From positions 186,001 to 250,000 of the forward strand of contig JABFQZ010000001.1 in NCBI GenBank assembly GCA_013141435.1: 64,000 bases of DNA, given 5' to 3'. Each line of letters opens with the position of its first letter. Position 1 is the first letter of the stretch. Source of the stretch: Ferruginibacter sp. Lineage in GTDB: Bacteria > Bacteroidota > Bacteroidia > Chitinophagales > Chitinophagaceae. Below are positions 1 through 64,000 of the stretch, one piece after another. Under the pieces are notes generated by a model. It saw only the letters and a program-made list of their open reading frames with translations. It ran no database searches and was not told where the DNA came from. The position numbers and the translations under genes were made by a program.

Positions 1-166
1 TAATTGTAAACTCATAGTCTTTTTTTTTATTCTGCAAATATAATACTCTACTAATTAAATAGACTACTAAATTTCTATTTTTTTTAATTTTAAAAACAAT
101 TTTAATTTCAATAACTTAAGTTGCAAATAATCATCTATTTTTATGCTAAAATGATACTCTAGTTGT
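1..166. other. AT-rich leader upstream of the Rrf2 gene
   Basis: No gene is visible here. The octamer ATACTCTA occurs twice, at 43-50 and again at 154-161, the second ending 5 bases before the Rrf2 start codon. A regulator-proximal duplicated motif could be an autoregulatory operator, but this is only inference from position. Confidence 0.35.
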
Positions 167-586
167 ATGCTATCAAATAAAACAATATACGGTTTAAAAG
201 CACTTGGTTATTTAGCAAAAAAATATGGCGATGGTCCAATACTTATTTCTGAAATAGCAAAAGAAAAAAAAATACCTTTAAAATTTTTAGAATCGATTTT
301 ACTTCTTTTAAAAAAAAATAATATTTTAGAAAGCAAAAAAGGAAAAGGTGGTGGATATTATTTGGCGGTTTCTCCAAAAAAAGTTTCAATAGCTCAAGCA
401 ATAAGGATTATAGAAGGACCAATTGCATTAGTACATTGCGTAAGTTTAAATTTTTATGAAAAATGTGAAGATTGTAATGAAACTAATTGTGGTCTTAGAA
501 AAACAATGACAGAAGTAAGAGATGCAACATTAAGAGTACTTACAAAAAAAAATTTAACGCATTTGTCAGATGGGTTTATTTGCTAG
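167..586 (+). CDS. Rrf2 family transcriptional regulator with cysteine cluster
   Basis: A 139-residue protein of the Rrf2 family. The winged helix-turn-helix covers about residues 1-65, with the typical GGGYYLA wing near residue 61. Four cysteines follow in the dimerisation/sensor part: Cys91, Cys100, Cys103 and Cys108. The family includes IscR, NsrR and CymR, which bind Fe-S clusters or respond to cysteine, NO or redox state. The four cysteines make a cluster-binding sensor likely, but the spacing is not the exact IscR or NsrR spacing, so the ligand is unknown. It starts at an ATG. Its 3' end runs 11 bases into the end of dinB on the opposite strand, so the two genes converge. Confidence 0.88.
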   Translation: MLSNKTIYGLKALGYLAKKYGDGPILISEIAKEKKIPLKFLESILLLLKKNNILESKKGKGGGYYLAVSPKKVSIAQAIRIIEGPIALVHCVSLNFYEKCEDCNETNCGLRKTMTEVRDATLRVLTKKNLTHLSDGFIC

Positions 587-1718
587 ATGCTCTTTTTAAT
601 AGCCCTTTCCCAAATCGGTTTTTCACATCATCAATACTTTTATACAAATCATTTTTCTTTTCGTTATTTGCAAACAAATTTGTTTGTACCGCATTGCCAG
701 TAAGGTCGCTTAAACGTACGCCTAGTAATCGAATAGGTTCTCCTTTTTTGTGTAATTTTTTAAATAATTCTTTTACGATAGGTATAATATCTTCATCGGC
801 ACTTGTATAATCTATAGAAATTTGTTTCTGAAAAGTTTCAAAATTTGGGTATCTAATTTTTACAGCCACACAACCAGTTACTTTTTCTTCTTTTCTAAGT
901 TCGTAACATATTTTTTCAGTAAATCGTACAAGTTCAGCATTTATAAATGGTAGCTCATACACAGGTTTATCAAAAGTATTTTCGGTAGATATTGATTTTG
1001 CTTCATGATAATTGGTAACAATTCCATTATGCAAACCATTACATTTTGCAATTAATTCCAACCCAAAACTGCCAAGCCTTTCTTCCAATAACTGTGCAGA
1101 CACATTAGCAATATGCCTTATTTTTTGTACACCTAAATAGGCAAGCACTTCTTGTGCATGCTTGCCCACTCCTGGTATTTCGGCTACAGGTAAAGGTGCT
1201 AAAAATTCTTTTTCTTTTCCAAAAGGTATTTGCAAATAACCATTAGGTTTAGCTTGGTTGGTAGCAATTTTTGCCATCATTTTATTGCTCGATAAACCAA
1301 ACGAAATTGGCAAACCTGTAGCTTGCATTATTTCATTCCTCAAATCAATTGTCCATTGCAGCGGATTAAAAAATTTATCCATGCCAGTAAGGTCTATATA
1401 AAATTCATCTATCGAAGCTTTTTCAAAAAGGGGAGCTTTATCGGCAATAATTTGTGTAACCCAGCGGCTGTATCTACTATATTCGCCCCTTGTACCATGC
1501 ACAAAAATTGCCTGAGGGCAAAGCTGCTTCGCCCTAGCCGATGGCATAGCAGAGTGTATGCCAAATTTACGAGCCTCATAGCTACAAGCTGCTACTACTC
1601 CACGTTCCGAGCCACCTACTATTACAGGCTTGCCTTTAAGCATTGGGTTGTTTAATATCTCTACCGATACAAAAAACGAATCCAAATCAAAATGTGCTAT
1701 AATGCGTTGCTGTTTTAT
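576..1718 (-). CDS. dinB: DNA polymerase IV (Y-family translesion polymerase)
   Basis: Y-family DNA polymerase that copies past lesions with low fidelity. Visible motifs are FDLDSFFVSVE at the N-terminus (first catalytic Asp), the YEARK fingers motif, SIDEFYIDLTG (second catalytic carboxylates), a helix-hairpin-helix region around AEIPGVGK, and a C-terminal little-finger domain; about 370-380 residues is the usual length. The start is abnormal. The first standard start codon, TTG at 1685, lies inside FDLD and would remove the first metal-binding Asp. Upstream the frame is open back to a stop at 1731-1733 and reads KQQRIIAHFDLD, but holds only ATA (1718) and ATT (1703) as possible starts. The ATA at 1718 is given as the start because it fits typical N-termini of this family; this is inference. 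Confidence 0.88.
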   Translation of the reverse strand: MKQQRIIAHFDLDSFFVSVEILNNPMLKGKPVIVGGSERGVVAACSYEARKFGIHSAMPSARAKQLCPQAIFVHGTRGEYSRYSRWVTQIIADKAPLFEKASIDEFYIDLTGMDKFFNPLQWTIDLRNEIMQATGLPISFGLSSNKMMAKIATNQAKPNGYLQIPFGKEKEFLAPLPVAEIPGVGKHAQEVLAYLGVQKIRHIANVSAQLLEERLGSFGLELIAKCNGLHNGIVTNYHEAKSISTENTFDKPVYELPFINAELVRFTEKICYELRKEEKVTGCVAVKIRYPNFETFQKQISIDYTSADEDIIPIVKELFKKLHKKGEPIRLLGVRLSDLTGNAVQTNLFANNEKKNDLYKSIDDVKNRFGKGLLKRASSK

Positions 1719-1796
1719 TGCTAAATTATTTTACGCTAAATATTGTTAGTATATTTTTATTTCTTCTTTAGGTTTTAATCACTCCTAATTCATCAT

Positions 1797-2309
1797 CTAT
1801 CCATAAATTTCTAGCAACCCATCTGGCACATCTACATACACTTTTTTATTTTTATTATCCATTTTTATTAAGTTAGCTTCATGTATAGGTATTAGTGCCT
1901 CATTGCCATTATATAAGATAGTACAAAGTATTTGGTGAGGCATTTCCATTACCTCTATTATTGAGCCAAGGTCAGTTTCTCCATCAATTATATTATAGCC
2001 AAGCAATGCAATAGGCGCAGCTTTTGCTTTATGATTATTAAAATCATCTTCTTGTAACCACACTTCTTTTGGAGTTAATTTTCTTGCTATTTCTAAACTA
2101 TTTATGCCTTCCAGCTTTATGTATATTTCTGTATCGCTTTTAGAAGTAATTTTTTCAATAAAATGTGGCAAAAAATTATTTTTTGGCTGCTCCAAAAAAA
2201 TTGCTTCTACACCTTTCAACAAAGTTTTTTTTCCTAAACTATGTTGCAAAATTAACTCTCCAGTAATGCCATGGCTTGCTGCCAATTTCCCAATTTTAAA
2301 ATATTGCAT
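1797..2309 (-). CDS. rimM: ribosome maturation factor RimM
   Basis: A 170-residue RimM, which binds ribosomal protein S19 and helps maturation of the 30S subunit head. The N-terminal RimM domain (about 1-85) contains GKLAASHGITGEL, and the C-terminal half is a PRC-barrel (about 95-168) ending near VDVPDGLLEIYG. Length matches the family. In many bacteria rimM follows rpsP; here no rpsP lies upstream within the window, and the next gene upstream is tonB on the other strand. Confidence 0.93.
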   Translation of the reverse strand: MQYFKIGKLAASHGITGELILQHSLGKKTLLKGVEAIFLEQPKNNFLPHFIEKITSKSDTEIYIKLEGINSLEIARKLTPKEVWLQEDDFNNHKAKAAPIALLGYNIIDGETDLGSIIEVMEMPHQILCTILYNGNEALIPIHEANLIKMDNKNKKVYVDVPDGLLEIYG

Positions 2310-2394
2310 ATAGCAAATTTATTTTATAGTTTTCAAACAAAATTTATTTTTTTCATTTGGGGCTATCTGCATTATTACTATATTCAACATTAGT

Positions 2395-2497
2395 TGGCGC
2401 TTTTCGTTACAATCTTATATTGCCCCAAATGCAGGCAATATAAGGATTTACACTACAATCCCCAGCCCATCATCAGCATATCTTTTATCAACATTTA
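2395..2497 (+). repeat. dispersed hairpin element, copy A
   Basis: One of three related copies (others at 16128-16232 and, reversed, 56463-56560). A perfect 11-bp stem (2414-2424 with 2434-2444, 9-base loop) is bracketed by conserved flanks: TTCGTTACAATC on the left and CTACAATCCCCAGCC on the right, followed at a fixed distance by TCTTTTATCAACATTTA. The stem sequence differs between copies while the flanks are conserved. Function unknown. Confidence 0.7.
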
Positions 2498-2576
2498 TGG
2501 AAATTATTTGTAATTGTATCTTATAACCAAACGGCCGTTTTTAATTTTATATTTTCATTATTTAAAAACTACTATT

Positions 2577-3401
2577 ATGAAATCAGATGCAATTTTAAAA
2601 GCCGATGTACTCGATATTATTTTTGAAAACAAAAATAAATTATATGGAGCCTATGCACTACGAAAATTTTACAACAATAGACTGTACAAAGCTTTGGTAG
2701 CTATGTTTGGCTTAGTAATAATATTCATTTCACTAAGTTTTATAAAAAAAACATCACATGTAATTTTCAATACAGGCGGTACTATTTGTATTTTATCTGC
2801 ACCTCCAAAAAATAAAATATTGGATAAAAAGAAAATTGAAATTCAAAAACCAAATGCTTTTACAAAACCATTGCCTGCACATTCTACCCAAGCATTACCA
2901 ACCAATATAAAAATTGTAAACAAAACAGATGTTGAAAAAATCCAAAATTTCAATCCAAATATCCAAATAAGCGATGTAGATTTTATAGGAATACCAGATG
3001 TTGTAGCAAAAGTAAATACCGAGTTAACAAAAGGTTTAGATACATTAGCAACAAAACCAATACCAAAAATTTTTGTAGATAAAGAAACCCCTACCGAAAT
3101 TGCAGAAGTAATGCCACAATATCCTGGCGGAATGCAAGCATTACGCAAATTTTTAGAAAACAATTTGCACAATCCCCAAGATTTAGATGAAGGGCAAATA
3201 ATAGCAGTAAAAATAAAATTTGTAGTAGGCTACGATGGCAAATTAAAATCATTTGAAATAGAAGAAGATGGAGGTAAAGCCTTTAACAATGAAGTAATAC
3301 GTGTACTTAAAATTATGCCACAATGGATACCTGGAAAATCAAAAGGAGAAAATGTATCTGTCTACAATACAATACCAGTAAAGTTTGTGGCTACCGAATA
3401 A
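2577..3401 (+). CDS. energy transducer TonB (first copy)
   Basis: A 274-residue TonB-family protein coupling the inner-membrane proton gradient to outer-membrane TonB-dependent transporters. An ATG at 2577 (MKSDAILK) is chosen over an in-frame TTG at 2514 because it aligns with the N-terminus of the second TonB at 28170: both share the pattern DxIFExKNKxYGAYxLRK. One membrane segment (about residues 37-58) is followed by a periplasmic linker and a C-terminal TonB domain with PQYPGGMQALRKFL and MPQWIPGK. It heads a unit with a small membrane protein, a PstS-like lipoprotein and a TPR protein. Unlike the second copy it lacks a long proline run. Confidence 0.88.
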   Translation: MKSDAILKADVLDIIFENKNKLYGAYALRKFYNNRLYKALVAMFGLVIIFISLSFIKKTSHVIFNTGGTICILSAPPKNKILDKKKIEIQKPNAFTKPLPAHSTQALPTNIKIVNKTDVEKIQNFNPNIQISDVDFIGIPDVVAKVNTELTKGLDTLATKPIPKIFVDKETPTEIAEVMPQYPGGMQALRKFLENNLHNPQDLDEGQIIAVKIKFVVGYDGKLKSFEIEEDGGKAFNNEVIRVLKIMPQWIPGKSKGENVSVYNTIPVKFVATE

Positions 3402-3445
3402 TTTTAATTTTTTTATTACTAAATTGCTCTTTTTAAAATTAAAAT

Positions 3446-3700
3446 ATGGCACTCGAAGAATTTGAAAACGAAAAACTTAGCACAAGACAAAAAAGCATAG
3501 TGCTTATGCAAAGCATAACCAATTATGTAATGGGAGCAGTTATTTTTGCAGCAGGCATTTTAATTTTTTTTCCTCAAGGAAAAATGATAGACTTTGTAAG
3601 CCGATACGATCCTACACTAATAAAAATATTTGGCATAGTTTGTTGTATTTATGGTTCGTTTCGTATTTTTAGAGGTTATCAAAAAAAATATTTTAGATAA
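3446..3700 (+). CDS. small two-TM membrane protein
   Basis: An 84-residue protein with a charged N-terminus (about 20 residues) and two hydrophobic segments (about 25-45 and 58-76), the second ending in a basic tail. I do not recognise a named family. Its position between tonB and the PstS-like gene, with the neighbour starting 8 bases after its stop, makes it part of the same operon. A helper for the TonB system or the lipoprotein is possible but unproven. Confidence 0.7.
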   Translation: MALEEFENEKLSTRQKSIVLMQSITNYVMGAVIFAAGILIFFPQGKMIDFVSRYDPTLIKIFGIVCCIYGSFRIFRGYQKKYFR

Positions 3701-3707
3701 ATTTAGT

Positions 3708-4652
3708 ATGAAGATTAATAAATTGATATTGGTATTTTTATCTTTTATCCACTTTTTTGTTTTTATTTCATGCAATGAAGATGTAAAAAAAACTAAACCC
3801 ACTGATACTCCAAAAAGCGGCACAATAGATATTAGTGTAGATGAATCTTTTGAACCAGTAATGAAAGAGCAAATTACCATGTACGAGGCATCAAACCCTG
3901 GCACTAAAATAAATGCACATTACAAATCCGAAGCCGATTGCTTAAAAGATTATTTTAAAGATTCAATAAACAGGCTAATTATAATTACCAGAGGTTTAAA
4001 GCCAAACGAAGAAAAGTACATGTTTGATTCCTTAGGTTTTAATCCTGCTTGGAACGAAATAGCAACAGATGCAATTGCAGTAATTATAAATAAAAACAAT
4101 ACCGATACATTTTTCTCTTTAGATAATTTAAAACAAAGGCTAATTGGTAAATTTAAAAGAGAACAAACACTTGTTTTTGATGGTTTAAATAGAACAAGCA
4201 CAGTAAGGTTTATACAAGATTCTATTTTAAAAGGAAATAACTTTGATACAAGTGTTGTAAAAGCCGTAAAAAATAGCGATGAAGTTTTCGATTATATAGC
4301 CACACACCAAAATGCAATTGGCTTTGTAGGTATAAATAGAATTGGAAACCCTGAAGATGCAAAACAATTGGCCTTATTAAAAAAAGTAAAAATTGCACTA
4401 ATACAATGCGATTTATGCGATAAAAAGCCATTTATTTTGCCAACACAGCAAAGCATTTTAAATAGGCGTTACCCTTTGGTACGAGGTTTGTATTACATTA
4501 GCAAAGAAAATTATACTGGCTTGGGCTCTGGGTTTATAGCATTTTTAAAATACGAAAGAGGACAATTAATTTTTAGACGGTCTTATCTTGGTCCAATTAT
4601 GAATTTTAATGTTCGTAATGTTAATTTAAACAGAAATCCCGAAAAAAAATAA
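3708..4652 (+). CDS. PstS-like substrate-binding lipoprotein
   Basis: A 314-residue periplasmic-binding-protein-like lipoprotein. The ATG at 3708 gives a clean signal peptide with a lipobox ending FISC at about residue 22; the longer in-frame reading from 3651 would bury it. The body has PstS/PBP-like features such as GTIDISVDESFEPV near the start and FDGLNRTSTVRFIQD in the middle. In other Bacteroidota such genes accompany exb/tonB operons, so the role may lie with TonB-linked transport rather than a classical phosphate ABC importer; no pstCAB genes are near. It belongs to the tonB-TPR operon. Confidence 0.8.
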   Translation: MKINKLILVFLSFIHFFVFISCNEDVKKTKPTDTPKSGTIDISVDESFEPVMKEQITMYEASNPGTKINAHYKSEADCLKDYFKDSINRLIIITRGLKPNEEKYMFDSLGFNPAWNEIATDAIAVIINKNNTDTFFSLDNLKQRLIGKFKREQTLVFDGLNRTSTVRFIQDSILKGNNFDTSVVKAVKNSDEVFDYIATHQNAIGFVGINRIGNPEDAKQLALLKKVKIALIQCDLCDKKPFILPTQQSILNRRYPLVRGLYYISKENYTGLGSGFIAFLKYERGQLIFRRSYLGPIMNFNVRNVNLNRNPEKK

Positions 4653-4716
4653 TCACTAATTCTATTTATTGCTACAAATTCTTTAAAATTGTATTTATTA
4701 AAATCAAATTGAAACA

Positions 4717-6459
4717 ATGACAAAATTGAAAACGCTTTTAATGGTTGTATTAACCATACTTTTTACAGTAAATGTAACAGCACAAACAATCGAAGATGGG
4801 AAAAAATTCTTGTACTACGAAAGGTATAAAAGTGCCAAAGAGGTTTTTCAAAAACTTTCAGCAGCTAATGCTGGAGATGAGTCTGCGGTATATTACTTAG
4901 GGCAAGCATTAATTGGCTTACAAGATATTGCTGGAGCTAAAACTTTGTACCAGCAAAAATTATCGGCTAATCCTAACAGCCCTTTATTGCTTGCAGGTAT
5001 GGGGCATATTGGTTTGTTGGAAGGTAATGTAGCAGATGCAAAAAGCCGTTTTGAAACAGCAATAAACCTTAGTGGTGCAAAGCGAATAGATGTTTTAAAT
5101 GCTGTTGGTGCACCAAACAGTAATCCCGAAATAAAAAATGGCGATGCAAATTATGCAATAGAAAAATTAAAATTTGCTACAACTTTAAAAGGCTTTAAAG
5201 ACCCCGAAGTATGGGCAAATCTTGGTGATGCTTATAGAAAAAATAATGAAGGTGGTAGTGCTGTACAGGCTTACCAGTCTGCATTAGCAATCAATCCAAA
5301 TTATGCAAGAGCAATATATCGTACTGGTCGTTTGTATCAGTCGCAAGGTATATCGCAAGAGTCTTTGTATTTGGGGCATTTCAACAATGCAATTGCTAAA
5401 GATCCTAATTATGCACCAGTTTACAATACACTTTTTAATTATTATTATGAGTCAGATGTAACTAAAAGTGCCGGTTATTTAGAAAAAGCATTAGCAGTAT
5501 CAGATGATGATCCAAGCGCATGTTTATTTAGGGCTCGTATGAAATTTGCACAAGGATTGTATGCAGAATCTATTGCAAAATGTAATGAGTGTATTGCTGC
5601 TGGTGGTACTGTGCCAATACCTAATTTATTTGGGTTAAAAGCATATTCGTATTTAAAATTAAATGATTCGGTAAATGCAAAAGCAAGTTTTGAAGAGTAT
5701 TTTAAAAAACAAGATGTAAATAAAATTGGAACTGGAGATTATTCTACATATGCATTTACATTACTAAAATTTGCAGGTAGCGAACAAATTGCTGCAACTT
5801 ATATTGAAAAAGCTGTAGCATTAGATTCATTAGAAAAAAACAAAGCCGACTATTTAAAAGTAATGGCAGACTATTACAAAGGCAAAGGAAATTTTGCAGA
5901 AGCTGCTAATTGGTACAATAAAATTTTAACAGTAAAAAAGAGTTATAATAATGTAGATTTATACAATGCAGGCTATAATTATTACAGAGTAAATAATTAT
6001 CAAGCTGCCGAAGCAGTTTTTAATAAATATATGGCAAAGTACCCCGATGATATGTTTGGGTTTTATATGGCAGCAAAATCTAGTGCTGGTATAGATTCTA
6101 CAATGACATTAGGCACAGGAGCTGCTGCTTATTTAAAAGCTATTGAAGTTGGCGAAAGAGCAGCCGATAAAACTAAAATAAAAGATCAAATGATTGGAGC
6201 ATATACTTATATGATGCAATATGCTTTTAATATTAAAAAAGATCAGGCTGCTGCAATTGCTTATGCCGACAAAGCGTTATTACTAGACACTTCCGATGCT
6301 AATTCAATAAAAAATAAAGAATTTGTAACTAAAAATAGTCCTAGTACAAAACCATCCGTAACAAAACCAGCAGTAACAAAACCATCAGTAACAAAACCAG
6401 CTGCAAAACCCTCAACAACTACAAAACCAAAAGTTGTTGCCCCAGTAAAAAAAAAATAA
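4717..6459 (+). CDS. secreted tetratricopeptide-repeat protein
   Basis: A 580-residue periplasmic protein. A signal peptide covers about residues 1-22 (cleavage after NVTAQ). The body is made of successive TPR helix pairs (for example around YYLGQALIGLQ, ANLGDAYRKN, AIYRTGRLYQSQG and AYYNKILT-like repeats). The C-terminal 40 residues are low-complexity, with KPSVTKPAVTKP-type repeats and a lysine-rich end. It is the last gene of the tonB unit and is followed by a strong terminator. Probably a scaffold for protein contacts in the envelope. Confidence 0.82.
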   Translation: MTKLKTLLMVVLTILFTVNVTAQTIEDGKKFLYYERYKSAKEVFQKLSAANAGDESAVYYLGQALIGLQDIAGAKTLYQQKLSANPNSPLLLAGMGHIGLLEGNVADAKSRFETAINLSGAKRIDVLNAVGAPNSNPEIKNGDANYAIEKLKFATTLKGFKDPEVWANLGDAYRKNNEGGSAVQAYQSALAINPNYARAIYRTGRLYQSQGISQESLYLGHFNNAIAKDPNYAPVYNTLFNYYYESDVTKSAGYLEKALAVSDDDPSACLFRARMKFAQGLYAESIAKCNECIAAGGTVPIPNLFGLKAYSYLKLNDSVNAKASFEEYFKKQDVNKIGTGDYSTYAFTLLKFAGSEQIAATYIEKAVALDSLEKNKADYLKVMADYYKGKGNFAEAANWYNKILTVKKSYNNVDLYNAGYNYYRVNNYQAAEAVFNKYMAKYPDDMFGFYMAAKSSAGIDSTMTLGTGAAAYLKAIEVGERAADKTKIKDQMIGAYTYMMQYAFNIKKDQAAAIAYADKALLLDTSDANSIKNKEFVTKNSPSTKPSVTKPAVTKPSVTKPAAKPSTTTKPKVVAPVKKK

Positions 6460-6477
6460 TAGCTAAAAAGAAATAAC

Positions 6478-6508
6478 AAAAAGGCTCTGAAATATTCAGA
6501 GCCTTTTT
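6478..6508 (+). terminator. intrinsic terminator after the TPR gene
   Basis: A 14-bp perfect stem AAAAAGGCTCTGAA / TTCAGAGCCTTTTT with a 3-base loop and a T-run. It separates the tonB unit from the nuo locus. Confidence 0.9.
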
Positions 6509-6579
6509 ATATATAAATTTTTTCTACCTATGGTATATTCACTTTGGTAGCGTATTTTTGTAAAAATTATAAAAAAAGT

Positions 6580-6990
6580 ATGCAGTTTTTTTTTCTTAAA
6601 ATAATCGAAAATAGCAGTATAAATTATCTTCCAATTGTTTTGCAAATTATTTTTGCAATGGGTTTTGTTGGTACAATGATATTACTATCAAGTAAATTTG
6701 GACCAAAAAGAAAAACAGCCGATAAGCTTCAAAATTTTGAAAGTGGAATTGAAATAAAGGGGAATGCCCGACAGCCGATGGCTATAAAGTACTTTTTGAT
6801 AGCAATACTTTTTGTTTTGTTAGATGTAGAAGTAATATTCTTTTACCCTTATGCAGTAAATTTTAGAGAATTTGCTGCAGATCCTACAATGAGCTGGCAT
6901 ACTTTTTTAGCAGTACTTTTATTTGTAGCTTGTTTTTTAGTTGGCTTTATTTATATATTTAAAAAGGGTGCATTAAAGTGGGAGGAATAA
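6580..6990 (+). CDS. nuoA: NADH-quinone oxidoreductase subunit A
   Basis: A 137-residue membrane subunit of complex I. The ATG at 6580 (MQFFFLK) is preferred to the upstream TTG at 6544. Three membrane segments are visible. The loop after the first carries KFGPKRKTADKLQNFESG, and the second carries the conserved acidic LLDVEVIFFYPYA motif. It is the first gene of the nuo locus. A TAnnTTTG-like box (TATTTTTG, 6551-6558) lies just upstream. Confidence 0.95.
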   Translation: MQFFFLKIIENSSINYLPIVLQIIFAMGFVGTMILLSSKFGPKRKTADKLQNFESGIEIKGNARQPMAIKYFLIAILFVLLDVEVIFFYPYAVNFREFAADPTMSWHTFLAVLLFVACFLVGFIYIFKKGALKWEE

Positions 6991-6995
6991 AGATA

Positions 6996-7157
6996 TTAGC
7001 TAATTAGTTAATATGCTAATTGTAAGAAAAAAAAATAAAAAAAAGCAATCTTTAAAAGATAAAATAATTTAATTAAAATAATCATTTAAAAATGCTATTC
7101 GATAAAAAGCTTTATAGTTAAGAAATTAGCAAATTGGCAAATCAGCACATTAGCAAA
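6996..7157. repeat. two degenerate 8-bp tandem repeat tracts in the nuoA-nuoB spacer
   Basis: 6996-7022 reads TTAGCTAA TTAGTTAA TATGCTAA TTG, and 7126-7157 reads TTAGCAAA TTGGCAAA TCAGCACA TTAGCAAA. Both have period 8 with substitutions. The second ends 9 bases before the nuoB start. Confidence 0.75.
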
Positions 7158-7166
7158 TTAAAAAAT

Positions 7167-7727
7167 ATGCGTCCAGTACAATATAATAACACCGTAAAAT
7201 TCGCTGGTATTCCCGAAGGATATATGGGCGATGGTTTTATGGCCACTAGTTTTGAAAAAGTAGTTGGCCTAGCTCGTAAAAATTCAATTTGGCCATTGCC
7301 ATTTGCTACAAGCTGCTGTGGTATAGAGTTTATGGCTACTGCTGCCAGCCATTACGATTTAGCAAGATTTGGCAGTGAGCGTATGAGTTTTAGCCCACGC
7401 CAATGCGATTTACTTTTAGTGATGGGTACAATCTCAAAAAAAATGGGTCCAATTTTAAAACAAGTTTATTTGCAAATGGCTGAGCCTCGTTGGGTAATGG
7501 CCGTAGGCGCATGTGCAAGTAGTGGTGGCATTTTCGATACCTATTCTGTAATGCAAGGCATAGACCAAGTAATACCAGTAGATGTGTATGTACCAGGCTG
7601 TCCTCCAAGACCCGAAGCAATTTTAGATGGGTTTATGAAAATACAAGAGCTAGTACACAACGAAAGTTTGAGAAGGAGAGAAAGCGAACAGTATAAAGAA
7701 TTGCTTAATAGTTATGGAATACAATAA
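7167..7727 (+). CDS. nuoB: NADH-quinone oxidoreductase subunit B
   Basis: Peripheral-arm subunit carrying the terminal N2 [4Fe-4S] cluster, which passes electrons to quinone. The ATG at 7167 (MRPVQYN) gives 186 residues; the in-frame TTG at 7134 lies within a repeat tract and is unlikely. The cluster ligands are visible: the adjacent cysteines in ATSCCGIEFM, the cysteine in VGACASSGG, and VPGCPPRPE. Length and order agree with bacterial NuoB. nuoC follows after 31 bases. Confidence 0.97.
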   Translation: MRPVQYNNTVKFAGIPEGYMGDGFMATSFEKVVGLARKNSIWPLPFATSCCGIEFMATAASHYDLARFGSERMSFSPRQCDLLLVMGTISKKMGPILKQVYLQMAEPRWVMAVGACASSGGIFDTYSVMQGIDQVIPVDVYVPGCPPRPEAILDGFMKIQELVHNESLRRRESEQYKELLNSYGIQ

Positions 7728-7758
7728 AAAGTACTTAGTTTAATTTTTTATAAATACA

Positions 7759-8262
7759 ATGGCATTAACAAACGATATAATACAACAAAAACTTACCAAT
7801 AAATTTGGAGATCAACTTAGTCAATGGCAGCAACCTTATGGTATGCTTACCTTTGTTGCCGAAAAAGATATTAATATAAGAGTATTACAATTTTTATATG
7901 ATGATGAAGAATTGAAATTTCAATTTTTAACCGATTTACAGGCAGTACATTATCCTGATAATACAGGAGCAGAATTGTGTGTAGTATATCACTTACATAA
8001 TCTAAAAGATAATGTTCGTATTCGGTTTAAAGTATTTACTGATATTGGTAAGCCAGATGTTTTTACCGCTACGGCATTATACGAATCAGCAAATTTTATG
8101 GAAAGAGAAACCTACGATTTTTACGGAGTAAATTTTGTAGGTCATCCAAATTTAAAACGAATTTTAAATGTAGATGAAATGGATTATTTTCCGTTGCGAA
8201 AAGAATTTCCATTGGAAGATCAAACAAGAATTGATAAAGACGATGAAATGTTTGGAAGGTAG
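7759..8262 (+). CDS. nuoC: NADH-quinone oxidoreductase subunit C
   Basis: A 167-residue 30-kDa-type subunit of the complex I peripheral arm. The diagnostic motif ERETYDFYGVNFVGHPNLKR sits near residue 115, followed by the conserved PLRKEFPLE. NuoC and NuoD are separate genes here, not fused as in E. coli. Confidence 0.95.
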   Translation: MALTNDIIQQKLTNKFGDQLSQWQQPYGMLTFVAEKDINIRVLQFLYDDEELKFQFLTDLQAVHYPDNTGAELCVVYHLHNLKDNVRIRFKVFTDIGKPDVFTATALYESANFMERETYDFYGVNFVGHPNLKRILNVDEMDYFPLRKEFPLEDQTRIDKDDEMFGR

Positions 8263-8269
8263 AACTTTC

Positions 8270-8316
8270 TCACAATGAAACAGAGGAAAAGAAGTACACA
8301 ACGACTTCCTTTGTGG
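8270..8316. repeat. spacer repeat related to 29777-29826
   Basis: The nuoC-nuoD spacer holds TCACAATGAAACAGAGG followed by GTACACAACGA and CTTTGTGG. The same words in the same order occur at 29777-29826 (GAAACAG, GTACACAACGA, TTTGTGG). It is an imperfect dispersed repeat of unknown role. Confidence 0.45.
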
Positions 8317-8357
8317 TGTAGAAATCTTAATATAGTTGTGTAAAATAAATATTATAA

Positions 8358-9581
8358 ATGAATAACGAGCATATCATTTTACCAGAAGGGAGTTTAGAAA
8401 AACAAACCACCACCCTAAATCTTGGACCTACTCACCCTGCTACACATGGTGTGTTTCAAAATATTTTGGAAATGGATGGTGAGCGAATTTTAAAAGCTAC
8501 ATCTACAGTAGGGTATATACACAGAGCTTTTGAAAAAATTGCAGAACGTAGAGCTTTATATCAAATTACGCCTCTTACAGATAGGTTAAATTATTGCTCA
8601 TCGCCATTAAATAATATGGGTTGGCACATTACTTGCGAAAAATTATTAGGAGTACAAACCCCCAAGAGAGTAGATTACTTGCGCATAATCATCATGGAGC
8701 TTGCACGTATAAGCGATCATTTAATTTGCAATTCTATTGTAGGTGTAGATACAGGTGCATTTACAGGTTTTTTATATGTAATGCAATATAGAGAATTGAT
8801 TTACGAAATTTATGAAGAAGTTTGTGGCAGTAGGCTTACCACAAATATTGGCCGCATTGGTGGCTTCGAAAGAAATTTTACACCAAAAGCATTTGAAAAG
8901 TTAGAAAAATTTTTAAAAGAATACCCTGAAACCTTAAAGGAGTTTGATAACCTACTTCGTCGCAACCGTATTTTTATGGATCGTACCACAGGCGTAGGAC
9001 CAATATCCGCCGAAAGAGCTTTAAACTATGGTTTTACTGGTCCAAATTTACGAGCAACTGGTGTAGATTATGATGTAAGAATACACACACCATATAGTAG
9101 CTACGAAGATCTTAATTTTACAGTGCCGGTAGGTACCACAGGCGATTGTTACGATCGTTTTTTAGTAAGGCAAGATGAAATGTGGCAGAGCATAGAAATT
9201 ATAAAACAGGCATACCAAAAAGTACAAGAGTTTAAAGGCACAGATGCTGATATTTACCATGCCGATGTACCTGCATATTATTTGCCCGAAAAGAAAGATG
9301 TATATACAAAAATGGAAGCATTAATTTATCATTTTAAAATAATAATGGGCGAAACAGAAATGCCAGTAGGCGAAGTATATTCATCGGTAGAAGGCGGTAA
9401 TGGAGAGCTTGGTTACTATTTAATAAGTGATGGTGGACGCACACCTTATCGTTTGCATTTTCGCAGACCATGTTTTATTTATTATCAAGCATATCCTGAA
9501 TTAATAAAAGGAAGTATGCTTAGCGATGCAGTTATAACAATGAGTAGTTTAAATTTGATAGCCGGAGAGTTAGATGCCTAA
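8358..9581 (+). CDS. nuoD: NADH-quinone oxidoreductase subunit D
   Basis: A 407-residue 49-kDa-type subunit that forms the quinone-binding pocket with NuoB and is related to hydrogenase large subunits. Recognisable blocks are NLGPTHPATHGVFQ near the N-terminus (quinone-site His), VGYIHRAFEKIAE, the ELARISDHL region, GRIGGFERNF, and the C-terminal SLNLIAGELDA end close to the canonical DxVMGxxDR end. It starts at an ATG. The downstream spacer carries a foreign two-gene module before nuoE. Confidence 0.97.
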   Translation: MNNEHIILPEGSLEKQTTTLNLGPTHPATHGVFQNILEMDGERILKATSTVGYIHRAFEKIAERRALYQITPLTDRLNYCSSPLNNMGWHITCEKLLGVQTPKRVDYLRIIIMELARISDHLICNSIVGVDTGAFTGFLYVMQYRELIYEIYEEVCGSRLTTNIGRIGGFERNFTPKAFEKLEKFLKEYPETLKEFDNLLRRNRIFMDRTTGVGPISAERALNYGFTGPNLRATGVDYDVRIHTPYSSYEDLNFTVPVGTTGDCYDRFLVRQDEMWQSIEIIKQAYQKVQEFKGTDADIYHADVPAYYLPEKKDVYTKMEALIYHFKIIMGETEMPVGEVYSSVEGGNGELGYYLISDGGRTPYRLHFRRPCFIYYQAYPELIKGSMLSDAVITMSSLNLIAGELDA

Positions 9582-9606
9582 TGATAATTTTAATGATTAA
9601 TTAATA

Positions 9607-9825
9607 ATGGATAAGGATAGAAAAATACAAATAGTAGCTAAGCAAGTTTCCTTTAGTGAAGCTGAATATAATGCTATGATGTATATTTCAAAATTATTAT
9701 TTGAAGAAAGATTAAAAGAAGCTTTTGATTTAAGAAAGTTAAACTATTTTGGTAGTAAAGAGTTTGATTTGCCTAGAATACAAAAAGTAAAAAAAACTTT
9801 TTTAAATAAGCTCTATGAAAAATAG
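9607..9825 (+). CDS. small partner protein of a nucleotidyltransferase-type module
   Basis: A 72-residue, highly charged helical protein without membrane segments. Its middle part (LLFEERLKEAFDLRKLNYFG) resembles the small proteins often encoded before DUF6036/AbiEii-like nucleotidyltransferases in Bacteroidota, and a decayed nucleotidyltransferase starts two bases after its stop. The pair therefore looks like a toxin-antitoxin-like or accessory module inserted between nuoD and nuoE. The function is inferred from context only. The gene itself is intact. Confidence 0.6.
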   Translation: MDKDRKIQIVAKQVSFSEAEYNAMMYISKLLFEERLKEAFDLRKLNYFGSKEFDLPRIQKVKKTFLNKLYEK

Positions 9826-9826
9826 A

Positions 9827-10290
9827 ATGCCCGAGTTTCAAAAAGATTTTGAAGATTTTATAATGTTGTGTAATAAATAAGATTTGCAATACTTGGTAAT
9901 TGGTGGTTTTGCAGTAAGTATTCATGGATATCCTCGTACTACTAATGATTTGGATATTTGTATAAATAAAAATGAAGCTAATGCATCTAACTTTTACAAA
10001 TTTTAAATGATTTTGGATTTGGCTCATTGAATTTTAAAATAGAAGATTTTTTGAAAGATAATATGATAACTTAACTAAGTTATGAACCAATTAGAATTGA
10101 TATTTTGAATGATTTAAATTGAATTAATTTTGATGAAGCTTTTCGTAATAAACGAATCGTTCAAATGAATGGAATACCAACTAATTTTATTGGTTTCAAT
10201 GAGTTGATTGCAAATAAAGAAAAAGCTGGAAGAGATCAAGATTTATTAGATGTAAAAAAATTAAAAGCACAAAATAAAAATGAGCATTAA
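9827..10290 (+). pseudogene. decayed nucleotidyltransferase (DUF6036/AbiEii-like)
   Basis: Reading from ATG 9827, the frame shows LQYLVIGGFAVSIHGYPRTT followed by NDLDICIN. This is the nucleotidyltransferase core (GGxA...H, then TxDLD). The frame is broken by an early TAA (about 9878), a frameshift near 10000 that moves the coding frame to QILNDFGFGSLNFKIEDFLKD, a TAA after NMIT, and a TGA after LNDLN. The rest (INFDEAFRNKRIVQMNGIP, then GFNELIANKEKAGRDQDLLD) is clearly the C-terminal part of the same family. At least three stops and one shift make it dead. It overlaps the nuoE start by 11 bases. Confidence 0.85.
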
Positions 10291-10783
10291 ATTTTCGGAA
10301 GATAAAATAGCTGAGGTATCGAAAATTATTACCAGATACCCCGAAGGCAAACAAAAAAGCGCCTTACTACCTGTATTGCATTTAGCACAAACTACTTTTG
10401 ATGGTTGGCTAGATGTGCCAGTGATGGATTATGTAGCCACCCTTTTAAATATTGAACCCATAGAAGTGTATGAGGTAGCTAGTTTTTATAGTATGTTCAA
10501 TTTAAAACCCGTAGGCAAATATGTATTTGAAGTGTGCCATACTGGGCCTTGTATGATTAACGGTAGCGATAACATTACAGATTATATAAAGCAAAAACTA
10601 AACATAAAAGTAGGCGAAACAACTGCCGATAAAATGTTTACATTAAAAACTGTAGAGTGCCTTGGTGCTTGCGGTTATGCACCTATGATGCAGCTTGGGC
10701 AACATTATAGAGAGCATTTAACTAAAGAAAAAGTAGATGCAATAATTGAAGAATGTAGGAATGCAACAATAAGGAATAACTAA
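10280..10783 (+). CDS. nuoE: NADH-quinone oxidoreductase subunit E
   Basis: A 167-residue thioredoxin-like [2Fe-2S] subunit of the NADH dehydrogenase module. The four cluster cysteines are seen in CHTGPCM and CLGACGYAPM. VYEVASFYSMFNLKPVGKY is the family hallmark. The ATG at 10280 lies inside the last codons of the upstream nucleotidyltransferase pseudogene. Its stop TAA overlaps the ATG of the next gene (TAATG), so the aspartyl-protease-like gene is translationally coupled to it. Confidence 0.96.
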   Translation: MSIKFSEDKIAEVSKIITRYPEGKQKSALLPVLHLAQTTFDGWLDVPVMDYVATLLNIEPIEVYEVASFYSMFNLKPVGKYVFEVCHTGPCMINGSDNITDYIKQKLNIKVGETTADKMFTLKTVECLGACGYAPMMQLGQHYREHLTKEKVDAIIEECRNATIRNN

Positions 10784-11154
10784 TGGGAATTACAAATGCA
10801 ATATTAAAAGTAAAGGAGCACCGTAAATCAGTTAAGGTGGCTGAAGTTAACTTTCTGGTTGATAGTGGTGCTGTATATAGTTTAGTGCCTGGCAAAATTT
10901 TAGATGAATTAGAAATAGAACCCTACAAAGAAATGAGTTTTTCATTAGCAGATGGAAGCACATTAAAAAGAAAAGTTTGTAGTGCTTATTTTGAATTTGA
11001 AGGAGAAGGTGGTCCTGCCCCTGTTGTATATGGGGAGGTAGGTGATGAACCTTTGCTTGGAGCAACAACATTAGAATCATTGGGGTTAATTTTAAATCCA
11101 TTTACACGAACATTGCATCCAATGAGGATGTTAATGGCGAAATTGAAAAAATAA
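10783..11154 (+). CDS. retropepsin-like aspartyl protease (clan AA)
   Basis: A 123-residue protein with the single catalytic motif of retropepsin-like proteases, FLVDSGAVYSLVP (residues about 25-37), and the second family signature LLGATTLESLGL near residue 88. This matches the bacterial/archaeal clan AA aspartic protease family whose members act as dimers, each supplying one Asp. There is no signal peptide, so it is cytosolic. It is fused to the nuo locus through a TAATG overlap with nuoE. Its substrate is unknown and it is not a complex I subunit. Confidence 0.8.
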   Translation: MGITNAILKVKEHRKSVKVAEVNFLVDSGAVYSLVPGKILDELEIEPYKEMSFSLADGSTLKRKVCSAYFEFEGEGGPAPVVYGEVGDEPLLGATTLESLGLILNPFTRTLHPMRMLMAKLKK

Positions 11155-11156
11155 TC

Positions 11157-11576
11157 ATGCAAGCAATTATACCATACATCAATTTTAATGGCAACGGAGC
11201 CGAAGCATTGGCTTTTTATGCTACTGCTTTAAACGGAAAAACAGTGCATTCTCAAACATTTGGCGAAAGCGGAATGCCAATAGCTGAAGATGCAAAAGAT
11301 AGAATAATGCATGCATTATTTGAAGCAGATAAATTGCAGTTTATGATTAGCGATTGCCAACCTGGGAAAGAAGTATCAAGTGGCACACAAGTGCATTTAT
11401 CTTTAAATTTTGATAATTTAGAATTGATAAACACAACATTTACAAACTTGGCCGATGGCGGAAAAGTAACAATGGAATTGCAAGATACTTTTTGGGGTGC
11501 AAGGTTTGGAATGTTGGAAGATAAATTTGGCGTGAATTGGATGTTTAATTTTGATTATCCGAAGGAGAATAATTAA
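11157..11576 (+). CDS. PhnB-like VOC (glyoxalase-fold) protein
   Basis: A 139-residue protein of the vicinal-oxygen-chelate superfamily, PhnB-like branch. The start IPYINFNGNGAEALAFYATA, the middle DRIMHALFEADKLQFMISD and the C-terminal WGARFGMLEDKFGVNWMFN are characteristic. These proteins are usually assigned no reaction. The gene begins 2 bases after the protease stop, so it is part of the same inserted cluster between nuoE and nuoF. Confidence 0.85.
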   Translation: MQAIIPYINFNGNGAEALAFYATALNGKTVHSQTFGESGMPIAEDAKDRIMHALFEADKLQFMISDCQPGKEVSSGTQVHLSLNFDNLELINTTFTNLADGGKVTMELQDTFWGARFGMLEDKFGVNWMFNFDYPKENN

Positions 11577-11585
11577 TATATATTC

Positions 11586-11771
11586 ATGAAGAGAAATTGG
11601 GAATTAGTCTTTTTAGATATTTTATTTGTATGTTTTTTTGCTTATGGCATTTACAGATATGTGTATGAAACAAATAATAGAGTTCTTGTATTAAGGTTAA
11701 GTCTTTTACTTTTTGCTTATGTAGCTTATGATCATTATAAGTTGTATAAAAATCAAAAGAGAATATATTGA
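11586..11771 (+). CDS. small two-TM membrane protein
   Basis: A 61-residue protein with two hydrophobic helices (about residues 8-24 and 34-48) and a basic C-terminus. No recognised family. It lies 9 bases after the PhnB-like gene in the nuoE-nuoF interval. Confidence 0.5.
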   Translation: MKRNWELVFLDILFVCFFAYGIYRYVYETNNRVLVLRLSLLLFAYVAYDHYKLYKNQKRIY

Positions 11772-11905
11772 TAATAGTGATTGAATAATAAAAGCAAAAT
11801 AGATAACTGAAGATGAAATTTGCGACGCCACTGAAGCCGAACAATGAACAAATGTTCAAAACAAAAAAAATAATAATGCGTAAGCATTTTAAATAAAATA
11901 AAAAT

Positions 11906-11943
11906 CCTTTGCGAACTTTGTAATCTTAGTTCCTTGGCGTGAA
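11906..11943 (+). repeat. GCGAACTTTG/GGCGTG repeat before nuoF
   Basis: TTTGCGAACTTTGTAATC followed by CTTGGCGTGAAATAAAT runs directly up to the nuoF ATG. The same arrangement, about 70% alike, stands before nuoG at 13736-13773, and an inverted relative follows nuoF at 13302-13332. It belongs to a repeat family built on CGCAAAG words. Confidence 0.6.
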
Positions 11944-11949
11944 ATAAAT

Positions 11950-13299
11950 ATGAGTAAAAAATTATTATTAGCAAAAGCACATGTACCTGGTATTCGTACT
12001 TACGAAGTGTACCGGCATGAAGGTGGTTATACAAGTGTAGAAAAAGCACTTAAAATGACTACCGATGAAGTTGTAGAGGAAGTAAAAAAAAGTGGCTTAC
12101 GGGGTAGAGGTGGTGCAGGGTTTCCAACTGGTATGAAATGGAGTTTTATAGCCAAGCCCGAAGGCGTACCTAGGCATTTGGTTGTAAATGCCGATGAAAG
12201 TGAGCCTGGTACTTTTAAAGATAGGTATTTGATGGAGTTTATACCTCATTTACTAATAGAAGGTATGATAGTATCGTCGTATGCATTAGGCAGTAACGTA
12301 AGCTACATATATATACGTGGCGAATATGCTTGGATAACCAATATTTTGGAACAAGCTATTGACGAAGCCAAAGCTAACGGATGGCTCGGAAAAAATATAC
12401 AAGGCAGCGGATTTGATTGCGAAATTTATGTGCAGCGTGGAGGAGGAGCATATATTTGTGGCGAAGAAACAGCACTGATAGAAAGCCTAGAAGGCAAGAG
12501 AGGAAATCCTCGTATTAAACCACCTTTTCCTGCTGTAAAAGGAGTGTGGGAAAGACCAACAGTAGTAAACAATGTAGAATCTATTGCAGCAGTAGTACCA
12601 ATTATAAACGAAGGTGGGGAAGAGTATGCAAAAATTGGCATTGGGCGTAGTACAGGTACCAAACTAATTTCGGCATGTGGTAATATAAACAAGCCGGGTA
12701 TTTACGAAATTGACATGACCATTTCTGTAGAGGAATTTATTTACAGCGATGAATATTGTGGAGGTATTGCCAACGGTAAAAAACTAAAAGCATGTATTCC
12801 GGGTGGATCAAGTGTGCCCATTTTACCTGCAAATTTATTGCTTACAACTGCTAAAGGCGAAAAGCGTTTAATGAACTACGAAAGCCTTAGCGATGGAGGT
12901 TTTGCTACAGGTAGTATGATGGGTAGTGGTGGATTTATAGTGTTAGATGAAGATCAATGCATTGTTAGAAATACATACACACTAGCTCGTTTTTATCGCC
13001 ACGAAAGTTGCGGCCAATGTAGCCCATGCCGTGAAGGTACAGGGTGGATGGAAAAGATTTTACAAAAAATAGAAACAGGAAAAGGAGAGATGAGCGATAT
13101 AGATTTGCTTTGGGATATTCAACGCAAAATTGAAGGAAATACCATTTGCCCACTTGGCGATGCTGCTGCATGGCCTGTGGCAGCGGCTATTCGTCATTTT
13201 AGAGATGAGTTTGAATGGCATGTAAACAATCCTACTTTGTGTTTGACAGAAAATTATGGATTGAGGCATTATGCTGATAAAATACATGTGCCGGTGTAA
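11950..13299 (+). CDS. nuoF: NADH-quinone oxidoreductase subunit F
   Basis: A 449-residue subunit that binds NADH and FMN and carries the N3 [4Fe-4S] cluster. GLRGRGGAGFPTGMKW is the NADH/FMN-binding glycine-rich region, NADESEPGTFKDR is conserved, YICGEETALIESLEG follows, and the cluster cysteines lie in ESCGQCSPCREGTGWM plus NTICPLGD. Full length. The spacer before it contains a CGCAAAG-type repeat. Confidence 0.97.
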   Translation: MSKKLLLAKAHVPGIRTYEVYRHEGGYTSVEKALKMTTDEVVEEVKKSGLRGRGGAGFPTGMKWSFIAKPEGVPRHLVVNADESEPGTFKDRYLMEFIPHLLIEGMIVSSYALGSNVSYIYIRGEYAWITNILEQAIDEAKANGWLGKNIQGSGFDCEIYVQRGGGAYICGEETALIESLEGKRGNPRIKPPFPAVKGVWERPTVVNNVESIAAVVPIINEGGEEYAKIGIGRSTGTKLISACGNINKPGIYEIDMTISVEEFIYSDEYCGGIANGKKLKACIPGGSSVPILPANLLLTTAKGEKRLMNYESLSDGGFATGSMMGSGGFIVLDEDQCIVRNTYTLARFYRHESCGQCSPCREGTGWMEKILQKIETGKGEMSDIDLLWDIQRKIEGNTICPLGDAAAWPVAAAIRHFRDEFEWHVNNPTLCLTENYGLRHYADKIHVPV

Positions 13300-13301
13300 T
13301 T

Positions 13302-13332
13302 GCACGCAAAGTATTTAAGAAAAGCAAAGGGG
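13302..13332 (-). repeat. inverted repeat flanking the GxxExxY gene, left arm
   Basis: GCACGCAAAGTATTTAAGAA followed by AAGCAAAGGGG. Its reverse complement aligns with 13741-13771 on the other side of the GxxExxY gene (CTTTGC...CTTT/GCTTTGCGTG). The two arms are in inverted orientation. Confidence 0.65.
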
Positions 13333-13348
13333 CAAAAGTTAATTTAAT

Positions 13349-13734
13349 ATGATAAGTTTATCTGAAAATGAAATTTCGAAAATTGTTGTAGATGTGGCTT
13401 ATAGAATTCATAAACAGTATGGGGCAGGGTTATTTGAAAGTGTTTACGAAGAAATATTTTGTTACGAATTAACAGTTTTAAACTTGCCTTTTGCTAAACA
13501 AAAGGCATAAAAGTAGTTCATGAAGGTGTAGATATGGGTATTGGCTTTATCCCTGATATTATTGTTTTAGATAAATTAATAATTGAATTAAAATCTGTAG
13601 AAAAATTAGCAGAGGTTCACTCCAAACAATTATTAACCTATTTAAGATTAACAAATATAAAACTTGGCTTGTTAATTAATTTTAATGTGCCTTTAATAAA
13701 AGATGGAATTCACAGAATTGTAAATAACTTATAA
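13349..13734 (+). pseudogene. GxxExxY protein (PD-(D/E)xK-like), frameshifted
   Basis: Family of about 125 residues named for the motif GAGLFESVY, seen here at residues 25-33. The first reading frame from ATG 13349 runs 53 codons to a TAA at 13508. The coding frame continues one base back as KGIKVVHEGVDMGIGFIPDI, and later carries the PD...IELKS nuclease-like signature before the stop at 13734. The break falls in an A-run at about 13500-13503 and looks like a one-base loss. It sits between nuoF and nuoG, flanked by inverted CGCAAAG-type repeats, an arrangement that suggests insertion as a unit. A sequencing error at the homopolymer cannot be excluded. Confidence 0.85.
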
Positions 13735-13735
13735 A

Positions 13736-13773
13736 ACTTAACGCACTTTGCAATCTTATTTGCTTTGCGTGGA
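13736..13773 (+). repeat. inverted repeat flanking the GxxExxY gene, right arm
   Basis: CGCACTTTGCAATCTTATTT followed by GCTTTGCGTGGAA, immediately before the nuoG ATG. It is inverted relative to 13302-13332 and direct relative to 11906-11943. Confidence 0.65.
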
Positions 13774-13780
13774 ATTTATT

Positions 13781-14842
13781 ATGTCTGAAGAAATAAAAAA
13801 ATCAACATTTACCGTAACGGTAGATAACATTACATTAGAAGTGCCACCAGGTACAACTGTACTTAATGCTGCACGTATGATTGGTGGCGATGTTACACCT
13901 CCGGCCATGTGCTACTACAGTAAGTTACAGGGTAGTGGTGGCAAATGTAGAACATGCTTGGTAGAAGTAGCAGCAGGCTCCACAGCCGACCCAAGGCCTA
14001 TGCCAAAGCTAGTAGCAAGTTGTCGCCAAACAGTAATGGATGGAATGATTGTAAAAAACATTACCAGCGAAAAAGTGCAAGATGCTCGGGCAGGTGTAGT
14101 AGAGTTTTTGTTGCTCAATCATCCATTGGATTGCCCTATTTGCGACCAAGCCGGCGAATGCCATTTGCAAGACTTAGGTTACAATCATGGCAAAGCTGGC
14201 ACTCGTTACCAATTTGCACGCCGTACATTTAAAAAAGAAGATATTGGACCATACATTCAACTGCACATGACAAGGTGCATACTATGTTACCGTTGTACTT
14301 ATGTAGCCGATCAAATTACCGATAACAGAGTACATGGCATTGTGGATAGAGGCGACCATGCAGCAATTTCAACCTACATAAGCAAAGCTATCGACAATGA
14401 TTTTAGTGGAAATATGATAGATGTATGTCCAGTAGGTGCATTAACCGATAAAACTTTCCGATTTAAAAACAGAGTTTGGTTTACAAAACCTGTAGATGCA
14501 CATCGCAATTGCGAAAACCCAAAATGTTGTGGCAAAGCTACATTGTGGCTAAGAGGTAATGAAGTATTTAGAGTAACGGCACGTAAAGATGAATGGGGCG
14601 AAGTAAAAAGCTATGACGGAAAAACAGGTTGGATTTGTAACACTTGCCGTTTCGATAAAAAACAAACAACAGATTGGACAGTTGAAGGTGTTACAAAAAC
14701 AAGCCGCCACTCAGTAGTAGGTGTAAATAAATATGAAGTGTTGAATAAACCTAAAGAAACCATGACAAAAGTTATGAATGGAAGAGATCCAAAATTGTTA
14801 ATGAATATTCATGAGGTAAGCGAAGTAAATCCTACTAAATAA
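13781..14842 (+). CDS. nuoG: NADH-quinone oxidoreductase subunit G (short form)
   Basis: A 353-residue Fe-S subunit, starting at ATG 13781 (MSEEIKKS). Visible clusters are the ferredoxin-like [2Fe-2S] site (CYYSKLQGSGGKCRTC and SCRQ), the His-Cys N5 site (HPLDCPICDQAGEC), and the N4 site (CILCYRC plus VCPVGAL), then a CENPKCCG...CNTCRFD pair at the start of the molybdopterin-oxidoreductase-like part. The large C-terminal domain of E. coli NuoG (about 900 residues) is absent. Shortened NuoG is usual in Bacteroidota, so this is not a truncation. Confidence 0.94.
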   Translation: MSEEIKKSTFTVTVDNITLEVPPGTTVLNAARMIGGDVTPPAMCYYSKLQGSGGKCRTCLVEVAAGSTADPRPMPKLVASCRQTVMDGMIVKNITSEKVQDARAGVVEFLLLNHPLDCPICDQAGECHLQDLGYNHGKAGTRYQFARRTFKKEDIGPYIQLHMTRCILCYRCTYVADQITDNRVHGIVDRGDHAAISTYISKAIDNDFSGNMIDVCPVGALTDKTFRFKNRVWFTKPVDAHRNCENPKCCGKATLWLRGNEVFRVTARKDEWGEVKSYDGKTGWICNTCRFDKKQTTDWTVEGVTKTSRHSVVGVNKYEVLNKPKETMTKVMNGRDPKLLMNIHEVSEVNPTK

Positions 14843-14937
14843 TGATAACAAACTAACAAATAAATTTATTGAAAGATGCAATTTTATTTGCAACCAAAAT
14901 CGAAAAATACATAACCGAAAAAATTGTACTCTAAAAT

Positions 14938-15999
14938 ATGTTCCTTACAATAGCAATAGCCACCATAATCGAAAAACTAATACTCATTACAATAGTAGTA
15001 ATGGGATCGCTTGTAATAGCCATGTACACTACATTTGCCGAGCGTAAAGTAGCAGGGCTTTTGCAAGATAGACCAGGGCCAAACCGTGCAGGTCCATTTG
15101 GTCTATTTCAACCATTGGCCGATGGGTTAAAACTCTTTTTTAAAGAAGAAATAATACCAAACTTTTCATCTAAAATATTATTCGTACTTGGCCCAGCTCT
15201 AGCCATGATGACAGCAATAATGACAAGCGCAGTTATACCTTGGGGCGACAAATTACAACTTTTCAACAAAGATATTTCCCTACAAATAGCCGATATAAAC
15301 ATAGGAATACTATACGTTTTTGGGGTAGTAAGTTTGGGCGTATATGGCATAATGATAGGCAGTTGGGCAAGCAACAATAAATACTCCTTAATGGGCGGTT
15401 TGCGTGCCGCATCACAAATAATAAGTTACGAATTACCAATGGGTATAGCACTCATTGCACTACTTATGCTCACAGGCACACTAAGCCTAAAAGAAATGGT
15501 GGTACAACAACAAGCTGGCTATTGGAATATTATTTACCAACCATTAGGCTTTTTAATATTCATCATTTGTGCATTTGCCGAGTGCAATCGTACACCTTTC
15601 GATTTGGCAGAAGCTGAAAGCGAACTAATTGGAGGTTACCACACCGAGTATTCATCCATGAAACTGGGCTTCTATTTATTTGCAGAATATATAAATATGT
15701 TTATAAGCAGTGCCGTAATGGCTACACTATATTTCGGTGGGTACGATATGCCGTTTTTTAATGAAGCTGCACATGCCAATTGGGGCAATTGGTTAGCACT
15801 TATTGGTATAGTTGCTTTTATGTTTAAAATAATAATATTTATATTTATTTTTATGTGGGTTCGGTGGACAGTACCAAGGTTTAGATACGATCAACTAATG
15901 AACCTAGGTTGGCGTATTTTAATACCATTGGCACTATTTAATATGCTAGCAACAGGTACAATAATTTTAGCAAAAGCCAATCACTTATTGTGGTGGTAA
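14938..15999 (+). CDS. nuoH: NADH-quinone oxidoreductase subunit H
   Basis: A 353-residue membrane subunit (ND1-like) that joins the quinone site to the proton-pumping arm. Typical motifs: QDRPGPNRAGPFGLFQPLAD near residue 40, and ECNRTPFDLAEAESELI (acidic E-channel residues) near residue 220. About eight membrane helices. It starts at an ATG 95 bases after nuoG. Confidence 0.97.
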   Translation: MFLTIAIATIIEKLILITIVVMGSLVIAMYTTFAERKVAGLLQDRPGPNRAGPFGLFQPLADGLKLFFKEEIIPNFSSKILFVLGPALAMMTAIMTSAVIPWGDKLQLFNKDISLQIADINIGILYVFGVVSLGVYGIMIGSWASNNKYSLMGGLRAASQIISYELPMGIALIALLMLTGTLSLKEMVVQQQAGYWNIIYQPLGFLIFIICAFAECNRTPFDLAEAESELIGGYHTEYSSMKLGFYLFAEYINMFISSAVMATLYFGGYDMPFFNEAAHANWGNWLALIGIVAFMFKIIIFIFIFMWVRWTVPRFRYDQLMNLGWRILIPLALFNMLATGTIILAKANHLLWW

Positions 16000-16048
16000 T
16001 GTATTTCAAGTTGAAGGTTAAAGGTTAAGTGTTGAATATAAAATACCA

Positions 16049-16090
16049 ATCTCAATACACACATCTCAATACTAATATCTAAAATCTAAT
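16049..16090 (+). repeat. degenerate heptad repeat tract, nuoH-nuoI spacer
   Basis: Six consecutive 7-mers: ATCTCAA TACACAC ATCTCAA and TACTAAT ATCTAAA ATCTAAT. The same kind of tract lies before nuoK, nuoL and nuoN. Confidence 0.7.
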
Positions 16091-16127
16091 ATTGGGCTTT
16101 CAACATCAGTTCTTTGTAAAACATTTG

Positions 16128-16232
16128 TTCGGGCTATTCGCTACAATCTTTTTTTGTTTCAAAAGCAAACAAAAAAAGTATTTCCGCTACTATCCCGCAG
16201 CCAATCAACGGTAAATCTTTAATCAACATTTA
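16128..16232 (+). repeat. dispersed hairpin element, copy B
   Basis: TTCGGGCTATTCGCTACAAT precedes a perfect 12-bp stem (16148-16159 with 16167-16178, 7-base loop), then TATTTCCGCTACTATCCCGC, and after about 15 bases AATCTTTAATCAACATTTA. Same architecture as 2395-2497, and as 56463-56560 reversed. Confidence 0.75.
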
Positions 16233-16428
16233 CAGCGCAAAAGTAAAAACTGTGTTCACTGTTATCACTGTTTCGCTGAGTGAAAAAAAAAATCCTAAAT
16301 TTGCAAAAACTAATAAATAAAAACTTGAATTTAAACCATAAATAATTAGCATAAATCAACATATTATTTCAAAAAAATTAAAAATTACTGCTCACACATT
16401 ATAGAGCAATTAGAAAAAGAAATATAAA

Positions 16429-16986
16429 ATGCAACCATTAACAAACAGAGCAAAAAGCGTAAGCAGAAAACCACTAAGTTTTTTGGAAAGCATTTATTTG
16501 CCAGCCATATTTAAAGGCATGCTTATTACCTTTAAGCACATGTTTACAAAAAATCCAACAGTTTATTATCCTGAAAAAAAACGAGAATTTAGCCCAGTAT
16601 TTAGAGGCTTACAAATATTAAATAGAGATGAAGAAGGTCGTGAAAACTGCACAGCATGTGGTTTGTGTGCAGTAGCTTGCCCAGCCGAAGCCATAACAAT
16701 GGAAGCTGCAGAGCGTAAAATTGGTGAAGAACATTTATACCGAGAAGAAAAATATGCAGCCACTTACGAAATAAACATGCTGCGTTGTATATTTTGTGGC
16801 CTTTGCGAAGAAGCTTGCCCAAAAGATGCTATTTACCTTAGCGAAACCTTTACCCCAGCAGAGTATAACCGCAAACAATTTATATACAACAAACAAGAGT
16901 TACTAATACCAAACCCAATTACCAATAAAGAAGCATACGAAAAAGCATTAGGAAATCGACCAAAAAAAACAACAGTTAACTCATAA
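16429..16986 (+). CDS. nuoI: NADH-quinone oxidoreductase subunit I
   Basis: A 185-residue ferredoxin-like subunit with two [4Fe-4S] clusters (N6a, N6b). The motifs are CTACGLCAVACPAEA at about residue 67 and CIFCGLCEEACPKDA at about residue 121. The N-terminal amphipathic segment (SIYLPAIFKGMLITFKHMF) docks on the membrane. nuoJ starts 5 bases after its stop. Confidence 0.97.
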   Translation: MQPLTNRAKSVSRKPLSFLESIYLPAIFKGMLITFKHMFTKNPTVYYPEKKREFSPVFRGLQILNRDEEGRENCTACGLCAVACPAEAITMEAAERKIGEEHLYREEKYAATYEINMLRCIFCGLCEEACPKDAIYLSETFTPAEYNRKQFIYNKQELLIPNPITNKEAYEKALGNRPKKTTVNS

Positions 16987-16991
16987 AAATA

Positions 16992-17480
16992 ATGGCAACA
17001 ATTTTATTTATAATATTATCAATAGTAGCAATAGGTAGCGCATTAATGATGATTACAAGCAAAAGCCCCGTAAACAGTATATTGTGGCTTATAGTAGTTT
17101 TCTTTGCAATATCGGGGCACTATATTTTATTAAATGCACAATTTTTAGCAGTTGTTAATATCATCGTTTATGCAGGTGCTATTATGGTATTGTTTTTATT
17201 TGTAGTAATGCTAATGAACCTCAATGCCGAAACCGAACCAGCAAAAAACCAACGACAACAAATAATTGCAATAATTACTGGCGGTTGTTTTTTATTGGTA
17301 TTGTTAGCAGCATTTAAAACCGCCACAAGCCAGCAAGTAATGGTAGGTGCTGGTAATGCAGGGCTAATAAAAACACTTGGCAAAGTATTGTTTACCAATT
17401 ATATTTTGCCATTTGAAATTAGTAGTGTGCTTTTTTTAAGTGCAATAGTAGGTTCAGTAATAATAAGTAAAAAAGAATAA
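16992..17480 (+). CDS. nuoJ: NADH-quinone oxidoreductase subunit J
   Basis: A 162-residue membrane subunit with five predicted helices. VNIIVYAGAIMVLFLFVVML is the conserved ND6-type helix with its pi-bulge. The start overlaps closely with the nuoI end. Length and position fit the family. Confidence 0.95.
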   Translation: MATILFIILSIVAIGSALMMITSKSPVNSILWLIVVFFAISGHYILLNAQFLAVVNIIVYAGAIMVLFLFVVMLMNLNAETEPAKNQRQQIIAIITGGCFLLVLLAAFKTATSQQVMVGAGNAGLIKTLGKVLFTNYILPFEISSVLFLSAIVGSVIISKKE

Positions 17481-17485
17481 TATTT

Positions 17486-17534
17486 AGATTAAAGATTCAA
17501 GACACAGGATTCAAGACACAAGATAGTAGATGAA
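17486..17534 (+). repeat. degenerate heptad repeat tract, nuoJ-nuoK spacer
   Basis: Seven consecutive 7-mers: AGATTAA AGATTCA, AGACACA GGATTCA, AGACACA AGATAGT, AGATGAA. These are the reverse complement type of the TATCTAA-like heptads in the other nuo spacers. Confidence 0.72.
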
Positions 17535-17540
17535 ATACAC

Positions 17541-17585
17541 AACCCCAAGGGGTTCCTATTTATTACCCACGGGTAAACCCTGTGG
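17541..17585. repeat. paired short hairpins before nuoK
   Basis: AACCCCAAGGGGTT (17541-17554) is a perfect palindrome, and CCACGGGTAAACCCTGTGG (17567-17585) forms a second hairpin with one bulged base. Both are unusually GC-rich for this region and sit 20 bases before the nuoK start. No T-run follows, so they need not be terminators. Confidence 0.6.
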
Positions 17586-17602
17586 AATTATAAAATTAAA
17601 TT

Positions 17603-17935
17603 ATGGATATTAAATATTATATAGCATTATCTCTTACTTTATTTACCATAGGTGTAATAGGAGTGCTAACTAGGCGAAATGCCATTATTATTTTTATGTG
17701 TGTAGAGCTTATGCTCAATGCAGTAAACCTTTTGTTGGTAGCATTTTCCAACATGCATAGTTTAAGCGTAGCTGCAAAAGCATCACCTACTTTTGCAAGC
17801 GATGCACAAATATTTGTATTTTTTATAATGATAGTAGCTGCAGCCGAAGTAAGTGTTGGTCTATCTATTATAGTAATGCTGTATAGAAACACACATAATA
17901 TAGATGTAAACTTTTTAAACCGATTAAAAAACTAA
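17603..17935 (+). CDS. nuoK: NADH-quinone oxidoreductase subunit K
   Basis: A 110-residue three-helix subunit (ND4L-like). The conserved membrane glutamates are visible in FMCVELMLNAVNLLLVAF and in VAAAEVSVGLSIIVMLYR. Starts at an ATG. Confidence 0.96.
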   Translation: MDIKYYIALSLTLFTIGVIGVLTRRNAIIIFMCVELMLNAVNLLLVAFSNMHSLSVAAKASPTFASDAQIFVFFIMIVAAAEVSVGLSIIVMLYRNTHNIDVNFLNRLKN

Positions 17936-17973
17936 AAATGTATATTTTTATGAGCCACAGTAAGCTTGTGATT

Positions 17974-17997
17974 CATACCTAATATCTAGTATTTAAA
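17974..17997 (+). repeat. short heptad tract before nuoL
   Basis: CATACCT AATATCT AGTATTT followed by AAA, running directly to the nuoL ATG. It is the shortest of the nuo-spacer heptad tracts. Confidence 0.45.
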
Positions 17998-19905
17998 ATG
18001 ACAAAATTATTAATTATTCTTATTCCTTTATTGCCATTAATAGGGTTTCTTATTACCGGTTTAGGAAGAAATTTTTTATCAAAATCGGCATCAGGTTTTA
18101 TAGCAAGTGCTACAATTTTAGCATCATTTATAATAAGTATTGCAGCTTTTTTGCAAGTAAAAAATGGTAATCTAATTCATGCCCATTATTTTAATTTAAT
18201 AAATATTGATGCTTTAAAAATAGGTTTCGATTTTAAAATAGATCAATTATCATCTTTATTTTTATTAATTATTACAGGCGTAGGATTTCTAATACATGTG
18301 TACTCTACATCATATATGCACAATGAGCCAAGCAAAGATTTTGCAAAATATTTTGCTTACCTAAATCTCTTTGTTTTTTCAATGTTACTATTGGTATTAG
18401 GCGCCAATTATGTAATTATGTTTTTTGGTTGGGAAGGTGTAGGGCTTTGCTCTTATTTATTAATTGGCTTCTGGTTTAAAAACAATGATTACACCAATGC
18501 AGCAAAAAAAGCATTCATAATGAATCGTATTGGCGACCTTGGATTTTTGCTTGCCGTTTTTTGGTTAATTGCAAGGCTTGGTACCGTAAGTTTCGATGAG
18601 GTTTTTTCTGTAACCAATGTAGCCAAACTTAGTACTTACGATTTTACTGGCATTACTGCATTATTATTTTTAGGAGCATGTGGTAAAAGCGCACAAGTGC
18701 CTTTATACACTTGGTTGCCCGATGCAATGGCTGGTCCAACACCAGTAAGTGCTTTAATACATGCCGCTACAATGGTTACTGCTGGTATTTATATGATAGC
18801 TCGTAGCAATATTTTATTTACAAATGCTCCTGTTACGCAAAATATTATTGCACTATTTGGGTTAGCTACAGCATTAATAGCTGCTACCATAGCATTAAAG
18901 CAAAACGATATTAAAAAAGTATTGGCATACTCTACTGTAAGCCAATTAGGCTATATGTTTTTGGGCTTAGGAGTTGGTGCTTATACTGGAGCCGTTTTTC
19001 ATGTAATGACACACGCATTTTTTAAAGCCTTATTGTTTTTGGGTGCAGGTAGTGTAATACATGCTATGAGTGGCGAGCAAGATATGAGAAATATGGGGGC
19101 ACTAAAAAAACACATGCCTACAACACATATAACTTTTTTAATAGGTTGTATTGCCATAGCTGGCATTCCTCCTTTCTCTGGTTTTTTTAGTAAAGACGAA
19201 ATACTTGCAGCAGCTTATGCCGAAAGCCCAATAATTTGGGGAGTAGGCGTTTTGGGTGCTTTAATGACGGCTTTTTATATGTTTCGTTTATATGCCATGA
19301 CTTTTTTGGGGTCATTTAGAGGCACAAATGAGCAAGCACATCACCTACACGAAAGCCCAAAAGCAATTACAATACCTTTAATAATACTTGCTTTACTTGC
19401 AATAGTTGGTGGCTGGGTTGGCATACCCGAAGTGTTTATAAAAGGTGGTCATCATTTAGAAGAGTTTTTGCAACCAATATTTGCTCAAAGCAATGCAATA
19501 ACCCAAAAGTATGAAACGAGCCATAGCACAGAGTTTATGCTAATGGGTATATCGGTTGCAGTAGCTTTAGTAGCTTTAATATTTGCAATAGGTAAATTTA
19601 AAAATTATAAAAAAGAAAACGAAGTAACATCTTCAGGTTTTGCTAATGTATTAGAAAACAAATGGTATTTCGATGAACTTTATACAAAAATAATTACCAA
19701 TCCATTAAAATCTATTTCTTGCTTTTTTAATAATATTATAGAAAAAAAAGGAATAGATGCTGTGGTAAATGGTACAGGCAAATTTGTTAATTATAGCAGC
19801 AGGCAATTGCGTTGGTTGCAAAGTGGGCAAGTAGGAGCGTACGTATTACTAATGGTTTTAGGTATGTTGGTATTATTTATTTTACAACTCTTTATAAAAA
19901 AATAG
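17998..19905 (+). CDS. nuoL: NADH-quinone oxidoreductase subunit L
   Basis: A 635-residue proton-pumping subunit (ND5-like) with about 16 helices and the long lateral helix near the C-terminus. Motifs: GWEGVGLCSYLLIGFW, LPDAMAGPTPVSALIHAATM (conserved lysine and acidic residues nearby), and DIKKVLAYSTVSQLGYMFLG. The stop TAG at 19903 is followed by one codon (GCT) and then the nuoM TTG in the same reading frame. Confidence 0.97.
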   Translation: MTKLLIILIPLLPLIGFLITGLGRNFLSKSASGFIASATILASFIISIAAFLQVKNGNLIHAHYFNLINIDALKIGFDFKIDQLSSLFLLIITGVGFLIHVYSTSYMHNEPSKDFAKYFAYLNLFVFSMLLLVLGANYVIMFFGWEGVGLCSYLLIGFWFKNNDYTNAAKKAFIMNRIGDLGFLLAVFWLIARLGTVSFDEVFSVTNVAKLSTYDFTGITALLFLGACGKSAQVPLYTWLPDAMAGPTPVSALIHAATMVTAGIYMIARSNILFTNAPVTQNIIALFGLATALIAATIALKQNDIKKVLAYSTVSQLGYMFLGLGVGAYTGAVFHVMTHAFFKALLFLGAGSVIHAMSGEQDMRNMGALKKHMPTTHITFLIGCIAIAGIPPFSGFFSKDEILAAAYAESPIIWGVGVLGALMTAFYMFRLYAMTFLGSFRGTNEQAHHLHESPKAITIPLIILALLAIVGGWVGIPEVFIKGGHHLEEFLQPIFAQSNAITQKYETSHSTEFMLMGISVAVALVALIFAIGKFKNYKKENEVTSSGFANVLENKWYFDELYTKIITNPLKSISCFFNNIIEKKGIDAVVNGTGKFVNYSSRQLRWLQSGQVGAYVLLMVLGMLVLFILQLFIKK

Positions 19906-19908
19906 GCT

Positions 19909-21384
19909 TTGGGTACATATATTACTTTTCCAGAATTATTACTGTGGTTGCCATTATTGGCAGGTATATTTATTTTTACTACAAAATCCGAAAACACAGC
20001 AAAAATCATTGCATTGTTTGGGTCATTTGCAGTGTTGGCTGTATCGTTGAGTACATTGGTGTTTACAACCTCCAGTTATTATTTTGTAAATTATATTTGG
20101 CTAAGCAATTTGGGTACAAGTTTTTATCTATCGTTAGATGGTAGCGGAAAAATACTTACACTTTTAACAGCTGTATCATTTCCAATTATTTTTTTAGCTA
20201 CATATAAAAACACATATAAAAAGCCCAATGTTTTTTATGGATTAATGATGCTTGCCCAATGCGGATTAATGGGTGTTTTTTTAGCAAAAGATGCTTTGGT
20301 GTTTTATTTCTTTTGGGAGCTAGCACTTATACCTGTTTATTTTTTAAGTAGTATTTGGGGTGGCGAAAAACGCATACAAGCCACATTCAAATTTTTTGTA
20401 TATACATTTATAGGGTCGTTATTAATGTTGGTAGGCTTTATATATGTGTACTTACACACAAGCCCACGTATGTTCGAAGATGGTACGCAAGCACTTCACT
20501 CTTTTTCGTTGCAATCTTTTTATACAGCTACTTTAAGTGCTGCAGAGCAAAGTTGGTTGTTTTTATTATTTTTTGTAGCCTTTGCTATAAAAATGCCAAT
20601 ATTCCCTTTTCATACTTGGCAGCCCGATGCATACGACCAAGCTCCTACACCTGTAACAATGGTACTTTCGGGCATAATGGTAAAAATGGGTTTGTTTGGT
20701 GTTATAAAATGGTTAATACCTATTTTTCCTTTAGCAGTTACAAAATATACTACTGCAATAATGGTACTTTCTATTGTTGGTATTATTTATGCAAGTTGTA
20801 TAGCCATGATACAAGATAATTTAAAAAAATTAGTTGCATATTCATCGATAGCACATATAGGATTAATGTGTGCTGCAATTTTTGCAATGAACCAAATAAG
20901 TTTGCAAGGTGCAATGGTACAAATGTTTAACCATGGTATAAATATTATTGGGCTTTGGATAGTAATTTATTTAATAGAAAAGCAAACTGGCGTAAAAAAT
21001 ATGTCGCAGCTTAGTGGTGTAGCCCACAAAGCACCAGCACTTACAATTATGTTTGTAATAATTGCTTTTGCTAATATTGCACTACCACTTACCAATGCCT
21101 TTATAGGTGAGTTTATGATGTTTGCTGGGTTATACAAATACAATGTATGGATGGCGGTTGTTGCAGGCTGTAGTATTATTTTAGCAGCAGTGTATACTTT
21201 AAATATGGTACAAAAAGTTTTTTATGGCAATACAAATTCAATTACCGAAAACGTAACAGATATTTCATTAAACGAAAAATTGGCTTTAGCTATAATAATA
21301 ATTTTAATCTTTGTATTTGGTGTTTATCCGCAACCAATGTTAGATTTGGCAAAAGATGCAGTTGTAACCCTAATTAAGAACTAA
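19909..21384 (+). CDS. nuoM: NADH-quinone oxidoreductase subunit M
   Basis: A 491-residue antiporter-like subunit (ND4). Motifs: FYFFWELALIPVYFLSSIWGG, HTWQPDAYDQAPTPVTMVLS and NLKKLVAYSSIAHIGLM. No ATG is available; TTG at 19909 is the first start codon and lies 3 bases after the nuoL stop, in the same frame. Translation may depend on ribosomes terminating on nuoL. Confidence 0.95.
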   Translation: MGTYITFPELLLWLPLLAGIFIFTTKSENTAKIIALFGSFAVLAVSLSTLVFTTSSYYFVNYIWLSNLGTSFYLSLDGSGKILTLLTAVSFPIIFLATYKNTYKKPNVFYGLMMLAQCGLMGVFLAKDALVFYFFWELALIPVYFLSSIWGGEKRIQATFKFFVYTFIGSLLMLVGFIYVYLHTSPRMFEDGTQALHSFSLQSFYTATLSAAEQSWLFLLFFVAFAIKMPIFPFHTWQPDAYDQAPTPVTMVLSGIMVKMGLFGVIKWLIPIFPLAVTKYTTAIMVLSIVGIIYASCIAMIQDNLKKLVAYSSIAHIGLMCAAIFAMNQISLQGAMVQMFNHGINIIGLWIVIYLIEKQTGVKNMSQLSGVAHKAPALTIMFVIIAFANIALPLTNAFIGEFMMFAGLYKYNVWMAVVAGCSIILAAVYTLNMVQKVFYGNTNSITENVTDISLNEKLALAIIIILIFVFGVYPQPMLDLAKDAVVTLIKN

Positions 21385-21419
21385 GTAAAGTTTGATTGAA
21401 GATTTGTAAATTTGTAAAT

Positions 21420-21665
21420 ATGAGTTTATTAGAATTAAATACAACAATTGTAGATGGATATGTAGGGTTATTGAATAACCTAAGTACGGCTAATAAATTA
21501 GATTTGATTTCAAAATTGTCTAGTTCTGTTAAAATAGACCTAGCAAAAAGGAAGTCTTTCATTAAAAAAGCATTTGGGGCTTTAGATTCAAAAAAAACAG
21601 CTGAAGAAATAATTGATGAAATTAAATCAAGTAGAGTTTCTACAAGAAAAATTGAGTTGTTTTGA
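21420..21665 (+). CDS. putative VapB-type antitoxin
   Basis: An 81-residue protein (ATG 21420, MSLLELN). The N-terminal part is helical and the C-terminal third is charged (TAEEIIDEIKSSRVSTRKIE), the usual layout of an antitoxin with a flexible toxin-binding tail. Its TGA overlaps the TTG start of the PIN-domain gene by 4 bases. The call rests mainly on that coupling. It lies between nuoM and nuoN. Confidence 0.72.
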   Translation: MSLLELNTTIVDGYVGLLNNLSTANKLDLISKLSSSVKIDLAKRKSFIKKAFGALDSKKTAEEIIDEIKSSRVSTRKIELF

Positions 21666-22060
21666 AAAAGTATTTAATAGATACTAATATTGCTATTTTT
21701 TATATGAAGGGTAAGTTTGCTCTTCAAGATAAGTTTGACTTAATTCCTTCAACTAATCTATTCATCTCTGAAATTACATTAGCAGAATTAAAATTTGGAA
21801 TTGAAAAAAGTGAAAAACCAGAAAAGAATAAAAAAGTATTAGATTTTTATTTAAGTGGGGTGCAAATACTTCCAATATTTCATTCATTAGATTTATATGC
21901 TAAAGAAAAAGCAAGATTACAAAGCCTTGGAACACCTTTAGATGATTTTGATTTGTTAATTGGAGTAACATCTGTTTACCATAAAATGATAATGGTAACC
22001 AACAATTCTAATCATTTTAAAAGAATAATTGGAATTAAATTAGAGGATTGGACCAAATAG
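21662..22060 (+). CDS. vapC: VapC-like PIN-domain ribonuclease toxin
   Basis: A 132-residue PIN domain protein. The acidic catalytic residues are visible: Asp7 in LIDTNIAIFYM, Glu in EITLAELKFGIEKS, the DDFDLLIGVT motif, and the later TNNSNHFKRI in place of the commoner TxNxxHF. VapC toxins cut RNA, usually initiator tRNA or rRNA. The TTG start overlaps the antitoxin stop. Intact, unlike the other two modules in the nuo locus. Confidence 0.85.
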   Translation: MKKYLIDTNIAIFYMKGKFALQDKFDLIPSTNLFISEITLAELKFGIEKSEKPEKNKKVLDFYLSGVQILPIFHSLDLYAKEKARLQSLGTPLDDFDLLIGVTSVYHKMIMVTNNSNHFKRIIGIKLEDWTK

Positions 22061-22227
22061 CTTTTAGATGAAAAAGTTATGAAAATGAAATATGTTTTTT
22101 TTCTTTTCCCAAAAAGAAAAAACAACAAATAATAATTGCCACCGAAGATTAATCAAGGATTAGTAGCTGGAAACAAAAAATAAAATAAAAAATAAAAAAT
22201 TGATGTTGATATTTAAAAGATTACTAA

Positions 22228-22262
22228 GTCTTGTATCTTAAATCTGGCATCTAAAAATCTAA
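22228..22262 (+). repeat. degenerate heptad repeat tract before nuoN
   Basis: Five 7-mers: GTCTTGT ATCTTAA and ATCTGGC ATCTAAA AATCTAA, ending 2 bases before the nuoN ATG. Upstream (22061-22227) is an AT-rich scar with one A/T-rich hairpin near 22095-22125 and no gene. Confidence 0.68.
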
Positions 22263-22264
22263 TT

Positions 22265-23668
22265 ATGAACGCAATTATATTATCAGCAGTTATAGGAATA
22301 GTATTAATGTTTGCTAGTGTATTTATTAAAAGCAAAACAGCGCCAAAAAATATTGCATTGGTGGGTGCAATAATTTTGTTTGTTGCAAATGCGCTTGAGC
22401 TTAATATATTTAACAAAGGCATGATTAGATTTTTTGATATAGATGCCAAAGAAATGCTAAACGTAAATAATTTTAGTTTGGCATTTTTAGCTGTAATATT
22501 TTTAAGTACTATTATTTATTTTTTACTAAATACTAAAGAAATAGAAAAAGTAGGGGAGCATGTTGGCGAATATTTTGCCCTAATATTTTTTGTACTTTGT
22601 GGGGTTAGTATCTTAGCTACTTTTAATACTTTGCTAATGATGTTTATTGGTATAGAAATAATGAGCATACCATTATATATACTTACAAGTAGCGATAAAA
22701 GAAATTTAAAAAGCAATGAGGCAGGTCTTAAATATTTTTTAATGGGAGCTTTTTCTACAGGTATTTTATTATTAGGTATTGCATTTATTTATGGCGGTAA
22801 TGCCAATGGTTCATTTTATATAAACAATATTCAATTAGCCAAAGGACCATTAAATACTATGCTTGCAGTAGGTGTAGTATTTATTACAATTGCCATGTCT
22901 TTTAAAGTTTCGGCTGCTCCATTTCATTTTTGGACACCCGATGTGTACGATGGTGCACCTACAGTTTTTACTTCTTTTATGAGTACTATTGTAAAAGCAG
23001 CTGGTTTTTTTGCATTTGTACGCTTGTTCGAAGATGCCTTTGGAGCAGTACATTACCAATGGCAAGCATTAATAGTTTTTATAACCGTTTGTACTTTAAT
23101 TATTGGTAATATTGGAGCAGTTTTTCAGCAAAGTGTAAAGCGCATGTTAGCATACTCCAGTATTGCCCAAGCTGGTTTTATGTTGCTTGCTGTATTTGCT
23201 TTAAACGATAAAGCCAAAGAAGGTTTGGTATTGTACACAGCAGCATATTGCTTTGCTACAATTGGTATTTTTGCAGTACTTATAAAAATGAAAGATTATA
23301 CCATCGATGGGTTTAATGGTCTTGGTAAAACCAATTCATTATTGGCATTTTGCGCTACAATATTTTTATTATCTTTTACTGGCATACCGCTTACTGCTGG
23401 TTTTATGAGTAAGTTTTTTATGCTTACTGCCGCAGCTGAAAATGGGAGTCATTTTTGGTTGATAATTGTAGCCGTTATTTTTGCTGCAATAAGTGCATAC
23501 TATTATTTTAGAGTTATACAAGCAATGTATTTTAAAGAGCCTACCGAAAATGTAATAGAACCTACAGAAATTACAACCACATTTAAAGTTGTATTAGTGC
23601 TTACTGCAGCCTTAATTATTGCACTTGGTATTTACCCAGAGTTTGTAGTGGGGTGGATGTATCATTAA
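22265..23668 (+). CDS. nuoN: NADH-quinone oxidoreductase subunit N
   Basis: A 467-residue antiporter-like subunit (ND2). Motifs: LLMMFIGIEIMSIPLYIL, FHFWTPDVYDGAPTVFTSFM, and VKRMLAYSSIAQAGFML, with LSFTGIPLTAGFMSKFF in the C-terminal part. It is the last gene of complex I and is followed by a terminator. Confidence 0.97.
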   Translation: MNAIILSAVIGIVLMFASVFIKSKTAPKNIALVGAIILFVANALELNIFNKGMIRFFDIDAKEMLNVNNFSLAFLAVIFLSTIIYFLLNTKEIEKVGEHVGEYFALIFFVLCGVSILATFNTLLMMFIGIEIMSIPLYILTSSDKRNLKSNEAGLKYFLMGAFSTGILLLGIAFIYGGNANGSFYINNIQLAKGPLNTMLAVGVVFITIAMSFKVSAAPFHFWTPDVYDGAPTVFTSFMSTIVKAAGFFAFVRLFEDAFGAVHYQWQALIVFITVCTLIIGNIGAVFQQSVKRMLAYSSIAQAGFMLLAVFALNDKAKEGLVLYTAAYCFATIGIFAVLIKMKDYTIDGFNGLGKTNSLLAFCATIFLLSFTGIPLTAGFMSKFFMLTAAAENGSHFWLIIVAVIFAAISAYYYFRVIQAMYFKEPTENVIEPTEITTTFKVVLVLTAALIIALGIYPEFVVGWMYH

Positions 23669-23682
23669 AATATTATTTTTAC

Positions 23683-23706
23683 AAGCCTTTTTAGGCTTTT
23701 TTTATT
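23683..23706 (+). terminator. intrinsic terminator at the end of the nuo locus
   Basis: Stem AAGCCT / AGGCTT with a TTTT loop and a T-rich tail, 15 bases after the nuoN stop. Confidence 0.8.
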
Positions 23707-23715
23707 TCAAACAAA

Positions 23716-23943
23716 GTAAAAAAAATCTTTTTTTTTACTTTGCTTTTTATCTCAATAAATTCTTTTGGGCAACAATCAAATTTGCAAAACACCGAAGATA
23801 GTATATTAAAAATAGCTACTTCTGCAAAAACAGTAGAAGCCAAATGCAACAGCTATATGGAAATAGCCAAGAAATATACTGGACTAAATATTGACAAAGA
23901 AACGGAGTACATTAACAAAACAATTTGCAATATATGGGTATAA
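23716..23943 (+). pseudogene. 5' remnant of a secreted protein gene
   Basis: In frame with a TTG at 23740, codons back to 23716 read VKKIFFFTLLFISINSFGQQ, a clear signal peptide beginning with GTA where a start codon is expected. About 55 further residues (NTEDSILKIATSAKTVEAKC...) look like the first helices of a TPR-type protein, then the frame ends at 23943. It is too short for an intact gene and has no proper start. Confidence 0.55.
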
Positions 23944-24221
23944 CTGCTTTTATAATTACATTATTTATAGCATTAGTTGCAATGGGAAAATTTAAAGTAA
24001 AACCATGGTTGATACGTGGGCTTGGTTTTTTATCTTTCATTTTATTGTTTGAGTTTATTGTACTCTTAATTGATGGACAATTGCATACACTCACTCATGG
24101 AGAACCCTTGCCAATATTAGGTATAAAAATTATAATTATTGCTTTTCTTATGCCTTTTCATCATTGGCTAGAGCATAAGGTTTTAAGCTATTTATTGCGC
24201 CATTCTCAAATTTTATCTTAA
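23925..24221 (+). CDS. membrane protein fragment (three TM helices)
   Basis: 98 residues from TTG 23925, or 95 from ATG 23934. There are three hydrophobic segments and a conserved-looking end with LTHGEPLPILGIKIIIIAFL followed by PFHHWLEHKVLSYLL. It overlaps the end of the upstream remnant in another frame and resembles the C-terminal end of a larger membrane protein. It is probably the 3' part of a gene whose middle was deleted, the signal-peptide remnant being the 5' part or a neighbour. It could still be expressed as a small protein. Confidence 0.5.
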   Translation: MQYMGITAFIITLFIALVAMGKFKVKPWLIRGLGFLSFILLFEFIVLLIDGQLHTLTHGEPLPILGIKIIIIAFLMPFHHWLEHKVLSYLLRHSQILS

Positions 24222-24315
24222 CCTTACCAATTGTACTTTGTCAAAACCGTTTATAAAAACTAAATAAACTTCTTCAATAATTGGTTTATCTTTATTGTAG
24301 CTAAGATATAATTTA

Positions 24316-25593
24316 ATGACCAATAAAGACTCCGCTTTACTTTCCTGGAAAAACGTAAAAGGTAACAAACTTCGTACTGCCATTACAATCATAATAATGG
24401 CACTTGGTATTTTTGCGCTTATCCTTATTATTACAGCTATAAAAGCAGCAAGTAATGGGCTTACATCAAGCTTTTCTACCATGGGTGCCAATTCTTTTGG
24501 CATACGTTTTAAAAGCCGAAACCTAAATTTTAATGGGAATAATAATACCACAAAAAAAACCAAAAGGGGCTTAAAAGAAAAAAAATCCAACGAAGGCATT
24601 CCTATAAGTTACAATGAAGCAAGAGAATTTAAAGAACGGTACAGTTTCCCTGGTACAAAGGTTGGGCTTACATTACGTGGGCCAAATAATATTGTAACCA
24701 ATATAGGTTCTAAAAAAACAAATCCTGATGTAAGTATTTCGGGTGGAGATGAAAATTTTTTAGAATTAAACGGTTATAAAATTGCCTATGGACGAAATTT
24801 TACACCTGCCGAAGTAAATGTAGGTAGAAACGTTTGTGTAATAGGAAGTGGAATTGCTCAAAAATTATTTCCTACAAATAATGCAAAAGCTATAGATGCT
24901 ATAATAAACGTAGATCATATTCCCTATAGGGTAATAGCCGTATTAGAAGAAAAAGGAAGCAGTGCATTTTTAAATACAAGTAGAGTAATAATAACCACTA
25001 TAAATAATATTCGAAGACAATATGCAGGTCAGGCATCATCATTTGCTATAGGAGTAATGGTAAAAGATTTAAAACTTATGGATATGGCATCTGGCGAAGC
25101 CATAGCTACCTTTAGACCAATACGAAAACTTGTAGTAACAGACGATGATAATTTTTTTATTGATAAAAGTGATAGTGTAGCACAATCGTTATTAAAAAAT
25201 TTAAGTTTTTTAGAGTATGGTACAATTGCTATAGCTTTTATAACCCTTGTTGGCGCTGCCATTGGGCTTATGAACATAATGCTGGTAGCCGTAAACGAAC
25301 GTACAAAAGAAATAGGACTTACTAAAGCTTTAGGTGCTACACGAAAAGATATTAGAGCTCAGTTTCTTTTCGAAAGCGTAATTATTAGTTTGCTTGGCGC
25401 TATTGTAGGTATAGTATCAGGTGTATTAATCGGCAATATTGTAGCCATCTTATTAAAAACTGGATTTGTAATACCTTGGTTATGGGTAGCTATTGCAGTA
25501 ATTGTTTGTACAATTGTAGGGTTGTTAGCAGGCTTAATACCTGCAATTAAAGCAAGTAAGTTAGATCCTATTGTAGCTTTGCGATACGAATAG
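24316..25593 (+). CDS. MacB/FtsX-type ABC transporter permease
   Basis: A 425-residue permease of the MacB family. One N-terminal helix (about 20-42), a large periplasmic MacB core domain (about 45-275), and three C-terminal helices with NERTKEIGLTKALGATRKDI, the FtsX-domain coupling motif, and PAIKASKLDPIVALRYE at the end. These proteins transmit ATP hydrolysis to periplasmic steps rather than transport through the membrane. No ATPase gene lies next to it, so its partner must be elsewhere. Confidence 0.88.
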   Translation: MTNKDSALLSWKNVKGNKLRTAITIIIMALGIFALILIITAIKAASNGLTSSFSTMGANSFGIRFKSRNLNFNGNNNTTKKTKRGLKEKKSNEGIPISYNEAREFKERYSFPGTKVGLTLRGPNNIVTNIGSKKTNPDVSISGGDENFLELNGYKIAYGRNFTPAEVNVGRNVCVIGSGIAQKLFPTNNAKAIDAIINVDHIPYRVIAVLEEKGSSAFLNTSRVIITTINNIRRQYAGQASSFAIGVMVKDLKLMDMASGEAIATFRPIRKLVVTDDDNFFIDKSDSVAQSLLKNLSFLEYGTIAIAFITLVGAAIGLMNIMLVAVNERTKEIGLTKALGATRKDIRAQFLFESVIISLLGAIVGIVSGVLIGNIVAILLKTGFVIPWLWVAIAVIVCTIVGLLAGLIPAIKASKLDPIVALRYE

Positions 25594-25938
25594 GGATTTT
25601 ATTCTAACATAATCTTTGTTTAATTATTCACAAATTAAAATTTGCTATTTTGCTTACAACTCTTTATTTTACTGCATTGTAAGCTATTTTTACGTTTTTT
25701 TATTTTTTTAGATTATTGTGGAAAACGTATATTGTAAAAAAAATAAATTTTTATTTACTTTTTTTTACAATATTTTAGTGTTTAGAAAAAATGATAAAAA
25801 CTATTTATTTTCAATTTTGTTTTTATCATTATTTCATTAACTTGTGGTTTCAGAAACAAACGTTTTTGAAATTTATTTTTTAATAATTATTTTTAACAAA
25901 ACACATTTTTAAACCTCACTTTCAAAAACTTGAATCTT
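25594..25938. other. 345-bp AT-rich leader of exbB
   Basis: No gene is visible. A 12-bp perfect inverted repeat, AATGATAAAAAC (25790-25801) and GTTTTTATCATT (25819-25830), stands about 110 bases before exbB. It has no T-run and may be an operator or an mRNA leader structure. The rest is A/T-rich. Confidence 0.5.
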
Positions 25939-26778
25939 ATGGCAGACGTAAAATCGGTATCATCCGCACAAGCAAAAAAATCTGGTAATTCTATTTCATG
26001 GTTAGCTCCATTAATTTGTATAATCTTAGGTTATATTATTTGGCGTTTTGTTTTAGGAGATGCCTCTCATTTTAAAACTGGTAAAGAAGGCGGATTTTGG
26101 CCTGATAGAGAAGGAGCAACTAGTGGCTTATATAAAATGTACCAAGGTGGTATTATTGTGCCAATACTTATTGGTTGTATGCTTACAGTATTTACTTTCA
26201 TTATTGAGCGTTTTCTTACCATTGCAAAAGCAGGTGGTAGTGCAAGCAATGCCGATTTTATTAGAAAAGTACAATACAACCTTGCTAATAAAAATGTAGA
26301 TGCAGCATTGGCAGAATGCGATAAGCAAAAAGGAAGTGTAGGTAATGTAATGAAAGCAGGTTTACATCGTTATAAAGAAATGATTGGTAATAATGAACTT
26401 AGTACCGATCAAAAAGTAATGGCAATACAAAAAGAAGTAGAAGAAGCTACATCTTTAGAATTGCCAATGTTAGAAAAAAACTTAGTATTTCTTTCTACAA
26501 TTGCATCTGTAGCTACTCTCTTAGGTTTGCTTGGTACAGTTATGGGAATGATACGCTCTTTCTCAGCATTAGGCGAAGATAGTGGTGGTGGTGCAGCCGC
26601 TGGTAAATTATCGCAAGGTATTTCTGAAGCATTGTACAATACGGCATTAGGTATTGGTACATCAGCTTTTGCAATTATATTTTATAACATTTTTACTACC
26701 AAAATAGATGGTATTACTTATGGTATAGATGAGTCTGGTTTTACTTTAACACAATCTTTTGCATCTCTATACAAATAA
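25939..26778 (+). CDS. exbB: ExbB/TolQ-type proton channel protein
   Basis: A 279-residue MotA/TolQ/ExbB protein (ATG 25939, MADVKS). Three membrane segments at about 20-42, 70-95 and 175-255. The family core is visible in LSTIASVATLLGLLGTVMGM and in GISEALYNTALGIGTSAFAI. With ExbD and TonB it converts proton motive force into work on outer-membrane transporters. An N-terminal helix region is longer than in E. coli ExbB, as usual for Bacteroidota. Confidence 0.93.
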   Translation: MADVKSVSSAQAKKSGNSISWLAPLICIILGYIIWRFVLGDASHFKTGKEGGFWPDREGATSGLYKMYQGGIIVPILIGCMLTVFTFIIERFLTIAKAGGSASNADFIRKVQYNLANKNVDAALAECDKQKGSVGNVMKAGLHRYKEMIGNNELSTDQKVMAIQKEVEEATSLELPMLEKNLVFLSTIASVATLLGLLGTVMGMIRSFSALGEDSGGGAAAGKLSQGISEALYNTALGIGTSAFAIIFYNIFTTKIDGITYGIDESGFTLTQSFASLYK

Positions 26779-26876
26779 TTTGTATGGAATGTTGAAATAA
26801 TTGCATCTTAATATAAAACCCTTGCCTAGCATTTTTTGCTAGGCAAGAATAAAGTAAACCTCTAAATATAATATTA

Positions 26877-27542
26877 ATGCCAAAAGTTAAAATACCAAGA
26901 AAAAGCACAGCTGTAGATATGACGGCAATGTGTGATGTGGCATTTTTGTTGTTGTCGTTTTTCATATTAGCAACAAAACAAAAACCACCCGAAGTGTTGG
27001 CAGTGTCTGTTCCAAGTTCTGTATCTACAAAAGTTGCATCAGATAAGGCAATACTTATAACACTTACTAAAGATGGACGTACTTTTTTAATGCTTGGCGA
27101 AGATGCTAAAAAAGCAGAAGTATTGGCTAATATAAATGAAGTAAAAGGGTTAGGACTTACGCCTGCAGAGCTTACCAAATGGGGTAAACAACAATTTATA
27201 GGTACACCTTTAAATATGGTAAAAGGTACTTTAGCTTTAGCTACTGAACCTAATGCTGCATTGGCTCCAGGTATTCCTATTGATAGTGCCAATAATGAAA
27301 TGGCCGATTGGGTACGTAGTATTGCTAATGTGTTTGCTGCAGCATCTGTAGATCAAAAAGATTTAGAAAAAATACTTTTGATAAAAGGTGATGGTGAAGC
27401 ATTATACCCAAAATTTAAAATGATAAAAGAAGCCCTTAAGAAAAATGAAATTTTTAAATTTCAAATAGTAACTAATGGTACACCAGCACCTATAGGCTCC
27501 GAGTTATACATTGAAAATAAATTAGGGGTTAAACAAGATTAA
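26877..27542 (+). CDS. exbD: ExbD/TolR-type protein (first copy)
   Basis: A 221-residue ExbD-family protein. A short cytoplasmic N-terminus leads to one helix with the key Asp in DMTAMCDVAFLLLSFFILAT, followed by a periplasmic domain. It is 99 bases downstream of exbB and 24 bases before a second exbD, the usual tandem pair in this phylum. Confidence 0.9.
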   Translation: MPKVKIPRKSTAVDMTAMCDVAFLLLSFFILATKQKPPEVLAVSVPSSVSTKVASDKAILITLTKDGRTFLMLGEDAKKAEVLANINEVKGLGLTPAELTKWGKQQFIGTPLNMVKGTLALATEPNAALAPGIPIDSANNEMADWVRSIANVFAAASVDQKDLEKILLIKGDGEALYPKFKMIKEALKKNEIFKFQIVTNGTPAPIGSELYIENKLGVKQD

Positions 27543-27566
27543 TTAAAAATTTAAAAATATTTTGAC

Positions 27567-28121
27567 ATGGCAGAAATGGATACCTCTGGCGGGGGCAGTC
27601 ATAAAAAAGGCCCTGGCGTAAAAAAGGCAGTAAAAAAATCTACAAGGGTAGATCTTACGCCAATGGTGGATCTTGGTTTTTTGTTAATTACATTTTTTGT
27701 ATTTACAACAACCATGAGTCAATCTACCGCAATGGCAATGAACGAACCTAAAGACAATAAAGACCCACTAAACGAAAAAGAAGTAAAAGAATCGGGGGCA
27801 ATGACTATTTTGTTGGGCAAATCAAATCAAGTATATTATTACATGGGTAAGTTAGACGAAACCCGTCTTTCGGAGCAATTCAAATCAACGGATTTTAAGG
27901 CTATACGTCAAATAATTACCGATAAAAAGAAAGCTACACCCGAAGGAGATTTAATGTACGTAATAAAAGCTGCCGACGAATCTACTTTTGGTAACTCTAT
28001 GAATATTATAGATGAAATGACCATTTGTGGTGTAAAAGCTGGGCATTATGCCGAAGATAAAATTTCGGATACCGAAAAAAAGCTAATTACAATGACCGAA
28101 AGCACCAATAACGTAAAATAG
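27567..28121 (+). CDS. exbD: ExbD/TolR-type protein (second copy)
   Basis: A 184-residue ExbD paralogue. A lysine-rich cytoplasmic start leads to RVDLTPMVDLGFLLITFFVF with the proton-relay Asp. It differs clearly from the first copy in its periplasmic part, so the two probably form a heteromeric assembly with ExbB. Confidence 0.9.
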   Translation: MAEMDTSGGGSHKKGPGVKKAVKKSTRVDLTPMVDLGFLLITFFVFTTTMSQSTAMAMNEPKDNKDPLNEKEVKESGAMTILLGKSNQVYYYMGKLDETRLSEQFKSTDFKAIRQIITDKKKATPEGDLMYVIKAADESTFGNSMNIIDEMTICGVKAGHYAEDKISDTEKKLITMTESTNNVK

Positions 28122-28169
28122 TTTATGGAAATTATTTTATTTTGAATCTAATTATTAAACAAGTTTTAC

Positions 28170-29006
28170 ATGGAAGCAAATAAAATTTTAAATGCCGATA
28201 TACTCGATATTATTTTTGAAGGCAAAAATAAATCGTATGGGGCTTATGAATTACGCAAAACATACAATTCTCGAATTGTGAAAGCAATTATAGGAATGGG
28301 GGCTTTATTATTACTATTGGGAGGTAGCATGTTATTAGCCAAAGTGGTAAATGCTAATAAACAAGTATTAAACACCGAAGAAGTATCAATGGCAGAAGTA
28401 AAAAAAGAGGAATTAGCAGCACCACCACCGCCACCACCACCACCACCACCTAAGCCTCCACCACCACCCGAAATTAAACAAATTCAATTTACTCCGCCAG
28501 TTATTAAAAAAGACAACGAAGTAAGAAAAGATGAAAAAATTGAGGAAATAAAAGATGATGCAGCTATTAGTACTAAAACTGTAGTTACAGAAAATACCAA
28601 ACAAGTAGTGCAAGCACCTGTAGAGGTTAAAGAATCTCAAGTAGCAGCACCACCAGTAAAAGTGGTAGAAGAAGATAAAGTTTTTCAAAAAGTAGAAATT
28701 GAAGCCGAGTACCCTGGAGGCGCAGGAGCTTGGAGAAAATACTTGGAAAGAAATTTAAGTGGAGATGTGGCTACTAGTGCTGGTGCACCTACAGGTGTTT
28801 ATCAAGTTATTGTGCGTTTTATTGTAGGTAAAGATGGCGAAATTAGAGATGTAGTAGCCGAAACTAATCATGGCTATGGTATGGAAGAAGAAGCTGTAAA
28901 AGCCATTAAAAAAGGGCCAAAATGGAGTCCAGGTATTCAAAATGGCAATCAAGTTACATCTATAAAACGCCAACCAATAACTTTTCAGGTAACTGGCGAC
29001 GAATAA
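28170..29006 (+). CDS. tonB: energy transducer TonB (second copy)
   Basis: A 278-residue TonB. One membrane helix (about 34-53), a proline-rich stretch (about 86-101) of more than ten prolines, a charged linker, and a C-terminal TonB domain with AEYPGGAGAWRKYLERNL and GPKWSPGIQNG. Its N-terminal 45 residues match those of the TonB at 2577 (DIIFEGKNKSYGAYELRK against DIIFENKNKLYGAYALRK), so the two are paralogues. Last gene of exbB-exbD-exbD-tonB; a terminator follows. Confidence 0.93.
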   Translation: MEANKILNADILDIIFEGKNKSYGAYELRKTYNSRIVKAIIGMGALLLLLGGSMLLAKVVNANKQVLNTEEVSMAEVKKEELAAPPPPPPPPPPKPPPPPEIKQIQFTPPVIKKDNEVRKDEKIEEIKDDAAISTKTVVTENTKQVVQAPVEVKESQVAAPPVKVVEEDKVFQKVEIEAEYPGGAGAWRKYLERNLSGDVATSAGAPTGVYQVIVRFIVGKDGEIRDVVAETNHGYGMEEEAVKAIKKGPKWSPGIQNGNQVTSIKRQPITFQVTGDE

Positions 29007-29026
29007 TCAAGTAAATAATAAATTAC

Positions 29027-29063
29027 AAAAATGCTTCCAATAATATTTGGAGGCATTTTTTTG
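29027..29063 (+). terminator. intrinsic terminator after tonB
   Basis: Stem AAAAATGCTTCCAA / TTTGGAGGCATTTTT (one G-T pair) with a T-run, 20 bases after the tonB stop. Confidence 0.88.
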
Positions 29064-29117
29064 TACCGAAATATATTTAGGAAGGTATAATATTTTTTGT
29101 TTTAAAGTACACTAACC

Positions 29118-29162
29118 AATAAGAAAAAAAGCTTCTCATTCAAGAGAAACTTTTTTCTTATT
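29118..29162 (-). terminator. intrinsic terminator after the DUF4332 gene (bidirectional)
   Basis: Near-perfect 19-bp stem with arms 29118-29137 and 29144-29162 (AATAAGAAAAAAGCTTCTC type) and T-runs on both sides, between convergent genes. Confidence 0.8.
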
Positions 29163-29184
29163 AAATTTTATATTTTTTGTACAA

Positions 29185-29592
29185 TTAATGAAAAACGCCT
29201 TGTTCTAACGTTTTAGCTTGATCTATCATTTTTTGTAATTGTTCTGCCGAAGGTACTCTTCCACTAAGTTTTTTTTTATCATTTACTTCTTGCATTTTTG
29301 CAGCAAGGTTAGCAGCATTACGGGTTGCAAACTCCTTTACTGTATCTACACCTGCTGCTTCTAATAATTCCGAAAACTGACCAGCAACACCATCTATACG
29401 ATGTAAATCGCTGTGGTTTACCCAAGTTAAAATTTTTCCTTCGTCTATACCAGTTGCATCTGCAAGTGTTTTTCTGCCAGCTTTGGTGGCAGCTTTTGCA
29501 AGTAAATCTGCTGTTGTGTTTATGCCAGCAGCGGTTAATTTTTCGGCATAAACTGGACCAATGCCTTCGATGTCGATAATGTTGTAAGCCAT
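29185..29592 (-). CDS. DUF4332 helix-hairpin-helix protein
   Basis: A 135-residue protein with two helix-hairpin-helix-like units: IDIEGIGPVYAEKLTAAGI at the start and HRIDGVAGQFSELLEAAGV in the middle, the pattern of the DUF4332 family. It is predicted to be cytosolic and may bind nucleic acid. No partner is evident; its neighbours are tonB (convergent) and metK (same strand, 384 bases upstream). Confidence 0.88.
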   Translation of the reverse strand: MAYNIIDIEGIGPVYAEKLTAAGINTTADLLAKAATKAGRKTLADATGIDEGKILTWVNHSDLHRIDGVAGQFSELLEAAGVDTVKEFATRNAANLAAKMQEVNDKKKLSGRVPSAEQLQKMIDQAKTLEQGVFH

Positions 29593-29756
29593 AGAGTATA
29601 TTTTTAGACTCTAAATGTAAATTGATTTTTGAATTTAAAAAATTATTTTACTAGTTATTTTATAGATTTTTAAAGTTTCACTATTATTAGAATAGGTTAA
29701 AGCCTCATTTTACTTTTTGTATGTACATCAGCATTTACCAATGTAAGATTTATATA

Positions 29757-29848
29757 ATACCATTGTGATTAAATATTTCACCCAGCGAAACAGTGATAAC
29801 TACGTACACAACGATTTTTGTGGAACAATTTAGTTTTTACAATGGTAT
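29757..29848. repeat. 92-bp element with inverted ends
   Basis: ATACCATTGT (29757-29766) and ACAATGGTAT (29839-29848) are perfect inverted repeats. Inside, 29777-29800 is the reverse complement of 16261-16284 with 23 of 24 bases alike (GTTATCACTGTTTCGCTG core). It resembles a small non-autonomous repeat. Confidence 0.55.
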
Positions 29849-29920
29849 AACATTGATTTGTTGGCTATTTGTTTTATAAATCACATTGGTAAAATCTGTT
29901 TTATAATTACCACCTAAATA

Positions 29921-29952
29921 AAAAACCATAAACTTTTTAGGTTTATGGTTTT
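29921..29952 (-). terminator. intrinsic terminator of metK
   Basis: Stem AAAACCATAAAC / GTTTATGGTTTT with T-run in the minus direction, 25 bases after the metK stop. Confidence 0.85.
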
Positions 29953-29976
29953 AATATTTAATAAATGCATTTTAAT

Positions 29977-31236
29977 CTATTTAATGCCAAATACTTTTTT
30001 TACTTCTTTAATGGCATCAAGTTTTTCCCAAGTAAATAATTCTACTTTTTTCTTTAAAGTTTTTCCATCAGGAGAAACAAAAGTTTTTTCTATTGTTTCT
30101 GGTGTACGACCCATGTGGCCGTAAGCAGCAGTTTCGCTATAAATTGGGTTGCGAAGTTTTAATCTTTGCTCTATAAAATATGGGCGCATATCAAAACAAG
30201 ACATTTTCATTATTTTATCGGCAATTTGACCATCTGTCAATTTTACCTTAGCAGTACCATAAGTAACTACATTTATACTAGTTGGTTGTGCTACACCAAT
30301 TGCGTAACTTACCTGAACCAATACTTCGCTACAAAGCCCTGCTGCTACTAAATTTTTTGCAATATGTCTTGTTGCATAAGCTGCACTTCTATCTACTTTA
30401 CTTGGGTCTTTTCCGCTAAATGCACCACCGCCATGTGCACCTTTTCCGCCATAAGTATCTACAATAATTTTTCGACCTGTAAGCCCTGTATCGCCGTGTG
30501 GACCACCAATTACAAACTTACCAGTTGGGTTTATATGGTATTTAATTTTATTATTGAAAAGATGTGCGTATTTTTTATATTTTGCTTTTACTCTTGGTAT
30601 TACAATATTAATGATGTCTTTTTTAATTTTGGCTAACATTACTTCGTCTTTTCCAAAATCGTCGTGCTGTGTAGATACTACAATTGCATCAATTCTTACA
30701 GGAACGTTGTTATCGTCATACTCTAAAGTTACTTGGCTTTTAGCATCGGGGCGAAGGTATTTTATTGCTTTATTTTCTCTACGTACTATGGCCAATTCTT
30801 TTAAAATATCATGAGATAATGCTAGGGCTAATGGCATGTAATTTTCGGTTTCGTTGGTAGCATATCCAAACATCATACCTTGGTCGCCTGCGCCTTGTTC
30901 TTCTTTCTTTTTTCTATCTACACCTTGGTTTATATCGCCACTTTGTTCGTGTATAGCACTTAAAATGCCGCAAGAATTTGCTTCAAACATATACTCACTT
31001 TTGGTATATCCAATTTTGCGTATTACTCCACGAGCAATTTCTTGTACATCTAAATATGCTTTACTTTTTACTTCTCCAGCTAATATTACTTGCCCAGTAG
31101 TAACCAGTGTTTCGCAAGCTACTTTACTTGTTGGGTCGAATGCTAAAAAATTATCTATAAGTGCATCACTAATTTGGTCTGCTACTTTGTCTGGATGTCC
31201 TTCACTAACGGACTCTGATGTAAATAAATATGACAT
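29977..31236 (-). CDS. metK: S-adenosylmethionine synthetase
   Basis: A 419-residue methionine adenosyltransferase, making SAM from methionine and ATP. Motifs: [16 protein letters not shown] at the N-terminus, [33 protein letters not shown], and the P-loop-like [20 protein letters not shown] promoter box TATCTTTGC lies at 31260-31268, leaving a leader of only about 15-20 bases, so there is no room for a SAM riboswitch. Confidence 0.97.
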
Positions 31237-31259
31237 ATATTTTTTTGATTTTTAAGATT

Positions 31260-31268
31260 GCAAAGATA
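31260..31268 (-). promoter_or_regulatory. TAnnTTTG-type promoter box of metK
   Basis: TATCTTTGC on the minus strand, 24 bases before the metK ATG; matches the Bacteroidota -7 consensus TAnnTTTG. Confidence 0.6.
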
Positions 31269-31285
31269 TGGAACGAATTTTTATA

Positions 31286-31321
31286 AAACAAAGCCCTTTA
31301 TTTTCATAAAAGGCTTTGTTT
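31286..31321 (-). terminator. intrinsic terminator of dnaK
   Basis: Stem AAACAAAGCCCTTTA / TAAAAGGCTTTGTTT (one mismatch) between the dnaK stop and the metK promoter, with T-runs. Confidence 0.85.
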
Positions 31322-31326
31322 ATTTT

Positions 31327-33231
31327 TTATTTTACTTCTTCAAATTCAGCATCGGTTACATTCTCACTTGCATCAGCATCTTGAGGTTGTGCATCAGCAT
31401 GTTCAGCCCCAGGTTGTTCGCCTCCAGCTTGTGTATCTTTATACATATCTTCGCTAGCAGTAGCCCATGCAGCATTTAACTCAGTAGTTGCTGCATCAAT
31501 TTGTGTAGCATCTTGTGTTTTATGTGCAACTTTCAATTTTTCTAAACTAGCTTCTATTGGTGCTTTTTTCTCTGCAGGTATTTTTTCGCCGTACTCTTTT
31601 AGTTGTTTTTCTGTTTGAAAAATTAAACTATCAGCTTGGTTTATTTTATCTACTTTTTCTCTTTCGGCTTTATCGCCTGCTTCGTTAGCTTTAGCTTCAT
31701 TTTTCATTTTTTCAATTTCTTCTTTGCTAAGTCCACTACCTGCTTCTATACGTATTTTTTGCTCTTTGCCTGTGCCTTTATCTTTGGCACTTACGTGTAA
31801 TATACCATTGGCATCTATATCAAATGTAACTTCTACTTGTGGTACACCTCTAGGTGCTGGTGGTATTCCATCGAGGTTAAAAGTACCAAGGCTTTTATTT
31901 TGATTGCTCATTGGTCTTTCGCCTTGCAAAACGTGTATTTGTACACCAGGTTGGTTATCGCTGGCGGTACTAAATGTTTCCGATTTTTTTGTTGGTATAG
32001 TTGTATTGCTTTCTATTAATCTTGTCATTACGCCACCCATGGTTTCTATACCTAAACTTAATGGAGTTACATCTAGCAACAAAACATCTTTAATATCTCC
32101 ACTTAATACAGCGCCTTGTATTGCTGCACCAATTGCAACTACCTCATCTGGGTTGACACCTCTATTAGGTTTTTTACCAAAGAATTTTTCTACAATTTCT
32201 TGCACTTTTGGAATACGTGAGCTACCGCCTACAAGTATTACTTCATCAATTTGCGAAACATTCATACCAGCATCTTTCAATGCTTGTTCGCATGGTTTTA
32301 AACAACGGTCAAATAATTTATCGGCAAGCGATTCAAATTTAGCCCTTGTAAGTTTTTTTACTAAATGCTTAGGCACACCATCTACTGCCGTAACGTATGG
32401 TAAATTTATTTCAGTTTCTGTGCTAGATGATAATTCTACTTTTGCTTTTTCGGCAGCTTCTTTTAAGCGTTGTAATGCCATCGGATCTTTACGAAGGTCT
32501 ATTGCTTCATCAGCTTTAAATTCATCGGCCAGCCAATCCATTATTACTTTATCAAAATCATCGCCACCTAAATGTGTATCGCCGTTAGTAGATTTTACTT
32601 CAAAAACACCATCGCCTAATTCCAATACAGAAACATCAAATGTACCACCACCTAAGTCGAACACGGCTATTTTTTGATCTTTACCTTTTTTATCTAAACC
32701 ATAAGCTAATGCTGCTGCTGTAGGTTCATTTACTACACGGCGTACATTTAAACCTGCTACTTCGCCAGCTTCTTTTGTAGCTTGACGCTGTGCATCGTTA
32801 AAGTAAGCCGGTACAGTTATTACCGCATCGGTTACTTCGGTACCAAGGTAGTCTTCGGCAGTTTTTTTCATTTTTTGCAACACCATGGCACTTATTTCTT
32901 GTGGAGTGTACATTCTGCCATCTATGTCTATACGTACTGTATTATTGTCGCCTTTTACTACTTTGTAGCTCCAATGTGTACTTTCTTCAGTTACTTCATC
33001 AAACCTGCGCCCCATAAAACGTTTTACACTGCTTATGGTATTTTGAGGGTTAGTAATTGCCTGACGTTTTGCAGGGTCACCTACTTTTCGTTCTCCATTT
33101 TTTAAGAAGGCTACTACCGATGGTGTTGTACGGCGACCTTCGTCGTTTGCTATTACTACTGGTTCGTTGCCTTCCATTACCGAAACGCAACTGTTGGTTG
33201 TTCCTAGATCAATTCCTATAATCTTTGCCAT
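31327..33231 (-). CDS. dnaK: molecular chaperone DnaK (Hsp70)
   Basis: A 634-residue Hsp70 chaperone. The ATG at 33231 ([20 protein letters not shown]) is the family start; the longer in-frame reading from 33291 would span the promoter. Signatures: [32 protein letters not shown], and [14 protein letters not shown] at the start of the substrate-binding domain; acidic tail at the C-terminus. It stands alone, without grpE or dnaJ next to it. A sigma-54-like element lies 27 bases upstream of the start. Confidence 0.98.
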
Positions 33232-33257
33232 TTTATTAAATTTATTTGATAAGCAAT

Positions 33258-33275
33258 TTGCAATAGTTGTGCCAA
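33258..33275 (-). promoter_or_regulatory. sigma-54-type promoter of dnaK
   Basis: Minus strand TTGGCACAACTATTGCAA. It has GG and GC doublets exactly 10 bases apart, matching TGGCAC-N5-TTGCA (-24/-12). Transcription would start near 33248, about 17 bases before the DnaK ATG. Confidence 0.65.
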
Positions 33276-33331
33276 TAGGAGAAGTATGCAAAAATGGCAG
33301 GTTTGATAAAGTGAAAGCTGTATTAGTGAGC

Positions 33332-34786
33332 TTATTTTTCGAATAAAGCTATTGTTTTATCGTTTAGGTAAGGTAGCAATTGATTAAAATTTGAATTTAA
33401 TACGTATCTAAAAAAATTAACATTACTTATACTTGAAGGTGGATTTTTATTCTGTAAGTTTCTTACTGCACAAAAATTATTAAAAGTAGATGTAGATAGG
33501 TTTTGTGGAGAATATCTATAGCCGTGGTCACTCATTAAAATTATAATTGCATTTGGATCTCTATTTTTAATTAATTGTTCGTATTCAATTATTTTGCTGT
33601 TGCAGAATTTTAGGTAAGAAATGTATTCCCCTTTGTTTAACCAATTGTTTTTTTTAAATAAAATATTATTTGGAACTTTTTTTCCAAGACTATCAAATAA
33701 AAAAGGAAAATGTGGCATTAAAAAATGTGCATATACAAATTGTGGAGATTTTATATTTTTAATTGAATAATTTAATCCTATTTCTACTTTATTGTTATAT
33801 ATTGGTAAATCACCTAAGAATATTTTTTGAATAAAATTGGTTGCATATTTGCCAGTAACAAAATTGTATCCAATATCTTTTAATAATACATTATGCAAAA
33901 TTTTGTTTGTAAGTACTCGTTTGTGTCCAAGTAAAAATTGGTTACCTCCTATACTTTTATTTGCACCTATTTCAAAAAGGGAAAAACTTTTTATTGTATA
34001 TCCAATGTTTTTAAAAGCAACAAAAATATCAGCATTTTTTATATCTAACATTTGTTTTTGGGTTTCTTCCCAGCCTACAATAGTAGAGTCTTTTATATTT
34101 TTTATATAATTCATATTTAGCATCGATGCCATACTAAATTGAGTAATGCTATAGTTAGAGAAAGTAGGTAGTATAGTAAAACTATCAGATTTTAATTTAT
34201 TATAAAATAAGGAATTATCGTACTGAAAACTATCTTTTAACGATTGTAAGCCTGCATATTCGTCAAAAAGTAAAAAATAAATATTAGGGGTGTTTTTTAT
34301 ATGGTTAATATTTATGCCTATAGTATTTTTATATATTTTCGCTGGTATATTTATTTGTTTTTTAATAATCATTACTGTATCGAACAAACAATAAATTATT
34401 AGTAGAATATTAAAATAGAAATTTGCTTTAGTTAGAAATTTTTCTTTTTTTAGGCAAAATATTATTACAAAAATGATAATTAAAAATAAGAAAGGAAGAA
34501 AGATTGTGTAGTTGTTTAGAAATGGAATTTTAGATATATTTTTTTTGACCACTTCAAAAAATAAATAAATTGAAGCTAAAAAAAAAGTAACAAACCCAGC
34601 ATAAGTTATTGATTTGCTAATGAAATAAATTACCAAAAAAAACAATGCTATTATGCAAATTGAAATAAAAAAAACTTCAAAGCCTTCATAAAAAGTAATG
34701 TACCCAAAATTCTCATTTGAACCATGTAGGCAAAAAAATGCTGCTATTAAAAAAGTATAAAATGGTATAGTTTTTAATCGGTTCAC
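33332..34786 (-). CDS. membrane-anchored sulfatase/phosphoethanolamine-transferase-like enzyme
   Basis: A 484-residue protein with five hydrophobic helices in the first 150 residues and an extracytoplasmic alkaline-phosphatase-superfamily domain. Metal-site motifs are [12 protein letters not shown] (first Asp), [19 protein letters not shown] (possible Thr/Ser nucleophile), [11 protein letters not shown] and [11 protein letters not shown]. The superfamily includes sulfatases, lipoteichoic acid synthases and phosphoethanolamine transferases; the exact reaction cannot be told. It starts one base after the stop of the methyltransferase gene, so the two are co-translated. Confidence 0.82.
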
Positions 34787-34787
34787 T

Positions 34788-36164
34788 TTATTTTCGTTTC
34801 ATTAAAAATAAAACCCTATCGGTTTCCCCTACTTTTTTTTCTTGCAAAAAAATAAAATAGGCACTAAATATTTCTTTAAACTTTAGTATGTTATAATCAT
34901 CAAAAATATCTTCCCTATTTTTTAAAAGTAATTGAACTTTTTCATCTGATTTTGGTACAAATTCTATTACTAAATACATGGTAATTCTAGCAAGCCATTT
35001 TGCAATAAAACTTAATGGTACATTGTTTGCTATTGCTAAATGATGTATTAATGCTAATGCCAATACTAAATCAGTTTGAAGCCTATCTGTCATTGAATTT
35101 CTCTCTGCATTATTCCAACCTATGGCAGGAGATGGTGTATTAATAACATTTACCAAAGGCAAAATGTTTTTTATTTTTTTAGCTCTACAAATATTGTACA
35201 AAGTATTTATACAATTAGAATCGGCATCTGTAGCTAAAATAAATTTAGCTTTATCTGTTAAAAGTATTGCAAAATGCCCGTCGTTTGCACCAAAATCTAT
35301 TACTTTTTCAAATTGAATTATATTTGAAAATTCTTCTACCAAATTGCTTTTAGCCTTTAAATAATCATTGCCTAAAATTGTTTCAGTATAGTAATTATTC
35401 CAAACAGATTTTATTTGTTTTTGTTTTAAATTTATTACTAAAGATAATAATCCATTTAATAAAGTAACAAAGTTTTGCTTGCTAAAAGATTTTTCTTTTA
35501 CATTTTTTTCCGATTTTTTTTGTGAAATATTAGCTTGAAGCCAAATGTGCAAATATACTTGTACATTAAGCATAGCTTTAAAAGGCAATAGTTTTTTTGT
35601 AATTTCTAACGGAATACCAGCAGGAAATATTTGTAATAATTTTCCTAAATCTCTATGCCCATAATGCATCAATAATAATAGGCTTAAAAAATTTTCACAA
35701 AATTGTCTGTACGCTATCCAAGGTTTATTATTTTCATAAATTTCAAAAGAAAGTGTATCAATAAAAACAGGGCGGCCATTGTAAAATTGAATATTAAAAG
35801 GTGTTGCATCTTTTAAATACATACCATGTTCAAGAGCTTGTAATGCAATTTTTAAAGTTACAATTGCTGCATCTCTCCACATATCAAAACTCCACTCGTA
35901 TGGGTAACTTATAAAAGGTATTTCTGTTGGTTTTATAACCTTACAGCCAACAATTTCTGTTTCTTCCCACAAAGAAATATCCACATCAATATGTGGTATT
36001 AATCGATTTGTATTTATTAAATTGGCGTACAAGCCAGATTGCATTAAAGTATTATAATGATTAAAGTATGAAGGTTTTATTAAGCGATAAATTGCATTAT
36101 TCTTTTTAAAAACAAAACCATCGTTATCTCTATAGGAAGAAGGTAGTGGATGAATATTGTGCAT
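34788..36164 (-). CDS. kinase-like domain fused to SAM methyltransferase
   Basis: A 458-residue two-domain protein. The N-terminal half has a protein-kinase-like catalytic core: GMYLKDATPFNIQF (Asp119 and Asn124) followed by RPVFIDTLSFE (Asp136) in the DFG position. The C-terminal half is a class I methyltransferase with VIDFGANDGHFAILL (residues 288-302, glycine-rich loop) and ATDADSNCI (acidic ribose-binding residue). Related proteins are sometimes annotated NoeA-like. Substrate unknown; the operon suggests a cell-surface lipid or glycan. No signal peptide. Confidence 0.8.
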   Translation of the reverse strand: MHNIHPLPSSYRDNDGFVFKKNNAIYRLIKPSYFNHYNTLMQSGLYANLINTNRLIPHIDVDISLWEETEIVGCKVIKPTEIPFISYPYEWSFDMWRDAAIVTLKIALQALEHGMYLKDATPFNIQFYNGRPVFIDTLSFEIYENNKPWIAYRQFCENFLSLLLLMHYGHRDLGKLLQIFPAGIPLEITKKLLPFKAMLNVQVYLHIWLQANISQKKSEKNVKEKSFSKQNFVTLLNGLLSLVINLKQKQIKSVWNNYYTETILGNDYLKAKSNLVEEFSNIIQFEKVIDFGANDGHFAILLTDKAKFILATDADSNCINTLYNICRAKKIKNILPLVNVINTPSPAIGWNNAERNSMTDRLQTDLVLALALIHHLAIANNVPLSFIAKWLARITMYLVIEFVPKSDEKVQLLLKNREDIFDDYNILKFKEIFSAYFIFLQEKKVGETDRVLFLMKRK

Positions 36165-36168
36165 AATT

Positions 36169-36357
36169 TTACAATTCGTTATCTAATTCATCATTAGAAA
36201 TATGGTCATTTTTTTTCTTTTTACCAGTAATAAATAATTTTACTTGCAACCAAGCATTTTTAAAAAAGAAAAGCGAACCTAATATAGCAGCTATAATCAT
36301 TTGTACAATATAACTGCCACTATTTGGGTCTATATATAATAAAATACTTTGTACCAT
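36169..36357 (-). CDS. small membrane protein with DPNSGSYIVQ motif
   Basis: A 62-residue protein: LLYIDPNSGSYIVQMIIAAI, one long helix, then a lysine-rich cytoplasmic tail. Small proteins with a DPGTGSY-like start are met next to similar sulfatase/methyltransferase genes in other bacteria, but no function is assigned. It begins 21 bases after gtrA and ends 4 bases before the methyltransferase. Confidence 0.72.
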   Translation of the reverse strand: MVQSILLYIDPNSGSYIVQMIIAAILGSLFFFKNAWLQVKLFITGKKKKNDHISNDELDNEL

Positions 36358-36378
36358 AAAACAAATGTAAACAAAAAA

Positions 36379-36846
36379 TTAGGTTTGTTTAAATGTAAAA
36401 TACTTTTGGGTAAGGTAACTTAAAGCAATAATAATAATGGTAATAAGTACTTGTGCAAAATAAGTATTCATTTTAAGTATTTCTATAAACATTGTTTGTA
36501 AAAATGCAGCTATGCAAAGATTGGCAAAAAAAGATAAAAAGTATCTAAAAAGTTGAATATGGCTTTTAATATTTGACTCCGTAAAAACCACTAATTTATT
36601 TAAAAGAAACCCTACACAAAAAGTACATAATGATGAAAATATAAGTGCAGCCTTATGTGCTTTAAAAGACATAAACCATATATCTATCACATCATTTACA
36701 AATACATAACGGTATAATATAAAAAAAACCAATAAGCCAATAATAGTATTTCCTCCTCCGCAAGCTGCATACCTAAAGGTTTGCAAAGGCATCAGCTTTT
36801 TAAAAGGTGGATAAAATGCATCTATTATATTGGTAAGTATTTTCAA
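36379..36846 (-). CDS. GtrA-family membrane protein
   Basis: A 155-residue protein with four helices and the GtrA signature RYAACGGGNTIIGLLVFF near residue 25. GtrA proteins are thought to flip polyprenyl-linked sugars or take part in cell-surface polysaccharide modification. Probable first gene of the four-gene unit ending with the sulfatase-like enzyme. Confidence 0.85.
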   Translation of the reverse strand: MKILTNIIDAFYPPFKKLMPLQTFRYAACGGGNTIIGLLVFFILYRYVFVNDVIDIWFMSFKAHKAALIFSSLCTFCVGFLLNKLVVFTESNIKSHIQLFRYFLSFFANLCIAAFLQTMFIEILKMNTYFAQVLITIIIIALSYLTQKYFTFKQT

Positions 36847-36991
36847 ATAGTTGTTAGCTGTTTATTTAATTATGAGTAATGAATTATAAACGATGAGTAA
36901 GTTTTAGAAAAGTAACAAAATTAATAATAGCAATAACTTTGAATATTTTTTTTTTGCTAGTTGCCAACTTGCTCATGCCTTCTGCCTACTA

Positions 36992-38626
<1,635 letters not shown>

Positions 38627-38856
38627 CTAAAATGGGCGCAAAAGTAACGAAAAACATTGTTTTTTTAGCATTTTTTTAATCTACTACAATAAAAATCATT
38701 AGCATTTAAAAAATTGGTTTTTATTATAGTTTCAAGGTTGAAAAAATTATACATTGGTGTTTCTAAAAATACAATGGCAAATTTTAGCACTAAGAACACA
38801 ATGAACAACTCCTTATTTGTGTCAACTAAAAACTTTTTGTTTAGTTCAAAACTTGG

Positions 38857-39759
38857 CTATGCTTTTGGATGCGCTTTTTTATACACATCTTTTAATTTTT
38901 CAATTGTATTATGAGTATATATTTGTGTGGCTGCTAGGCTACTATGTCCTAAGAGTTCCTTTACAGCATTAAGGTCAGCTCCATTGTTCATTAAATGAGT
39001 GGCAAAACTATGGCGCAAAATATGAGGACTCTTTTTGTGTATAGTAGTTACTTCTGCTAAATATTTTTTGGCTACATTATAAACATATTTTGGGTCTAAT
39101 ATTTTTCCTTTTTCCGAAATTAGAAGTACATTATTTTCTTGCTTATCAAAAAGTTTGCGTTTTTCAGCAATGTAATATTTAATATTAAAAATTAATGTTT
39201 TGCTTATTGGTATTAATCGTTCTTTATTTCCTTTGCCAAGCACTTTTACATTGCTATTGCTTACATCTATTTGATGTTCGCAAAGGCTTATTAATTCTGC
39301 CTTTCGCATACCAGTATTGTATAATATTTCTAACAATAATTTTTCTGTAAGGCCTTTAAAGCCATCGGCAAAAGAAATAGTTGTAAATAAGTTTTTGGTG
39401 TCTTTTTCTTCTACAAACTGAGGTAAACGTTTTGGCATTTTTGGCGAAATAATTGCCGTAACTGGGTTTACCTTTACTATTTCTTTTTTTAATAAATATT
39501 TAAAAAACGAACGTAACGATGAAATTTTTCTGTTTAAAGATCTTGAAGCCATATCGGCTTCTTTCATACTAGCAAGCCAAGAGCGTATATAACTTGCTTT
39601 TATACTTTCGATATTACTTTCAGTATAATTAGAGCCTATAAAATTAAAAAAAGCAGTTAAATCATTTTCGTACGAAATTATTGTATGATTACTATATCGT
39701 TTTTGAAAACGAAGATGTTCTAAAAAATTATATTGTAGTTCCGAAAAAAGTATATTCAT
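38857..39759 (-). CDS. xerC: tyrosine recombinase XerC/XerD
   Basis: A 300-residue site-specific recombinase for resolving chromosome dimers. N-terminal SAM-like core-binding domain (about 1-90), catalytic domain with Arg in NTGMRKAEL, Lys in VLGKGNKERLIP, HILRHSFATH, LLGHSSLAATQ and the nucleophile Tyr in QIYTH. It follows rpsU, an arrangement common in the phylum, but the hpf and tuf genes that often come next are missing here. Confidence 0.93.
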   Translation of the reverse strand: MNILFSELQYNFLEHLRFQKRYSNHTIISYENDLTAFFNFIGSNYTESNIESIKASYIRSWLASMKEADMASRSLNRKISSLRSFFKYLLKKEIVKVNPVTAIISPKMPKRLPQFVEEKDTKNLFTTISFADGFKGLTEKLLLEILYNTGMRKAELISLCEHQIDVSNSNVKVLGKGNKERLIPISKTLIFNIKYYIAEKRKLFDKQENNVLLISEKGKILDPKYVYNVAKKYLAEVTTIHKKSPHILRHSFATHLMNNGADLNAVKELLGHSSLAATQIYTHNTIEKLKDVYKKAHPKA

Positions 39760-39760
39760 A

Positions 39761-39806
39761 AAAAAACTGATGATTAAAGTTAGGAATAACTTACCATCAG
39801 TTTTTT
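39761..39806 (-). terminator. intrinsic terminator after rpsU
   Basis: Perfect 12-bp stem AAAAAACTGATG / CATCAGTTTTTT with a 22-base loop and T-run, 24 bases after the rpsU stop and immediately before xerC. It may act as an attenuator between the two. Confidence 0.8.
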
Positions 39807-39829
39807 AAATTTATAAAAAATAAATTAAA

Positions 39830-40024
39830 TTAATCGAATTTACCGTCGTTAAGCTGTTGCTTATATACGGCTTTTAGTACCTTCATACGGTTACGTATAG
39901 ATGGTTTAATGAAAGCTTGTCTTTCTCTAAGTTGCAAAAGCGTTTTACTTTTTTCAAACTTTTTTTTGTACTTTTTAAGCGCTTTGTCTATGTTTTCGCA
40001 ATCTTTAGAATCTATTATTAACAT
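39830..40024 (-). CDS. rpsU: 30S ribosomal protein bS21
   Basis: A 64-residue bS21 (MLIIDSKDCENIDKALKKYK at the start, FIKPSIRNRMKVLKAVYKQQ later). In Bacteroidota bS21 helps hide the anti-Shine-Dalgarno end of 16S rRNA, which is why most genes lack SD sequences. This gene has a perfect SD (40035-40042), consistent with proposals of autoregulation by ribosomes lacking bS21. A TACCTTTGC promoter box lies at 40058-40066. Confidence 0.95.
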   Translation of the reverse strand: MLIIDSKDCENIDKALKKYKKKFEKSKTLLQLRERQAFIKPSIRNRMKVLKAVYKQQLNDGKFD

Positions 40025-40034
40025 GTTTTATATA

Positions 40035-40042
40035 CCTCCTTT
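40035..40042 (-). promoter_or_regulatory. strong Shine-Dalgarno sequence of rpsU
   Basis: AAAGGAGG followed by T, 10 bases before the ATG; complementary over eight bases to the 16S rRNA 3' end. No comparable sequence precedes the other genes checked in this window. Confidence 0.85.
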
Positions 40043-40057
40043 TGGTGATTTAGGATT

Positions 40058-40066
40058 GCAAAGGTA
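40058..40066 (-). promoter_or_regulatory. TAnnTTTG-type promoter box of rpsU
   Basis: TACCTTTGC on the minus strand, about 34 bases upstream of the rpsU ATG, fits the Bacteroidota -7 consensus. Confidence 0.6.
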
Positions 40067-40340
40067 AGGGATTTCAATAAAAAAATGATTTTTTTGAAAT
40101 TTTATTTAAAAACGTACGAATGTAAGCACCAAAATGTGGTTTCAATAGCATTCTGTTCGAAACTAATATAGTAGAAAAAAAGTTATATTTTTGCAAATAC
40201 AATTAGTACAATTTTTATTTTTTTTGTGTACCAGCTTTCGATTTTCATGGCATCGGCATTGGCGTCGCACATTTCAAGAGCATATCATTGTGCATCATTT
40301 TAAATAAAATATGTAGATATTACACTATATAATTAAATGC
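40067..40340. other. spacer upstream of the cytochrome c peroxidase gene
   Basis: No gene is visible. TATTTTTGC near 40187 fits a rightward TAnnTTTG box. 40230-40271 is a GC-richer patch (GGCATCGGCATTGGCGTCGC) that shares TGGCGTCGCA with the reverse strand near 11821, perhaps a decayed repeat. I see nothing else. Confidence 0.4.
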
Positions 40341-41294
40341 ATGAAAACCATAACCACAATTTTTATTTTATGCCTTAGTATATTTTCAATTTTGGGCTTC
40401 ACAAATTTTGCAAAAAGTACAATTCCAATCTCCAAAACAATCCTTGGCAAAAAGCTTTTTTTTGAAAAAATATTGTCAAAAGATTCTACATTAAACTGTG
40501 CAAGTTGTCATAATCCAAAATTTGCATTTGCCGATACAGTTGCTTTTAGTATTGGTGTAGGTGGCAAGCTAGGAAACAGAAATGCGCCATCTGTTTTAAA
40601 TATGAAAAACCGACCATATTACTTTTACGATGGAAGAGCAGCGTCATTAGAAGAGCAAGCACTAATGCCAATTGCAAACCCATTAGAAATGAATTTGGCA
40701 GTAGCCGATGCAGTAGATAGACTTAATAAAAATAAGGAATATCTTAATTTATTTTATAAAGTATTTAAGCAAAAGCCCACAGCCCAAAACCTATCGGCTG
40801 CTTTAGCCGCTTACGAAGAAACCCTAGAAACCGTAAATAGTAAATACGACGATTGGGCAAACGATAAAATAAAATTAAGCCCAGCCGAAGAAAGAGGTAA
40901 AACATTATTTACAGGCGACAAGGCCAAATGTTTTGACTGCCATTTTGGACCAGATTTTACAGGAGATGAGTTTAAAAACATTGGCTTATTTAATAGCACT
41001 TTTATAACCGATAGTGGCAGGTACGATAAAACTAAAAGCATAGCCGATATTGGAAAATTTAAAGTACCAGGCTTACGCAATGTAGCCGTTACAGCACCTT
41101 ACATGCATAATGGTATTTTTAAAACATTAGAAGAAGTATTGCATTATTACAATAATCCAAATGGTATTTTTATACACCCACAAAATATTGACCCTGCCTT
41201 GCAAAAACCACTTGGTCTTACTAAAAGAGAACAAACGGATATTATTTCTTTTTTAAAAACTTTAACAGATAAAAAGTATAAAAAAAACGCTTAA
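40341..41294 (+). CDS. di-heme cytochrome c peroxidase
   Basis: A 317-residue periplasmic CcpA/MauG-family protein. Signal peptide at about residues 1-22. Two heme c motifs: CASCH at residues 53-57 and CFDCH at 197-201. Further family marks are RNAPSVLNM, YFYDGRAASLEEQALMPIAN and YMHNGIFKTLEEVLHYYN. It reduces H2O2 with electrons from cytochrome c or cupredoxin. A response-regulator gene follows after 70 bases. Confidence 0.92.
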   Translation: MKTITTIFILCLSIFSILGFTNFAKSTIPISKTILGKKLFFEKILSKDSTLNCASCHNPKFAFADTVAFSIGVGGKLGNRNAPSVLNMKNRPYYFYDGRAASLEEQALMPIANPLEMNLAVADAVDRLNKNKEYLNLFYKVFKQKPTAQNLSAALAAYEETLETVNSKYDDWANDKIKLSPAEERGKTLFTGDKAKCFDCHFGPDFTGDEFKNIGLFNSTFITDSGRYDKTKSIADIGKFKVPGLRNVAVTAPYMHNGIFKTLEEVLHYYNNPNGIFIHPQNIDPALQKPLGLTKREQTDIISFLKTLTDKKYKKNA

Positions 41295-41364
41295 CAAAAT
41301 ATTAGGCATTATTTTAGCAGTATCATTGTACAAGTAATTTTATTTGTACTTAAATATAAAAAAT

Positions 41365-42063
41365 ATGGAAGCAATTAAACCCAAAATTTTATTGTGCGAA
41401 GATGATACAAACCTTGGCATGGTATTAAAAAATTATTTAGAGTTAAATGATTATGATGTAACACTCGAAAGAGATGGAAGACTAGGGCTTGCAGCTTTTC
41501 AAAGAGAAAAATTTGATATTTGCTTGTTAGATGTAATGATGCCAAATATGGATGGCTTTAAAGCAGCAGAAGAAATAAGAGATGTAAACCCCGATGTGCC
41601 ATTGTTTTTTTTGAGTGCAAAAACAATGAAAGACGATATAATACAAGGTTACAAACTAGGTGCCGACGATTATATAACTAAACCTTTTGATAGCGAAGTA
41701 CTATTGCTAAAAATAAAAGCAATATTAAAACGCAACGAAGAGCTACACAAAGAAGAAATAAATGCCGAGTACGATTTGGGTACATACCATTTCAACCCAA
41801 AACTTAGAGAGTTGGTTATAAATGGCAAAACACAAACCTTATCGCCTAAAGAAAACGAATTGCTAAAAATGCTTAGCGAATATAAAAACGATTTACTATC
41901 GAGAGAAGTAGCACTTAAAAAAATATGGGGTAGCGATACTTATTTTAATGGACGAAGTATGGATGTGTACATTGCAAAACTTCGCAAATATTTAAAAGAC
42001 GACCCAAAATTAGAAATTGTAAACATTCATGGTAATGGGTTTAGATTAGTAGAAACTGCATAA
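41365..42063 (+). CDS. OmpR-family response regulator
   Basis: A 232-residue regulator (ATG 41365). Receiver domain: acidic pair in LLCEDDTNL, phosphorylated Asp in CLLDVMMPNMDG, Lys in DYITKPFD. C-terminal winged helix with TLSPKENELLKMLSEYKN and GRSMDVYIAKLRKYLKDDP. It resembles Bacteroides RprY. No histidine kinase is adjacent, so the partner is elsewhere. Confidence 0.92.
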   Translation: MEAIKPKILLCEDDTNLGMVLKNYLELNDYDVTLERDGRLGLAAFQREKFDICLLDVMMPNMDGFKAAEEIRDVNPDVPLFFLSAKTMKDDIIQGYKLGADDYITKPFDSEVLLLKIKAILKRNEELHKEEINAEYDLGTYHFNPKLRELVINGKTQTLSPKENELLKMLSEYKNDLLSREVALKKIWGSDTYFNGRSMDVYIAKLRKYLKDDPKLEIVNIHGNGFRLVETA

Positions 42064-42082
42064 AAAGCAAAAAGGGTTAATA

Positions 42083-42116
42083 AAAAAACTGTCGCAATAA
42101 AATGCGACAGTTTTTT
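42083..42116 (+). terminator. intrinsic terminator after the response regulator
   Basis: Perfect 14-bp stem AAAAAACTGTCGCA / TGCGACAGTTTTTT with a 6-base loop. Confidence 0.9.
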
Positions 42117-42506
42117 ATTGCCTATAATCTATTTTTAGTAAAAAGAAATTTCAATTTTACTAAAAATGTAGTTTATGAGGAAGTCTCAAAACCAAAATTA
42201 AGGCTCTGAGAATCGCTTAAACGAAAACTTTCTCCATCACCTTACCGAATAAAAAGAGGCTGTCTCGTACTTTTGAGACAGCCTCAAATGCCGATGATAC
42301 AAATAAATAGTAAAATCATGCTTTAGCCGATATTGGACTATATTGTTTGTCCAAACGCTATAACTAATTTTATTTACGAATGTTTACTTTTGTAATTGTT
42401 CGTAAATAATATGTTGTGGCTTTGATTTTATATTGGTTTCTCAAAAAAATTGCAAACCATTAGTAACAATGATAAGCCTGTAAACATTAATTAAAAACCA
42501 TTTTTT
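42117..42506. other. 390-bp spacer with hairpins
   Basis: No gene is visible. A perfect 11-bp stem GAGGCTGTCTC / GAGACAGCCTC is at 42256-42285. A smaller one, ATTTACGAA / TTCGTAAAT, lies at 42372-42407. The first is not followed by a T-run. Confidence 0.5.
42256..42285. repeat. GAGGCTGTCTC hairpin
   Basis: 11-bp perfect inverted repeat with an 8-base loop (GTACTTTT), GC-rich compared with its surroundings. It could be a solitary end of a former insertion sequence or a weak terminator. Confidence 0.5.
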
Positions 42507-43607
42507 ATGATAGTAAATGCTGTAATTACATTTTTAGAAACTATTGCACCGCCAATACTGCAAGAGGCTTATGATAATGCAGGTTTGCTTACAGGTAATA
42601 AAAATTTACATTGCACTGGAGTGCTTATTTGCTTAGATTGTACCGAAGATATTGTACAAGAAGCTATTGATAAAAAATGTAATTTAGTTGTTGCTCATCA
42701 TCCAATTATTTTTAATGGAATAAAAAAAATTACTGGAAAAAATTATATAGAACGTACCATTATAAAAGCAATAAAAAACGACATAGCAATATATGGCATT
42801 CATACAAATTTAGATAATGTGGTACATGGTGTAAATGGAAAAATTGCCGAAAAGTTGGAGTTAGAAAAAGTTAGCATATTGGCACCCAAAAATAATGTTT
42901 TGCAAAAGTTGATAGTTTATGTGCCAAAAGAAAATGCCGATTATTTGGCAGATACATTATTTAAAGCTGGAGCAGGACAAATTGGAAATTATAGCAATTG
43001 CAGTTTTAAATCTTTTGGCATAGGATCGTTTACTCCAAATGAAGGAGCTGAACCCAAAACTGGAGAAATTGGCATAAACGAAAAAGTAGAAGAAATAAAG
43101 TTGGAATTTTTATTGCCAAAATGGAAACAAGAAGAAATTTTGCAAGTAATGAAAGCCAACCACCCTTATGAAGAAGTAGCCTACGATTTGTTAAATTTAG
43201 AAAATGTGCACCAAGAAATTGGTAGTGGAATCGTAGGATTTTTGCCAAAAGCAATGACCGAAACTGATTTTTTGCAAAAACTGGCAACAATTTTTAAGGT
43301 AAAAGCAATAAAACATACTGTTTTTACCAATAAAGTAATAAAGAAAGTAGCACTTTGTGGTGGTGCTGGTGTTTTTTTGCTGGCTGCTGCAAAAGCAGTA
43401 TCAGCCGATGTATTTGTAACTTCGGATGTTAAATATCATGAATATTTTGATGCCGAAGGGCAATTACTTTTGGCAGATATAGGGCATTATGAAAGCGAAC
43501 AGTTTACAATTGAGCTTTTATTTGAACTTTTAAGTAAAAAATTCCCTAACTTTGCAGTCCAAAAAACAGGTGCGAATACCAATCCTGTTCAATATTTTGT
43601 CTCTTAA
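42507..43607 (+). CDS. Nif3-like dinuclear metal-centre protein
   Basis: A 366-residue protein of the NIF3/YbgI (DUF34) family. Metal-binding His pair in VVAHHPIIFNG, Asp in IHTNLDNVVHG, and the C-terminal HYESEQFTIELLFELL. The middle third (about 120-230) is the inserted PII-like domain of longer family members. Forms toroidal hexamers; the reaction is not established. The next gene (zinc ribbon) starts 21 bases later, a frequent pairing. Confidence 0.92.
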   Translation: MIVNAVITFLETIAPPILQEAYDNAGLLTGNKNLHCTGVLICLDCTEDIVQEAIDKKCNLVVAHHPIIFNGIKKITGKNYIERTIIKAIKNDIAIYGIHTNLDNVVHGVNGKIAEKLELEKVSILAPKNNVLQKLIVYVPKENADYLADTLFKAGAGQIGNYSNCSFKSFGIGSFTPNEGAEPKTGEIGINEKVEEIKLEFLLPKWKQEEILQVMKANHPYEEVAYDLLNLENVHQEIGSGIVGFLPKAMTETDFLQKLATIFKVKAIKHTVFTNKVIKKVALCGGAGVFLLAAAKAVSADVFVTSDVKYHEYFDAEGQLLLADIGHYESEQFTIELLFELLSKKFPNFAVQKTGANTNPVQYFVS

Positions 43608-43628
43608 TAAAAAAATACAAGAAACACT

Positions 43629-44384
43629 ATGGCAGCAGCTAAAGAATTTTCAGTTGAAGAAAAATTAACTTCGCTTGTACGATTACAAAAAATTGATAGT
43701 AAACTAGACGAAATTAGAATACTAAAAGGAGAATTACCTATGGAGGTAAAAGACCTTGAAGACGAAATTGAAGGATTGCATGCCCGTTTGAACCGTGTAG
43801 AAGAAGAAGTAAACGGCATTACCGAATTTATAAACGAACGTAAAGCAGGGATAGTAGAAGCTAAGGCGCTTATTGCAAAATATGAAAAGCAAAGCGAAAA
43901 TGTAAAAAACAGCCGTGAGTTTGATGCTATTAACAAAGAGTTGGAAATGCAACAGCTAGAAGAAAAACTTTGCGAAAAGCATATAAAAGATGCTAATGAA
44001 GAAATAACTGAAAAGGCTTACCAATTAGAATCGGCTAAAAAAGCAATTGCTACTAAAGAAGCTAACCTAAATGGGAAAAAAGGTGAGCTTGAAAAAATTA
44101 TTACAGAAACTGAAAAAGAAGAAAAGCATTTTAATAAAGATATAGATGCTGCTAGAGCTCATGTAGATGAAAGATTACTATTGAGTTACGATCGTATCAG
44201 AAAAAATTATAGAAATGGTTTAGCTGTAGTAGCTGTAGAAAGAGATAGTTGTGGTGGTTGTTACCATGCCATACCACCTCAAAAGCAAAGCGAAATTAAA
44301 TTACACAAAAAAGTTATGGTTTGCGAAAACTGTGGAAGAATTTTAGTTGATATTCAACTAAACGATGGTGTAGAAGTAAAATAA
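43629..44384 (+). CDS. coiled-coil zinc-ribbon protein (CT398-like)
   Basis: A 251-residue protein with a long antiparallel coiled coil (about 10-190) and a C-terminal zinc ribbon: CGGCYHAIPPQ and VCENCGRIL. It follows nif3 in many bacteria. Homologues have been linked to secretion and flagellar export or to nucleic-acid binding, but no role is settled. Confidence 0.9.
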   Translation: MAAAKEFSVEEKLTSLVRLQKIDSKLDEIRILKGELPMEVKDLEDEIEGLHARLNRVEEEVNGITEFINERKAGIVEAKALIAKYEKQSENVKNSREFDAINKELEMQQLEEKLCEKHIKDANEEITEKAYQLESAKKAIATKEANLNGKKGELEKIITETEKEEKHFNKDIDAARAHVDERLLLSYDRIRKNYRNGLAVVAVERDSCGGCYHAIPPQKQSEIKLHKKVMVCENCGRILVDIQLNDGVEVK

Positions 44385-44422
44385 CAATAATATTTTTTAC
44401 ACAAAGCCTAAAGTTTATACAT

Positions 44423-44465
44423 AAAACTAAAAAGAGCCTCTTTTAAAGAGGCTCTTTTTAGTTTT
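44423..44465 (+). terminator. intrinsic terminator after the zinc-ribbon gene
   Basis: About 19-bp perfect stem, AAAACTAAAAAGAGCCTC / GAGGCTCTTTTTAGTTTT, very stable, working in both directions. Confidence 0.9.
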
Positions 44466-44475
44466 ATAAGATATG

Positions 44476-44892
44476 TAATTAGTCGTCCCTCAAAAAGCAT
44501 GAAACAGTGGCTACCAGTTAGTTTCATAAAAATTTTCTTTAAAATAACTTGCATATTATTAAATAAAATACTTAATAACTGGTAGTTTTTTATTTGCCCT
44601 TAAAAACAGTTTCCTATTAATGACCTCATAAAAATGCCGTTAAGAAAAATTGGGCGAATGGCGTAAAAGAAAAATTAATGTTACCACTGTTTGGCTTTTT
44701 ACAAAAGCTTGTAAGTCCTACAACTGCTGGGTAATGCACAAATGTTCGAACTAATTTTTGTTTAGCCATGCAACCAATTTTTTAGGCATTTTTATGAAGT
44801 CTTGAATTTTTGCTCCACTTTTGTTTCAAGACAAAAGTGGAAAAATATCTGATAATAAAAGAAGATTCGACTTTTTAAGGGTCGACTAATTA
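44476..44892. mobile_element. MITE-like element with 22-bp terminal inverted repeats
   Basis: Ends are 44476-44497 and 44871-44892; TAATTAGTCG starts each arm and 20 of 22 bases agree. The interior has no open frame of note but two more perfect 10-bp inverted repeats: CTACCAGTTA (44511-44520) with its complement at 44576-44585, and CCACTTTTGT (44815-44824) with its complement at 44831-44840. TA at the outer edges fits a TA target. This is a non-autonomous transposon or a dispersed structural repeat. Confidence 0.65.
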
Positions 44893-45008
44893 GTGTTTAT
44901 TTTTTGATTACGCCTTAAACAATACAAAAACAATTAGCATGAAAGTATTTTTCATTTTTATTTAAACTTAAGATACTTGTATGAGTCTTATTAAAAAAAG
45001 AATATAAT

Positions 45009-45296
45009 ATGAAAAATAAAATAGCTTTAATTGTATTATTTGCATTAGTATCAATACAAGTTGTAAATGCACAATTTTTAATAAAAATTAAACCCACAGC
45101 ACCTAGGGTTATAAGGGTTATAGCACCATCTAGGCAGCATGTATGGGTCGATGAAGATTGGATTTGGCAAAACAATACTTATATATCAAGAGGTGGCTAT
45201 TGGGCAGCACCTCCGCACCACAACTCAATTTGGAAACAAGGACATTGGAAAAATGCAAGAAGGGGTTGGATATGGATACCAGGGCATTGGAAATAG
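45009..45296 (+). CDS. small secreted YXWGXW-like protein
   Basis: A 95-residue protein with a signal peptide (about 1-21, ending VNAQ) and a tryptophan- and histidine-rich mature part: WVDEDWIWQ, GGYWAAPPHH, WKQGHWKNARRG and WIPGHWK. These imperfect repeats resemble the YXWGXW family of exported proteins. Function unknown. It lies just right of the MITE-like element. Confidence 0.75.
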   Translation: MKNKIALIVLFALVSIQVVNAQFLIKIKPTAPRVIRVIAPSRQHVWVDEDWIWQNNTYISRGGYWAAPPHHNSIWKQGHWKNARRGWIWIPGHWK

Positions 45297-45360
45297 CACT
45301 TAATTTATAAATGTACAAACAAGGTTATAAAAATTTGCTATTGCTTTAATATAGCCAAAT

Positions 45361-45399
45361 AAAAAATGCTTTCTCTATAATAAAGAGAAAGCATTTTTT
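45361..45399. terminator. bidirectional terminator between the YXWGXW gene and tRNA-Ser
   Basis: Perfect 16-bp stem AAAAAATGCTTTCTCT / AGAGAAAGCATTTTTT with a 7-base loop. Confidence 0.88.
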
Positions 45400-45403
45400 T
45401 ATG

Positions 45404-45488
45404 CGGAGAGCTAGGGATTCGAACCCCAGGACCTGTAACAGTCAACAGTTTTCAAGACTGCCGCAATCGACCACTCTGCCAGCTCTCC
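45404..45488 (-). tRNA. tRNA-Ser (UGA anticodon)
   Basis: Reverse strand GGAGAGCTGGCAGAGTGGTC opens the gene. Acceptor arms GGAGAGC (45482-45488) and GCTCTCC (45405-45411) pair over 7 bp with discriminator G. The anticodon loop CTTGAAA gives UGA, a long variable arm follows (class II tRNA), and GGGTTCGAATCCC forms the T arm. The 3' CCA is not encoded. Confidence 0.95.
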
Positions 45489-45491
45489 GCT

Positions 45492-45526
45492 GCAAAAGTA
45501 AGGTTTGATTTTTTAATTACAAAACT
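45492..45526 (-). promoter_or_regulatory. promoter of tRNA-Ser
   Basis: Minus strand TTTTG (45522-45526), 21 bases, then TACTTTTGC (45492-45500). Matches TTTG-N19-21-TAnnTTTG and lies directly upstream of the tRNA. Confidence 0.6.
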
Positions 45527-45692
45527 GTTTGCATACTTTTCTGAAATTTTTTGAATATATTTTCTAAAATTTTTGCAAAAGCCTTTATGTGCAACGCTTT
45601 TAGCTTATTATTTTATTAAATATTTTATATTTTATTGTTTGAAAATGACTTTAACTTTGCAAAATAATAAGACTAAAAAATAAAATTCTGAT

Positions 45693-46709
45693 ATGAAATA
45701 TGAAGTAGGCGATAAAATAGTTGTAAATGCTACCAATGAAGATGGAATTGTGTTAGAAATTATGACCGAAAAAATGGTAATGATAGAAGTAAGGGGCGTA
45801 AAATTTCCTGCATATACAGATCAAATTGATTTTCCTTATTTTAAAATGTTTTCGCAAAATAAAATTTTTGAAAAGAAAAATATAGTTATAGAAAATAAAA
45901 CAACAAAAAATGCTGTATCTAAAATAGAAAATGGTGTAGGTGTATTTTTAAAATTTGTACCCATTTACGATAAAGATATTTTTGATGATGATGTGGTTGA
46001 AAAATTAAAAATATACCTTATAAATAAAAATAATGAGGATTATAGCTTTAATTATAATTTAATGTTTAATGGCGAAAGCTCCTTTGAGTTAAAAACTGTT
46101 ATAAATGCTAATACAGAGCATTATTTGCACAATGTAAGTTTTGAAGATATGGGAGAAGGTCCAAAATTTGAATTTGATTTTTCGCTTACAAAAGAAGATA
46201 AAAAAAAGGCATTAGCACATGAAGTTTTTTTTAAACTAAACGGAAAAAAACTTTTTAAAAAAATTGAAGAAATACAATTTAAAAATGAAACAAGTTTTGA
46301 ATACGAATTATTTTTGCACTATCCAGATAGGGTAGAGGTAGATAAAGTAGATTTGAACTTGCTTAGTGGTGCAGGTTTTAGAGTATATGATGCTGCTAAA
46401 ATTAAAGACAACATAGGTGTAGCAAGATCGGTTGTGGACTTGCATATAGAAAAATTGAGCAATGATTGGAACCATTTATCAAATTTTGAAATACTAACAT
46501 TACAATTAAATAATTTTGAAAAATATTATAATTTAGCTGTAGTAAATAAATTAGAAACCTTAATAATAATACATGGTATTGGCGAAGGTGTATTAAAAGA
46601 TGAGATACATGATATTTTGAAATTGAAAAAAAATGTAAAATCTTTTGTAAATCAGTTTCACCCTCTGTATGGCTATGGTGCAACCGAAATATATTTTAAT
46701 AAATGGTAA
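45693..46709 (+). CDS. DUF2027 and Smr domain protein
   Basis: A 338-residue protein. The first 60 residues form a MutS2/KOW-like barrel (VGDKIVVNATNEDGIVLEIM), the middle is the DUF2027 domain, and the C-terminal 80 residues are an Smr domain with DLHIEKLSNDWN and IIHGIGEGVLKDEIHDIL. Smr domains cut nucleic acids with DLHG and HGxG motifs; here the DLH and HGIG elements are present. A Bacteroidota-specific protein of unknown cellular role. Confidence 0.88.
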   Translation: MKYEVGDKIVVNATNEDGIVLEIMTEKMVMIEVRGVKFPAYTDQIDFPYFKMFSQNKIFEKKNIVIENKTTKNAVSKIENGVGVFLKFVPIYDKDIFDDDVVEKLKIYLINKNNEDYSFNYNLMFNGESSFELKTVINANTEHYLHNVSFEDMGEGPKFEFDFSLTKEDKKKALAHEVFFKLNGKKLFKKIEEIQFKNETSFEYELFLHYPDRVEVDKVDLNLLSGAGFRVYDAAKIKDNIGVARSVVDLHIEKLSNDWNHLSNFEILTLQLNNFEKYYNLAVVNKLETLIIIHGIGEGVLKDEIHDILKLKKNVKSFVNQFHPLYGYGATEIYFNKW

Positions 46710-46771
46710 TAGCAGTATAATTTAGTGATATTTTTTTTGATACCTATGTGCACTAAAATTTATTATTACAA

Positions 46772-47182
46772 TTAGCTTTTATTTTTTTGCTGCAATAAAT
46801 GAATTATTTTATCAAGTTTTTCGGTTTCTATTTTGCTTAAATGTTTTTGCAAAGCTTCTATTTCTTTTTTTGCTTCAAGGTTAGTATGGTAGTCGTTTTC
46901 GGCTTGTATTCTATCTCTTTGGCTTTGCCTATTTTGTGCCATCATTATTATTGGAGCTGCATAGGCAGCTTGCGTAGAAAAAATTAAATTTAGAAGTATA
47001 AATGGATACGGATCCCAATGTTTTACAAAAGCAATAATATTTAGCAACATCCATATTATTACAACTCCTGTTTGCCAAATAATAAATTTCCATGAGCCCA
47101 TGCCAGCGGCAATTTTATCTGATAAGCGTTGGCCAAAATTTAATTCGCTTTCATGTTTTTCGTGCCATGTATTTTTAGCCAT
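46772..47182 (-). CDS. DUF1003 membrane protein
   Basis: A 136-residue protein with two membrane helices (about 33-53 and 62-82) and the DUF1003 motif FILLNLIFSTQAAYAAPIIMMAQNRQSQ, cut here to its central part: NLIFSTQAAYAAPIIMMAQN. A C-terminal coiled coil follows. Function unknown. Confidence 0.9.
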   Translation of the reverse strand: MAKNTWHEKHESELNFGQRLSDKIAAGMGSWKFIIWQTGVVIIWMLLNIIAFVKHWDPYPFILLNLIFSTQAAYAAPIIMMAQNRQSQRDRIQAENDYHTNLEAKKEIEALQKHLSKIETEKLDKIIHLLQQKNKS

Positions 47183-47204
47183 TATTATTTTTTATTTGTG
47201 AAAT

Positions 47205-47241
47205 AAAAATGCTTCCAAAATATTTTCATGGAAGCATTTTT
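47205..47241 (-). terminator. intrinsic terminator after the desaturase gene
   Basis: Perfect 13-bp stem AAAAATGCTTCCA / TGGAAGCATTTTT, between the DUF1003 start and the desaturase stop. Confidence 0.85.
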
Positions 47242-47277
47242 AAAATTATCTTTATCTAATCTATAACCTCGATACTC

Positions 47278-48354
47278 TTAAGCCCTCCCCATTTTTCTTA
47301 AATGTAAAGAATGCGAAAGTAAGGCATGCCTCATTTTTTTGAATTCAATATATTTTACATTAAACTCTTCGCAAGTGCTTTTTATTATTTTACTAATAGC
47401 AGGGTAGTGTATATGCGAAATTTTAGGAAATAGATGATGCTCTACCTGAAAATTTAAACCACCTACAAGCCAACAAATTAATTTGTTTTTTGTAGCAAAA
47501 TTAGCAGTTGTAGCTAACTGGTGTATAGCCCATTCATTTTCAATTTCGTTATTATTTTTACCAACTGGCACCGGAAAAGTTGTTTCCTCTACTGTATGAG
47601 CTAATTGAAAAACAACACTTAATACTAAGCCAGCAAACATGGCTAATACAAGAAAACCTACAAGCCAAGGCAAAAAACCTACTTTGTAAATGGGTAAAGC
47701 AACCATTATAAAAAAGTAAAATACTTTAGCTGCCCAAAATGCAAAATGATCGAACTTGCTAAATTTTTTAATTGGAATTTCACCTACTTTTTGTTTGAAA
47801 TACTTTGTAAAATCAGTATATGATACCCATGCAAGTAATAATAATGTATATAAAAACCATACATATATGTGTTGAAAACGATGTACTTTGTATTTTTTTT
47901 GACTTTCGCACAGGCGAAGCAATGGCTTAATTTCAATATCATCATCCATACCATCTATATTTGTATAAGTATGATGTATAATATTGTGTTTGTTCATCCA
48001 CATTAGCATACTTGCGCCAAGCCCATTTACCGAAAATGCTGCAATTTTGTTCCAAAATGCACTGCCACTAAAACTACCATGCCCACCATCATGCATTACA
48101 TTAAAACCAATGCCAGCAGTAATGCCGCCCATTACTAAGCATTCCAAAAGTGCAATCCAATTTGGTGGTGTAAAAAATATTAGATGCACATACAAGGCTA
48201 CGTATAAAACCCAAAATAATATTGCTTTTAAATATAATGCAAAATTACCAGTAGTTTTTTTATTGGTTTCTACAAAATAATTATTTACTCGTAGTTTTAG
48301 TTCTTTGTAAAAATCGGTACCATTTAGGTTTTTAAATTTGGGGGTAATGGCCAT
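47278..48354 (-). CDS. membrane fatty-acid desaturase
   Basis: A 358-residue di-iron desaturase. Histidine boxes: HDGGHGSF, HNIIHHTYTN and QVEHHLFPKISH; a further HQLATT precedes the last. About four membrane helices. The QxxHH third box is of the front-end/acyl-lipid type. It introduces double bonds in membrane fatty acids. Separated from BshB1 by 51 bases. Confidence 0.9.
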   Translation of the reverse strand: MAITPKFKNLNGTDFYKELKLRVNNYFVETNKKTTGNFALYLKAILFWVLYVALYVHLIFFTPPNWIALLECLVMGGITAGIGFNVMHDGGHGSFSGSAFWNKIAAFSVNGLGASMLMWMNKHNIIHHTYTNIDGMDDDIEIKPLLRLCESQKKYKVHRFQHIYVWFLYTLLLLAWVSYTDFTKYFKQKVGEIPIKKFSKFDHFAFWAAKVFYFFIMVALPIYKVGFLPWLVGFLVLAMFAGLVLSVVFQLAHTVEETTFPVPVGKNNNEIENEWAIHQLATTANFATKNKLICWLVGGLNFQVEHHLFPKISHIHYPAISKIIKSTCEEFNVKYIEFKKMRHALLSHSLHLRKMGRA

Positions 48355-48405
48355 TGAGGTATTTTTTAATTTTAATTTTTTGTAAAAATTGTATCTACAA
48401 AATTA

Positions 48406-49137
48406 TTAGGTATTCCTTTTTATTATAGCATCTAAATTTGCTATACCAATTGTTTTTTTTGATATAAAACCTTCGGCATATTTTACGCCTATCATTTTAC
48501 CAAACATTGCAGCCCTTGCTATTACAGCATCTAAAAACTCTGGAGTTGAAATGTATGTTTGTTCCGAATTTTTATTTGTAGCATCATAAAATTGTGTTTT
48601 ATATGCTTTTATCGATTCTATTTTTTGTTCAAATACAGTACTTATATCTACTACAAAATCGGGTTTTAAATACCTATCTTGTATATATTGCAAAACATAC
48701 TTTGGTCGCCAAGGTTTTTGTATTTCATTATTTTCAAAAGTTTCAACTTTTATTAAGCCCGATAAAAATGCAGCATCTGATACCAAATTTGCACTTCTGC
48801 CATGGTCAGGATGCCTATCTTCGGGTGCATTGCAAATAATAATTTCTGGCTTGTACTTTCTTAAAACTTCTATTATTTTTCGTTGCTGTACTTCGTTATT
48901 TTCAAAAAAACCATCAGCCATTTTTAAATTTTCTCTAGTATCTACTTTAAGTATTTCAGAAGCAATATCGGCTTCCGTTTTCCTAGTTTCTATGGTTCCA
49001 TTTGTGCCTAGTTCGCCTTGTGTAAGATCTATTATTCCTGTTTTTTTACCATTTAGTTTTTCTATTAAAAGTACTCCAGCACAGCCAAGTTCAACATCAT
49101 CGGGGTGTACTCCAAATGCAAGTATATCTAATTTCAT
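48406..49137 (-). CDS. bshB1: bacillithiol biosynthesis deacetylase BshB1
   Basis: A 243-residue LmbE/PIG-L zinc deacetylase. GVHPDDVELGCAGVLL holds the metal-binding HPDD, DLTQGELGTNGT is the BshB1 hallmark, and NAPEDRHPDHGR carries the second metal ligands. It removes the acetyl group from GlcNAc-malate in bacillithiol synthesis, the low-molecular-weight thiol of many Bacteroidota. The bshA and bshC genes are not in the window. Confidence 0.93.
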   Translation of the reverse strand: MKLDILAFGVHPDDVELGCAGVLLIEKLNGKKTGIIDLTQGELGTNGTIETRKTEADIASEILKVDTRENLKMADGFFENNEVQQRKIIEVLRKYKPEIIICNAPEDRHPDHGRSANLVSDAAFLSGLIKVETFENNEIQKPWRPKYVLQYIQDRYLKPDFVVDISTVFEQKIESIKAYKTQFYDATNKNSEQTYISTPEFLDAVIARAAMFGKMIGVKYAEGFISKKTIGIANLDAIIKRNT

Positions 49138-49235
49138 AATATAATAACCCTATTTATTAACAAAAATACACTAAAACTATTGCACTTATTTGCTAAAGAT
49201 TGCACAATATGAAAACATTGTGCATAACTAATTAA

Positions 49236-49871
49236 CTACATGGCTTTTGAGTGTGGAGACGATTCGTAACCATACATTCTTTGTACTTCTTTTACTAATT
49301 TTTCTATGGTCAAATCATCGGTATCGGGGTCGTAAGATTGTTTTAAATTGCTATCAAAGAAAAATGCTATTGTTTGATAAAATCGGGCTGTTACTCCACC
49401 TTTCATTTCCTTTATTATTTCATAACAATTATTACCCGTTTCTCTATTTATTAATTTCATTAATACTTTACCTTGGTATATCGATAAATTTGTAAGTGGT
49501 GTTGTAAATTCTTTTTTTAATTCTTTCTCTCTGGTTTTTATGTATGTTTTTCTTTTCTTTTTATCTTCTACAGTTTCTAAATTTTTATTAATATCATTCA
49601 TAATAGCACCAGCTCTTTGCGCATAAGGGTAAGTAACATATACTGCATTGCGTAATCTATTATATTTTGCAATGGCTAGCTTTTGAGCCTCGGTAAGTTT
49701 TGCCGAAAAAAAAACTTCTTCTAAAACTTTGTAAGGTAACATTTCGCCATTGTACAAAATAGCTTGCGTTGTTATAGTATCATTTACGCCAATTGCTTGG
49801 GCAAATATATTTTGCTTGGTATAAAAAAGTAGTGCAATTAAAAAAATATAGTGTTTCTTTTGAAAAACCAT
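49236..49871 (-). CDS. secreted DUF4294 protein
   Basis: A 211-residue exported protein: signal peptide about 1-24, then the DUF4294 core with YNGEMLPYKVLEEVFF, the AQKLAIAKYNRLRNAVYVTY region and a charged helical part, RETGNNCYEIIKEMKGG and AFFFDSNLKQSYDPD. Found only in Bacteroidota; function unknown. Confidence 0.88.
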   Translation of the reverse strand: MVFQKKHYIFLIALLFYTKQNIFAQAIGVNDTITTQAILYNGEMLPYKVLEEVFFSAKLTEAQKLAIAKYNRLRNAVYVTYPYAQRAGAIMNDINKNLETVEDKKKRKTYIKTREKELKKEFTTPLTNLSIYQGKVLMKLINRETGNNCYEIIKEMKGGVTARFYQTIAFFFDSNLKQSYDPDTDDLTIEKLVKEVQRMYGYESSPHSKAM

Positions 49872-50013
49872 TTTATGATATTAATAAAGTAAAGTTCGTT
49901 AAAATTGCAATATAAAAATACAAAGAATTCATAATAATACATACTACAATAAATATATGTTTTTGTATGATTTTATTTTTTTTGTTTTATTATACATATT
50001 AACATTTTTTTAT

Positions 50014-50475
50014 CTAAAATGTGTTACCATTTTCTATCAATATTTTTGGATGGTAATAAATTTCTGCATTTATAGAATTAGAAATTAAACAAAATTTATT
50101 CGTTTTTTTGATTGCTAAAATTGCATTTTCTTTTAATGATTCGTTTGCAATATATATTGTTGGATATAAATTTATTAGAGTAAACATGTATCTTCTTTTT
50201 ACAACTTCTATTTGCCCTATAATATTACTTTCGTATTTTGTAATGTTCAATTTTATTTTTTTTGCATAAGCTAAATATGTTGTAAAATAGCTACTACTTA
50301 TAGCACTTAGAAATAAGTGCTCTGCTGACCAATGTAAACCAATACCTCCAAATTTTTTTGGAATTGCTATTTCTATTTCACTAGCTATGTCATCTACCGA
50401 AAGTGTTCCAATTTTATTTTCTTTTGAATTTAGTTGTACTTCAAAAAGAAAATGTTTGTATGTTTTGCCCTTCAT
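50014..50475 (-). CDS. OsmC family protein
   Basis: A 153-residue OsmC/YhfA-like protein: GGIGLHWSAEHLFLSAISSS in the core and TNKFCLISNSI near the end. The second Cys of peroxidatic OsmC proteins is present (FCLISNS) but the first is replaced (SSSYFTTYLAYA), so classical peroxide reduction is doubtful. An FNR-like palindrome lies 59-72 bases upstream of its start, which suggests control by low oxygen or NO. Confidence 0.8.
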   Translation of the reverse strand: MKGKTYKHFLFEVQLNSKENKIGTLSVDDIASEIEIAIPKKFGGIGLHWSAEHLFLSAISSSYFTTYLAYAKKIKLNITKYESNIIGQIEVVKRRYMFTLINLYPTIYIANESLKENAILAIKKTNKFCLISNSINAEIYYHPKILIENGNTF

Positions 50476-50533
50476 TACAATAATTTTAAATAAAACAAGT
50501 AAACTAAGGTTGAAATTTTTCTTTAATTAGTTT

Positions 50534-50547
50534 ATGATATCTATCAT
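50534..50547. promoter_or_regulatory. FNR-like box upstream of the OsmC gene
   Basis: ATGATATCTATCAT, a perfect palindrome apart from its centre (ATGAT-N4-ATCAT). Placed to act at about -41 of an osmC transcript; it may also serve the fasciclin gene on the other strand. Confidence 0.6.
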
Positions 50548-50739
50548 GTTTTTTAATGTGTTTGCTCATTAAATAATTATTGAGTAATAATTAAAATTGC
50601 ATTATAAAATTAAGTGGTTGTAAAAAAAATGAAAATTTTTTGAGTATTTCAAATGCATAACACAAATGTGATTATACTCATAAAAATATTTGGTTATTTA
50701 TTATAATTTCACTGATTACCAATTTTAAAATATAAAAAT

Positions 50740-51297
50740 ATGCTCAAGTTTTTAACATTATCAACGATTGTTTTTAGTTTCGGATTATTTAGTTGTGCCG
50801 AAAAAGATGAACAAAATGCCAATATTTCAACTAACGAAACAACAGCACAAATCACTACTGGACAATCTGGAGTAAAAGACACTACATCTAACCCAAACAT
50901 TGTGCAAGTGGCGGTTGGTAGTAAAGATCATACTACTTTGGTAACGGCAGTAAAAGCAGCCGACCTAGTAGATGCGCTTAGTAATGCAGGACCTTTCACT
51001 GTTTTTGCACCCACCAATGCTGCATTTGATAAATTACCAAAAGGTACTGTAGAAGGGTTATTGAAACCAGAAAAGAAAGCGGATTTAGCAAATATACTTG
51101 GCTACCATACTTATGTGGGGAATTTAAAAATTGAGTATATGAATGATGGGCAAGAGTTTGATATGGTATATGGAGGCAAAGTAAAAATTACAAAAAAAGA
51201 TGGTAAAACATTTGTGAATGGCTCCGAAATTGTAGCTACCATACCTACAGCTAATGGTATAATACATGTAATTGGTGATGTGTTATTGCCTAAATAA
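50740..51297 (+). CDS. fasciclin-domain lipoprotein
   Basis: A 185-residue lipoprotein: lipobox FGLFSC (Cys19), a short Thr/Ser linker, then one FAS1 domain (about 52-184) with the H1 motif AGPFTVFAPTNAAFDKLP and the H2-like end NGIIHVIGDVLLPK. FAS1 domains mediate adhesion or binding. Similar proteins occur beside nos genes in Bacteroidota, and its neighbourhood fits, but a link to N2O reduction is only suggested. Confidence 0.88.
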   Translation: MLKFLTLSTIVFSFGLFSCAEKDEQNANISTNETTAQITTGQSGVKDTTSNPNIVQVAVGSKDHTTLVTAVKAADLVDALSNAGPFTVFAPTNAAFDKLPKGTVEGLLKPEKKADLANILGYHTYVGNLKIEYMNDGQEFDMVYGGKVKITKKDGKTFVNGSEIVATIPTANGIIHVIGDVLLPK

Positions 51298-51318
51298 AAT
51301 AACAATATATTGAAAATA

Positions 51319-51440
51319 TTTGGCTAGCTCAAAGTGTAAAATTTCTTACTAAGAATACAAGACAAAACAACGTAATTACGTTGCGAAAGTTTAATTACTT
51401 TACTTGCTGCAAGAAATAAATAAATTTTGAGTTAGTCAAA
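51319..51440. repeat. long inverted repeat between convergent genes
   Basis: TTTGGCTAGCTCAAAG (51319-51334) pairs imperfectly with TTTTGAGTTAGTCAAA (51425-51440). Inside is a perfect palindrome, CAACGTAATTACGTTG (51369-51384). It may be a bidirectional terminator or a small repeat element. Confidence 0.5.
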
Positions 51441-51443
51441 TTT

Positions 51444-51884
51444 TTATATACCACCATATCTAATAAAAGTACCAAGTGCCAACATGGTAATGGCTATTAG
51501 GTTTATTAAAATAATATGGAGGGCTAAAAAGGCTAAGTTTTTTGCACTCAATTTTGGAATAATAAATATACGTGCATGAATGGCTAAACCTAAGGTAATA
51601 AAAAGTAAAATTAATTTTAACGAAATTACTTTTTCGATACTGTTTGAAAAAGAAAACCAATTGGAAATGGTAATATTATAATGATATGCCATTAAAATAC
51701 CTGTAATAATTTGAACCAATAAAGCAGGAATACCAATGGGCTCAAATTTTTTTTCAAAGCTCTCTATAATCTTTGTGTTTTTTTCTCTTAAAGCCTTTGG
51801 TAAATAACCAAGGAGCAATATTATATGCCCACCCACCCAAATGGCCGCTGCTATTAAATGAATTATTAAATAGAAATGTATCAT
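51444..51884 (-). CDS. CopD-like membrane protein
   Basis: A 146-residue protein with four helices. N-terminal HLIAAAIWVGGHIILLLGYL has the His and Trp pattern of the CopD domain, and further His residues lie in AYHYNITI and LAIHARIFIIP. CopD-type proteins are linked to copper uptake or heme binding. Last gene of the nos unit, one base after the truncated haemoglobin gene stop, which suggests a role in copper supply to NosZ. Confidence 0.78.
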   Translation of the reverse strand: MIHFYLIIHLIAAAIWVGGHIILLLGYLPKALREKNTKIIESFEKKFEPIGIPALLVQIITGILMAYHYNITISNWFSFSNSIEKVISLKLILLFITLGLAIHARIFIIPKLSAKNLAFLALHIILINLIAITMLALGTFIRYGGI

Positions 51885-51885
51885 A

Positions 51886-52257
51886 TTAATGTAAAATCTT
51901 TATTTGCATTACAGTAGCTATACTTGTAGCTCTTTGCTTTATTAATTCGGCATTATCGCCTTCAAAAAGTTCATTTACGGTTTTGGTAAAAAGCTTTACC
52001 CATTGGTCAAAATGCACTTTACTCATTGGGCTTTTTTGGTGCATATTATGGTGCTGCACCATTGGGTTTCCTTCGTAAACACCAGTACTGAAAACAATGT
52101 TTTCCCAAAAATTATACATTATGGGCAAATGTTTGTCCCAATGCACTGGTATTACTTTGTCAAAAAAATAACCAATGGTTTCATCTACTTTTACTTTTTC
52201 GTAAAAAGTATTTACCAATAATTCTATATCTGCTCTGTTTTGAATATCTGATTTCAT
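51886..52257 (-). CDS. group III truncated haemoglobin
   Basis: A 123-residue truncated globin: VNTFYEKVKVDETIGYFFDK is the B/CD region, HLPIMYNFWENIVFSTGVYEG the E helix, and HFDQWVKLFTKTVNELFEG the F helix region with the likely proximal His. Related group III globins (Campylobacter Ctb) bind oxygen and detoxify NO. Its place in the nos unit fits NO protection during denitrification. Confidence 0.9.
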   Translation of the reverse strand: MKSDIQNRADIELLVNTFYEKVKVDETIGYFFDKVIPVHWDKHLPIMYNFWENIVFSTGVYEGNPMVQHHNMHQKSPMSKVHFDQWVKLFTKTVNELFEGDNAELIKQRATSIATVMQIKILH

Positions 52258-52264
52258 AATAATT

Positions 52265-52561
52265 TTATCCTTGAGTTAATAAACATAAAGCATCATCCAT
52301 ACATTCTATGGAATGTGTTTTATTCATTGGAATATCAATATCATCGTATTTATTTAGTTTTTTAATATTTTCGTCTTCTTTATAATGCACACAACCATAT
52401 AATACTAAAAGCTTTGCTGGTAATGCCGTTTTATGCTCTTTTAATAACATACCTTTTTTTAAACCTATTGCTAATACTTTAAAATGTTCGCCTTTGTGTA
52501 TTACTTTGGCTACAGGGTGTGTGGAGGTTTCTAACTGTACTAATACTTCATTAATTATCAT
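52265..52561 (-). CDS. small cupin-fold protein
   Basis: A 98-residue single-domain cupin-like protein: ILKKGMLLKEHKTALPAKLL type core (here GLKKGMLLKEHKTALPAKLL) and DIPMNKTHSIECMDDALCLL give the two His-containing motifs. A metal or small-molecule sensor or chaperone in the cytosol is possible. Its start overlaps the nosY stop by 4 bases. Confidence 0.72.
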   Translation of the reverse strand: MIINEVLVQLETSTHPVAKVIHKGEHFKVLAIGLKKGMLLKEHKTALPAKLLVLYGCVHYKEDENIKKLNKYDDIDIPMNKTHSIECMDDALCLLTQG

Positions 52562-53325
52562 AAGTCTTTTCTTTTAAATTTAATGAGCGATATGCTAAAA
52601 GGTACAACAATCCATAAAATTAGCAATGTAAATGAAATAACCAAACCAATACTTGTGCCAAAAAAATCTTTAAATATTGCACCAGTATAACCCATCATAG
52701 CCGATACATCAAGTTGCAATAGTATTAATATTCGGGATAAATCTATTGGGCTTAATGCGGTAATGCCTACCATAATTTTTTCGATTGGATAATCGGAAAA
52801 CTGAAACATTAAAAATAAAACCACTCCATCGAAAAGTAATGCAAAATATAGCCAAAGTAAAATGGAAACACCAATTCCTTTTGCTTTGTCTCGGCACAAA
52901 ATGGAACTTAAAAAGGCTATTGCTACAAAAATAATTGTAATTAATATACCTACGGATAGCATCATAAATGCTTTTAAAAAATCTACATAAATTAAAATAG
53001 GAATACCAGCACCCACAATAAAAGCTATTGCTAAGCTACTGGCTAAACCTGCAAATAAACTCCACCAAATTTTACTTCGCTTTATAGGATGGCTAACCAA
53101 CAACTCTATAAACTCACTACTTTTATAAATGTAAATTGTAGAAAATAATATGGCTACTAATGGCACTGTAAGCAATATAATATTTAGCAAAGTGAGCAAC
53201 CCTTTTGATGCATTGTCTTCTAAACTAAATGTACTCCACGAAAATAATGCAAGTATAATTGCATACGCAAGTACAATTTTGTTTTTTACAATATCTACGA
53301 TTACATATTTTAATATTCTATTCAT
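52558..53325 (-). CDS. nosY: NosY-type ABC transporter permease
   Basis: A 255-residue membrane protein with six helices. It overlaps nosF by 4 bases. NosDFY uses ATP to deliver material for NosZ copper-cluster assembly. ESSEFIELLVSHPIKRSKIWW-type motif is visible as SHPIKRSKIWWSLFAGL, typical of ABC-2 permeases of this kind. Confidence 0.88.
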   Translation of the reverse strand: MNRILKYVIVDIVKNKIVLAYAIILALFSWSTFSLEDNASKGLLTLLNIILLTVPLVAILFSTIYIYKSSEFIELLVSHPIKRSKIWWSLFAGLASSLAIAFIVGAGIPILIYVDFLKAFMMLSVGILITIIFVAIAFLSSILCRDKAKGIGVSILLWLYFALLFDGVVLFLMFQFSDYPIEKIMVGITALSPIDLSRILILLQLDVSAMMGYTGAIFKDFFGTSIGLVISFTLLILWIVVPFSISLIKFKRKDL

Positions 53326-54032
53326 ACTTTAGGTAGCTTTAATACTTGAATAATGGCTTTAGAAATTTTATCTACACCAGCTTCTTTCTTTAATGTTTCA
53401 ACCGTTTTATGAAATACAATATTACCCTCTTGCATAAACATAACTTGGCTTACCAAATCGTCTAATTCGCTAAGTAAATGCGATGTAATTAAAACCAACT
53501 TTCCTTTAGCTTTTTCAGCTATTATTTTTTCTTTTAAAATCTCGGAAGCTAAAGGGTCCAAACCTGCAGTAGGCTCGTCTAATATTAATACATCTGGATT
53601 AAATAAAAACGCCAATACAGCACTTACTTTTTGCGTAGTGCCACCACTTAAAGTACTCATGCGTTTTTGCAATATTTTATCTATTTCAAATTGTTGGTAC
53701 AAAGATTCATCTAATAATGTAGCATTATTTCTTATGCCTTTTACCATACTAATAATTTGGCCAATAGTCATGTTTTCGGGGTACTTACCTATTTGCGGCA
53801 TATAGCCAATATGCTTTCGGTAATTAATATCTTTTTTTATAGATTTTTGGTTAAAAAATATTTCCCCACTATTAGGTAATACCATACCCAAAATACTTTT
53901 TATTAATGTCGTTTTACCACAACCATTTGGGCCAATAAGGGCAATACATTCGCCTTTATTAAATTGTAAATTAATATTTTTTAGCACTTCTAATTTGCCA
54001 AATCTTTTACAAATATTTTTTGCTTCTATCAT
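53322..54032 (-). CDS. nosF: NosF-type ABC transporter ATPase
   Basis: A 236-residue ABC ATPase: Walker A GPNGCGKTTLIKSILG, signature LSGGTTQKV, Walker B VLILDEPTAGLD, switch His in LITSHLLSELDDL. The stop overlaps nosY and the start overlaps nosD by 4 bases each, showing tight coupling of nosDFY. Confidence 0.93.
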   Translation of the reverse strand: MIEAKNICKRFGKLEVLKNINLQFNKGECIALIGPNGCGKTTLIKSILGMVLPNSGEIFFNQKSIKKDINYRKHIGYMPQIGKYPENMTIGQIISMVKGIRNNATLLDESLYQQFEIDKILQKRMSTLSGGTTQKVSAVLAFLFNPDVLILDEPTAGLDPLASEILKEKIIAEKAKGKLVLITSHLLSELDDLVSQVMFMQEGNIVFHKTVETLKKEAGVDKISKAIIQVLKLPKV

Positions 54033-55282
54033 AATCTTATAGATTGCATTAAAGGTTTTAAATCTACAAAATTATCGGGTGTGAGGCTTGGTATTAATTT
54101 TTCGGACTTGTCTAAAAGAGACACCATAAAACTACGGTATAATAACATGGCAGGCGGATTGTTTTCTACAATTACCGAGTATAAACTAAGTGGATGGTAT
54201 GGTACATCGCCAATTTTATCTTTGTTTAAATCGTAACCTTCATATTTATCCCAAAAGTTTTGATTAAATGTATTTAATGTTAATGTGCCATTGGTACTTA
54301 CATCAAATGTGTTGCCAATAAAATTATTATGGTCTATAACATTATCCATACAATTGGCTTGTATTTTCATTCCCCAACCATTAGCTTTAAAAACATTTTT
54401 TTCAATTAAAAAACGATTTGTACCGTCCATAAATATTGCTGATGTATTTTTGGTAAATGTGTTGCCTTGCATATAACAATCCGATATTTCTTTTAGCAAA
54501 ATACCGTAAGCTGCATCTCCCCAGTTTTCGGCAAAAGTATTATTCATCATTATTATTTTTTTAGAAAACATTACGGCCACACCAGCACCATTGTTTTTAA
54601 AATAGTTTGTAAAGTAAGCATTATCGTTGCTAAACATAAAGTGCAGGCCATATCGTATATTTTTAAACGAAATATTGCGCCAAATAACCGAATGAGTTAC
54701 AAATTCAAAATAAATACCATCTCTATTGCCCGATAGATTATTGCCTATTATTTGTAAGCTGTCGCTTTTCCAACAATGTATGCCATTACCTATTTCTTGC
54801 TCTTCTTTGCCAAAGGCTTCAACAATATTATTTTTTATTAAAATGTTTTTGCAATATTGTATATATATACCAAAAAAGTTGTCGTATAAATAATTGTCCA
54901 ATATATTTATATCATGACTATTGTAGAGCTTTATACCACCTGGGTCGTCTAAAGTTGCAAAGCTAGAATGTTGAATTTTGAAACCTTTTATAGTTACAAA
55001 ATTTGCCTTTACGGAAAGTACTTCGTATCGTTTATCGCCATCTAATATGGGCATATTTTCGCCAATAAAATATATAGATTTATTGATGAGTATATTACCT
55101 TCTTTATATAATCCTTGTTGCACTATAATTGTATCGCCATTGGTAGCAAATGCAATTGCTGCCTTAATGGTGGCAAATTGTGTTTGTTTGCCGACAACAA
55201 TAGTTTTAGCAAATATTACATTAGATAATAATAAAAATGATATGTAAACACAAATTTTTTGCATGATAGAAATATACTGCAT
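54029..55282 (-). CDS. nosD: NosD periplasmic copper-assembly protein
   Basis: A 417-residue secreted right-handed beta-helix (CASH domain) protein. Signal peptide near the N-terminus; a second ATG (55264, MQKICVYIS) is an equally good start. Repeats such as NILDNYLYDNFFGIYIQYCK, NGIHCWKSD, GIYFEFVTHS and GLHFMFSNDNAYF fill residues 90-330. Needed with NosF and NosY for maturation of the CuZ site of NosZ. Confidence 0.93.
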   Translation of the reverse strand: MQYISIMQKICVYISFLLLSNVIFAKTIVVGKQTQFATIKAAIAFATNGDTIIVQQGLYKEGNILINKSIYFIGENMPILDGDKRYEVLSVKANFVTIKGFKIQHSSFATLDDPGGIKLYNSHDINILDNYLYDNFFGIYIQYCKNILIKNNIVEAFGKEEQEIGNGIHCWKSDSLQIIGNNLSGNRDGIYFEFVTHSVIWRNISFKNIRYGLHFMFSNDNAYFTNYFKNNGAGVAVMFSKKIIMMNNTFAENWGDAAYGILLKEISDCYMQGNTFTKNTSAIFMDGTNRFLIEKNVFKANGWGMKIQANCMDNVIDHNNFIGNTFDVSTNGTLTLNTFNQNFWDKYEGYDLNKDKIGDVPYHPLSLYSVIVENNPPAMLLYRSFMVSLLDKSEKLIPSLTPDNFVDLKPLMQSIRL

Positions 55283-55310
55283 GGTTCTAAAACAATTTTT
55301 ATATGTTGCT

Positions 55311-56330
55311 TTAATTTTTAAAAATATCTGCCCATGTTAATACTACAGTATTATTTTTATTTGCAAATGCAGTAGCTTCCTCTTTGGTATTAAATGCTGC
55401 AGTATTACCTCCCATAGGACTTTTTATTTCATCGCTTTTTACATAAAATGCTTTAGTAGCATCTATTAAAATATTGGCTAGCATGTAATCATTTACGAAG
55501 TATTTTTTTACTATAACTTTTGTATTTTCTTTGTTATAGTTTAACATACATTTTATGTCGTCGAATTTATAAGCTCTGCTTTTTTGTGTTATTATTTCTG
55601 CTGCCAATCTATTGTTTGCAATTGTCATGGTACAATAATCGCATTTATCTTTGTGCAATAGTATTGGCTGAGCTTCGGTGTTACTGCAACTGGTAAAGGC
55701 GCTTGCTGCTATAAAAAATATAGTAGCAGCTAGTGCAGTTTTTTTCTTAAATATTTTTGTTAATAATTTTGTTTCTATTAAAACGGCTGCAAGTAATAAT
55801 ACGCCACCTATTATCATTAACCATCCGCCCATATCGGGTACAGAAAATGCTCCAAAATTTAGTAGTTGCTTATAACCTATAAGTGGTGGTTGGTAACTCA
55901 TACCAGGCACTATAATTGCTGCTGTAGGGTCTAAATTGTGGCCATAGTTATACTCCCAACGCCAAAAATCGACCATGGCTACAATACCAAAAATTACAAA
56001 TACCCAAAACGAAAAAAATAGCAATTTTTTTTTGCCAATTATGGCTGTTACTAACATAAGTAATGCAAAGAATCCGAGTAAATATTGTAATATAGAAAAC
56101 TCTATAAAATTTTCGGCATGTAAGGTTTGCATACCAATATAATGGTTTAGGCCATTTATAATATCTACTTGTCCGCCCAATTTATTGGCAAAAATTTGCA
56201 GCATCAGTCCTTCGGGGTATTGTGGTGCTGCTAACTCTATACGCCATAGTGGTACAAAAATTGTAATTGCTAATAAAATTGCCGATACAAATACTAAAAC
56301 TTTTGATAAAATATTTATTTTATTTTTCAT
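55311..56330 (-). CDS. nosL: NosL fused to an N-terminal multi-spanning membrane domain
   Basis: A 339-residue fusion. Residues about 1-200 contain four or five helices with an extracytoplasmic loop; a second lipoprotein-like segment (ASAFTSCSN, about residue 216) leads into a NosL domain with the copper ligand motif KCDYCTMTIANNRLA and YKFDDIKCML. NosL delivers Cu(I) to NosZ. In proteobacteria it is a free lipoprotein; the fused form keeps it membrane-anchored. First gene of the nosL-D-F-Y unit. Confidence 0.88.
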   Translation of the reverse strand: MKNKINILSKVLVFVSAILLAITIFVPLWRIELAAPQYPEGLMLQIFANKLGGQVDIINGLNHYIGMQTLHAENFIEFSILQYLLGFFALLMLVTAIIGKKKLLFFSFWVFVIFGIVAMVDFWRWEYNYGHNLDPTAAIIVPGMSYQPPLIGYKQLLNFGAFSVPDMGGWLMIIGGVLLLAAVLIETKLLTKIFKKKTALAATIFFIAASAFTSCSNTEAQPILLHKDKCDYCTMTIANNRLAAEIITQKSRAYKFDDIKCMLNYNKENTKVIVKKYFVNDYMLANILIDATKAFYVKSDEIKSPMGGNTAAFNTKEEATAFANKNNTVVLTWADIFKN

Positions 56331-56462
56331 TTTCTTCTTTTTTATTTGTGTTTTTTTGCCACATATTATATGCTACTAATCAGTTTTTTTTGCATCAACT
56401 TTTATATTGTTTTTTATTTTTTATTGCCTTTGTTAGCAATAAAAAAAGCTTATTTTTTTGTA

Positions 56463-56560
56463 TGTTGATTAAAAAACTGTTGCTTAGCCTAGCCCTGATA
56501 GGAGCGGAAATATTTTTTTTGTTGCCTTTTGGCAAAAAAAATATTGTAGTGTATAGCAGG
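56463..56560 (-). repeat. dispersed hairpin element, copy C (reverse orientation)
   Basis: Reads TGTTGATTAAA, about 20 bases, then GATAGGAGCGGAAATA, a hairpin around TTGCCTTTTGGCAA, then ATTGTAGTGTATAGC. It is the reverse complement of the layout at 16128-16232 and 2395-2497. Confidence 0.72.
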
Positions 56561-56615
56561 AAACTACTGTAGAAAAAATTGCTAATGCCGCTGCTTCTAT
56601 ATTTTAAATTTTATT

Positions 56616-56654
56616 AAAAAGGAGCAGTTAGTAAAAAAAATAACTGCTCCTTTT
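56616..56654 (-). terminator. intrinsic terminator of nosZ
   Basis: Perfect 14-bp stem AAAAGGAGCAGTTA / TAACTGCTCCTTTT with a 10-base loop, 21 bases after the nosZ stop. It splits the nos locus into two transcription units or attenuates the second. Confidence 0.88.
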
Positions 56655-56674
56655 GGTTTTATATTTTCCTGTTT

Positions 56675-58654
56675 TTATTTTATTTCAGGTACAGGTTTTC
56701 CTAGGCTAAAGGTAATAGGTACGCTGCTTCCAGCAGGCGATACACGTACGTATCCTTGCATTTCTTGATGCAATGCGCTGCAAAAATCGGTACAATACAT
56801 TGGGAACATTCCTACTCTATCTGGTACCCATTTTAGGGTGCAAGTTTCGCCGGGCATTATTAAAAGCTCCGCATTGTTGGCTCCTTTTATGGCAAAGCCA
56901 TGTGGTACATCCCAGTCTTGCTCTAGGTTGGTTACATGAAAATAAACTTCGTCGCCAAGTTTTATACCTTCTATATTATCGGGTGCAAAATGGCTGCGTA
57001 TAGATGTCATATAAACATGTACTTTATTTCCTTCACGTACCACTTTGGCTTCGGCTTCGCCATTGGTTTTGTAGGGGTGTATATTATCGGCAATTTTGTA
57101 TATTTTTAATTGCCCATTGTTTCGTATTAAATCGGCTGGTGCGGCTTGTGCATAGTGTGGCTCTCCTATGGTTGGAAAATCTAAAATCATTTGCATTTTA
57201 TCGCCACTTATATCAAATAATTGTGCACTTTGTGTAAGCTCTGGTCCTGTTGGCAGGTATCTATCTTTTGTAATTTTGTTGTAGGCTATTAAATATTTGC
57301 CCCAAGGTTTTACGGTATTACCACCCGGAATACATAAATGACCAACTGAGTAAAATGTAGGAGCTCTATCAAGCACTTTTAAATCTTTTATATTCCATTT
57401 TACAATTTCAGACGATACAAAAAATGATGTGTATGCGTTGCCTTTGCCATCGAACTCAGTATGTAAAGGGCCAAGGCCAGGTTTTTTTACTTCGCCATAC
57501 AATGCAGCTTCGTATTTTATTACAGGTATGCCTTCATAATCGCCGTCGAATGTTTTATCTGTTATGGCTTTTTGCAATTTGTCGTAACTAAATACTGGTA
57601 TTAAAGCTGCTAGTTTTCCGCTACCTACAATGTACTCGCCAGTTGGGTCTACATCGCAACCATGTGGCGATTTTGGGCAAGGTATAAAATAACAAATGTC
57701 TTTAAAATCTTTTATGTCTAAAACCAATACTTCGTTTTCTATTTTAGATGTGGCAGTTTGTGTAGCTTCATTAAACACATTGTGAGCATACTTTACAGCG
57801 GTTTTAGTGCCTTTGCCTGCTTTAATGTACTCTTCGGCTTTTTTCCAGTTTACAGCCATAATGAAATCTTTATCTTTTTGGCTTGCGTTTACTTCTAGTA
57901 ATGTGCTTGCTTGCTCGGTATTATAACAACTAAAGAAAAACCAGCCATGCGATTTGCCTTTGCCTGCTCTTGCCAAATCAAAATTTACTCCAGGTGTACG
58001 TAATTGAAATGCAATTTTCATTTCGCCAGTTTCGGGAGCTATGCTCACAAAGCTTAAATGCCCTTTAAAATTCTTTTTGTATGAATTAATGGGCACATCA
58101 CCGTTATCTGCATCGCTGGGTACGCTAAACCTTGTGCCTGCTACAATATACTCAGAGTTTTCGGTGCCAAAAGGCGAGCTATGGTTGCCACCGCTATTGG
58201 GTAATTCTATAATTTCGGCAGTACGAAAAGTTTTTAAATCTATACGTGCCAATCGGGGAGTATTGTTTGCATTTGCAAAAGCCCATTTGCCATTTTGCTC
58301 TCCTTTTGTTTGAGATAATTCTATGTGATGCAAATCGTCCCATGGTACAAAACCATGCGAAGTATTTAGCATTGGTTTTGTTTCTTCATTGTACCCCCAA
58401 CCTTTTTCGGGATCAACAGAAAATACAGGTATGTATCTAAATAAACGACCACTTGGCAAACCATACACACTCATTTGCCCACTAAAACCACCCGATACAA
58501 AATTGTAAAACTCATCGTATTTGCCAGGTGCTACGTATGCTTTTGTAGCATCACCACTTGAGGCTGTTGCAGTATTTTTTGGTTTGCAGCCATTAATACC
58601 TAATGTTATTGCAATTGCTGTAAAGCAAAGAGCAATGTTTTTTATTCGGTTCAT
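56675..58654 (-). CDS. nosZ: nitrous-oxide reductase (clade II type)
   Basis: A 659-residue copper enzyme reducing N2O to N2 in the periplasm. The signal peptide has no twin arginine and ends in INGC (Cys23), so export is by Sec and it is probably a lipoprotein, as in clade II (atypical) NosZ. The seven-bladed propeller with CuZ ligands is visible (DDLHHIELSQ, SPHGCDVDPTGEY, GPLHTEFDGKG, EPHYAQ). The C-terminal cupredoxin has the CuA set CTDFCSALHQEM (Cys621, Cys625, His629, Met632). It follows a cytochrome c gene by 17 bases. Confidence 0.97.
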   Translation of the reverse strand: MNRIKNIALCFTAIAITLGINGCKPKNTATASSGDATKAYVAPGKYDEFYNFVSGGFSGQMSVYGLPSGRLFRYIPVFSVDPEKGWGYNEETKPMLNTSHGFVPWDDLHHIELSQTKGEQNGKWAFANANNTPRLARIDLKTFRTAEIIELPNSGGNHSSPFGTENSEYIVAGTRFSVPSDADNGDVPINSYKKNFKGHLSFVSIAPETGEMKIAFQLRTPGVNFDLARAGKGKSHGWFFFSCYNTEQASTLLEVNASQKDKDFIMAVNWKKAEEYIKAGKGTKTAVKYAHNVFNEATQTATSKIENEVLVLDIKDFKDICYFIPCPKSPHGCDVDPTGEYIVGSGKLAALIPVFSYDKLQKAITDKTFDGDYEGIPVIKYEAALYGEVKKPGLGPLHTEFDGKGNAYTSFFVSSEIVKWNIKDLKVLDRAPTFYSVGHLCIPGGNTVKPWGKYLIAYNKITKDRYLPTGPELTQSAQLFDISGDKMQMILDFPTIGEPHYAQAAPADLIRNNGQLKIYKIADNIHPYKTNGEAEAKVVREGNKVHVYMTSIRSHFAPDNIEGIKLGDEVYFHVTNLEQDWDVPHGFAIKGANNAELLIMPGETCTLKWVPDRVGMFPMYCTDFCSALHQEMQGYVRVSPAGSSVPITFSLGKPVPEIK

Positions 58655-58671
58655 TTTTTATGTTTTTTAGG

Positions 58672-59142
58672 TTATTTAACTCCATCGTTTTTACGCATAA
58701 ACTCTACTATATTTCTAGCATCTTCATCTACTAAGCTTTGGTTTGGCATACGCACCAAACATATTTCTAATTGTGCCTGCACTTCGGGGTCTTTATTTAT
58801 CATTGGATCGGGGTTGGTAATAAAATTCATAATCCAATGTGGGGTTCTTCTTGTTGTAACACCTTTCCAACCTGGGCCAACTAGTTTTTCATCTGTAAGT
58901 TTGTGGCAAGATGTACATTTTGTACCAGATATTGATTCACCTTTTGTAGCCATTGCTGCATCTAATGCACCTATTTTTACATTGCTTTCATCAAACTTTC
59001 CTTCACCTCTTTTGGGGTCGTAAGTGGTTGGTTGTTCAACCATGCTTTTTGGCGTTTCTCCAGTTGTGTTTTCAGATGATGAGTTACCACCACACGAAAC
59101 CACAAAAGCAACAATTACACTTAGTACAAAAATCTTCTTCAT
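58672..59142 (-). CDS. cytochrome c lipoprotein (likely NosZ electron donor)
   Basis: A 156-residue lipoprotein: lipobox ending VVSC (Cys17), Ser/Thr/Pro linker, and one heme c site CTSCH (residues 76-80) with VRMPNQSL offering the axial Met. TKGESISGTKC and the C-terminal EFMRKNDGVK fit class I cytochromes. The position directly before nosZ makes it the probable electron donor. Confidence 0.9.
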   Translation of the reverse strand: MKKIFVLSVIVAFVVSCGGNSSSENTTGETPKSMVEQPTTYDPKRGEGKFDESNVKIGALDAAMATKGESISGTKCTSCHKLTDEKLVGPGWKGVTTRRTPHWIMNFITNPDPMINKDPEVQAQLEICLVRMPNQSLVDEDARNIVEFMRKNDGVK

Positions 59143-59297
59143 AAATAAAATATTTGAGTTAGTAAATTTTAATATGCAAGATTAAGCCTGTTGCTGATTA
59201 AGTTTTATGCGTAGAGTCATATTTTAAACATTCATTTTATGTGTTATTAAAATGAAATTGTAATCTTAGTATAAAATTTGAAATTGCGGTTAAAAAT

Positions 59298-59311
59298 ATG
59301 AGCAATATCAT
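59298..59311. promoter_or_regulatory. FNR-like box 1 in the nosZ-fnr intergenic region
   Basis: ATGAGCAATATCAT (ATGAG-N4-ATCAT), one mismatch to the palindrome. It lies between divergent cytochrome c-nosZ and fnr. Confidence 0.5.
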
Positions 59312-59319
59312 GTTATGTA

Positions 59320-59333
59320 TTGATGATAATCAT
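59320..59333. promoter_or_regulatory. FNR-like box 2 upstream of the Crp/Fnr gene
   Basis: TTGATGATAATCAT: 9 of 10 defined bases match TTGAT-N4-ATCAA. Its left edge is 70 bases before the fnr ATG, compatible with a site at -41.5. Confidence 0.6.
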
Positions 59334-59389
59334 ATAAAAAGAGTTGTCAAAAAAATATTTTTATTTTTTTAAGGCAAACATTTTTAGTT

Positions 59390-60004
59390 ATGATAGATAT
59401 TGATTTGTTACTAGCTTTTGGAGCTACTTACAGAAAAGCATCGGTAGGGGAGATTATTTTTTTTGAAGGCAATGAGTGTAACTTTTATTACCAATTAGTT
59501 TCTGGTAAAGTTAGATGGGTAAATGTAGATGATAATGGAAAAGAATGTATTCATTTTATTGTAAACGAAGGAGAATCATTTGGAGAATTGCCACTATTTG
59601 ATAATGAACCTTATGCCGCTACAGCAATAGCTGATAAAGATAGTGTTATAATTAGATTACATAAAAATACTTTTTTGACCTTGCTAAAAGAAAATGAAGT
59701 TTTGGTTTTTGCATTTGCTAAACTGTTGGCAAAAAGAGTTAGACAAAAACTTACTATAATAAAATCGTTGGCCACACACTGCCCCGAAAATGTTATAGCT
59801 ACTTTATTAAATAATTTGAAAGCAGAAAATAAAAACTTTTGTACAAAATGTAACCAGCTTAAACTAACAAGGCAAGAAATAGCCGATATGACTGGCTTGC
59901 GAGTAGAAACTGTTATACGTACTATGCGAAATATGCATCAAAAAGGAGAACTTGTAATAGCAAAAGGAAAAGTATTTTGCAATAGTATGATTGAGGTCAT
60001 ATAA
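59390..60004 (+). CDS. Crp/Fnr family regulator
   Basis: A 204-residue regulator with an N-terminal cyclic-nucleotide-binding-like beta barrel (GEIIFFEGNECNFYYQLVSG, ESFGELPLFDNEPYAATA) and a C-terminal HTH with LTRQEIADMTGLRVETVIRT. The set of N-terminal cysteines of E. coli Fnr is not present; an odd CxxC (FCTKC) stands just before the HTH. Likely an NO/low-oxygen sensor of the DNR/NnrR kind, controlling the neighbouring nos and cco genes. Confidence 0.9.
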   Translation: MIDIDLLLAFGATYRKASVGEIIFFEGNECNFYYQLVSGKVRWVNVDDNGKECIHFIVNEGESFGELPLFDNEPYAATAIADKDSVIIRLHKNTFLTLLKENEVLVFAFAKLLAKRVRQKLTIIKSLATHCPENVIATLLNNLKAENKNFCTKCNQLKLTRQEIADMTGLRVETVIRTMRNMHQKGELVIAKGKVFCNSMIEVI

Positions 60005-60041
60005 ATAATTTTAGTGTTGCCTTTATTTTGAAAATAAACGA

Positions 60042-61262
60042 ATGGATATTTATTATAAAAAATGGTTGCAAATTTCTTTTTTAAATTTATTTATTGTAGC
60101 TGTGTTAGGTTTTTTATTACGTTATAAAATAGCTTTTTATCTGCCTTTTATTGATCAAAAAAATGTACTGCATAGCCATTCGCATTTTGCTTTTGCAGGT
60201 TGGATTACGCAAACATTTATGGTTTTACTAATAAACAATTTGACTACCTCTGAAGTAAATAATGTTAGTAAAAGATACAATTGGTTGCTTTATGCCAATT
60301 GTATTACAGCATTTGGTATGCTTATTACTTTTTTTGCTAATGGATACAATTTATTTTCAAATATTTTTTCTGCACTTTCTATTTTTGTATCATTTTATTT
60401 TGCCTTACTATATTGGAAAGATTTAAATACCGAGCCACAAAAGAAAGTAAGCCATTTATGGATAAAAGCTTCATTAGTTTTTTCTGTAATTTCGTCTATT
60501 GGTGTATTTGGTTTAGTATATATGATGGTTAATAAAGTAATGATTCAAAATTGGCAGTTAGCATCGGTTTATTTCTATTTACATTTTCAATACAATGGTT
60601 GGTTTTTATTTGCAGGGTTAGGTTTGCTTGTAGCAAAATTAGAAATGGAAAAAAATAATATCATTAATTTAAAAAGAACATATTATCTATTTGTAGCTGC
60701 TTGTGTACCTGCATATTTACTATCGGTATTGTGGGTAAAACTGCCAATATTTATTCACTTAATTGTAGTAATAGCTGTTATTGCACAATTAATAGGCTGG
60801 GCAATATTAATAAAAGTTATTAAGCAAAATATAGCTTTTGTACAACATCATTTTACAAAATTTGGCAGCAATTTACTATTATTGTCTGCTATTGCTTTTA
60901 CGATAAAATTAGTTTTGCAATTTGGTTCTGTTCATCCGGCTTTAAGCCAATTATCGTATGGGTTTAGACCTATTATTATTGGATATTTACATTTGGTATT
61001 ATTGGCAATTACAAGTATTTTTCTTATTGGATATATTGTTTCTTTTAACTTAATTAGAGTAACTAAATATTTAAAAATTGGTATTGTCATTTTTGTAGTT
61101 GGTGTTATTGCCAACGAAATTTTATTGATGGTACAAGGTGTAGCCGCTTTATCGTATCATGTAGTACCACATATCGATATTTTGCTTTTAGGAGCTGCCT
61201 TTATGCTGTTTGTTGGAATTTTTGTTATATTTCTAAATACTATATTTAATACTGTAAAATAG
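60042..61262 (+). CDS. heme-copper-oxidase-like multi-spanning membrane protein
   Basis: A 406-residue protein with about 12 helices. Histidine motifs recall subunit I of heme-copper oxidases: HSHSHFAFAGW (helix 2), HFQYNGWFLFAGLGL (helix 6 region), VHPALSQ...YGFRPIIIGYLHL near helix 10 and YHVVPHIDI near the end. It is shorter than NorB or CcoN, and not all six canonical His can be assigned, so catalysis is uncertain. It may be a NO-related or assembly protein. It starts 37 bases after fnr and precedes ccoI. Confidence 0.65.
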   Translation: MDIYYKKWLQISFLNLFIVAVLGFLLRYKIAFYLPFIDQKNVLHSHSHFAFAGWITQTFMVLLINNLTTSEVNNVSKRYNWLLYANCITAFGMLITFFANGYNLFSNIFSALSIFVSFYFALLYWKDLNTEPQKKVSHLWIKASLVFSVISSIGVFGLVYMMVNKVMIQNWQLASVYFYLHFQYNGWFLFAGLGLLVAKLEMEKNNIINLKRTYYLFVAACVPAYLLSVLWVKLPIFIHLIVVIAVIAQLIGWAILIKVIKQNIAFVQHHFTKFGSNLLLLSAIAFTIKLVLQFGSVHPALSQLSYGFRPIIIGYLHLVLLAITSIFLIGYIVSFNLIRVTKYLKIGIVIFVVGVIANEILLMVQGVAALSYHVVPHIDILLLGAAFMLFVGIFVIFLNTIFNTVK

Positions 61263-61288
61263 AATTTGTGTTTTTAAACAAAATGAGT

Positions 61289-61302
61289 ATGACGAAAATC
61301 AT
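61289..61302. promoter_or_regulatory. FNR-like box upstream of ccoI
   Basis: ATGACGAAAATCAT (ATGAC-N4-ATCAT), 86 bases before the proposed ccoI start at 61375. Confidence 0.55.
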
Positions 61303-61374
61303 ACTTATTAGTGATTTTGATTAGTTTTTATTATTTGGTAGATTTTATTTTGCACACTCAATAAAAGTTTACTC

Positions 61375-63801
61375 ATTAAAACGGCTACTTCTATAAAAAT
61401 AACTTGCTATCATTGTGGAGAAAATTGCAATGAAGTAGATATTGAATTGGAGGAAAAACATTTTTGTTGTGAAGGTTGTAAACAAGTTTTTCTTTTACTA
61501 AACGAAAATGATCTTTGTGTATATTATAAGTTTGACGAAAACCCTGGCATAAAAGCAAAAGGTAAATTTGTAAGCGAACGTTTTGGTTATTTAGATAATG
61601 ATGAAATTGCTAATAAATTGGTGCAATTTAGTAGCCTTACACAAATAAATGTAACCTTTTCGTTACCCCAAATGCACTGCTCCTCTTGTATTTTTTTATT
61701 AGAAAACTTACATCGTATAAATGAAGGTATTACAAAATCGCAAACAAATTTTCAGCGAAAAGAAGTATTTTTAATATTTAATCCTCAAAAAATTTCGTTA
61801 CGAAAAGTTGTAGAGCTATTGGCTTTTATTGGTTACGAACCATCTATTAGTTTGCAAGATGTAAAAGCAAAAAAGCAAACATCATTTGATAAAAAGAGAA
61901 TTTATAAAATTGGTATAGCTGGTTTTTGTTTTTCTAATATAATGATGCTTAGTTTTCCAGAATATTTTTCGGCAGGTAATTTGGATCAAATAGGATTAAA
62001 AGAAACTTTTACTTGGTTAATATTTGCTTTATCGCTACCAGTGTTTTTTTATAGTGCTTCTGGTTTTTTTATAACAGCATATAAAGGCTTGCGACAAAAA
62101 GATTTGAATATTGATACACCAATAGCACTAGCAATATTAGTAACTTATGTAAGAAGCTATTATGAAATTATTACTGGTACTGGGGTTGGTTATTTAGATT
62201 CGGGTACTGGCATAGTTTTTTTTATGCTTATTGGGCGTTGGTTTCAAGATAAAACATACGATTCTTTTTCGTTCGATAGAGATTATTTATCTTATTTTCC
62301 TTTAGGTGTTACCATTACAACTAATGGCGAAGAAAAAAACATACCAGTTACAAAATTGCAAAAGGGCAATAGAGTAATTATACGAAACGAAGAAATGATA
62401 CCAGCCGATGCATTGCTTATAAATGGTAATGCAAATGTAAATTATAGTTTTGTAAGTGGCGAAAATACTGCGGTACAAAAAAAAATAGGAGATTTACTGT
62501 ATGCTGGTGGCAAACAAATTGGAGGAGCCATTGAGCTAGAAATAATAGGAAAAGCATCGCAAAACTATATTACTCAATTATGGAACAATAATAAATTTGA
62601 AGAAAAAAAGAACGCCGAAAAATCGTTTGTTCACCCTTGGAGTAGGTACTTTACACTTTCACTTTTTACTGTAGCAATAGCCACCTTAATTTTTTGGTGG
62701 ATAAATGATGTATCTAAAATATTACCAGCTGTGTCATCTGTACTTATTGTAGCTTGCCCTTGTTCGCTACTGCTTGCTGCTACTTTTACGTATGGCAATA
62801 TGTTGCGCATTTTTGGTAAAAATAAATTGTTTTTAAAAAATGCAAGTGTAATAGAAGCAATGGCTAAAGTAGATAATATTGTATTGGACAAAACTGGAAC
62901 TATTACTCAAAACAAAGAGTCTTCTATTATTTATACTGGTACTCCTTTAACGGCAAATGAAATTTTTGCTGTAAAAAATATTGCCCAACAATCGTCGCAC
63001 CCTCTTAGTAAAATTATAGCCAATTCATTAATTTCTAAACCACATCAAGCTTTACAAATAGATAACTTTGTAGAGCATACTGGTAAAGGGTTACAAGCTA
63101 CTGTAAATAATATCAATGTTAAAATTGGGTCTGCATCTTATATTAATTATTACAATAAAAATTTAGATACATCTAAAAAAGGAACAGAAGTGTATGTAAT
63201 GATAAACCATGTAGTAATGGGGAAATTTATAGTAAGTAATCAATATCGAAAAGGTATAAGAGAAATGATAAATGATTTGCAACAAAATAAATTTATACTT
63301 TATCTTTTATCTGGCGACAATGAAGCAGAAAAAGAAAATTTGAACCTAATTTTTAATAATAAAACTCAGCTTGCATTTAAACAAACACCACAACAAAAAT
63401 TAGATTTTGTAAAAAGCATACAACAAAATAATAAAAATGTTTTGATGCTTGGCGATGGGTTGAATGATGCAGGAGCCTTGTTGCAAAGCAATGTAGGTAT
63501 AGCCGTAAGCGATAATACAGCTCAATTTACGCCAGCCTGCGATGCAATATTAGATGGCGAAAATGTTCATTTGCTTCAAAAATTTATTGCTTTTGCCAAA
63601 TCTGGCAAAAAAATCGTTTCTATAATCTTCGTTATTTCTATATTGTACAATATAGTAGGACTATCATTTGCTGTGCAGGGAAAACTTTCGCCAATGATTG
63701 CTGCTATTTTAATGCCATTAAGCAGCATAAGTATTGTTATTTTGGCTACCATTATTTCATCTCTAAGTGCTGGTTCTATTGGTTTGTTGCAAAAAAAATG
63801 A
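61375..63801 (+). CDS. ccoI: CcoI/FixI-type copper-transporting P-type ATPase
   Basis: A P1B ATPase that supplies copper to cbb3 oxidase. Standard starts give only TTG 61447 (784 residues), but upstream codons in the same frame read ATSIKITCYHCGENCNEVD, the first half of the family metal-binding domain whose second half is FCCEGCKQVF. The frame has no ATG, GTG or TTG before it; ATT at 61375 is proposed (808 residues). Then come a HMA domain (MHCSSCIFLLENL), eight helices with the CPC motif in VACPCSLLLAA, phosphorylation site DKTGTITQ, SSHPLSK and GDGLNDAGALL. Confidence 0.9.
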   Translation: MKTATSIKITCYHCGENCNEVDIELEEKHFCCEGCKQVFLLLNENDLCVYYKFDENPGIKAKGKFVSERFGYLDNDEIANKLVQFSSLTQINVTFSLPQMHCSSCIFLLENLHRINEGITKSQTNFQRKEVFLIFNPQKISLRKVVELLAFIGYEPSISLQDVKAKKQTSFDKKRIYKIGIAGFCFSNIMMLSFPEYFSAGNLDQIGLKETFTWLIFALSLPVFFYSASGFFITAYKGLRQKDLNIDTPIALAILVTYVRSYYEIITGTGVGYLDSGTGIVFFMLIGRWFQDKTYDSFSFDRDYLSYFPLGVTITTNGEEKNIPVTKLQKGNRVIIRNEEMIPADALLINGNANVNYSFVSGENTAVQKKIGDLLYAGGKQIGGAIELEIIGKASQNYITQLWNNNKFEEKKNAEKSFVHPWSRYFTLSLFTVAIATLIFWWINDVSKILPAVSSVLIVACPCSLLLAATFTYGNMLRIFGKNKLFLKNASVIEAMAKVDNIVLDKTGTITQNKESSIIYTGTPLTANEIFAVKNIAQQSSHPLSKIIANSLISKPHQALQIDNFVEHTGKGLQATVNNINVKIGSASYINYYNKNLDTSKKGTEVYVMINHVVMGKFIVSNQYRKGIREMINDLQQNKFILYLLSGDNEAEKENLNLIFNNKTQLAFKQTPQQKLDFVKSIQQNNKNVLMLGDGLNDAGALLQSNVGIAVSDNTAQFTPACDAILDGENVHLLQKFIAFAKSGKKIVSIIFVISILYNIVGLSFAVQGKLSPMIAAILMPLSSISIVILATIISSLSAGSIGLLQKK

Positions 63802-63811
63802 TTATAATCAT
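63798..63811. promoter_or_regulatory. FNR-like box upstream of ccoS
   Basis: ATGATTATAATCAT, a perfect palindrome of the ATGAT-N4-ATCAT form, overlapping the ccoI stop and 85 bases before ccoS. Confidence 0.62.
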
Positions 63812-63882
63812 GTTATTGTTTGATTTTAGTCAGCGGTAAAAAAAGTATAGATTATTATTTTCGATTTTATAAAATATATAAA

Positions 63883-64000
63883 ATGGGTGCATTCTTTATA
63901 CTAATTGCCATTAGCATATTAGTTGCTGGTAGTTTTTTAATTGCATTTTTATGGAGTGTAAAAAACGGGCAGTACGACGATGATTACACACCATCTGTAA
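63883..64000 (+). CDS. ccoS: cbb3 oxidase assembly protein CcoS (cut by window end)
   Basis: The first 39 codons read MGAFFILIAISILVAGSFLI followed by AFLWSVKNGQYDDDYTPSV. One helix followed by the conserved W(S/A)VKxGQYDD motif is diagnostic of CcoS. It should be followed beyond the window by ccoN and other cbb3 oxidase genes. Confidence 0.93.
   Translation, partial: MGAFFILIAISILVAGSFLIAFLWSVKNGQYDDDYTPSV

Follow-up and report, generated by a model that had tools for sequence, protein, structure and literature searches.

Flavo-1 as a possible REP-like DNA element with a maintained fold and an exchangeable tip

MITEs are short, non-coding and dispersed, and so is the element considered here, with the difference that the latter has no visible long terminal inverted repeats and that no target duplication was found. 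Its catalogue entry is Flavo-1 (RF01705; PMC2864571, as far as the available text goes), typed by Rfam as an sRNA gene, i.e. a candidate RNA without known function, and listed by a review with the small RNAs of highest abundance, where the part available gives it no function (PMC9029176). REP and REPIN sequences with their RAYT, as described in the accessible portions of two papers (PMC8266576, PMC8049555), share with Flavo-1 that they are dispersed extragenic hairpins with interrupted stems and long persistence.

The window, by which we mean the whole 64-kb stretch of DNA analysed, contains three copies that all match the Rfam Flavo-1 model above its gathering score of 42 bits (Table 1; window-wide E of 4.7e-13 to 1.4e-7), and a search of the window with this model at E 0.5 returned none beyond these three. 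Their coordinates agree with the three places at which the first-pass annotation had seen a dispersed repeat. The window element is a member of Flavo-1; this membership is already catalogued knowledge, and the new part is the reading as a DNA element, which was not found in the literature searched, as far as the text of the sources was available and with subscription papers outside its reach. Unlike the Rfam model, an sRNA type of 76 positions, the element seen here spans ~143 bp (rather than the ~100 bp first estimated), has the model as its middle part and behaves like a DNA repeat; its ends are approximate because they were set where conservation fades. We give just short of an even chance to Flavo-1 being a REP-like DNA element, the folded strand of which would be maintained at its sites, with rare spread in trans and an exchangeable tip.

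As first described, all three copies are intergenic, lying between rimM and a 295-aa ORF (copy 1), nuoH and nuoI (copy 2, the focal copy), and genes for the nosZ-type and NosL-type proteins (copy 3). The fixed flanks recur in every one of them, and so does the common word at a set distance, of the type ATCTTTwATCAACATTTA (the outer arm U), albeit more weakly in copy 3. The paired hairpin between the flanks indeed differs in sequence from copy to copy, though not completely, a T-run being common to copies 2 and 3.

Table 1. Flavo-1 copies, parts of the focal copy and neighbouring genes in the window
Feature	Position	Strand	Basis or remark
rimM, neighbour of copy 1	1797..2309	-	
Copy 1, full extent	2360..2502	-	Rfam core 2389-2472, 49.2 bits
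nuoH (Pfam NADHdh), to the left of focal copy	14938..15999	+	
Focal copy (copy 2), whole element from arm U through P1 3' side, approximate ends	16094..16236	-	Segmentation of 129 copies and conservation outside the Rfam model
Focal copy, Rfam Flavo-1 core	16123..16206	-	66 bits
Zone with stem P1 3' side (AGCC)	16094..16100	-	Pairing test
Arm D, word of same kind as U	16101..16129	-	Segmentation
Stem P2 3' side CCCG	16130..16133	-	Pairing test
GNA-RY-GNA 3' arm	16137..16144	-	
Variable hairpin P3	16145..16182	-	Pairing test
GNA-RY-GNA 5' arm	16183..16190	-	
Stem P2 5' side CGGG, pairs with 16130-16133	16194..16197	-	Pairing test
Zone with stem P1 5' side (GGCT)	16198..16206	-	Pairing test
Arm U (TGTTGA..AAAGAT word)	16209..16236	-	Segmentation
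nuoI-like 4Fe-4S protein, to the right of focal copy	16429..16986	+	
NosL-domain protein, neighbour of copy 3	55311..56330	-	
Copy 3, full extent	56455..56596	+	Rfam core 56487-56567, 69 bits
nosZ-type protein (nos propeller), next to copy 3	56675..58654	-	

The anatomy was derived from 129 copies anchored on conserved inner arms, namely 63 of the source genome (G000), 42 of the 56 of G031 and 24 of the 63 of G036. On the Flavo-1 strand the order is U, P1, P2, an A-T and pair X, GNA-RY-GNA, hairpin P3, GNA-RY-GNA, X', P2', D and P1'. The GNA-RY-GNA arms are opposed, with an RY-RY helix of 2 bp between two 3x3 GNA/GNA loops, and the eight letters that close the loops are all canonical in 39/62 (G000), 32/42 (G031) and 5/24 (G036) copies. 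Outer arms U and D carry a common word that depends on the genome, TGYTGA..AAAGAT in G000 and G031 and ACGAAG in G036. The mean local score of G000 U was 7.66 against D of the same genome, 7.31 against that of G031 and 5.73 against that of G036; for U of G036 the difference was slight (5.93, versus 5.60 and 5.85 with D of G000 and G031). Within a copy, U and D were no more alike than between copies (z 0.3, 1.4 and 1.2), and the idea that the arms are target-site duplications is unsupported, given this lack of a within-copy excess and insertion ends that are only approximate.

Pairing within copies exceeded all 100 partner shuffles, which do not preserve relatedness among copies, for P1, P2, RY and P3 in both G000 and G031 (z 5.2–17.1). 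In G036 this held for RY and P3, while P2 was reached by one of the 100 shuffles and P1 by 13 (non-significant). Among the controls, U-D gave no signal, and the outside control reached z 1.8 in G000 (one of 60 shuffles) and at most 1.1 elsewhere. Pair X is Watson-Crick in 60/62 (G000), 37/42 (G031) and 24/24 (G036) copies; P2 of window copy 1 (GGGG/CGCC) has one mismatch. With dozens of copies whose stems covary, the proposal of selection on structure is supported, be it through selection or through correction.

Which strand folds? The Flavo-1 strand is predicted to fold more stably than its complement in 57/62 (G000), 35/42 (G031) and 23/24 (G036) copies. The share of G.T in the predicted folds is alike on both (Flavo-1 strand, 81 of 2585 pairs; complement, 93 of 2500) and hence does not tell the strands apart. 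Wobble in RY favours G.T over A.C, 14 versus 1 in G000 and G031 together and 5 versus 0 at an ortholog site. In P2 of the same two genomes the bias is reversed (G.T 2, A.C 7), which we count against the DNA-element reading, and in P3, too, A.C exceeds G.T, although the register used for this count takes no account of the bulge. An argument from DNA-specific triloops at GNA tips was dropped, as the tips belong to several families on inspection by eye.

Further copies with compensatory stem changes, for which the first-pass annotation had proposed to search, are abundant. The source genome holds at least 63 matches at E 1e-3, with 45 exceeding the cut-off, a lower bound as 150 of 726 candidates were scored; distinct copies number 62, because a single copy appears twice, as L022 and L023, on two contigs with a common stretch. 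Its contigs C10 and C18 have a duplicated stretch in common, on each of which a Flavo-1 copy and a RAYT gene lie at matching distance, probably through assembly duplication. Two single-contig genomes have 38 (G469) and 30 (G276) matches, so that many extragenic palindromic copies, a trait of REPs, are found in Flavo-1 as well. Distribution within the genus is patchy, with matches in 41 of 93 genomes and none in 52; five of them have at least 35, where scoring stopped at 45 per genome. At class level, 148 of 396 genomes match, compared to 0 of 14 controls. Copies within a genome are diverged (median identity 0.62 in G000 and 0.66 in G031, unlike REP/REPIN sequences); the most similar pair reaches 0.85 in G000, and in G031, where both members of the pair are close to the end of a contig, 0.92. 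These two genomes thus show no recent burst of copies, which counts against the DNA-element reading.

Could Flavo-1 be the structured RNA that Rfam lists, acting in mRNA leaders, at 3' ends or as small RNAs? Covariation and the excess of G.T over A.C in RY on one strand are in line with this, and in the available text of a study on F. psychrophilum (PMC9723704) several 5' transcribed regions coincide with Flavo-1 matches. The same text, however, describes matches as indistinctly sense or antisense, with many outside transcribed regions. Nor is there a clear orientation preference relative to genes in the five genomes counted, where the element is sense to co-directional neighbours 36 times and antisense 41 times, and lies between divergent genes 31 times and between convergent ones 20 times; these figures rest on a simple ORF rule for neighbours, include 15 copies each from G469 (of 38) and G276 (of 30), and omit copies that an ORF overlaps (10 in G000, 9 in G031 and 5 in G036) or that lie at the edge of a contig (1, 4 and 2, respectively). 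Copies 2 and 3 of the window both run antisense to each of their flanking genes, and of two orthologous sites followed below, the element is sense to its neighbours at one (L427) and antisense at the other (L409). We judge a structured RNA to be unlikely.

Among 571 neighbouring proteins (G036 loci contributing only ~1 kb each side), no gene recurred, the largest cluster being four proteins from four loci. An orientation bias to replication, a trait of IS200/IS605-type elements, was not evident in the one genome that could be divided, G276, where 13 copies are on the leading and 17 on the lagging strand, as assigned by hand in 20 sampled windows; the skew of G469 was too irregular to divide. 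Two other dispersed words were met nearby. AATCTCAATAC has eight matches at seven distinct places in the G000 stretches examined (window 16048, L034, L040, L052, L054, L058); as these stretches were chosen round Flavo-1 copies, its nearness to them is uninformative. GCGAAACAGnGAT occurs at four distinct places, window 16264 (-) and 29785 (+), L033 and L037, one of which adjoins the focal copy.

Close relatives differ in whether they carry the element. At the nuoH-nuoI junction, the scan detected it only in G000 among 110 loci (some genomes being counted in two collections, and one junction unparsable); one other weak match, of 30.3, lies elsewhere in L235, and relatives of 91% identity have a 75-bp gap there. 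By eye, L172 has a Flavo-1-like variant at this junction, below Rfam E 0.5 and missed by the scan. In L168 the gap measures 766 bases and apparently holds a small nucleotidyltransferase-like gene (by eye, from the DNA). At the nosZ junction the element is present in one of 20 loci, that of G000 (one of the 20 being incomplete), and near rimM in G000 and G031 among 20 loci, the G031 match lying farther from rimM and in opposite orientation. A second Flavo-1-like variant was noticed by eye just upstream of rimM in L270. Genes flanking copy 1 are at separate places in G031 (L097, L108) with an element near each, i.e. the synteny break coincides with the element. Comparing 63 copies of G000 with 42 of G031, four pairs agree both in their place beside the neighbouring gene and in orientation, although one of these pairs involves the end of a contig.

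The element also occurs in candidate viral sequences. Six IMG/VR contigs bear the Flavo-1 pattern with scan scores of 50.7 to 59.7 (the 5th percentile of known copies is 36.8), two of which were checked with Rfam and yielded 57.8 and 59.2 bits. One of the six, L288, is a 5676-base contig of a microvirus, a single-stranded-DNA phage, as judged from its head, replication and pilot proteins; the 79 other microvirus loci of 80 fetched all score 25.9 or less and contain no Flavo-1. A blastn search of plasmid and phage collections with one Flavo-1 copy gave no match.

How long does a copy stay in place? The G276 copy at L427 served as the query against 150 genomes of its genus, which we take to be Flavobacterium; 148 matched, and the 30 best-scoring loci were examined, a choice biased towards loci that retain the element. 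It is present in 22 of these 30 best-matching species (19 parsed by rule, and L485, L499 and L505 by eye with a variant or degenerate frame) and missing in eight, with a possible remnant in two of them (L493, L494), which takes at least four changes on the tree of flanking genes. Across the 19 parsed loci, pair X reads TA 7, AT 6, GC 4, CG 1 and AA 1, i.e. Watson-Crick in 18/19 and of four types, with at least seven changes for the pair, 7 on the 5' side and 6 on the 3' side. In P2 one pair changed once, both sides together, and the other three are invariant. As a control within the element, the N.N positions of the GNA loops are paired in 8/19 and change without coupling. Template correction of palindromes could likewise make paired arms agree, but it should erase the GNA mismatches, which nevertheless persist; we infer that selection acting on the fold explains the maintained pairing more simply. 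P3 tips, by contrast with the rest of the fold, are swapped wholesale between many L427-site orthologs, close orthologs sharing a tip family. One tip family of G276, TTCGACTnCGCTCA, occurs nine times in 400 kb sampled of this genome, seven of them outside Flavo-1; L462 has a cluster of six matches to this palindrome family, which also forms Flavo-1 tips in G276. At the second site, L409, parsing recovered the element in six of the 30 top-scoring loci, always in one orientation, and L518 and L529 show it by eye.

That the element stays so long at one site while its paired positions change in step, and that near-identical copies are lacking in the two genomes measured, might suggest a stationary DNA site selected by the host, for instance for binding of a nucleoid protein, of gyrase or of a fork-related factor, and immobile today. 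Against this stand the patchy copy number inside one genus, the copy in a microvirus and junctions that are empty in close relatives; we regard a stationary site as improbable. Long residence in one place, wobble on one strand and GNA loops would also be compatible with a functional RNA, and we count them against the DNA-element reading, as we do the failure to find a target-site duplication, a recurrent neighbour gene or a mobiliser, the P1 result of G036 and the lack of an evident strand bias to replication. Between an RNA motif, a protein-bound hairpin and a REP-like unit, the first-pass annotation had made no choice; while Rfam lists an RNA, what was seen of orientation, of presence or absence between relatives and in the phage speaks more for a REP-like DNA element.

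If REP-like, is Flavo-1 a REP of a RAYT (TnpA_REP) system? High copy number, extragenic location, interrupted palindromes and a GTAG in many copies speak for it, and the REP-associated transposase that had been suggested as a check does exist: the RAYT profile has matches in 82 of the 93 genomes examined in the genus (40 over cut-off), and Y1_Tnp is present in 48 of 59 genomes. Simple co-occurrence with Y1_Tnp did not hold, G031 with its 56 copies having one weak Y1_Tnp match and seven with the RAYT profile. The transposase was, however, not found flanked by the element: 27 of 28 RAYT/Y1 loci are without Flavo-1 within ~1.5 kb each side (less at contig ends), the single exception being a RAYT-type gene of G031 that lies 930 bp from a copy. 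Twelve of the 28 are best profile matches in genomes with 0 to 3 Flavo-1 matches and as such of little informative value; the 16 informative ones are part of the matches in G000, G031, G032, G059, G077, G081 and G082, including three of G000 and three of G031. The RAYT gene on contig C10 of G000 (L389:2075-2347) adjoins alternating perfect palindromes of its own, GCTTGGTCTTTGACCAGC, likely its REP array, the core word of which turned up at no other place in the 358 kb of G000 examined. Moreover, the GTAG tag that is fixed beside the palindrome in GTAG-class REPs has a variable second base in Flavo-1, and one Flavo-1 site is kept across much of a genus. By the tests made, Flavo-1 is not a RAYT REP, and we hold this origin to be very improbable. 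Among the RAYT/Y1 loci and recurrent neighbour genes examined, no candidate mobiliser was found.

In the REP-like DNA element that we favour, one DNA strand would fold into a rod of P1, P2, the 2-bp helix between its two GNA/GNA loops and hairpin P3. A putative protein might recognise this folded DNA, rather than an RNA, in the way that a HuH enzyme recognises REP hairpins, and a putative enzyme acting in trans could add new copies on rare occasions. An inserted copy could then persist over genus-level time, its pairing kept by selection or correction and possibly of benefit to the host, while other palindromes replace the P3 tip and the rest of the fold stays. A wider claim appears doubtful to us, i.e. 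that Flavo-1 represents a population of DNA elements across many genera, with a GNA/GNA single-strand fold and a mobility borne by neither RAYT nor IS, entering single-stranded-DNA phages and offering exchanged palindromes a socket with maintained pairing. If Flavo-1 is a DNA element, its annotations as a small RNA mislead, and a question open since 2010 would become testable: which protein holds the fold, and why does the element stay in one and the same place through much of a genus while its tip is replaced?
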